Position numbers and translations under genes: made by a program. A stretch of 27,990 nt of DNA, from positions 1 to 27,990 of the IMG/VR virus record IMGVR_UViG_3300033143_002937, one strand, 5' to 3'. Within the stretch, counting starts at the first letter, position 1; the number at the start of each line of letters is the position of its first letter. Shown here in pieces: positions 1 through 27,990 of this stretch. Origin of the DNA: a virus. Below the pieces are notes generated by a model. It searched no databases. It was not told the DNA's origin and saw nothing but the letters and a program-made list of their open reading frames with translations.

Positions 1-96
1 TTCAAGATCTTCTTTACTTGCTTTAGCTCCTTTTAAATACCCCATTGACCAGCCTGAGCAAGTACCTTTGCATGGATGGTCTAGTTCTTTTTCCAT
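1..96 (-). CDS. Small Cys-containing protein, C-terminus outside window (partial)
   Basis: The reading frame opens at ATG 96 and is still open at base 1, giving at least 32 residues. An AAGGAA ribosome-binding site lies just upstream and overlaps the stop of the preceding gene. The N-terminus carries HPCKGTCSGW followed by GYLKG. The product of 1322..1576 has nearly the same motif, so the two look like diverged copies. The two spaced cysteines could bind metal, but that is inference. Function unknown. Confidence 0.6.
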   Translation of the reverse strand, partial: MEKELDHPCKGTCSGWSMGYLKGAKASKEDLE

Positions 97-108
97 ATAA
101 TATTTTCC

Positions 109-291
109 TTATTTATCAATCCTTTTGTTAATACAATGCTGACATTTAAACTTGCTAGGATGACTATAGGTAATTGACTCTTTTTTACAATAACCACAAA
201 ATCTAGTATTCCCATCTTTTCTAGCTACAAACATCGCCATATCGCCCATCTCTTTAATTCTTTTAGCCTCATTTCTAGATAATTTTTTCAT
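109..291 (-). CDS. Small zinc-ribbon-like protein
   Basis: A 60-residue basic protein. Its C-terminal half has CGYC and CQHC, spaced like a four-Cys zinc ribbon, after a charged helical N-terminus (RNEAKRIKEMGD). It is followed 12 bases later by the gene at 1..96. Its leader has the TTTTTAACAAAG sequence shared with other leftward genes here. A DNA- or RNA-binding or host-takeover role is plausible for such phage proteins, but no family was recognised. Confidence 0.6.
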   Translation of the reverse strand: MKKLSRNEAKRIKEMGDMAMFVARKDGNTRFCGYCKKESITYSHPSKFKCQHCINKRIDK

Positions 292-323
292 ACTTTATCA
301 CTCACTTTGTTAAAAACTGGCTA

Positions 324-425
324 CTAAACCTGAAAAGAATCTAGCATAGCATCGTCACCTATCATAAAATAGTGTGGCGTATCGTCATCATTAACTAAAG
401 TCACAAAACCTCTGACTGGATATAT
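324..425 (-). CDS. Candidate small gene with ATA start (or start-loss remnant)
   Basis: This frame encodes 33 residues with protein-like composition (IYPVRGFVTLVNDDD, then HYFMIGDD) and ends at TAG 324. No ATG lies near its beginning. A clear AAAGGA ribosome-binding site sits five bases upstream of an ATA codon at 425, exactly where a start codon belongs. An in-frame TTG at 449 would give 41 residues but has no ribosome-binding site. It may use ATA, or may be a gene whose ATG mutated. Function unknown. Confidence 0.35.
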   Translation of the reverse strand: MYPVRGFVTLVNDDDTPHYFMIGDDAMLDSFQV

Positions 426-479
426 TATTTTCCTTTGTAAGTGCTTCAATCGAAGCGGTTAAATGTTAAAAAGCCGTTA

Positions 480-557
480 TTAATTACAGTCACATTTACC
501 ATTATCGTCAATAATACCTTGGCAAATAGTACAAACTCTAGTTTTGTAGTTTTTCAT
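480..557 (-). CDS. 25-residue Cys-rich mini-protein
   Basis: A very short frame of 25 residues with CTIC near the middle and CDC at the end, a four-Cys arrangement that could hold one zinc. The ATG at 557 lies just below the stop of the upstream gene (559-561), so translation is probably coupled; its own ribosome-binding site (AAGAA) is weak. Family unknown. Support is its tight packing in the leftward run and the regular Cys spacing. Confidence 0.45.
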   Translation of the reverse strand: MKNYKTRVCTICQGIIDDNGKCDCN

Positions 558-558
558 A

Positions 559-672
559 TTAATTCTTTACAAACCATTTAGCTAAAATAAAAAAGTATAT
601 CTCGCCTATTAGTGTTCGGTCTTCGCTCCACTTATACGCAGTAAACTGTTTATCCCATTCTTTAAATGTCAT
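559..672 (-). CDS. Small hypothetical protein (37 aa)
   Basis: Starts at ATG 672 after a good AGAGG ribosome-binding site in the leader TTAACAGTAGAGG. It encodes 37 residues: an aromatic charged N-terminus (MTFKEWDKQFTAYKW) and a hydrophobic stretch (IYFFILAKWFV) at the end that might touch a membrane. It lies between the decayed methyltransferase gene and the 25-residue Cys-rich gene. Function unknown. Confidence 0.5.
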   Translation of the reverse strand: MTFKEWDKQFTAYKWSEDRTLIGEIYFFILAKWFVKN

Positions 673-717
673 TTTTACATACCTCTACTGTTAATTAGTT
701 TTGGTTAAGTGTGAACA

Positions 718-1175
718 TTATGCATCTTTGATGAAAGCTACCCAATGAGTTTTAGCCTTTTTACCCGTCTTGTGTCCGTATAAAGGCTTATACGGAGTTA
801 GTATTTAAACACCAATGTTCCAAAAGGTTTTAATACCCTAAAACACTCACTAAACCCTTGTTTTAGGTCATCCCTCCACGTTTCATCTAATAAGCCATAA
901 GAAAAAGCAAGTCGGCCAGTTTTCCCAGCACCTTTGTAAAAGTGAGGGGGATCAAAAACCACATGATAAAAGCTATTGTCTGCGAAAGACATTTTACGGA
1001 AATCGTGTATCATATCAGGATCCACAACAATTGGGCTTCTTCCTTTTGTTCCTAGAGTTCCAACATCTACAACTCGTTCACCTTGCCTTTTGTCGCAAAA
1101 AGCCACTCTGTTGTCTTTTTTATCAAACCAAAAACCTCTGGCTGAGCAACAAGGATCCAAGACTAATTTATTCAT
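718..1175 (-). pseudogene. SAM-dependent DNA methyltransferase, disrupted near the 3' end
   Basis: Residues 1-125 match a phage class I methyltransferase family: LDPCCSARGFWFD is the SAM-binding motif I and DPPH at about residues 75-78 is the catalytic motif IV, of the kind in N6-adenine/N4-cytosine enzymes. The start is ATG 1175 after AGAAGG. The frame stops at TAA 798-800 straight after GTLVFKY. The family's usual C-terminus resumes at once in another frame: 718-798 reads TPYKPLYGHKTGKK, ending THWVAFIKDA and TAA. Family members I remember have about 13-14 residues between these blocks, so the simplest reading is a small deletion that also shifted the frame. The catalytic motifs are intact, but the truncated 125-residue product is probably impaired. 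Confidence 0.75.
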
Positions 1176-1188
1176 ATAAAACCTTCTG

Positions 1189-1308
1189 TTAAATCATTAA
1201 AAACAAAATAGCTTGCTGGTCTCGTTTAATCATTTTTCTATTATCTGAAATGTCATCAACTAAAGCCCTATTTAATGCTTGCTGATCGAATTCAACCCTA
1301 TCTGCCAT
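1189..1308 (-). CDS. Small hypothetical protein (39 aa)
   Basis: ATG 1308 follows a strong AGAGGGA ribosome-binding site in the shared leader TTAACAGAGGG. The product is a charged 39-residue peptide, probably helical, ending in a hydrophobic tail (AILFLMI). Its TAA is the first part of the next gene's TAACAGAAGG leader, so the two are probably translated together. No family recognised. Confidence 0.5.
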   Translation of the reverse strand: MADRVEFDQQALNRALVDDISDNRKMIKRDQQAILFLMI

Positions 1309-1321
1309 ATCAATCCCTCTG

Positions 1322-1576
1322 TTAATTTGTTTTGGTTTTGCGTGAATATTTTCTCATCATTTTTAGATATTTATATAAAGCCCCAGGAAAACAAAGCCAA
1401 TAATTTAGTTCCCCTCTTAGGTTTCTTTTTTCATAACCCATGAAGGATTTACTCTCTTTCCAAAACCAAATTATATTTTCCATTTCAATTCCTTGCTCAA
1501 AACCCTTCTCATAGCCATCTTGCCAGCCAGAACAAACATCTTTACAGCAATGATTTAGTTTTTCTTTATCTGTCAT
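1322..1576 (-). CDS. Small Cys/Trp-containing hypothetical protein (84 aa)
   Basis: An 84-residue protein starting at ATG 1576 behind TTTTTAACAGAAGG. Residues 7-25 contain HCCKDVCSGWQDGYEKG, closely matching the start of the protein at 1..96 (H-x-C-K-x-x-C-S-G-W-x-x-G-Y-x-K-G). The rest is rich in Trp, Tyr and basic residues (NIIWFWKESK, LNYWLCFPGALYKYLK). The repeated motif suggests a small family duplicated within the module. Metal binding by the paired Cys is possible; function unknown. Confidence 0.6.
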   Translation of the reverse strand: MTDKEKLNHCCKDVCSGWQDGYEKGFEQGIEMENIIWFWKESKSFMGYEKRNLRGELNYWLCFPGALYKYLKMMRKYSRKTKTN

Positions 1577-1642
1577 AGTACCTTCTGTTAAAAACTAAGC
1601 TTCACAATCTGAAAAAGGGATTCCAAATTTAAGCCCCTAACA

Positions 1643-1795
1643 TCAGTCAGCCTTTATTAAATTAACTAAATCAGGGATGACTGTATCCCCTATAAATTGT
1701 GTGCACCCAGTATAAAACATTAATATTAAATATAATAAAACTAGCAAAAAAAAAGTATTAACAGGCTTATTAAGCCATTCATTTATTTTTGACAT
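1643..1795 (-). CDS. Small single-pass membrane protein (50 aa)
   Basis: The start is ATG 1795 (MSKINEWLNK), nine bases after AAAGGA; an upstream in-frame ATG at 1831 lacks a site. Residues 12-29 form one hydrophobic span (FFLLVLLYLILMFYTGC). The short charged N-terminus would be cytoplasmic if it inserts with the C-terminus out. It overlaps the upstream gene by 17 bases. Too little is visible to call a holin or exclusion protein. Confidence 0.5.
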   Translation of the reverse strand: MSKINEWLNKPVNTFFLLVLLYLILMFYTGCTQFIGDTVIPDLVNLIKAD

Positions 1796-2000
1796 GAGTT
1801 GAATCCTTTGAGTACATTTTGAATTTAGCATTTACCCTTGTTTTACAGTTTACAGACCATTGTTTATTTTCATTGTTCCATTGATATAAAGTATTTTCTC
1901 TTAACCTAAAGAAAGCTTTTTGAAGGTTGTAAAAGGCTTTATGCCTCTTGTATAAATAACCTTCCTTTAGTTCAAATATGCTCAGTATAGGCTCAGACAT
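1779..2000 (-). CDS. Hypothetical protein (73 aa)
   Basis: A basic, aromatic-rich 73-residue protein (LKEGYLYKRHKAFYNLQKAF). Its ATG overlaps the stop of the preceding gene in a TAATG junction, and an AGAGG lies upstream inside that gene. This indicates coupled translation within the leftward module. No recognisable domain. Confidence 0.55.
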   Translation of the reverse strand: MSEPILSIFELKEGYLYKRHKAFYNLQKAFFRLRENTLYQWNNENKQWSVNCKTRVNAKFKMYSKDSTHVKNK

Positions 2001-2467
2001 TAATCGAAGCCTCTACAGCCACAATCAAAAAGATCTGTTTCTTCTCTTTCTCTGTCTTCAAACCATGGTAAATTGACTTCACTTTCAACCTCATTGCTAC
2101 ACCAGTGACATTTTGCCATTTTTTTCTTGTCTTCACCTAAATATTCAATGTCATCATTAAACACTTTAAAATAATGCCTACCTTGAGGCATGGTGAATAA
2201 ATCAACAAACTTACCGTTATTGTATACAATGTCTTGTTTAAACTCTGTAGCCAAAGGGTCACAGGTTATATGAGCATCTTCTGTTGTTATTCTTGTTGGC
2301 GTTTCAGCTAGTCTAATCCCAACCTCTATATTTTGAATTTTGTCAGTTTTAACAGTGTTTGTTTTGTAGTGGTGGCTTACGTCCCATAATTTCCCTAATG
2401 GGTCATAAGTAGGTCTGCTAGGTTTTTTATCAAGTTTAAGATTAGCGTCTACACAAATAATATCCAT
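2000..2467 (-). CDS. Hypothetical protein with C-terminal Cys cluster (155 aa)
   Basis: First gene of the left module, after an AAAAGGGGA ribosome-binding site. The first 110 residues are mixed strand-like sequence with many Asp and Thr (ICVDANLKLDKKPSRPTYDP). The C-terminus has CHWC near residue 121 and CGC near residue 150, a likely small zinc site. The candidate promoter at 2493-2521 lies directly upstream. Function unknown. Confidence 0.6.
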   Translation of the reverse strand: MDIICVDANLKLDKKPSRPTYDPLGKLWDVSHHYKTNTVKTDKIQNIEVGIRLAETPTRITTEDAHITCDPLATEFKQDIVYNNGKFVDLFTMPQGRHYFKVFNDDIEYLGEDKKKMAKCHWCSNEVESEVNLPWFEDREREETDLFDCGCRGFD

Positions 2468-2492
2468 AAATCCCCTTTTCTTTGTGTATCAA

Positions 2493-2521
2493 GATAAAAC
2501 ATATAATTTTTATGATGTAAA
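2493..2521 (-). promoter_or_regulatory. Candidate promoter of the left module
   Basis: Reading leftward, TTTACA (2521-2516) is followed after 17 bases by TTTATC (2498-2493), about 25 bases before the start at 2467. The -10 match is weak. Support comes from position: it lies immediately downstream of a leftward terminator, and the TTTACAT...GTTTTA pattern also occurs before the 8665 operon. Confidence 0.3.
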
Positions 2522-2552
2522 GTAAAAAGAAGGCCCTGATTACTCAGAGCCT
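2521..2552 (-). terminator. Leftward rho-independent terminator
   Basis: On the minus strand GGCTCTGA, loop GTAA, TCAGGGCC forms an eight-pair stem with one mismatch, followed by the T-rich TTCTTTTTACTTT. It would stop transcription arriving from the right before the left module's own promoter. Confidence 0.55.
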
Positions 2553-2644
2553 AACAAAGAAGATTTTACTGGAGTTTGTTTGATGTTCATATAATAAGAA
2601 GTGCAAATTAAAAAAGCAACTAAAATAAAGCACCTAGCCAAAAA

Positions 2645-2678
2645 GAAAAAAGCCCTTGCTTTTAACAAAGGCTTTTTG
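2645..2678. terminator. Bidirectional terminator-like hairpin
   Basis: AAAAAGCC (2647-2654) pairs with GGCTTTTT (2670-2677) around a short loop whose ends pair further with one mismatch. A T-run follows the stem on either strand, so it could terminate transcription both ways. No convergent gene pair meets here; it may insulate the region. Confidence 0.5.
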
Positions 2679-2767
2679 TAATGATTGAGTTGTTGAGACT
2701 ACAAGAGGAAATATATCTATTTTCTTTCTGTAGTGCAACCAAAATATAAAAACAGTATCGGAGAGGG

Positions 2768-2829
2768 TTTTGTGAAAGCTCTTAATGGTGTCCAGATCCG
2801 ACGCATGACCCATTAGCCATTTCACAAGG
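2768..2829. repeat. Long nested inverted repeat
   Basis: The outer arms TTGTGAAA (2770-2777) and TTTCACAA (2820-2827) match perfectly. Inside, TAATGG (2783-2788) pairs with CCATTA (2810-2815) and continues as GTC/GAC with one bulged T, closing on a 14-base loop (CAGATCCGACGCAT). About 17 pairs lie within 58 bases. No T-run follows on either strand, so this is not an ordinary terminator. It could be an operator, a structured RNA, an attachment site or an origin hairpin. Confidence 0.5.
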
Positions 2830-2932
2830 GGATTCTTTACACTGAGTACTGAATAACTTAGTAGTGGTTGCCTAAACTTATTAGGATAGTAAGCAAGCAA
2901 ATAGCCCAAGTTGCTAAAGACTGAGGTAAATA

Positions 2933-3055
2933 ATGAGGAGCCTTAAACTCATTAAGAAAAAGGTCAACTGCCTAACCCTTACGATTGTTTATAATTGTCA
3001 AAACTGGCATTTTTATAGACCTAAAGAGGGGATAGCTTTGTCTAAACCTGAATAA
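2933..3055 (+). CDS. Small basic hypothetical protein (40 aa)
   Basis: ATG 2933 follows GAGGT with six-base spacing. The 40-residue product is strongly basic at the N-terminus (MRSLKLIKKKVNCLTLTIVY) with two Cys. It is the first of three rightward genes between leftward blocks, and its 3' end overlaps the inverted repeat at 3043-3069. No homology recognised; the call rests on the ribosome-binding site and co-direction with the next genes. Confidence 0.4.
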   Translation: MRSLKLIKKKVNCLTLTIVYNCQNWHFYRPKEGIALSKPE

Positions 3056-3069
3056 TTACAAAAGGTTTA
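3043..3069 (+). promoter_or_regulatory. Inverted repeat ahead of the 3092 gene
   Basis: TAAACCT (3043-3049) and AGGTTTA (3063-3069) are perfect seven-base complements around 13 bases. They lie 22 bases before ATG 3092. This could be an operator or an RNA hairpin acting on translation; no T-run follows. Confidence 0.3.
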
Positions 3070-3091
3070 AAGTAAGAAAAGAGGAGTTTAA

Positions 3092-3334
3092 ATGAGATAT
3101 TTAAGAGATTCCGAGACAACAGGCAGGCCTAGAGACGAAATAAGCTACAGTGCAAAGCTAAAGTTTAGAGTCTGCAAAAGAAAAGAATGGATTAAAGAGA
3201 ATCCTGAAAAGGCAGAATTTTTGAGAAAAAAGAGAGTTAGAGAGTACTTCGAGAAAATTAGGGAAAAGAAACACAAGGTGTCAAAATCTATTGCAAAGCA
3301 AAACAAGTGCTCTATAATTAAACAATGGAAATAG
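3092..3334 (+). CDS. Highly charged basic protein (80 aa)
   Basis: Starts after a strong AGAGGAG site. The 80 residues are mostly Lys, Arg and Glu, with a helical segment around NPEKAEFLRKKRVREYFEKI. The charge suggests nucleic-acid or protein binding, but no motif fixes a function. Its last bases overlap the start of the next gene by ten. Confidence 0.55.
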   Translation: MRYLRDSETTGRPRDEISYSAKLKFRVCKRKEWIKENPEKAEFLRKKRVREYFEKIREKKHKVSKSIAKQNKCSIIKQWK

Positions 3335-3684
3335 AAATATTTAAAACTGAATGTGATAAGTTAATAAGAAAATATGGTGATGATAAAATAGACAGTGACT
3401 TATTAAATGAAGCTTGGTTAAAAGTTAAGCAGTTAGATAATAATCATATAAAGAACACAGTAAAATATCTATTAAAAGCCAAGTGTATAAACGGCTCAAT
3501 GTTTTCAGTTGATGACTTTGTTGAAAAGTCTGTTGAGAAGAAAAGAGGCCCTGGTTATGTGCCTAATTACAATAAGCAACCTTCAGACTTTGATTCAAAT
3601 GGCTTAAAGAATTACTTAGAAGAAAATGGTGTTAGTTCAGTGAAGGAAGCTTTAGAAAAAGCACAAAAAAAGGGCGGTGCATAA
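3325..3684 (+). CDS. Hypothetical helical protein (119 aa)
   Basis: ATG 3325 lies inside the end of the preceding gene and has no good ribosome-binding site, so translation is probably coupled. The product is mostly helical, with a linker (KKRGPGYVPNYNKQPSDF) near residues 73-90. Its last codons overlap the terminator of the opposing leftward operon. It might be a small DNA-replication accessory, but nothing visible proves this. Confidence 0.55.
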   Translation: MEIEIFKTECDKLIRKYGDDKIDSDLLNEAWLKVKQLDNNHIKNTVKYLLKAKCINGSMFSVDDFVEKSVEKKRGPGYVPNYNKQPSDFDSNGLKNYLEENGVSSVKEALEKAQKKGGA

Positions 3685-3692
3685 ACACCACC
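3663..3692 (-). terminator. Rho-independent terminator of the leftward recombination operon
   Basis: On the minus strand GGTGGTG (3692-3686), loop TTTATG, CACCGCC (3679-3673) forms a seven-pair stem with one wobble, then C and seven T (3671-3665). It lies 60 bases past the last leftward gene. It occupies the last codons of the rightward gene ending at 3684. Confidence 0.75.
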
Positions 3693-3751
3693 TGAAGATA
3701 TAATTCATCCCTGATTTAAAATCTTTAATAAATTGTAACCACAGTAGAATA

Positions 3752-4111
3752 TTAATCAACTAAAACAGTATCAACTAGACCAGGGCTTGTGTAAGAGCCA
3801 CCCCATATTTCTAGTGTACTAGGGCCATACTTGCGCCATAGCCGTTTCTTTAAGTTCCATACAGGTGTTGCCATGCCTTTAGCCTCAACATACCTTACAG
3901 ACCCATCTTGTAACTCAATTTTAAAGTCTATTTTGGCTAATATTTTAGCTTCAGTTAAATAAACCTTAGATTGAAGGTCTATTGATTTGATATTTGAGTC
4001 AGCTTTAAGCAGCAAGTAGACTTGAGATTCTAGTTTAGAGTCAAAATTAATACCATCAACTATGGCTTTTTTAGCTTTATACTTATGGCCTTTTTTTCTG
4101 TTAAATCTCAT
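3752..4111 (-). CDS. DUF1064-family phage protein, predicted nuclease fold
   Basis: The 119-residue product starts HKYKAKKAIVDGINFDSKLE near its N-terminus, characteristic of DUF1064. That family is small phage proteins thought related to PD-(D/E)XK endonucleases. A later DFKIEL and YVEAKG would supply the acid and E-x-K residues. The preferred start is ATG 4111, inside the GATGAGATTTAA end of the HNH gene, where translation can couple; an upstream in-frame ATG at 4147 is less likely. It is the last gene of the leftward operon. A DNA-junction or end-processing role fits the neighbours but is inferred. Confidence 0.7.
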   Translation of the reverse strand: MRFNRKKGHKYKAKKAIVDGINFDSKLESQVYLLLKADSNIKSIDLQSKVYLTEAKILAKIDFKIELQDGSVRYVEAKGMATPVWNLKKRLWRKYGPSTLEIWGGSYTSPGLVDTVLVD

Positions 4112-4352
4112 CAAGCCAATTTTGAAACGACTCATGTTTTTTTGCAAAGCTTAATTTGCCTATTAAATGTATTTCATAATGGTGAATCGGGCATAATGGG
4201 ACTAAATTGCTCAAGGAGTCATCACCACCAGCCCCTTTTGAGATTAAATGGTGAGGGTCAGGGTTAGGAGCACCACAAATTAAACAGTTTTCTTTTTCCC
4301 TGATTTCTTTTAGAAGCTTTTTATTTTCTATTCTTTTAGTTTTTGTATACAT
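4101..4352 (-). CDS. HNH endonuclease
   Basis: An 83-residue protein with a compact HNH core: CLICG (first Cys pair), PDPHHLISKGAGGDDS (His-His and following loop), LVPLCPIHHYEIH (Asn/Leu region, Cys-His pair and last His). This is a beta-beta-alpha-metal nuclease fold with zinc-holding Cys. ATG 4352 is preferred; an in-frame TTG at 4361 would add three residues. It overlaps the DUF1064 gene, and both sit at the end of the recombination operon, which suggests a replication or recombination nuclease rather than a homing enzyme. It is also shorter than most homing nucleases. Confidence 0.75.
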   Translation of the reverse strand: MYTKTKRIENKKLLKEIREKENCLICGAPNPDPHHLISKGAGGDDSLSNLVPLCPIHHYEIHLIGKLSFAKKHESFQNWLDEI

Positions 4353-4353
4353 A

Positions 4354-4422
4354 TTACTCAAAGTGAATCACAAACTTAGGCGGCCATTCACTCCTAAGCT
4401 TGCAACCCTGTATTTCAATAAA
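4354..4422 (-). other. Open stop-to-stop stretch, possible gene remnant
   Basis: Before the HNH gene a 22-codon frame reads like the end of a protein (CKLRSEWPPKFVIHFE) and ends in TAA two bases from the HNH ATG. It has no ATG, GTG or TTG start of its own. Just upstream, in another frame, lies a Cys-rich stretch (CLCFKKGHIKQCC). Together these may be an eroded small gene in the 4362-4469 gap. Confidence 0.2.
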
Positions 4423-4469
4423 TTAACAACACTGTTTAATATGACCCTTTTTAAAACATAAACAATTAG

Positions 4470-4697
4470 TTAGAAAGGCACCATTCCCTCAAAGCCTTTT
4501 TCACTTTCCTTTGGCTCTTTTTTAAGCTTCTTACCAAATTTAAGCATATAATCTGGGTGATTATCTTTAGATTTCTTGGTTTTGAATACAAATACGTCAC
4601 ACTCTCCAAAGTTGCCGCAAAAATACTCTTCACCATTTTTGTCTGTGCGTTTCCATAAGCCAGTTATGGCAGCTAAATTATCTTCTCTTTCACTCAT
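4470..4697 (-). CDS. Small protein with SSB-like C-terminal tip (75 aa)
   Basis: A 75-residue protein with a short strand-rich core (ITGLWKRTDKNGEEYFCGNFG, DVFVFKTKKSKDNHPDYML), loosely like the DUF736 group, then a Lys/Glu linker ending GFEGMVPF. Bacterial SSB proteins end in an acidic tip finishing Pro-Phe that recruits repair enzymes, and this tail resembles it. Start ATG 4697 overlaps the preceding stop as ATGA and follows AAAGGGG. A ssDNA-related role fits the operon but is inferred. Confidence 0.6.
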   Translation of the reverse strand: MSEREDNLAAITGLWKRTDKNGEEYFCGNFGECDVFVFKTKKSKDNHPDYMLKFGKKLKKEPKESEKGFEGMVPF

Positions 4698-5941
4698 TGT
4701 TTTACCCCTTTAAATTCTTGTTGCGCAGTTCTCTCAAACTCCTCTTTTTCCATTTTCTTTTTTATTAACTTCATATAGTTTTTATAGGCTGTAGTTTTGT
4801 GCTGAGTAAAACTTAAACCTTTACACCAATAATCATTTCTAAGAAGTGATTTACAGACTCTTCTCCATGAGGGTGCTAGTTTTTTAACCTCAAGAGCATA
4901 GTCGGCCTCATCAGGGATACCTTCAGGATAACCCCGATCTTTCCACCAATTAGCAAAAACAAAGATCTTTACCTTAAAATGCTCTTTAGTCACATCAGGC
5001 ATAGACTCAATCAACAACTGAGAGAAAGACTCCCAGGTGTGACCATTAGGCTTTGTAACCTTCCTATAGCCGTTTATGTTGCCCCACTCCTGATTATATA
5101 AAGCCCCACTATTTGCACCATTAACTCTTGCAACAACTTTTGCCCACGTTTCAGGCTCTATAATATGGAACAACCATAAGCCCCTTCTCTGGTCATCCCC
5201 ATAAGGCTGGCAAATTCTCATTTGATTTATGGTTAAACCAGCTTTGTGCATATAATCATAAAGCTCATTATGAGGCTTTGTTGGATTTTTATAGTGATAA
5301 ATCCAAATATCAGCAGTTTTAAAATCATAGATAGGATAGACATTATAACAATGGTCTGTGACTTTTGAAGTCCAACCAAAGTTTTTATGTCTAATTTTCT
5401 TTGTGCTGGCTATTGTTCTGTATCTGTTCAAAGACTCATCACTTCTTATGCCAACAAAACAAGCACAAGACTTTCCTTGAGAATACCACTCACCAAACAA
5501 TGGAACAAACTCTTCAAACTCCATGTCATGCTTAAAGAAAGGAAAAAACTCAGGGTCTTTTATTGATATTTCAGGCCATTCTCTGACCCAAATATCTCTT
5601 TTAGTTTTATCCCAACAAGTCCACTTAGGCTCATAAACAGACACGGCATTTCTTAGTGTTATTGGCAGAGTGACCCAAAAAGGCTCAATTATGTCTTTGT
5701 ATTTTTCAAACATTTCTGTTGCATGGTGTATTGTGAATTTATATTGAGCCTCTAGGTCGATTAGCATTAATCCAATTTTACGGCCACGTTTCTTAGCCTC
5801 ATCAGCCACCATGTGAAGCATTACAGAACTATCTTTACCAGCACTAAAGCTCACATAGATTCTTTCAAAGTCATCAAATGTTTTTGAAATCCTATCCTTT
5901 GCAGCATCATAGACATTTACATCAGAATAAACTTTAGGCAT
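4694..5941 (-). CDS. PAPS-reductase-family PP-loop protein with DUF3440-type C-terminus (IbrA-like)
   Basis: 415 residues from ATG 5941. The PP-loop SFSAGKDS (31-38) binds ATP in the adenylating sulfur-transfer family. GIRSDES (164-170) and ADIW (210-213) are further family motifs. PYGDDQRRGL (246-255) marks the DUF3440-type extension found in IbrA of E. coli. The C-terminal Cys motif that CysH uses for sulfite formation is not seen, so simple sulfate reduction is unlikely. A gene for a ParB-like protein matching IbrB lies two genes upstream. Known relatives act in sulfur chemistry on nucleic acids (DndC-like) or in regulation (IbrA/IbrB). The substrate here is unknown. Its start overlaps the previous gene by eight bases. 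Confidence 0.8.
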   Translation of the reverse strand: MPKVYSDVNVYDAAKDRISKTFDDFERIYVSFSAGKDSSVMLHMVADEAKKRGRKIGLMLIDLEAQYKFTIHHATEMFEKYKDIIEPFWVTLPITLRNAVSVYEPKWTCWDKTKRDIWVREWPEISIKDPEFFPFFKHDMEFEEFVPLFGEWYSQGKSCACFVGIRSDESLNRYRTIASTKKIRHKNFGWTSKVTDHCYNVYPIYDFKTADIWIYHYKNPTKPHNELYDYMHKAGLTINQMRICQPYGDDQRRGLWLFHIIEPETWAKVVARVNGANSGALYNQEWGNINGYRKVTKPNGHTWESFSQLLIESMPDVTKEHFKVKIFVFANWWKDRGYPEGIPDEADYALEVKKLAPSWRRVCKSLLRNDYWCKGLSFTQHKTTAYKNYMKLIKKKMEKEEFERTAQQEFKGVKQ

Positions 5942-6323
5942 CAAAGTATCCCATCAAGTATTTCTCTTCCCAGTCTTTTATAACCTCAGAAGCTACTTCA
6001 TTTGCTTTTTTTTGAGTCTTCTCATCAAGATTAAACCAAGCTAATTTTGTTAGATATTCAGGTGCTCCATGAGAAAAACAACAAGCTGCTTGCCCTAAGA
6101 AGGCCTTTCTGTTTCTAGACATATTTGTTAGGTGTTGTTCTGAAGAGGTTAACCAGTGATGAGTGACAAAGGTCATAGATTCCCACAACCACTCTGGGCA
6201 TGATAACAATAGCTCACAGTCGTTAATCATCGCATATTTATCCATAAAGCAAGTAGTCTCATACATACCTTGTCCAAAACATTCCCAATTTTTATAATTA
6301 TGAAATTTACGTTCTATATTCAT
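5934..6323 (-). CDS. Hypothetical protein between IbrB-like and IbrA-like genes (129 aa)
   Basis: A 129-residue protein rich in Cys, Trp and His (WECFGQGMYETTCFMDKYA, CCFSHGAPEYL), ending in a helical segment (DEKTQKKANEVASEVIKDW). The ATG overlaps the ParB-like stop as ATGA, after a GAGG site. Its place between the two partners, with overlaps on both sides, suggests the three act together. It may have an enzyme-accessory or metal-binding role; no family name is recognised. Confidence 0.65.
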   Translation of the reverse strand: MNIERKFHNYKNWECFGQGMYETTCFMDKYAMINDCELLLSCPEWLWESMTFVTHHWLTSSEQHLTNMSRNRKAFLGQAACCFSHGAPEYLTKLAWFNLDEKTQKKANEVASEVIKDWEEKYLMGYFDA

Positions 6324-6997
6324 TGACTAACCTCAACATTATCAGTTAATGAGTCCGATTCATTTATTGAGTCAACTATCCATGACTTTGAAAATTCTTT
6401 ATCCGAAAACATTTCAGCAAGCCCTGATATCTGGGCAAGCCTCAACACCTCATCAGCATCCATGCCTAGTTCATTAGCAATTTTCTTATCACTCCAATTT
6501 CTTTTCTTAAGATCAACAACAATCTCAGACATAGCATCGACCTTATGCTTACCCCTGGCCCTGTTGTGCCTGATTGTAGAGGCAATACGATCTTGTTTTT
6601 TAGTTCTGCTTGAATTTATAACAACAAGAGGCAAATAACCATTTATTCTTTTAGATACGACCTTTGATTCTTTTCCAACTCTAGTTCTATGAAAACCATC
6701 AACAACCTCAAAGGAGTCTTCTTTTTCCCATGAAACAACAGGCTGAGTATAACCATCTTCTCTAATTGAGTGCTCTAAAAGCTTCATTTCAGTTGGGGCC
6801 ACGGCATTTGGATTGTAGTCATTAGCCTCAATATTATCAGCCTTAACCCATACCACACAGTCAACAGGCTCTTTCTTAAAAGGGCTATGTTTATGAATTG
6901 TCTTTTTAAGCTCATTAATTAAGCTAACCTTCTCATCTAAGTCAGTTGTTTTTTTAATCAAAGATATCAATTCTTTTAGTAAATCATCCTTTTTCAT
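6320..6997 (-). CDS. ParB/sulfiredoxin-fold protein (IbrB-like)
   Basis: 225 residues from ATG 6997, chosen because GAGG lies nine bases upstream; an in-frame ATG at 7012 lacks a site. After a helical N-terminus comes the ParB N-terminal domain: NDYNPN, DGYTQPV (81-87) and VVDGFHRTR (98-106). A helix-turn-helix-like segment follows (WSDKKIANELGMDADEVLR). This fold binds or cuts nucleotides or DNA; with an IbrA-like neighbour it matches IbrB rather than a plasmid partition protein. It overlaps the Bet gene by 14 bases. Confidence 0.75.
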   Translation of the reverse strand: MKKDDLLKELISLIKKTTDLDEKVSLINELKKTIHKHSPFKKEPVDCVVWVKADNIEANDYNPNAVAPTEMKLLEHSIREDGYTQPVVSWEKEDSFEVVDGFHRTRVGKESKVVSKRINGYLPLVVINSSRTKKQDRIASTIRHNRARGKHKVDAMSEIVVDLKKRNWSDKKIANELGMDADEVLRLAQISGLAEMFSDKEFSKSWIVDSINESDSLTDNVEVSQ

Positions 6998-7757
6998 CTT
7001 GGTTAACCTCATTTTCTATTTTAAAATACTCATCTTTGCTAGCTTCACCGGACTTAATTTGAGTATAGATTTCCCTCAAACTATTAACATCAGTTCCAGA
7101 AAGGTCATCTAAATCAGCAATCTTACACTTATTTAAAATATCAGACTTTGAAACAGACAACCCCATGAAAGCCTGTACTAAAGAATCATTTTTATTTGAT
7201 TTATTAGGCAGAAAGGCAGTTTGCTGAGGGGTTACATCTTTGATTTCTGATTGCTCCATTTCTTCATCTGTATATAAGCCAGACAACTCACTAGAGAAAG
7301 CTTTTCTAAGGGCCTTAGCCTCAGCACACTTTTCAAGCATTGTTTCTGGTAACTTGCGCCACATAAAGCCCATTTTCTCACCAGGGTAATATTCTGCCCA
7401 CTTTGCAGTTGCAACAAAAGACACCCTGATTCCTTTTACAATCTTGTAAACAGTCACCTTAGCCTTGTCAGGAAATTTAGACCCATACTCAAAGGTTGTT
7501 TCATCTTGCCCAGCATAAACCCCAGACCTGTGAGCTATTAGCCTGAAACCATCTATTCCAACCTGTAGAGTGACCACATACTTACCATTTTTGTCTTTTC
7601 TTTTAACAGCATGAATCTGACCCAGAAGAGGGTCTAAACCTCTTGATTTTGCAGCTTCAATGTAAAAAGAAAACTCATTGTCTGTTAAAGTCTTAGCAAC
7701 TGAGTTTTTGATTATGCTCAGTTTATCATCAGCAAATGTTATTAATTCGTTATTCAT
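6984..7757 (-). CDS. bet: Phage recombination protein Bet (Red-beta-like single-strand annealase)
   Basis: A 257-residue protein, close to the 261 of lambda Red-beta. Family sequence is clear: AAKSRGLDPLLGQIHAVKR near residues 34-52, VGIDGFRLIAHRSG (87-100), and EKCAEAKALRKAFSSELSG toward the end of the core. It anneals complementary single strands and pairs with a 5'-3' exonuclease, here the gene directly upstream (TAATG overlap). The C-terminal 80 residues are variable, as in the family. Confidence 0.9.
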   Translation of the reverse strand: MNNELITFADDKLSIIKNSVAKTLTDNEFSFYIEAAKSRGLDPLLGQIHAVKRKDKNGKYVVTLQVGIDGFRLIAHRSGVYAGQDETTFEYGSKFPDKAKVTVYKIVKGIRVSFVATAKWAEYYPGEKMGFMWRKLPETMLEKCAEAKALRKAFSSELSGLYTDEEMEQSEIKDVTPQQTAFLPNKSNKNDSLVQAFMGLSVSKSDILNKCKIADLDDLSGTDVNSLREIYTQIKSGEASKDEYFKIENEVNQDEKG

Positions 7758-8665
7758 TAGAAAGTCTCCATTTTTGGTGCTCTATAAACTTGGCTTGTTT
7801 CAATTTTAAATGTAGGTTGAGGATAGAAATCATCCTTAATTGCCATTAAAACCGTGTTTCTAGTTTTAAGGTACTCATCATAAGCAATTTCCTTATCAAT
7901 ATTCCCAATTTCAATACACCTCATTGAAAAAGGTGGTTTTTTTTCTTGAAATAAAAAGTAATAATGCTCAACAGGTCTTTCAAGATACTTTTCCACAATA
8001 GCAAGCTCAGACATTGCCCTTATGTCATATTTCAAATGATAAATATGTGAGTTGCACTGGTCTAGATCTAGGATTGTTTTGTAGTTGCACAAAAAAGTCT
8101 CACCATCATCAGTCTCACCTAATAAATCAGGCCTACACTTCACTCCATTGTCATAATCATAAAAAGAAGCTTCAACATCTAGTGAGTTAGAGACCATTTG
8201 ACTAGCTTCACTATGACTCGAAAAAACCTCAAAAGCCCCTGTAATCAAGTCATATTCTTTTTGTTTCAAGTAATACACAGCTGGGTTTTCATCCTTAAAA
8301 CCCTCAACTTGTGACTTAATAGTCACAGCCTTAATAGGGCTAAAATCAGGCACTTGAGCACCTGGATTATCTTTTTCCCACTTTAGTATTTGCTCTCTTT
8401 TAGTTAAAGCTGGCACGCCTTTAAATTCAGGTAAAACCATTAACTCGCTTAAATCTTGTTCTAATATAGCTGAGTGTTGAACTGACCCAAAATCAAAGGT
8501 CTTTTTTAATTGAGTAGAGATTTCAGTCATGCCTTTAAAATAAGCATTAACCTTAGCTAAGTTAATCTCTCCTGTTTTTGAGTTGTATCCTGATACTAAG
8601 GCCGATGTGCCAAGTAATTTTACAGAATGATATTCTTTATTTGTGTCTAAGACTTTTTTAACCAA
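7757..8665 (-). CDS. RecE-type exonuclease (PD-(D/E)XK), possibly catalytically altered
   Basis: 302 residues from TTG 8665, which has an ideal AAAGGAG site five bases upstream inside TTTTTAACAAAGGAG; the upstream ATG at 8719 has none. Family signs: SALVSGY at the N-terminus, FGSVQHSAIL with the conserved His, KCRPDLLGE with the catalytic Asp (180), then CNYKT, and YDIRAMSEL near the Gln/Tyr motif. The usual (D/E)-x-K pair reads N-Y-K (194-196), so one metal-binding acid is Asn. It would supply single strands for Bet; whether it is active is open. First gene of the leftward operon. Confidence 0.8.
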   Translation of the reverse strand: MVKKVLDTNKEYHSVKLLGTSALVSGYNSKTGEINLAKVNAYFKGMTEISTQLKKTFDFGSVQHSAILEQDLSELMVLPEFKGVPALTKREQILKWEKDNPGAQVPDFSPIKAVTIKSQVEGFKDENPAVYYLKQKEYDLITGAFEVFSSHSEASQMVSNSLDVEASFYDYDNGVKCRPDLLGETDDGETFLCNYKTILDLDQCNSHIYHLKYDIRAMSELAIVEKYLERPVEHYYFLFQEKKPPFSMRCIEIGNIDKEIAYDEYLKTRNTVLMAIKDDFYPQPTFKIETSQVYRAPKMETF

Positions 8666-8696
8666 TGTAGCTCCTTTGTTAAAAATCCAGTGACTC

Positions 8697-8725
8697 AAAT
8701 TAAAACACTTGTGATGCAATGTAAA
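8697..8725 (-). promoter_or_regulatory. Candidate promoter of the leftward recombination operon
   Basis: Leftward TTTACA (8725-8720), 17 bases, TAATTT (8702-8697). It lies about 30 bases before the TTG start at 8665 and shares TTTACAT...GTTTTA with the left-module promoter candidate. The -10 is imperfect. Confidence 0.35.
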
Positions 8726-8741
8726 GCAGAAAACGCACAGC

Positions 8742-8770
8742 TTGTGAAATAAAAAGCAACATGGTATTTA
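8742..8770 (+). promoter_or_regulatory. Candidate rightward promoter of the Fis-like gene
   Basis: TTGTGA (8742-8747), exactly 17 bases, TATTTA (8765-8770). A transcript from here would begin near 8776-8778, at or next to the ATG, and could be leaderless. CTTGTGA occurs twice in the region (8708-8714 and 8741-8747), a possible regulator site. Confidence 0.35.
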
Positions 8771-8777
8771 ATAAAGC

Positions 8778-8978
8778 ATGATTAGAAATAAATTAAGTAG
8801 AAATGAATTTAACCTTATAGTTGTTGAAAAAAACGCAATAGTGAACTGTTTACAATATTACATGGGCAATGTAAAACTAAGCTCAGAAAAATTAGGAGTA
8901 TCAAGAGCCACGCTTTACAGAAAACTGTACTCTTACGGCCTTTGTATAGAATCCTTCAGAGAACAAGTAAATAGTTGA
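8778..8978 (+). CDS. Fis-type helix-turn-helix regulator (66 aa)
   Basis: A 66-residue protein whose C-terminal half is a Fis/NtrC-type DNA-binding helix-turn-helix: NCLQYYMGNVKLSSEKLG then VSRATLYRKLYSYGL. Such domains bend DNA or recruit polymerase. No ribosome-binding site lies upstream. It is the first rightward gene at the divergent junction, a fitting place for control of late or early transcription. It lacks the sigma54-interaction domain of full NtrC proteins. Confidence 0.75.
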   Translation: MIRNKLSRNEFNLIVVEKNAIVNCLQYYMGNVKLSSEKLGVSRATLYRKLYSYGLCIESFREQVNS

Positions 8979-9021
8979 TTTTTATAGTATTATAATGGAA
9001 ATAAATATCGGGGGCTTTCAC

Positions 9022-9363
9022 ATGATTATTGCATTAGCCATTTTTGTAGGCTTAACTCAATTTTGGGTTTTATATTTAAGTGTAATGAATTTAAAACGCA
9101 ATAGAGCAAAACTAACAACCACAGCCAAGGTATTTGCTTACCCCATGATTGCTGTTGGCTTAGTGATTGACGTTTCATTCAATTTAACCATAGGAGCAAT
9201 CCTTTTTTTAGAGTTGCCTCAATTTGACAGACTTCTTTTCACAGATAGGCTAAGCTACCACATCAATGACAATAATTGGAGAGCCTCTATCAGCAAGTGG
9301 TTTTGCTCAAATTTCCTATCTCCATTCGATCCCAGCGGTGCTCACTGTGGAGAGAACGATTAA
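9022..9363 (+). CDS. Conserved phage membrane protein with PFDPSG..C tail
   Basis: 113 residues from ATG 9022, chosen for the GGGGGC site just before it. An in-frame ATG at 8995 lies inside a TATAAT sequence (8991-8996) that could be a -10 box. There are two hydrophobic spans: residues 1-22 (MIIALAIFVGLTQFWVLYLS) and about 37-65 (IAVGLVIDVSFNLTIGAIL). A soluble end follows with NNWRASISKWFCSN and PFDPSGAHCG. The tail is typical of a small conserved protein I recall near phage packaging genes. Function unknown. Confidence 0.7.
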   Translation: MIIALAIFVGLTQFWVLYLSVMNLKRNRAKLTTTAKVFAYPMIAVGLVIDVSFNLTIGAILFLELPQFDRLLFTDRLSYHINDNNWRASISKWFCSNFLSPFDPSGAHCGEND

Positions 9364-9561
9364 ATGAGCACCAAAATAGGGAATGTAATTATAAACTTAA
9401 CTAAAAATGAAAATGCTTTAATTATAGGCGATAACATCAGAATAAAATACTTCAAAAACAAAGGTAAAGACCAGATTGCTTTAAGAGTATCAGCACCAAG
9501 AGAGATTGTGGTTGGCAGAGAGTTATTGACTGATGCTGAAAAAAACCACAAAGAGAAATAA
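9364..9561 (+). CDS. CsrA-like RNA-binding regulator
   Basis: A 65-residue protein matching CsrA/RsmA along its length: ALIIGDNIRIKY (CsrA LMIGDEVTVTV), then GKDQIALRVSAPREI and VVGRELL (CsrA VNAPKEVSVHREEI). The Arg equivalent to CsrA Arg44, which contacts GGA in mRNA, is present in VGRE. The N-terminus is slightly longer than CsrA and lacks the LTRR pair, reading LTKN. It may repress host or phage mRNAs, or compete with host CsrA. It begins directly after the previous stop, with GGAGAG upstream. Confidence 0.75.
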   Translation: MSTKIGNVIINLTKNENALIIGDNIRIKYFKNKGKDQIALRVSAPREIVVGRELLTDAEKNHKEK

Positions 9562-9570
9562 GGCTATAAA

Positions 9571-9798
9571 ATGGACAGAGCTAAAGAGAAGAAATCAGAA
9601 ATTGAGCATAAAAACACAGCGTTTGCAGAAAAGCACGCAATTGAAATCACAGATTATGCTAAAAGAAATAATGGAATGAGACACCCAGCAATCTTCACTG
9701 ATGAAAGAGGTGAGTTTGTTTGGCTAACCAGGCAGCAAAGACGCCGATATTTAGCCAAGAGAGCTAAGAAGCAAAGAAGGGCGAGCAATGCAAAGTAA
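9571..9798 (+). CDS. Small basic hypothetical protein (75 aa)
   Basis: A 75-residue charged protein with an Arg/Lys-rich C-terminus (LTRQQRRRYLAKRAKKQRRA), suggesting nucleic-acid binding. It overlaps the small terminase start by 11 bases, and that gene's AAGGGCG site lies in its last codons. Probably a packaging-region accessory; family unknown. Confidence 0.55.
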   Translation: MDRAKEKKSEIEHKNTAFAEKHAIEITDYAKRNNGMRHPAIFTDERGEFVWLTRQQRRRYLAKRAKKQRRASNAK

Positions 9799-10327
9799 AA
9801 AGAAAGCCACCAAGAAAGCCACTAAGAATAAAGCCAAAAAGAAAAAAAAGGCAGTTAAGAAAATACAGGCAGCACAAACAATAGGTCGGCCTAGCACATT
9901 TAATGAGCAGATTAAGCACGTTATCATAAACCTATATAAAGAGGGTAAAACAAATCAACAAGTTGCTGACTGCATAGGTGTACACAGAAGAACACTTGAT
10001 TTTTGGAAAGCAAAAGATGCTGAGTTTTTACGCACCATAAATGATATCAAGGACTTACCGGACAAATTGATAGAGGCAACCTTGTTTCAAAAGGCCTCTG
10101 GATATTCTCATAAAGAAGAAAAAGTGTTTTGTAGTGAAGGTCAAATCATCACTCATGACACAATTAAGCAATATCCTCCTGACACAGCATCAATGATTTT
10201 CTGGCTTAAAAATAGGCAACCAAAAAGATGGCGTGAGAAAATGGAATCTGAAAGAGACATTGTGGCAGTCACAGTAAATGTTGAGCAGACTGATTTAGAA
10301 GACAGAATTAAGCTTTTAGAGGATTAA
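9788..10327 (+). CDS. Terminase small subunit
   Basis: A 179-residue protein. The first 28 residues are a Lys-rich tail (KKKATKKATKNKAKKKKK). Then comes a helix-turn-helix (GRPSTFNEQI, EGKTNQQVADCIGVHRRTL), a helical middle, and the characteristic small-terminase end YPPDTASMIFWLKNRQPKRW. It recognises the packaging site and regulates the large subunit. The next gene is the large subunit, as usual. Confidence 0.85.
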   Translation: MQSKKKATKKATKNKAKKKKKAVKKIQAAQTIGRPSTFNEQIKHVIINLYKEGKTNQQVADCIGVHRRTLDFWKAKDAEFLRTINDIKDLPDKLIEATLFQKASGYSHKEEKVFCSEGQIITHDTIKQYPPDTASMIFWLKNRQPKRWREKMESERDIVAVTVNVEQTDLEDRIKLLED

Positions 10328-10332
10328 TATAA

Positions 10333-11838
10333 GTGGTATGTCAGAATTTAAGCAGAGAGAAGTCAAACAAGCTTTATAAACAGGTTTTATTAGACAATGA
10401 CTTAAAGTCTCAAAAGGAGCTTTGTAAAAAGGATTTATTCTATTTACTTACAATAGCCTTTAAGAGAAAAGATGTAGACAGTGAATGGCTATATGACCGA
10501 TGCAGAGAGGTTGAGGCTAATCCTGATGGTTATTTAGACCTGTGGGCAAGAGAGCATTATAAATCAACCATAATCACCTTCGCTAAGTCTATTCAAGATA
10601 TCCTATGCAACCCTGATGTAACTATAGGCATCTTTAGCCACACAAGACCTATTGCTAAGGGCTTTCTAGATCAAATCAAAAGGGAACTTGAAACAAACAC
10701 CTATTTAAAGGGCTTATTCCCTGAAATTTTGTATGATAAACCCCACAGTGAATCACCAAAATGGTCTTTAGACTCTGGCATTATTGTAAAGCGTAAGACA
10801 AACCCAAAGGAGTGTACTATTGAGGCGCATGGTTTAGTTGATGGTCAGCCAACATCTAAGCACTTTAGCGTTTTGGTTTATGATGATGTTGTGACAAGGG
10901 AATCTGTAACCACTCCAGACCAGATTAAGAAGGTCACAGGGGCTTTAGAATTAAGCTACAACTTAGGGGCCAAAGGTGGTGTAAGACGCTTCATTGGCAC
11001 TAGATATCATGTTAATGACAGTTATCGCACCATTATGGATAGGGACTCAGTTATTCCTAGAATCTACCCAGCAACAGACAATGGCAAGGTTGACGGTAAG
11101 TCGGTATTTCTAAGTGATGAGGATTTGAAAGAAAAGCGCAGAGATATGGGGCCTTATACTTTTGGTACTCAAATGCTTCAAGATCCAATTGCAGATAAAG
11201 CCATGGGATTTAGAGAAGAGTGGTTGCATTTTTATCAGAATGTAAACCATAAAGATTTTAACTACTATTTATTAATAGACCCAGCTGGTGAGAAGAAAAA
11301 GACCAGTGATTACACAGTCATGGTGATAATTGGACTAGGCCCTGATGAGAACTATTACTTAATTGATATGGTTAGAGAGAGAATGAATCTAACCCAAAGG
11401 GCTGATAAGTTGTTTGAGCTTCACAGAGAGTATAAGCCTTTAAAGGTAGGCTATGAGAAGTATGGTATGCAATCGGACATTGAGCACATGAAATATGTCA
11501 TGGAAAAGCAGAACTATAGATTTGGCATAACTCCTCTTGGTGGCAACATTGCCAAAGAAGACAGAATAAGGACTTTAATCCCAATTTTTGAGCAATCCAG
11601 ATTTTATTTACCAAAGATGTTAAGCTATGTGACATACGAGAATCAAAGAATTGATCTTGTGAAAGCGTTTATTGATGATGAGTATTTATCATTCCCAGTC
11701 TGTGTGCATGATGATATGTTAGATTGCATAGCTAGAATCACAGATAAGAAGCTAGGGGTGGCATTTCCTGAAAAGGTTGAAAAACTAATAGAGCAGAAAA
11801 ACTACAATTATGGTCACAATAGTGGGTGGCTTGGTTAA
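10333..11838 (+). CDS. Terminase large subunit
   Basis: 501 residues. ATPase domain: an atypical Walker A region LDLWAREHYKST (68-79), Walker B VLVYDDVV (180-187), and GTRYHVND as a coupling motif. Nuclease domain (RNase H-like): LLIDPAGEKKKTSDYT starting at residue 313, with the first Asp at 316, and VHDDMLD near residue 470. It packages and cuts genome DNA. The start is GTG 10333 with GAGG about ten bases upstream. ATG 10338 opens another frame that stops after 13 codons, so the N-terminus is uncertain. Confidence 0.9.
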   Translation: MVCQNLSREKSNKLYKQVLLDNDLKSQKELCKKDLFYLLTIAFKRKDVDSEWLYDRCREVEANPDGYLDLWAREHYKSTIITFAKSIQDILCNPDVTIGIFSHTRPIAKGFLDQIKRELETNTYLKGLFPEILYDKPHSESPKWSLDSGIIVKRKTNPKECTIEAHGLVDGQPTSKHFSVLVYDDVVTRESVTTPDQIKKVTGALELSYNLGAKGGVRRFIGTRYHVNDSYRTIMDRDSVIPRIYPATDNGKVDGKSVFLSDEDLKEKRRDMGPYTFGTQMLQDPIADKAMGFREEWLHFYQNVNHKDFNYYLLIDPAGEKKKTSDYTVMVIIGLGPDENYYLIDMVRERMNLTQRADKLFELHREYKPLKVGYEKYGMQSDIEHMKYVMEKQNYRFGITPLGGNIAKEDRIRTLIPIFEQSRFYLPKMLSYVTYENQRIDLVKAFIDDEYLSFPVCVHDDMLDCIARITDKKLGVAFPEKVEKLIEQKNYNYGHNSGWLG

Positions 11839-11881
11839 ATAACATATTGACAATATAAAATTTACATAAGGTAATCGCAAC

Positions 11882-14026
11882 ATGACAGACAACGACTCAA
11901 AATTAAGTGCAAAAGACAAGATTCACCAAGAGGCTTTAGAGAGATTTAAGCTTTGTGAAGAGGCCAATGTTAACATCAACAAAGAGGCCAAGACAGATCT
12001 CAAGTTTAGAAAGGGTGACCATTGGCCCGATGACATTAGAAATACCAGGAATCAAGACAACAGACCTTGCTTAACTATTAACAAAATGCCTCAGTTCATT
12101 AGAAAAGTATCTAATGACCAGAAACAAAACAGACCAGCAATAGATGTAAATCCAGTTGATGATTATGCTGATATTGAAACTGCTGAGGTATTACAAGGAT
12201 TAATTAGAAATATTGAGAATGTAAGTGATGCTGAGTATGCTTATGATAAGGCCTTTGAGGGTGCGGCATCAGCTTCATTTGGTTACTTCAGGGTTATCAC
12301 TGACTATGTTGGTGACAGTTCTTTTGAGCAAGAAGTACGCATTGATATGATTGATAACCCTTTTAAGGTAACATTAGACCCTTACCACATTAAGCCTGAT
12401 GGTTCTGATTCTAAGTTTGGTTTTATCTGGGATACCATGACCAAAGCTGAGTTTAAAGAGGCTTATGGTGAAAGCAAGCTTGCAAAGCATTCTGACTGGG
12501 AAATTGTAGGGGCTGACAACAAGGGCTGGGCTGGTGAGGATGAGGTAAGAGTTGCTGAATATTTCTACAAAGACATAAAAAAGATTATGCTCTATGAGTT
12601 ATCTGATGGTGAGAAATACTTTGAAGATGAGTTGCCGGAAAAGAATGAAAACGACGAGTATTTTATAATGCAAGAATATCAAGATGAGTATGGTGATATT
12701 TTTGAAGAACAAGAGGTTTTAACAGTTGAAAACAAGAGAATGTCACAAAGGTGCACAATAAAATGGCTTAAAATCAATGCTATTGAGATTTTAGAGGAGA
12801 CTGTGTGGCCTGGTTCTCATATTCCAATTATCCCAGTATATGGTGATGTAATAAACATTGATGGTGAGATCATTAGGGAGTCTGTGATAAGGCACGCTAG
12901 GGACTCACAACAGATTTTAAACTTCTGGGCATCTACTGAAGCTGAGACTATTACTTTGGCACCAAAGGCACCTTACATCGGTGCAGCTGGTCAGTTCAAA
13001 GGGCATGAGCAAGCATGGGCGCAAGCTAATACTAAGAACTATCCTTATTTAGAATATACCCCGACTTCACATGAGGGCATGATGGTAGCACCACCACAGA
13101 GGCAAGCATTTGAGCCACCTGTGATGGCTATCACACAAGCCAGGGCATTAGCCAATGATGATATAAAGGCAACCACAGGCATTTATGACACTTCTTTAGG
13201 TGGTGCAAGTAATGAAACAAGTGGCATTGCTATACAGAGAAGAAATGTACAATCTGAAATATCTAATTTTCACTTAATAGATAACCTCTCCAAGTCAATT
13301 AGACATTGTGGCAGAATCTTAGTTGAGATTATCCCTAAGATTTATGACACAGAGAGAGTGATTAGAACACTTGGCTTAGATGGTAAGCAAGATAGGTTGC
13401 TTATTAATAGTGCACAGAATCTATTAGAGGGCCAGAAAAGAGCCTATGATTTTAGTGTTGGAAAATATGATGTTGTTGTCACCACGGGCCCTAGTTATGA
13501 GACTAAACGTCAAGAGGCAAGAGACTCAATGATTCAAATGAGTGGTGCTAACCCTAAGTTTGCTGAGGTTGCTGGTGATTTATTGGTTCAAAATATGGAC
13601 TGGCCAGGGGCTAAGGAAATAGCAGAGAGAATTAAGAAGACAATGCCACCGGAAATAGTTGGGGATGATGAGGATGAAATGCCACCACAAGCAAAGGCTG
13701 TGTTAGCTCAACTCACTCAACAACTAGAGGGAATGAAACAGGAGCTAATGCAAGCTCAAGACATTATAAAGACTGATTCAATTGGTATTCAATCAAAAGA
13801 GCGCATTGAGACCATGAAAATACAAGCTGATTTAAAGAAAGAGGTTGTGAAGATTCAAGGCACTAAAGAGGTTGAGGTTTTAAAGGGTCAAATTGACATC
13901 TTACAAGAGAGATTAAAGACCTTAGATACTTTAGAGCCTATTGATGAAATCATAGAAGATCAAATTGACTTTGATTACAATCAACCTCAGACAATGACAG
14001 CAAATCCATTGCCAGAGGGTTATTAA
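11882..14026 (+). CDS. P22-like portal protein
   Basis: 714 residues, near the 725 of P22 gp1. Family sequence includes the N-terminal KFRKGDHWPDDIR and NRPCLTINKMP, FRVITDY, and the central NFWASTEAETI and GIAIQRRN. The C-terminal part is a Gln-rich helical barrel-like region. Twelve copies form the DNA gate at one head vertex and bind terminase and the gp4-like factor. It lies right after the large terminase, as in P22-type phages. Confidence 0.9.
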   Translation: MTDNDSKLSAKDKIHQEALERFKLCEEANVNINKEAKTDLKFRKGDHWPDDIRNTRNQDNRPCLTINKMPQFIRKVSNDQKQNRPAIDVNPVDDYADIETAEVLQGLIRNIENVSDAEYAYDKAFEGAASASFGYFRVITDYVGDSSFEQEVRIDMIDNPFKVTLDPYHIKPDGSDSKFGFIWDTMTKAEFKEAYGESKLAKHSDWEIVGADNKGWAGEDEVRVAEYFYKDIKKIMLYELSDGEKYFEDELPEKNENDEYFIMQEYQDEYGDIFEEQEVLTVENKRMSQRCTIKWLKINAIEILEETVWPGSHIPIIPVYGDVINIDGEIIRESVIRHARDSQQILNFWASTEAETITLAPKAPYIGAAGQFKGHEQAWAQANTKNYPYLEYTPTSHEGMMVAPPQRQAFEPPVMAITQARALANDDIKATTGIYDTSLGGASNETSGIAIQRRNVQSEISNFHLIDNLSKSIRHCGRILVEIIPKIYDTERVIRTLGLDGKQDRLLINSAQNLLEGQKRAYDFSVGKYDVVVTTGPSYETKRQEARDSMIQMSGANPKFAEVAGDLLVQNMDWPGAKEIAERIKKTMPPEIVGDDEDEMPPQAKAVLAQLTQQLEGMKQELMQAQDIIKTDSIGIQSKERIETMKIQADLKKEVVKIQGTKEVEVLKGQIDILQERLKTLDTLEPIDEIIEDQIDFDYNQPQTMTANPLPEGY

Positions 14027-14044
14027 GATAATTATTAATTAAAC

Positions 14045-14068
14045 TTACCCATGAGTCACATGGGGTAA
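14045..14068 (+). promoter_or_regulatory. Hairpin between portal and scaffold genes
   Basis: TTACCCATG (14045-14053) pairs with CATGGGGTAA (14059-14068), one base bulged, around loop AGTCA. It ends 19 bases before the scaffold ATG, and an AGAGGGG site lies between. No T-run follows; an mRNA processing or translation role is possible. Confidence 0.4.
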
Positions 14069-14087
14069 AAATATGTAGAGGGGCAAA

Positions 14088-15050
14088 ATGTCAATTACAG
14101 TAGAAACACCAGAGAGCATCTTAGAAGATGTTACAGAAGAGGCTACCTTAGAGCAATCTAAGCAGGGCCAAGAACAAGAATCTGAGTCTAGCGACGAAAA
14201 AGAAACTGAGGAGTCAGACCCTCAAGATGAATCTGAAGAAGAGGTTGAAGAGACTGAAGAATCTGAGGATGAGTCAAGTGATGATGAGGCAGAATCTGAG
14301 GATGATGAGTCTGAAGAGGAGCCAGAAAAAGAAGCAAAGCCAAAGAGAAAAAGTGGTTTTAAAAAGCGTATTGATAAACTCAATAAGCGCGTATCTGATA
14401 GGGATTCAGAGATTGATAGTCTTAGAAGGCGATTAGCTGACCAGGACAGACCTCCAGAGAAGAAAGAAGAACCACAAGAAAGCACTAGTAAGTCAGAAGC
14501 TCCAAATATGGATGATTTTGATGATTATAGCGACTACATACAAGCTCTAACCGATTATAAAGTAACAAAAGCACTTGCAGCTGATAAGGCTGAGTCTAAA
14601 AAACAACAAGAGCAAACTTCTTTTCAAAAGAAGGTCGATGACTTTAAATCAAAAGCGCAAGCATTTGCCGAGGTTACAGAAGACTTTGAAGAGGTGATAA
14701 AAGACCTTGATGGGATCGATGTATCTCCAAAACTGCAAATGGCTCTAATTGAGTCTGAAATTGCACCGGAATTAATGTATGAGCTAGCAAAGAATCCTGA
14801 AGAATATAAGCGGATAAATCAGCTTAGTGATTCTGGTATTCAAAGAGCACTAGGGCGCATTGAGGCTAAAATTGAATTTTCAAAAGAACCATCTTCACCA
14901 AAAACTAAAATTAAGAAAAAGACGAATGCTCAAAGACCTTTGGAAAAAGTTGGCACCAAGGGAAAAGGCACAGCAAGGTCAGTATATGATACTGATTTAA
15001 GTCAGAAAGACTTTGAAAGGCTGCGCAACGAGCAATTAAGAAATAAATAG
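14088..15050 (+). CDS. Capsid scaffolding protein (predicted)
   Basis: A 320-residue protein between portal and coat, where P22-type phages encode the scaffold. The first 85 residues are an extreme Glu/Asp/Ser-rich low-complexity tail. A basic linker (KPKRKSGFKKRIDKLNKRV), a coiled-coil region and a helical C-terminus with a basic segment (KTKIKKKTNAQRP) follow; P22 scaffold binds coat through a basic C-terminal domain. The call rests on position and composition. Confidence 0.75.
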   Translation: MSITVETPESILEDVTEEATLEQSKQGQEQESESSDEKETEESDPQDESEEEVEETEESEDESSDDEAESEDDESEEEPEKEAKPKRKSGFKKRIDKLNKRVSDRDSEIDSLRRRLADQDRPPEKKEEPQESTSKSEAPNMDDFDDYSDYIQALTDYKVTKALAADKAESKKQQEQTSFQKKVDDFKSKAQAFAEVTEDFEEVIKDLDGIDVSPKLQMALIESEIAPELMYELAKNPEEYKRINQLSDSGIQRALGRIEAKIEFSKEPSSPKTKIKKKTNAQRPLEKVGTKGKGTARSVYDTDLSQKDFERLRNEQLRNK

Positions 15051-15070
15051 CCACAGATAGGACTTTAAAA

Positions 15071-16270
15071 ATGAGTAATTCTTTACTAAATATCTCAATG
15101 ATTACCAAAGAATCTTTGAGAATCTTAAAAAATGAGCTTGGCTTTGCCAAAGGTGTTAACCGTCAATATGATGACCAGTTCTCTAAAAAGGGTGCTAAAA
15201 TTGGTAGTGTTATCAATATTAGAAAACCAGTTAGATACACTGTAAGTGATGGCCCAGCTTTAGAGCTTCAAAACATTTCAGATCAGTCTGAAGCGTTAAC
15301 TCTTGATTCTCAAAAGCACGTTGGATTTCAGTTTTCAAGCAAAGAGCTTTCTTTGAATATTAATGAGTTTTCAGCTAGATACATCAAGCCAGCAATTTGT
15401 TCTTTATCGAATAAGATTGATTTTGATGGTCTTAGTTTGTTCAAAGATGTTTATCAATCAACTGGTGCAGCTGGTACAACTCCAAACACTTTTGCAATCT
15501 TAACTGATGCTGGTACTAAGCTTTCAAACGCTGCGGCTCCATTAGAAGACAGACAAATGTGTTTTAACCCAGCAGCTTCTGGCTCAATGGCTGATGCTTT
15601 AAAAGGTTTGTTTCAATCTCAAGAAAAAATCAAAGAACAGTATGAAAAAGGCCTTATGGGTATTGCTGGTGGTTTTTCTTGTAAGATGGATCAAAACGTA
15701 CGTCAACACACTGTTGGTGCTCACGGTGGCACGCCATTAGTTAATGGAGCTTCTCAAACAGGTGCTGCATTAGTGACAGATGGTTGGTCAAGTGGGGCTG
15801 TTACTTTAAATCAAGGTGATGTTTTCACTTTGGTTGGAGTTAACTCGGTTAATCCTCAAAGCAGAGAAAGCACTGGTCAATTACAACAGTTTGTTGTTAC
15901 TGCTCAGATTTCAGACACTACTGGTGACATGACTATTGCTATTAGCCCTTCTATTGTTACAAGTGGAGCTTATCAAACAGTTGATGCTTCACCAGCTGAT
16001 GGTGCTGCAATTGTAGTAATGGGAACTGCCTCAACAGCTTACCCACAAAACTTAGCATTCCACAAAGATGCTTTTGTTTTAGGTACTGCTGATTTAGAGC
16101 TTCCAGGTGGTGTTGATATGTCTGCAAGAGCTTCTGATGACGAGAGTGGTTTATCACTAAGAATTGTTAGAGCTTATGACATTAATAATGACACTTTCCC
16201 TTGCCGTATTGACGTGCTTTATGGCTGGAAAACAGTTTACAGCGAGCTTGCAGATAGAGTTTGGGGATAA
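15071..16270 (+). CDS. P22-like major coat protein
   Basis: 399 residues (P22 gp5 has 430). N-terminal MITKESLRILKNELGFAKGV, then RYDDQF-like QYDDQFSKKGAKIGSVINI and RKPVRYTV, are characteristic of the P22 coat family. A Ser/Thr/Gly-rich stretch after residue 215 would be the inserted domain region. It forms the head lattice. The start follows AGGA. A hairpin follows the gene at 16293-16316. Confidence 0.9.
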   Translation: MSNSLLNISMITKESLRILKNELGFAKGVNRQYDDQFSKKGAKIGSVINIRKPVRYTVSDGPALELQNISDQSEALTLDSQKHVGFQFSSKELSLNINEFSARYIKPAICSLSNKIDFDGLSLFKDVYQSTGAAGTTPNTFAILTDAGTKLSNAAAPLEDRQMCFNPAASGSMADALKGLFQSQEKIKEQYEKGLMGIAGGFSCKMDQNVRQHTVGAHGGTPLVNGASQTGAALVTDGWSSGAVTLNQGDVFTLVGVNSVNPQSRESTGQLQQFVVTAQISDTTGDMTIAISPSIVTSGAYQTVDASPADGAAIVVMGTASTAYPQNLAFHKDAFVLGTADLELPGGVDMSARASDDESGLSLRIVRAYDINNDTFPCRIDVLYGWKTVYSELADRVWG

Positions 16271-16292
16271 TTTAAACAATACCTTCAAAGTG

Positions 16293-16316
16293 GTGGCCTG
16301 ATACTTTTCGGGTCAC
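16293..16316 (+). promoter_or_regulatory. Hairpin downstream of the coat gene
   Basis: GTGGCCTGA (16293-16301) pairs with TCGGGTCAC (16308-16316), nine pairs including two wobbles, around loop TACTTT. No T-run follows, so it is not a standard terminator. It may protect coat mRNA from 3' decay, or partly pause transcription. Confidence 0.4.
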
Positions 16317-16351
16317 AAAGTAAATAAACAATTTAAAAAAGGAATATTAAA

Positions 16352-16621
16352 ATGCAAAACGATACACAATCGAATTTAGTAGAAACAAAAGAAAGCCCTG
16401 ATGGTGAGAGAATAGGACAATCAGCAACTAGCAAAATCAGCTTCCATGGAGCAACACCAGTTGCACAACAGGCAGCGGCTGGCAATGTTACTGGCTTTAC
16501 AGCTGGTTCAAGCACAGCGGCTCTTGTTGATTCAACTCACACAGGAAATGTTGGTTCATCAGCTTATACAGTATCAGATATTGTATTTGCTTTGAAAACA
16601 CTTGGCTTAATGGCTGAATAA
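16352..16621 (+). CDS. Small head-associated structural protein (predicted)
   Basis: An 89-residue protein. ISFHGATPVAQQ, a Gly/Thr/Ser-rich middle and a final YTVSDIVFALKTLGLMA match a short repeated motif common in phage virion proteins (head fibres and decoration proteins). It comes directly after coat and before a strong terminator, which supports a head role. The exact function is inferred. Confidence 0.6.
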   Translation: MQNDTQSNLVETKESPDGERIGQSATSKISFHGATPVAQQAAAGNVTGFTAGSSTAALVDSTHTGNVGSSAYTVSDIVFALKTLGLMAE

Positions 16622-16632
16622 ACAAAACTAGG

Positions 16633-16653
16633 CCCCTCTTTATGAGGGGTTTT
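16633..16653 (+). terminator. Rho-independent terminator after head genes
   Basis: CCCCTC (16633-16638), loop TTTAT, GAGGGG (16644-16649) form a perfect six-pair GC-rich stem followed by TTTT. It separates head genes from the next gene at 16675 and would cut expression downstream relative to coat. Confidence 0.85.
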
Positions 16654-16674
16654 CATTTAACAAAAGAGGATTAA

Positions 16675-17523
16675 ATGAAATATTTATTTTTAATTGCAAC
16701 TTTAATTTTTGTAAGTTGCCAGGCTGTTGCCAAGGTTGACTTACCTTTTAAAATACAGCACGCAGTAGACCTAATAGAGTCTAACTTTGGCGATAAAGTA
16801 GTCATAAGCCCTAAAACTGTTTTAAAATTCGGAAGGTCTTTACAGGTCAATACATCTACTTACGCTACATTAATGACCTTACCATCGGGCGTATATAATG
16901 AGACTTATGCAACAACAAATGCCATTGATAAGTTTTCAAGCTCAAATGCTGGCGATACACAAAGCATAGTTGTAGAGGGTCATAAACTAGTAGGCACTGA
17001 TTTTGTTTTTGTGAGACAAACTGTCACATTGGTAGGGCAAACAGAAACAGCCTTAACAACTGCACTTGCCAGAGTATCAAGAGTTTACAATAACAATTCT
17101 ACTGATTTTGCTGGCATAATTTATATTTATGAAGATGACACTGTAACTGCTGGGGTGCCACAGACTGATGCCAAAGTGCATTTAATGATATCAGCAGGCC
17201 AAACAAATCAAAGCGAGAAAACAGCAACCACAATAAGCTCAACAGAGTATTTAATAATCACCTCAGCCTTTGGGTCTGTTAATACAAAAGCCTCAACCCC
17301 TCTTGCTGACCTTCAAATTCAAATTAGGCTGTATGGTAAGGTTTTTAGAACTGTAGCCATTGCAGCAATAGCCACAGCAGGGTCAAACAGCGTCACGGTT
17401 AGTTTTGATCCAGTTGTAGTTATACCAAAAAATGCAGATATAAGAATAAGAGCTTTAGGCTCAGCAAACAACATTGATGTATCAGGTTGGTTTAGTGGTT
17501 ATTTTGCTAAGATAAAACAATAA
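16675..17523 (+). CDS. Putative virion-associated protein with N-terminal signal sequence
   Basis: 282 residues. The N-terminus MKYLFLIATLIFVSCQAVA is a signal peptide: charged start, hydrophobic core, then either AVA cleavage or a weak lipobox at Cys15. The rest (FGRSLQVNTSTYATLMTLPS, VTLVGQTETALTTALARVSR, ITSAFGSVN) resembles a capsid-associated family common in marine phages, which normally begins in the cytoplasm without a signal. An AGAGGA site precedes the ATG. A signal on a gene between coat and tail genes is odd. It may be exported, or the segment may be structural. Confidence 0.6.
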   Translation: MKYLFLIATLIFVSCQAVAKVDLPFKIQHAVDLIESNFGDKVVISPKTVLKFGRSLQVNTSTYATLMTLPSGVYNETYATTNAIDKFSSSNAGDTQSIVVEGHKLVGTDFVFVRQTVTLVGQTETALTTALARVSRVYNNNSTDFAGIIYIYEDDTVTAGVPQTDAKVHLMISAGQTNQSEKTATTISSTEYLIITSAFGSVNTKASTPLADLQIQIRLYGKVFRTVAIAAIATAGSNSVTVSFDPVVVIPKNADIRIRALGSANNIDVSGWFSGYFAKIKQ

Positions 17524-17538
17524 AAAAGGATTAAAAGA

Positions 17539-17790
17539 ATGATTAAACAATACCCAAAAGTGATTTATAAGGGCGGTAAAGTTAGCCCTGAAAAAGAGAA
17601 TTATTGGATAGTTAAAAACTATGAAGAACACATGGCAAAGTTAGAAGAATGGGGTGACAAAAGACCTGATGAGGTTGTAAATCCTACAAAAATAGATGAT
17701 AATAATTTAAAAGTCTCTGACAACTCTATAAAAGAGGATAAACCCAGACGCAAAAAGAAAGCCAAAAAGGTAAGTAGAAAAAAAGCGTAA
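17539..17790 (+). CDS. Small structural-region protein with basic tail (83 aa)
   Basis: An 83-residue protein. The N-terminus YPKVIYKGGKV resembles a short phage-module domain found near head-tail genes. A charged linker follows, then a strongly basic end (KPRRKKKAKKVSRKKA) that could bind DNA. It starts after AAAGGA. Position before the gp4-like gene suggests a head-completion or DNA-contact role; unproven. Confidence 0.55.
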   Translation: MIKQYPKVIYKGGKVSPEKENYWIVKNYEEHMAKLEEWGDKRPDEVVNPTKIDDNNLKVSDNSIKEDKPRRKKKAKKVSRKKA

Positions 17791-17804
17791 AAGGGGTTTA
17801 ATCT

Positions 17805-18515
17805 ATGGCAACAGCCGCAGAGATAATAGAGAACGGATTAAGAAAACTAGGGGTTATAGCAAGCGGTGCAGACCCTTCTAGTGCTGAGCAAGCTGATGGT
17901 TTAACGGCATTAAATGAAATGATTGAGTCGTTTTCCAATGAGTCAGTCTTTATTTTTGATGATAATGAAGAGACCTTTTTGCTAACAACTTCAAAAGCTT
18001 CTTACACAATGGGATCCGGTGGTGATTTTGACACCACAAGGCCTTTAAAGATCAGTAAGGCAAGAATACAACTAAACACTTCAAATCCAGTTATAGAACT
18101 AAGAATGGACATTTTGTCCCTTGATGAGTGGGCTAAGATTGTCCAAAAAAACATCAGTTCAAACATTCCTAGATCAATTTATATTGATTACAGTTACCCT
18201 TTAGCAACCATAAATGTTTATCCAATACCTAGTGTTGCTCAGAGTATTATTTTAAATTCAATGAAAGTAGTGCAGAGTTTTGCAACAGCAGCAACAGCTG
18301 TGAGCTTACCACCTGGCTACAATAGAATGCTCACCTACAACTTTGCTGTTGAGGTGGCTAGTGAGTATGGGGTTGAGCCAAGCCCAACAGTGCAAAGAAT
18401 AGCAAACGAATCTAAGGCCAATATAATGAGGTTAAACACAAAACTACCTTTATCAAATAATGGTATTGCAGATATGCTAAATGGCGCACCTTTTAACTGG
18501 CTAACAGGTCAATAA
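17805..18515 (+). CDS. P22 gp4-like tail accessory factor
   Basis: 236 residues. Helical N-terminus (ATAAEIIENGLRKLGV), then family features EMIESFSNES and RPLKISKARI, a SLDEW motif, and LPPGYNRMLTYNFAVEVASEYG near residues 167-188. In P22, gp4 attaches to the portal after packaging and starts tail assembly. The next gene is gp10-like, completing the expected pair. Confidence 0.85.
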   Translation: MATAAEIIENGLRKLGVIASGADPSSAEQADGLTALNEMIESFSNESVFIFDDNEETFLLTTSKASYTMGSGGDFDTTRPLKISKARIQLNTSNPVIELRMDILSLDEWAKIVQKNISSNIPRSIYIDYSYPLATINVYPIPSVAQSIILNSMKVVQSFATAATAVSLPPGYNRMLTYNFAVEVASEYGVEPSPTVQRIANESKANIMRLNTKLPLSNNGIADMLNGAPFNWLTGQ

Positions 18516-20723
18516 ATGAAATTAGAAGGCTTTGTAAATGGTGCTTATACTTTAGACTCTGTGAATGTAGACGCTCAAAGATGCGTTAATCTTTACCCTG
18601 AAGCTATTGAGAGTGGAACAGGTAAGGGTGGTAATCAAGGTTATTTAAAGAACACTCCAGGGTTAGAGGCCATAACAACAGTTGGCAATGGCCCAATTAG
18701 GATGATTCACAGAGACGCAAATAATAGGATTTTTATAGCCAGCGGTGATGAGCTTTATAGATATGCTGCTGATGATGATCAAGAGACAATTTTGTGGGCT
18801 GATAAGTTTATAAATGGTGGTGTCGATTCAGGTTGGATAGGTACAGACTCTGGGAATATAACAATCTCAACAGACAATTTCCACAAGTCATCAGGCATTA
18901 GCTTAGATTATTGGTACACAGGAGCTAAAGTTAAATTCACAGTAACATCAGGAACAGCACCCTCTGGCATTATAGAGGATGAAGAATATTATTTAATTTA
19001 TGTAGCGACTCAAGATTTCAAACTAGCCACAACTTTAGAGAATGCCTACAATGGGGTGGCCATTGACATCACTAACGCTGGGGCAGGAGTTTATAAATTC
19101 CTACAAGTCACAGGTGAAATAAGAATAAACTTAAAGAAAGGTGATATTGATTTTGGGACAAACACCTTTTCTTACCCTGATGGTCATAATCTAATAAGCG
19201 GTGATAGAGTATTTTTGGGGTCACATGGGTGCGATCTACCAACAGGATTAACCCACTTCTTTGATGGGATTTCTGTTTTTACTTTATACTTTGTTATTAA
19301 AGACTCAGCAAATTCTTTCAGGCTAGCAACTTCAATTGCTAATGTTGTTTCAGACACAGATGTTTCTTTTTCTGACCCTGGCACTTTAGTGTCAAAAGTA
19401 TCAAAGTCGAGTTTTATTAAGAATGACAAGATACTGCTTAGTATTTACCCTACAGAGGTAAATTTTGGCACAAGCACAGGGAGGGTTACAGCATCATCAA
19501 GTAGACCAGGAGCAACTGAATATTCTGTTTTAGGTCTGATGTGTGATGGAAATACCCCTATACAATTTGATGGGACTACTAATAACCCATTTCTTAAAGA
19601 TGCAACTCAATTTTTCAGCAGTGAGCCTGGCTTTTGGGTTAGAGTAGATGGTGAGCAGTATCATAGCACGTCTACTGTAATTGACATTGCTTTTTCTGAA
19701 GCTTCACACATTGACTGGATTGATGGCTATTTTATTTTGTCTAAAAAACTGACACCTTTTTTCTACACATCAGCATTAAATGATTTAACAGTTGATGCTT
19801 TGAGTTTTGCACAAGCTGAGGGTAGCCCAGATTTAATTATGTCTATAATTTCAAACGTAAGAGATTTGTGGGTATTTGGTGAGCGAACAACAGAGGTTTA
19901 TGTAAACACAGGTAATCCGGATTTTCCTTTTGAGAGAATACAGTCAGGGTTTATAGAGATAGGTTGTGCAGCTGCAAATAGTGTTAATAAAATAGAGGGT
20001 GTTGTTTTCTGGCTAGGCAGGTCTTCTGATGGTGAGGGTGTTGTTTATATGGCAAGTGGTATGCAACCACAAAAAATAAGCACGCATCCAATAGAGCAAG
20101 CCATAAGCAGTTATGCTGATATTTCAACAGCAACATCATATACTTATCAATCAAATGGTCACAAGTTTTATGTTTTAAATTTTGATGAGGCCACATGGGT
20201 CTTTGATATGTCAACAGGCACTTGGCATGAGAGAGCTTATACAAATTCAGGTGTTTTAGAAAGGCATAGAGGTGATACGAATTGTTATGACCAGAATGCT
20301 CAAGATCATCTAGTGGGTGATTATTCAACTAACAATTTATATAAATTTAGTGACACAATTTATGAAGATAACGGCAACACGATTACAAGATTAAGAACTT
20401 TACCCCATTACAGTAATGAGAATTACCAAATGTTTTGGGATGAACTTTGGTTGGATATGCAAACAGGAGTGGGCTTGGCGAGTGGTCAAGGTAGTGACCC
20501 TCAGGTGATGTTAGACTGGTCTGATGATGGTGGTCACACATGGTCTGATGAGAGTTGGACAAGTGCAGGTGGTCAATCCGGCGGCATTGGTGAGTATGCC
20601 ACAAGAGTTAGGTGGCGCAGGTTAGGTAGAGCTAGGGATAGAATTTTACGCTTTAAAATAACAGATCCAGTAAAGACAATTCTAATTGCAGCTTATGTGA
20701 AAGTTAGGCAGGGGTTTAATTAA
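18516..20723 (+). CDS. P22 gp10-like packaged-DNA stabilisation protein, enlarged
   Basis: 735 residues against 472 for P22 gp10. The N-terminus (FVNGAYTLDSVNVDAQRCVN, LKNTPGLE) and the second half (SNVRDLWVFGERTTEVYVNT, SDGEGVVYMASG, ATRVRWRRLGRARDRILRF) match the gp10 family, which forms the tail hub below gp4. Residues 111-293 are an insert with two similar modules, each with a Y(Y/F)-hydrophobic-Val stretch then F(K/R)LATS/T and a closing aspartate-rich turn. The insert accounts for most of the extra length. It directly abuts the gp4-like gene. Confidence 0.8.
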   Translation: MKLEGFVNGAYTLDSVNVDAQRCVNLYPEAIESGTGKGGNQGYLKNTPGLEAITTVGNGPIRMIHRDANNRIFIASGDELYRYAADDDQETILWADKFINGGVDSGWIGTDSGNITISTDNFHKSSGISLDYWYTGAKVKFTVTSGTAPSGIIEDEEYYLIYVATQDFKLATTLENAYNGVAIDITNAGAGVYKFLQVTGEIRINLKKGDIDFGTNTFSYPDGHNLISGDRVFLGSHGCDLPTGLTHFFDGISVFTLYFVIKDSANSFRLATSIANVVSDTDVSFSDPGTLVSKVSKSSFIKNDKILLSIYPTEVNFGTSTGRVTASSSRPGATEYSVLGLMCDGNTPIQFDGTTNNPFLKDATQFFSSEPGFWVRVDGEQYHSTSTVIDIAFSEASHIDWIDGYFILSKKLTPFFYTSALNDLTVDALSFAQAEGSPDLIMSIISNVRDLWVFGERTTEVYVNTGNPDFPFERIQSGFIEIGCAAANSVNKIEGVVFWLGRSSDGEGVVYMASGMQPQKISTHPIEQAISSYADISTATSYTYQSNGHKFYVLNFDEATWVFDMSTGTWHERAYTNSGVLERHRGDTNCYDQNAQDHLVGDYSTNNLYKFSDTIYEDNGNTITRLRTLPHYSNENYQMFWDELWLDMQTGVGLASGQGSDPQVMLDWSDDGGHTWSDESWTSAGGQSGGIGEYATRVRWRRLGRARDRILRFKITDPVKTILIAAYVKVRQGFN

Positions 20724-21217
20724 TGGCTAATATTTTAAAATCATTCAAACTGCCTATAAAAGATAATTTGCTTGATGCAAATGGGTCTTTGGTAAGGTCT
20801 TGGCAATGGTTTTTTCTAAATATTCAAGATTTATTAGTGCCAATGGGTCAAGAAAGAGCTTTTGATTTAGTCAATGCTCAAACAAGTGCTGCTGACATTA
20901 AAAACTTAGTTTTCAGCAAATCAGGTACAACAGGAGTAATTGTAGAATACATAGTGCAGAGAATAACTGCCTCTGTTGAATTAACAGAGTTTGGTTCATT
21001 TGGTTGTGTGTATAATCCTACAAGTGAAGACTGGTCTTTGTTTGCAATTTCAGAAAATAACCCAGACAATGCTAATATAGTTTTTTCAATAACAGCAGCT
21101 GGGCAAGTTCAATACACAACTTCAAACGAGTCTGGCACTGAGTCTATTAGTAAAATATGGCATAGAGCCAGGACAATGGCTGGTAAACATAATTTATACT
21201 CAAAGGTGAATAGATAA
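20723..21217 (+). CDS. Tail-region structural protein (predicted, 164 aa)
   Basis: A 164-residue protein with an N-terminal GSLVRSWQWFFLNIQDLL segment of the type found in small phage tail adaptors, then strand-rich sequence. Its ATG overlaps the gp10-like stop (TAATG) and its own stop overlaps the next start. Structural role inferred from place and composition. Confidence 0.55.
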   Translation: MANILKSFKLPIKDNLLDANGSLVRSWQWFFLNIQDLLVPMGQERAFDLVNAQTSAADIKNLVFSKSGTTGVIVEYIVQRITASVELTEFGSFGCVYNPTSEDWSLFAISENNPDNANIVFSITAAGQVQYTTSNESGTESISKIWHRARTMAGKHNLYSKVNR

Positions 21218-22083
21218 TGAATAATGCTATAGATTTAGTTAAAGAAAAGGGACTTTCAGAGGCGGCAAACGTACTTGAAAAAGTTATGCTTAAAGAAGAT
21301 CAAGCCTATTGCCCTGTTATTCATTCTTTTGGTCCTGGTTTATATGTAAGAGAAGTTAAAATCCCAAAAGGTGCTTTTGCCATAGGTCATTCACAAAAAC
21401 ATGAGCACATGAATGTCTTTTTAAAAGGTGAAGTTACAATTTTAAAGGACGATGGTACAGTTGAGACCCTGAAAGCGCCGATGATGTTTGTTGGTAGCCC
21501 TGGTAGAAAAATAGGCTATGTCCATGAAGATGTCATATGGCTTAATATTTACGCAACTGATTTAAAAAATGTAGAAGAATTAGAGGATTATTACCTAGAA
21601 AAATCTGAAGTGTTCGGTGACAATGAAGACATGAATTTTAATATGCAAAAAGTAAAACGTGAGGTTGATAGAAGAGATTATAAAGCCTTATTAGATGAGC
21701 TTAGCATAACAGAGGAAATGGTTCAAAAGGACGTACAAAACAAAGATGATTTAATAGATTTACCTCATGGTAGCTATAAATGTAAGCTAGGCGCGTCTCC
21801 TATACACGGTAAAGGTTTGTTTGCCACCAAAACCATAATGGCAGGTGAGATTATTTGCCCAGCAAGATTAATGGATAAGCGCACAATGGCTGGTAGGTAT
21901 ACAAACCATGCAAAAGAACCAAACGCCATAATGAAAGATAATAATGGCGATATAAATCTAGTTTGTTTAAAAGAAATTAAAGGCCAACACGCAGGGCGTG
22001 ATGGTGAGGAAATAGTAATAAATTATAGAGATTCTATTAATCTTCTAAAAGAGCAAAATAGGGGTAAATCATGTCAGGAGTAG
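21217..22083 (+). CDS. Cupin-SET fusion protein
   Basis: 288 residues in two parts. Residues 30-115 are a cupin beta-barrel: HSQKHEHMNVFLKGEV gives the paired His (62, 64) and the Gly turn, and GYVHEDVIWLN gives the second-motif His (103) and Asn. Residues 186-272 are a SET lysine methyltransferase domain: HGKGLFATKTIMAGEI (SAM-binding start), RYTNHAKEPNA (the NH motif), and GEEIVINY (the final E-x-x-x-x-Y element). Pre- and post-SET cysteines are absent. It sits between tail-hub and ejection genes with overlaps, so its product may modify a virion or host protein. Activity is inferred. Confidence 0.75.
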   Translation: MNNAIDLVKEKGLSEAANVLEKVMLKEDQAYCPVIHSFGPGLYVREVKIPKGAFAIGHSQKHEHMNVFLKGEVTILKDDGTVETLKAPMMFVGSPGRKIGYVHEDVIWLNIYATDLKNVEELEDYYLEKSEVFGDNEDMNFNMQKVKREVDRRDYKALLDELSITEEMVQKDVQNKDDLIDLPHGSYKCKLGASPIHGKGLFATKTIMAGEIICPARLMDKRTMAGRYTNHAKEPNAIMKDNNGDINLVCLKEIKGQHAGRDGEEIVINYRDSINLLKEQNRGKSCQE

Positions 22084-22901
22084 CAACAGCAATAGTAGGT
22101 GGTGCAATAATCGGTGGTGTAGTTCAAGACAGTGCAAGCAAACGTGGGATTAAATCACAAGAAGACGCTAGTGCAAGAGCAGAGTCTACACAAGAGCGTA
22201 TGTACGAACAACAAAGAGAAGATTTGGCGCCTTGGCGCGAAGCTGGCACAGGAGCTTTAGAACAAATGCAAAGCGGTGACATTCAAGCTCAACTAGAGGC
22301 AGACCCTGGTTATCAATTCAGAATGCAGCAAGGAATGGGCGCCTCAAATGCCGCCGCTTCAGCAAGAGGCGGCTCATTAGGCGGCGCTCAACTAAAGGCT
22401 TTAAATAGATATGGGCAAGACTATGCTTCTCAAGAGTATGGAAATTCTTGGAATAGATTATCAACCTTAGCTGGTCTTGGTAGCAGTGCAAATCAACAGG
22501 GTGTTTCAGCAGCTGGGCAACTCGGTACAAATATGGCTAACAACCAAATGTCAATGGGAAATGCTCAGGCCGCTGCTCAAATAGCCCAAGGAAATCAAAT
22601 GAGTAATATGATAGGGCAAGGGACAACTGCTTATGCTATGTACGCCTCGGATGAAAGACTAAAAACAGACATTAAACCAGTTAATAAAGAAGATCTTGCA
22701 GAGTTAAGAGCAGCGATTAAACCTTATGCTTATAAATACATAAACAGTGATTTAGGTGAAGGTGAATTTATTGGTGTAATGGCTCAAGACTTAGAGAAAA
22801 CAAAACTAGGCAAAACAATCATTGAAGAAATAGACGGATTTAAATTTGTGAATATGAAAAAAGCAACTTCATTATTTTTAGCATCAATTGCAGAGGGGTA
22901 A
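22071..22901 (+). CDS. Ejection/tail protein with C-terminal S74 chaperone domain
   Basis: 276 residues. The N-terminal hydrophobic glycine segment (AIVGGAIIGGVV) and Gln/Ala/Gly-rich helical middle (residues 28-185) resemble DNA-transfer proteins. Residues 192-276 (ASDERLKTDIKP, EFIGVMAQDLEKT) are an intramolecular chaperone of the endosialidase type (peptidase S74), which cleaves itself at the Ser (193) of SDERLK, with Lys198 nearby. These domains usually end tail fibres and spikes. The start uses AGGGG and overlaps the SET gene by 13 bases. Confidence 0.7.
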   Translation: MSGVATAIVGGAIIGGVVQDSASKRGIKSQEDASARAESTQERMYEQQREDLAPWREAGTGALEQMQSGDIQAQLEADPGYQFRMQQGMGASNAAASARGGSLGGAQLKALNRYGQDYASQEYGNSWNRLSTLAGLGSSANQQGVSAAGQLGTNMANNQMSMGNAQAAAQIAQGNQMSNMIGQGTTAYAMYASDERLKTDIKPVNKEDLAELRAAIKPYAYKYINSDLGEGEFIGVMAQDLEKTKLGKTIIEEIDGFKFVNMKKATSLFLASIAEG

Positions 22902-22904
22902 GAA

Positions 22905-23891
22905 ATGCCAATAGATAGTTCAATATATTCTAGACAGATTATGCCGGACATTGCAGGGTCTATGCAGCGTGGAATGCAAATGTCCGATATGATGCAACAA
23001 AAAGAAGTTAGACAACAGGAATTTGAAAAGCAAAAAGCTATAAAAGATCTTGCTGAGTCTAGCATGACTCCTGATGTGGGTGGTGGTTCTAAATTTGATC
23101 AAGAAAGATATTTATCAGGCCTTTACAAAATAGACCCGCAAAAAGCCATGCAAACACAGCAAATGATGCAACAGCAACAGGCTGGGCAAGAGGGATTAGC
23201 ATTAAAACAGCAAGGCGCAATGCTTGACAGAAGAAAAGCTGGCTTTAGAGCAGTTAGGGACGACTCAGGAAAAGTTACAGGCATGGAGCGTGACCCTGAT
23301 TATAAAGACCCAAAAGCTCAAGAGCAACAATTTAAAATGGTCGATATGCTAAGAAAAGAGAGAAGTGCTTTGCCAGTCACAAAAGCAACACAGGCCGTTT
23401 CAGTAGCTTATAATAAAATTAGGCACGCAAAAGAAAACCCATCAGCAGCTGGTGATTTAACAATGGTTTTTAACTTTATGAAAATGTTAGACCCTAGCTC
23501 AGTAGTAAGGGAATCAGAGTTTAAAACAGCAGCTGGAGCAAGAGCAGCAATCTCCAAAATGGAGAACTCTGGCACCTTTATTCCAGCAATTGTAAAACAG
23601 GGTATGCAAAGAATGGAAACAGGTAGGTTTTTATTGCCTGAACAGTTAGAAGATTTTGCAGGTCAATCAGCTGGCCTCTATGAGGCTCAAATTTCTCAAC
23701 AAAGAAAAGCAGACTCTATTTTTGAAAGAATAGCAGGTCAAAGAGGATTAGACCCTAAAAATATTATGATTGAATTTGGGACAGATGTTGCTGGTAAGAA
23801 AAAGAAAAAGCAACAATTTGATGTAAATACTCTTATAGATTTAGATGATAAGAGTCTTGATGAAATGTATAAACAAGCTGGCGGTGAATAA
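22905..23891 (+). CDS. DNA ejection protein (predicted)
   Basis: 328 residues, Met/Gln-rich and helical at the N-terminus (RGMQMSDMMQQKEVRQQEF, QQMMQQQQAG). The C-terminal half contains PSAAGDLTMVFNFMKMLDP then SSVVRESEFKTA, a block I recall in podovirus internal-virion proteins. It probably enters the host with the DNA. An AGAGGGG site precedes the ATG; it overlaps the next gene as TAATG. Confidence 0.7.
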   Translation: MPIDSSIYSRQIMPDIAGSMQRGMQMSDMMQQKEVRQQEFEKQKAIKDLAESSMTPDVGGGSKFDQERYLSGLYKIDPQKAMQTQQMMQQQQAGQEGLALKQQGAMLDRRKAGFRAVRDDSGKVTGMERDPDYKDPKAQEQQFKMVDMLRKERSALPVTKATQAVSVAYNKIRHAKENPSAAGDLTMVFNFMKMLDPSSVVRESEFKTAAGARAAISKMENSGTFIPAIVKQGMQRMETGRFLLPEQLEDFAGQSAGLYEAQISQQRKADSIFERIAGQRGLDPKNIMIEFGTDVAGKKKKKQQFDVNTLIDLDDKSLDEMYKQAGGE

Positions 23892-25684
23892 TGGCAAGCA
23901 GAGAGGAAAAGATTGCATTTATTCAACAGAAAATGACTCAACAACAAGACGCATCTTTGCCTCAAAGCCCTGGGCCAACACAAGAGCCAACAAGAGAACA
24001 GAAAATTGATTTTATAAAACAAAACATGACTCAACCACCTCAACAGAAAGACGCAAGCCTTGGTGAGAGAGGAGAGGCTTTTCTACAAGGATATGGTGAA
24101 TCATCTACATTTGGTTATTTGCCAGAAATTCAAGCGGCAACTTATCCAGCTTTTGAAAAAGTAGGTGAAATGCTTACTGGTCAAGACATACCTGATGAGC
24201 CTTACCAACAGAGGTTAAGACAAGCAGAAATAACTGGTGAGGCAACAAAAGCCAAAGCACCAGTTGCGGCAATGGGTGGCCAAATAGCTGGGTTTATTGT
24301 TCCTGGTAGCAAAGTTGCAAAAGGTGTTAAGGCCGGATTTAAGGGCGCAAAAGCATTAAAAGGGTTAACAGGCTTATCAAAGGCCGCTGCAATGGGCGTT
24401 GCTGAGGGGTCTGTAATGGCTGGCTTACAAAAAGCTGAAGACTTACCAGGGAAGCTGCAAAACATAGCTTATGGGGCTGTTGGTGGCGGATTAATGGGCG
24501 GTGTAGGTAAAGGCTTTGAAAAAGCAGGCCACGCATTAAAAGAGCACGCAAAGGCTTTGAGAATTAAAGGCGTTGGCACAATGCTTAAAGATTTCAGAAA
24601 TATATATCACAGAGGTGAAGTAAACAGCCTAAATACATTCATAAAAGAAAAGAAAATTTTAAGACCTGGCTCAACTGTTGAAACAGTTGTTAATAAAGTT
24701 AGGCCAATGATTAAAAAAATAGGGAAAGAGTTAGATGATACTTATAAAAACCTTAAAAAAACTCTTGATGATTCTGATTTTATAGACAATTTAACTCCAA
24801 AGCAGCAAGACAAGTATTATGATGTTGGCTTTTACCCTGGCTCAAGTAAAAATGAAGCTCTTTCTTATATTAAAAGTAAAATTAAAGTGGAAGAGGGTGC
24901 TGAAGCTGCGATAAGCAAAGTGGGCAAATATTTAGATGAAATGGTTTCTGAGTTTGGTGATGATATATCTATTAAACAAGCTAATGACATTAAAAGTGCT
25001 GTAGACAGAGTAATAAATTATAGCAGAAACCCAATGTCACCAGACCCTATAAAAGAAAAGGCTTTTTACTATTTAAGGAGATTTATTAAAGACAAAATTG
25101 ATGACCAAGTAAAGTTTATTGATGATGTTGTGGGAAGTGCGGACGCTAAAAAACTTGTAAAACTAAATAAAGAGTATGGAAATTCTGCAACTATTTTAGA
25201 TATATCAACGGATAGAGTTGCAAGGGATGCCTCAAATAGAATATTTGGTTTATCTGAGCAAATAGCCACAGGGGCTCTTGGTGCTGGCTCATTAGCAAGC
25301 GGTCAAGATAAAGAAACAGCTGCTTTAATGGCTGGTGTTGGTTTTTTATTGTCAAAAGGTGCAAAAAAATATGGCCCAGGTTTAGGCGCACCTCTAATGG
25401 AGGGACTAGGGAAGGCCGTTGGTGGTTTTGGCAGAGGAGCGATGAAAGCGGCTCCAATAACTGGGGCTTTAGCCGCAAGCCAACCAAAAAAAGGTGAAGC
25501 TAAGTGGGCAAGCAAAGGCCTAAACTCTGTTATAGAATCAACAGGTGACCAAAGCTTTAAGTCTTTAGAAAACAGCAAAGACAAAGAAGTTAAAAGGCTC
25601 TTGATGCAAGCATCAGGACTTAAAAAAGACTCCAAAATGTTTAAAAATATAGTTAAGAAATTAAAAAGAAAGGTAGGTAAATAA
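23891..25684 (+). CDS. Large DNA ejection protein (P22 gp16 position)
   Basis: 597 residues. It opens with two similar repeats (REEKIAFIQQKMTQ and REQKIDFIKQNMTQ, each ending DASL). Residues 107-215 and about 452-520 are Ala/Gly-rich and membrane-active in character (GAVGGGLMGGVGKG, ATGALGAGSLASG), suited to crossing the host membrane. A helical middle and basic end (KNIVKKLKRKVGK) lie around them. No lysozyme motif is seen. Position and composition support an ejection role. Confidence 0.65.
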   Translation: MASREEKIAFIQQKMTQQQDASLPQSPGPTQEPTREQKIDFIKQNMTQPPQQKDASLGERGEAFLQGYGESSTFGYLPEIQAATYPAFEKVGEMLTGQDIPDEPYQQRLRQAEITGEATKAKAPVAAMGGQIAGFIVPGSKVAKGVKAGFKGAKALKGLTGLSKAAAMGVAEGSVMAGLQKAEDLPGKLQNIAYGAVGGGLMGGVGKGFEKAGHALKEHAKALRIKGVGTMLKDFRNIYHRGEVNSLNTFIKEKKILRPGSTVETVVNKVRPMIKKIGKELDDTYKNLKKTLDDSDFIDNLTPKQQDKYYDVGFYPGSSKNEALSYIKSKIKVEEGAEAAISKVGKYLDEMVSEFGDDISIKQANDIKSAVDRVINYSRNPMSPDPIKEKAFYYLRRFIKDKIDDQVKFIDDVVGSADAKKLVKLNKEYGNSATILDISTDRVARDASNRIFGLSEQIATGALGAGSLASGQDKETAALMAGVGFLLSKGAKKYGPGLGAPLMEGLGKAVGGFGRGAMKAAPITGALAASQPKKGEAKWASKGLNSVIESTGDQSFKSLENSKDKEVKRLLMQASGLKKDSKMFKNIVKKLKRKVGK

Positions 25685-26352
25685 TGAGCGTACCTTATCC
25701 AAACGTAAAACCTCAGTTTAATGATGTTAATGGCGTACCTTTGTCCGGTGGTCTGCTTTATATTTATGCAGCTGGCACATCAACCCCAGCAACAAGCTAC
25801 TCAGACCCAGCTTTAACCACTCCAAACTCTAACCCAATTGTGTTAGATTCAAGAGGTGAGGCTAGTGTTTACTTTGCTGATGGTTCTTATAAATTTGTTT
25901 TAAAAGACTCTTTAGATGTAACTGTATTCACAGAGGATAACATTACACTTGAGGATTTCTCAGCAACCTCAACACTTCTTAGTAAGTATACAGTTTCTTA
26001 TGCTGATATTGCTGCGGCGGCAACCTCAGATACTGAGACATTGCTTAGTTTATCGTCAAAAACTTTAATTGAATATGTTGTTATAAAACATAGCACAGCT
26101 TTTGTTGGTGGCTCAGTCTCAGCTTTAACAGTTGATGTTGGTGACTCTGGTGATGCTGATGCTTTAATTTCAGCATTTGATGTCATGGCAACAGTAGCAG
26201 AAAGTGCTTCTGAAACAGTAAGTGTAATTTACATAGGTGCATTTGCATCAGCCACAGATATTATTGCAACCTTCACGGCAACAGGTGATGATTTAGACCA
26301 ATTAACAGCTGGCTCAGTTGATATATGGGTGAAAACCAAGGGAATGAATTAA
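25684..26352 (+). CDS. Tail fibre/spike N-terminal-type protein
   Basis: 222 residues. Residues 8-90 match a domain that opens many phage tail-fibre and spike proteins: FNDVNGVPLSGGLLYIYAAG, NPIVLDSRGEASVYF, GSYKFVLKD, DNITL. The remainder is strand-rich with Ala/Ser/Asp turns. It may attach to the tail hub and join the fibre encoded next. It overlaps the ejection gene as TAATG after AGGTAGG. Confidence 0.7.
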   Translation: MSVPYPNVKPQFNDVNGVPLSGGLLYIYAAGTSTPATSYSDPALTTPNSNPIVLDSRGEASVYFADGSYKFVLKDSLDVTVFTEDNITLEDFSATSTLLSKYTVSYADIAAAATSDTETLLSLSSKTLIEYVVIKHSTAFVGGSVSALTVDVGDSGDADALISAFDVMATVAESASETVSVIYIGAFASATDIIATFTATGDDLDQLTAGSVDIWVKTKGMN

Positions 26353-27990
26353 ATGAAAAAGAAATTACTAGCTTTAGGAATAATTTTAACCTCATTGGTG
26401 GCTATTGCTGCAAATAGAGTTAGCAATTATGATGAGTTTAAAGGTGGCACTTTTACAGGCACATCAATGTCTGTTGGCAACCTTCAATTATCAGGCAATA
26501 GTCTTATTTCTACAGATACAAATGGAAATATTAATTTTAACCCTGATGGCACTGGCTTATCAATCTTTACTGACTTAACAGCAACTACTGTGCCTTATTT
26601 GGGGGCCAGTAGTGAGCTTTTAAGCTCAAGCATAACACCTACTGAGCTAGGTTACTTAACAGGGCTTACAAGTGCTGTGGTTGGCTTAACTGATACTCAG
26701 TCTTTAACAAATAAAACCCTAGATGATGACACAAATAATATTCATGCTGATGTTACGCATTTATTAGTAAGAAATGTATCAGGTGGCACCTTAACAAGAG
26801 GCTCACCTGTTTATGTAAGTGGTTACAACTCTGGTCAAGATAGGGTTGAGGTAGAATTAGCCGATGCTGACACAGCTGGCTTATTCCCTTCTGTTGGTTT
26901 AATTGAGTCTGACATTCTAAACAATGCAAATGGTGAAGTTGTAGCTGGTGGTGTTTTAACAGATTTTGACACATCAGCATGGTCTGTAGGTGACGCATTA
27001 TTTTTAAGCACAACAGTAGGCACATTAACCAATGTTGCACCTTCTGGCACAGCTGAGGCTATTCAAACAATTGCTAAAGTAACAAGGTCTCATGCCAGTC
27101 AGGGTGTTGTTTTAATTCAAGGTGCTGGTCGAATAAACGCCGTACCTAATGATATAGTAATGCCTGAATTAGCATCAACCCCAGCAACTCCAGCTAGTGG
27201 GTTTAAGCAAATCTATCCAAAGACTGATGGCAAATTATATACATTAAATGATTCTGGTGTTGAGACAGAGGTTGGGGCTGGTGGCTCTAGTGGTACAGGG
27301 AAAAACTACATATTAAACCCTGATGGTGAAAGTGGTGGTGTAACAGACTGGGCGGTTTATGATGATGGGGCTGTTTCTGAGCCAGTTGATGGCACAGGGG
27401 GCTTACCTCCAAGCACCACTTACAGCGTAACTAGTGGGGCAAGCCAACTTATAGAGGGCGACTACACTATGTATCTGTTGCAGAACACAGCAGTAGACCA
27501 TCAAGGTACAGGGCTTAGCACAGATTTTGAAGTAGACAGAGAGATTGCTTTAGGTGCTAAAAAATTAAATGTTTCTTTTAAATACGCATTAAGTGATTTG
27601 GCTTCTTATGGTGATTATAAAGTTTTTGTTTATGACATAGACAACACAACTTTAATAGGTGCAATCCAAAATGAAAACAGTGGTGATTTAACAGCTGGTT
27701 ATTACAACAGTTCTGGCAATACAGTTGATGGTTCTATTAATTTTTCAGGTAAATTTTATGCAACAAGTTCTTTAAATTACAGGTTAATTTTCCACAGAAC
27801 AGATACAAGCACAGGGTATGAAAACAGACTTTACTTTGATGAGGTTAAGGTCAGCCCTGATGAGTTTATCCCTGGCTATATAGGCACAGGTTGGAAGTCT
27901 GAAACAATAACTGGTTCTTTTACGACAAATACTACTTATGAATATATGGAGCGCAGAGTTGGCGACACCATGGAAGGCTCTGTTAATATT
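26353..27990 (+). CDS. Tail-fibre-like protein with signal sequence (partial, 3' end outside)
   Basis: The frame stays open for 546 codons to the window edge. It starts MKKKLLALGIILTSLVAIA, a textbook signal peptide. A fibre-type region follows: LGYLTGLTSAVVGLTDTQ, SLTNKTLDD, TRGSPVYVSG and WSVGDALFLS, close to domains that recur in phage fibres. Around residues 315-505 is a carbohydrate-binding-like beta region (LNPDGESGG, NVSFKYALSD, DEVKVSPDEF). The ATG follows AAGGG. The gene begins directly after the previous stop and belongs to the fibre block. Export of a fibre is unusual. Confidence 0.65.
   Translation, partial: MKKKLLALGIILTSLVAIAANRVSNYDEFKGGTFTGTSMSVGNLQLSGNSLISTDTNGNINFNPDGTGLSIFTDLTATTVPYLGASSELLSSSITPTELGYLTGLTSAVVGLTDTQSLTNKTLDDDTNNIHADVTHLLVRNVSGGTLTRGSPVYVSGYNSGQDRVEVELADADTAGLFPSVGLIESDILNNANGEVVAGGVLTDFDTSAWSVGDALFLSTTVGTLTNVAPSGTAEAIQTIAKVTRSHASQGVVLIQGAGRINAVPNDIVMPELASTPATPASGFKQIYPKTDGKLYTLNDSGVETEVGAGGSSGTGKNYILNPDGESGGVTDWAVYDDGAVSEPVDGTGGLPPSTTYSVTSGASQLIEGDYTMYLLQNTAVDHQGTGLSTDFEVDREIALGAKKLNVSFKYALSDLASYGDYKVFVYDIDNTTLIGAIQNENSGDLTAGYYNSSGNTVDGSINFSGKFYATSSLNYRLIFHRTDTSTGYENRLYFDEVKVSPDEFIPGYIGTGWKSETITGSFTTNTTYEYMERRVGDTMEGSVNI

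Follow-up and report, generated by a model that had tools for sequence, protein, structure and literature searches.

The window, the whole stretch of 27,990 nucleotides of viral DNA analysed here, belongs to a short-tailed phage with a gene directly before its DNA-ejection gene that joins a cupin domain to a SET domain. The N-terminal part of the encoded protein is, in its predicted structure, a double-stranded beta-helix of the cupin superfamily, and the C-terminal half is predicted to be a SET fold in which the GxG, NH and catalytic Tyr motifs are kept across the family. The fusion is not exceptional: it belongs to an uncharacterised phage family that is widespread, common and already present in databases. 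What is new here is that the same genomic slot also carries GNATs (linked by sequence to P22 gp14) and a sulfotransferase, with Asp/Asn hydroxylases encoded one gene before it; this wider finding deserves follow-up. The functional reading that we favour, at a probability of roughly 0.45, is that the protein is an active protein-lysine methyltransferase that is made with the ejection apparatus and probably acts on it during assembly.

Genomic context

The operon of the window runs in the order gp4-like, gp10-like, 164-aa gene, cupin-SET, gp7-like, gp20 position and gp16 position. This is the P22 register 4-10-26-14-7-20-16, with cupin-SET in the place of gene 14 (Table 1); in T7 the slot corresponds to gene 13, which genes 12 and 14 flank. 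The initial annotation, made from the sequence alone, had the coordinates, start and stop of the fusion gene right, and also its overlaps with both neighbouring genes, which amount to one base upstream (TAATG) and 13 bases downstream (22071-22083). It rightly called the downstream neighbour an ejection gene, this being gp7-type by PHROG 598 and by a family profile match to P22 gp7. The designation of the upstream neighbour as a tail gene is plausible at most, given its P22 gene 26 position and its weak match, the only one in PHROG, to family 20420 ('virion structural protein', E 0.0056). The further statement that the protein is made with the virion holds in the sense of co-expression only, as seen from gene overlap and late-operon position. 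The core of the proposal, a cupin-SET fusion with intact catalytic motifs inside a virion operon, is supported by fold, profile, conservation and position.

Table 1. Positions in the window of the fusion gene, its domains and motifs, and the surrounding virion genes
Feature	Position	Strand	Basis and remarks
gp4-like adaptor	17805-18515	+	PHROG 637; fixes register with P22 map
gp10-like head closure	18516-20723	+	PHROG 578; fixes register with P22 map
164-aa gene, P22 gene 26 (tail needle) position	20723-21217	+	1 base common with fusion gene
Cupin-SET fusion gene	21217-22083	+	288 aa; ORF, PHROG 34170, AF2 model pLDDT 95.3
Cupin domain, residues about 30-130	21304-21606	+	Structure matches TM1459, HP0902; H58, Q60, H64 conserved
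Helical connector, residues 131-182	21607-21762	+	AF2 secondary structure
Compact SET domain, residues 183-275	21763-22041	+	Pfam SET; VIA-align MLL1 Z 10.2; PDB profile search
GxG motif, G198-K199-G200, expected S-adenosylmethionine site	21808-21816	+	Both Gly 73/73
R227-Y-T-N230-H231 motif	21895-21909	+	R, N, H 73/73; aligns with RFINHS of MLL1
E265-I-V-I-N-Y270 motif, expected catalytic Tyr	22009-22026	+	Aligns with GEELTYDY of MLL1
gp7-type DNA-ejection protein	22071-22901	+	PHROG 598, E 5e-43; 13-nt overlap with fusion gene; family profile matches P22 gp7
Gene in P22 gene 20 position, presumed ejection protein	22905-23891	+	Position
Gene in P22 gene 16 position, presumed ejection protein	23891-25684	+	Position; weak matches to PHROG 342 internal virion protein

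The gp7-type protein of the window ends in a C-terminal Peptidase_S74 domain (chaperone of endosialidase; residues 193-243, 43.5 bits), an extension absent from the four other ejection proteins aligned with it. The usual site of this domain is the C-terminus of tail spikes and fibres. Elsewhere in the window, the early region holds a phosphoadenosine phosphosulfate reductase-type gene (4694-5944, minus strand; PHROG 2302, E 1e-82) adjoined by a gene that is ParB-like by eye (6320-7012). A short DNA methyltransferase-like ORF (798-1175, minus strand) spans positions 51-167 of 229 in PHROG 954 and is possibly truncated.

Distribution of the fusion

The best family match of the protein is to PHROG 34170 (293.5 bits, E 3.9e-87, residues 1-276 of 288), a family without assigned function that represents the same cupin-SET fusion and from which no difference was found. 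The cupin part also matches PHROG 12032 (E 2e-31) and PHROG 24280 (E 7e-27), which are labelled short tail fibre or tail fibre adhesin. In a phage collection, 57 records match the fusion protein. Eight of them span 80% or more of the query and represent five distinct phages besides the window: zth2-2, ctfPj964 together with a second record identical to it in length and score, Rhodoferax P26218 (two records), ct1fd225 and Pseudoalteromonas PH1 (two records). PH1 and P26218 are cultured phages. The other records match mainly through the cupin part. A single-protein query against viral contigs gave no matches; an alignment query of IMG/VR was required, and it returned 476 related stretches, and the 80 of these that were kept are fusions. 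The gene name of one record refers to PBCV-1 vSET. Ten bacterial-genome loci were matched as well, among them two Paraburkholderia contigs that are long and hence probably prophages.

The same fusion at the same place, which the initial annotation had proposed to look for in other P22-type phages, is thus found widely, but its range extends beyond that group: zth2-2 has it next to a T7-type portal gene, and it also occurs in the long-tailed phage L041 and in prophage-like contigs. A curiosity limited to the window or to P22-type phages is ruled out by the 476 stretches, the Paraburkholderia contigs, zth2-2 and L041. A literature search, with most subscription journals outside its scope, returned no paper on SET domains in podophage operons or on a cupin-SET fusion.

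The SET domain

The Pfam SET profile (PF00856) scores 25.1 bits on the whole protein (cut-off 22.4) and 27.4 bits on the C-terminal half alone. Structure prediction, the check that the initial annotation had suggested, gave both domains with high confidence and with the SET fold present (AlphaFold2, AF2, with 56 homologues as input; mean pLDDT 95.3, pTM 0.90). Structure comparison of this model aligns the SET domain of MLL1 (7u5v) with residues 182-271 at Z 10.2 and 1.8 Å over 79 residues with 33% identity, and vSET at Z 9.1. Furthermore, a profile of the 56 homologues searched against PDB sequences matched MLL1/KMT2A (E 5e-7) as well as EZH2 and vSET, and lines up the GxG, NH and GEE..Y motifs with those of MLL1.

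Across 73 non-redundant fusions, S194, G198, G200, R222, G226, R227, N230, H231 and E265 are invariant. All but one also have Y270 (72), the exception having a gap at this position. Loss of the Tyr and NH motifs among homologues, which the initial annotation had named as a refutation, is therefore not seen (NH 73/73, Tyr 72/73). A chance motif match as the origin of the SET assignment is ruled out by fold, profile and conservation together.

The phage domain shares its fold and the GxG, NH and E..Y motifs with MLL1/KMT2A, EZH2 and PBCV-1 vSET, from which it differs in being much shorter between GxG and NH, in being fused to a cupin and in lying inside a phage virion operon. Only 27 residues separate G200, the second Gly of GxG, from R227, the Arg of RxxNH, and the SET insert is almost gone. 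An insert between GxG and NH that contains a second Tyr is usual, if not strictly defining, in SET methyltransferases, and normally shapes the substrate channel. No conserved Tyr is found between GxG and NH in the 73 homologues, and the place of the missing insert is occupied by the invariant R222 followed by Thr or Ser. Because the second-Tyr insert is missing, the claim made here is one of a SET-fold protein with intact core motifs and not of a proven methyltransferase.

The cupin domain and the optional SET module

Pfam Cupin_2 remains below threshold on the N-terminal part (13.1 bits), the cupin assignment being clear from structure: residues about 30-115 of the AF2 model match the cupins HP0902 (Z 10.0) and TM1459 (Foldseek, E 1e-5). 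In the 73 fusions H36, R45, E46, G57, G71, G96, K98 and W108 are invariant, with H58 kept in 70, Q60 in 69 and H64 in 71. The paired His 62/64 of the initial annotation is upheld for His64 but not for His62, which is unconserved in the 73 homologues, Phe being commonest there, so that the two as a metal pair are ruled out. The usual cupin metal site has four ligands, three His/Glu from motif 1, where H58, Q60 and H64 lie, and one His from motif 2. In a manual alignment the position of the motif 2 His of TM1459 is taken by the near-invariant Gly100 in the fusion family, and canonical metal binding by the cupin appears unlikely from these residue patterns.

Over 36 pairs, dN/dS is 0.088 for the cupin, 0.071 for the connector and 0.082 for the SET domain, a sign that purifying selection is strong on both halves and of similar strength, at a dN/dS of about 0.08.

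The slot proteins that consist of a cupin alone (PHROG 12032/24280, PHA00672; those of Thalassomonas BA3, Vibrio VvAW1 and Shewanella X14) have a homologous cupin of about 30-38% identity, occupy the same slot and overlap the ejection gene in a like manner, but lack SET and end in a short C-terminal tail. A tree built from 99 cupin domains calls for at least 3-4 gains or losses of SET. The exchange can be seen between two phages that are near-isogenic in this region, one with SET (L131) and one without (L128): their cupins are 92% identical over 156 residues and their next genes 81% identical, while L128 has a tail of about 28 residues in place of SET. By these sequence comparisons, SET is optional and modular, whereas the cupin stays constant. 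As the cupin-only phages manage without SET, methylation would be dispensable for the basic role of the slot.

Neighbours of the slot

The gene that follows the slot gene starts between -30 and +5 nt from it in all 96 fusion loci and all 72 cupin-only loci, and overlaps it in 76 and 60 of these, respectively. In 95 of the 96 fusion loci it encodes a gp7-like protein with a hydrophobic MSGVATAIVGG-like N-terminus, and a profile of these next-gene proteins recognises P22 gp7. The same profile matches the small proteins after the cupin gene in zth2-2 and Alteromonas R8W, where the cupin gene is relocated beside a connector/portal gene and the partner with a gp7-like N-terminus is kept. Since the profile matches even in relocated loci, the gene travels with a gp7-type protein that looks membrane-active. 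A gp7-like partner is not universal, however: in L041 and L047 the protein encoded after cupin-SET exceeds 1100 aa and has a hydrophobic N-terminus, and in L041 it is the Phage-tail_3/host-specificity (tail-tip) protein of a long-tailed phage.

No SET-specific conserved lysine was found in the adjacent ejection protein, either between 93 partners of SET-bearing and 71 partners of non-SET slot genes or in the closest pairs. In zth2-2 a GNAT gene (L004, 7132-7620; Acetyltransf_1, 27.7 bits) lies between the cupin-SET and portal genes, one gene after cupin-SET, so that a single phage carries both enzyme types.

Other enzymes in the slot

The content of the slot was surveyed in 75 loci fetched by similarity to the ejection protein; the way they were fetched and picked biases the sample, and the numbers that follow lack independence. 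Of these loci, 25 carry cupin-SET and 22 a cupin alone (two in each group without direct adjacency), and 28 carry other genes. Ten of these 28 are GNAT acetyltransferases, either above a Pfam cut-off (L267, L269, L272, L276, L282, L286) or by close homology to those that are (L268, L289, L295, L300). Others resemble GNATs at a weak Pfam score or none (L291, L320, L281, L277; L271, L274 and L324 unassigned), and three loci (L325, L327, L328) share one sulfotransferase sequence (Sulfotransfer_2, 32.7 bits, cut-off 22). The other eight are without family assignment.

Several loci have a second enzyme-like gene nearby. An Asp/Asn beta-hydroxylase (PF05118; 56-65 bits for those scored singly) lies directly upstream of the slot GNAT, in tandem, in L267, L268, L269, L282 and L289. 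At 2916-4000 of L325, L327 and L328 a DUF2824 (P22 gp14-like) gene is followed by the sulfotransferase gene and then the ejection gene, and in L320 (3148-4004) the ejection gene is preceded by a tandem pair of GNAT-like genes, each of which a slot-GNAT profile matches. The gene before cupin-SET in L051 (5505-5948) has an STPRSGSAW motif and is sulfotransferase-like by eye; Pfam gives no match to it and its PHROG label is hydrolase.

For comparison, a control scan covered 86 proteins flanking the slot at one gene upstream or two genes downstream. The exceptions that were traced all lie one gene upstream: the five beta-hydroxylases that precede GNAT genes, a single GNAT in front of a cupin gene and a single DUF2824 protein in front of the sulfotransferase. 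Protein-modifying enzymes were absent two genes downstream. Because the exceptions traced are confined to one gene upstream, protein-modifying enzymes cluster just before the ejection gene.

The classical occupants of this position are P22 gp14 (DUF2824; PHROG 651, head morphogenesis), between the gene 26 and gene 7 positions, and T7 gp13 (Phage_T7_Gp13, PF11090, probable scaffold protein), between nozzle gene 12 and pore gene 14. Both are unrelated in sequence to the fusion protein, which matches neither DUF2824 nor Phage_T7_Gp13, and although both belong to classical morphogenesis genes, no biochemical activity was found for either in the material examined. P22 gp14 is nevertheless probably a GNAT relative as judged from Pfam scores, because one slot protein (L272) scores above the cut-off for Acetyltransf_3 (29.9 bits) and, by only 0.1 bit, for DUF2824 as well (25.1, cut-off 25.0), and two others (L276, L286) score in both families. 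The AF2 model of gp14 (pLDDT 46.5) is too poor for a structural test of the GNAT fold, and hhalign of near-identical gp14 rows against the slot GNATs was uninformative, at 2.3% probability. No enzyme relation was found for T7 gp13, and its assignment as a GNAT has no sequence support. No paper on the slot as an enzyme site was returned by a literature search that left most subscription journals outside its scope.

Proposed function and alternatives

In the reading that we favour, the gene would encode an S-adenosylmethionine-dependent protein-lysine methyltransferase in which a minimal SET domain is carried on a cupin module. It would be expressed from the late operon and, through the frame overlap, may be translationally coupled to the gp7-type ejection gene. 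The cupin would act as the constant assembly factor, binding the ejection protein or another tail or core part, with SET as an exchangeable catalytic add-on that would methylate lysines of virion ejection or tail proteins. In T7, gp14 and gp6.7 build an outer-membrane channel (PMC11784390). The gp13 of a T7-like phage is annotated, in a database record note, as required for gp6.7 incorporation, and a slot protein acting on a T7-type gp14/gp6.7 channel complex would be the simplest common denominator.

This reading is favoured because the SET fold and motifs, the invariant catalytic residues and the purifying selection on both halves coincide with a next gene that is tightly spaced and mostly overlapping, and with a gp7-like partner that is kept even after relocation. 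It is further favoured by the repeated gain and loss of SET, by GNATs, a sulfotransferase and the P22 gp14 family holding the same slot, and by the annotated need for T7-like gp13 in the incorporation of gp6.7. Against it stand the cupin-only phages, the tail-tip partner in L041, a phage enzyme that acts on the host (Rac, below) and the lack of a lysine in the adjacent protein that tracks with SET, so that a different protein of the virion, or even the cupin, may be the substrate.

Fairly unlikely, though the strongest of the alternatives, is a host-directed modifier that methylates a host protein of transcription, proteolysis or defence, with its place in the virion operon setting the timing only. 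The precedent is Rac (gp28) of LUZ19, a GNAT encoded by a gene that overlaps the first of the virion structural genes, that of the small virion protein gp29, much as in the cupin-gene arrangement of Alteromonas phage R8W. Rac triggers cleavage of the alpha subunit of the host RNA polymerase, and residues of its acetyl-CoA pocket are required for this (PMC7552054). Like the fusion, Rac is a phage protein-modifying enzyme with a gene overlapping a small virion gene; it differs in its acetyltransferase fold, its host-directed action and its location at the start of the structural module. That SET is optional and exchanged between close relatives is also what would be expected of an accessory function. 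However, the gene is placed midway through a late morphogenesis operon in the window and most fusions, which is late for takeover, and a free host effector would not need the same gp7-like neighbour across very divergent phages.

It is improbable that SET in practice serves a tail component as a binding or structural module, with the cupin as tail fibre or adhesin and the motifs kept for folding and cofactor binding. The PHROG labels of the cupin part, the annotation of the cupin-only homologue of Shewanella phage X14 as a structural gene without assigned function and the near absence of the insert that normally shapes the substrate channel would fit such a role. However, the catalytic Tyr, NH and GxG are kept together across divergent phages beyond the needs of folding, and the AF2 model is a compact two-domain globule without fibre features. 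The last option of the initial annotation, a protein packaged and ejected with the DNA to methylate host proteins at entry, is very improbable: the adjoining genes do encode ejected proteins (PHROG; PMC8954989), but no sign of packaging appears in any source found and the compact globule of the AF2 model would have to traverse the tail channel.

More tentatively than the methyltransferase reading itself, we suggest that the slot before the ejection-pore gene in short-tailed phages could be a conserved docking site for exchangeable protein-modifying enzymes that chemically mature the ejection apparatus, in a general and unrecognised post-translational assembly step. These enzymes would comprise the cupin-SET methyltransferase, GNATs including the P22 gp14 family, the sulfotransferase and, one gene earlier, the Asp/Asn hydroxylase.

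Implications

The unusually small SET domain lends itself to the question of the minimal requirements of a SET methyltransferase. If the target is a host protein, phages would possess a SET-based tool for host takeover, parallel to Rac. If the slot is instead a site for protein-modifying enzymes, the cupin-SET protein among them, the injection machines of phages may be chemically modified during assembly.
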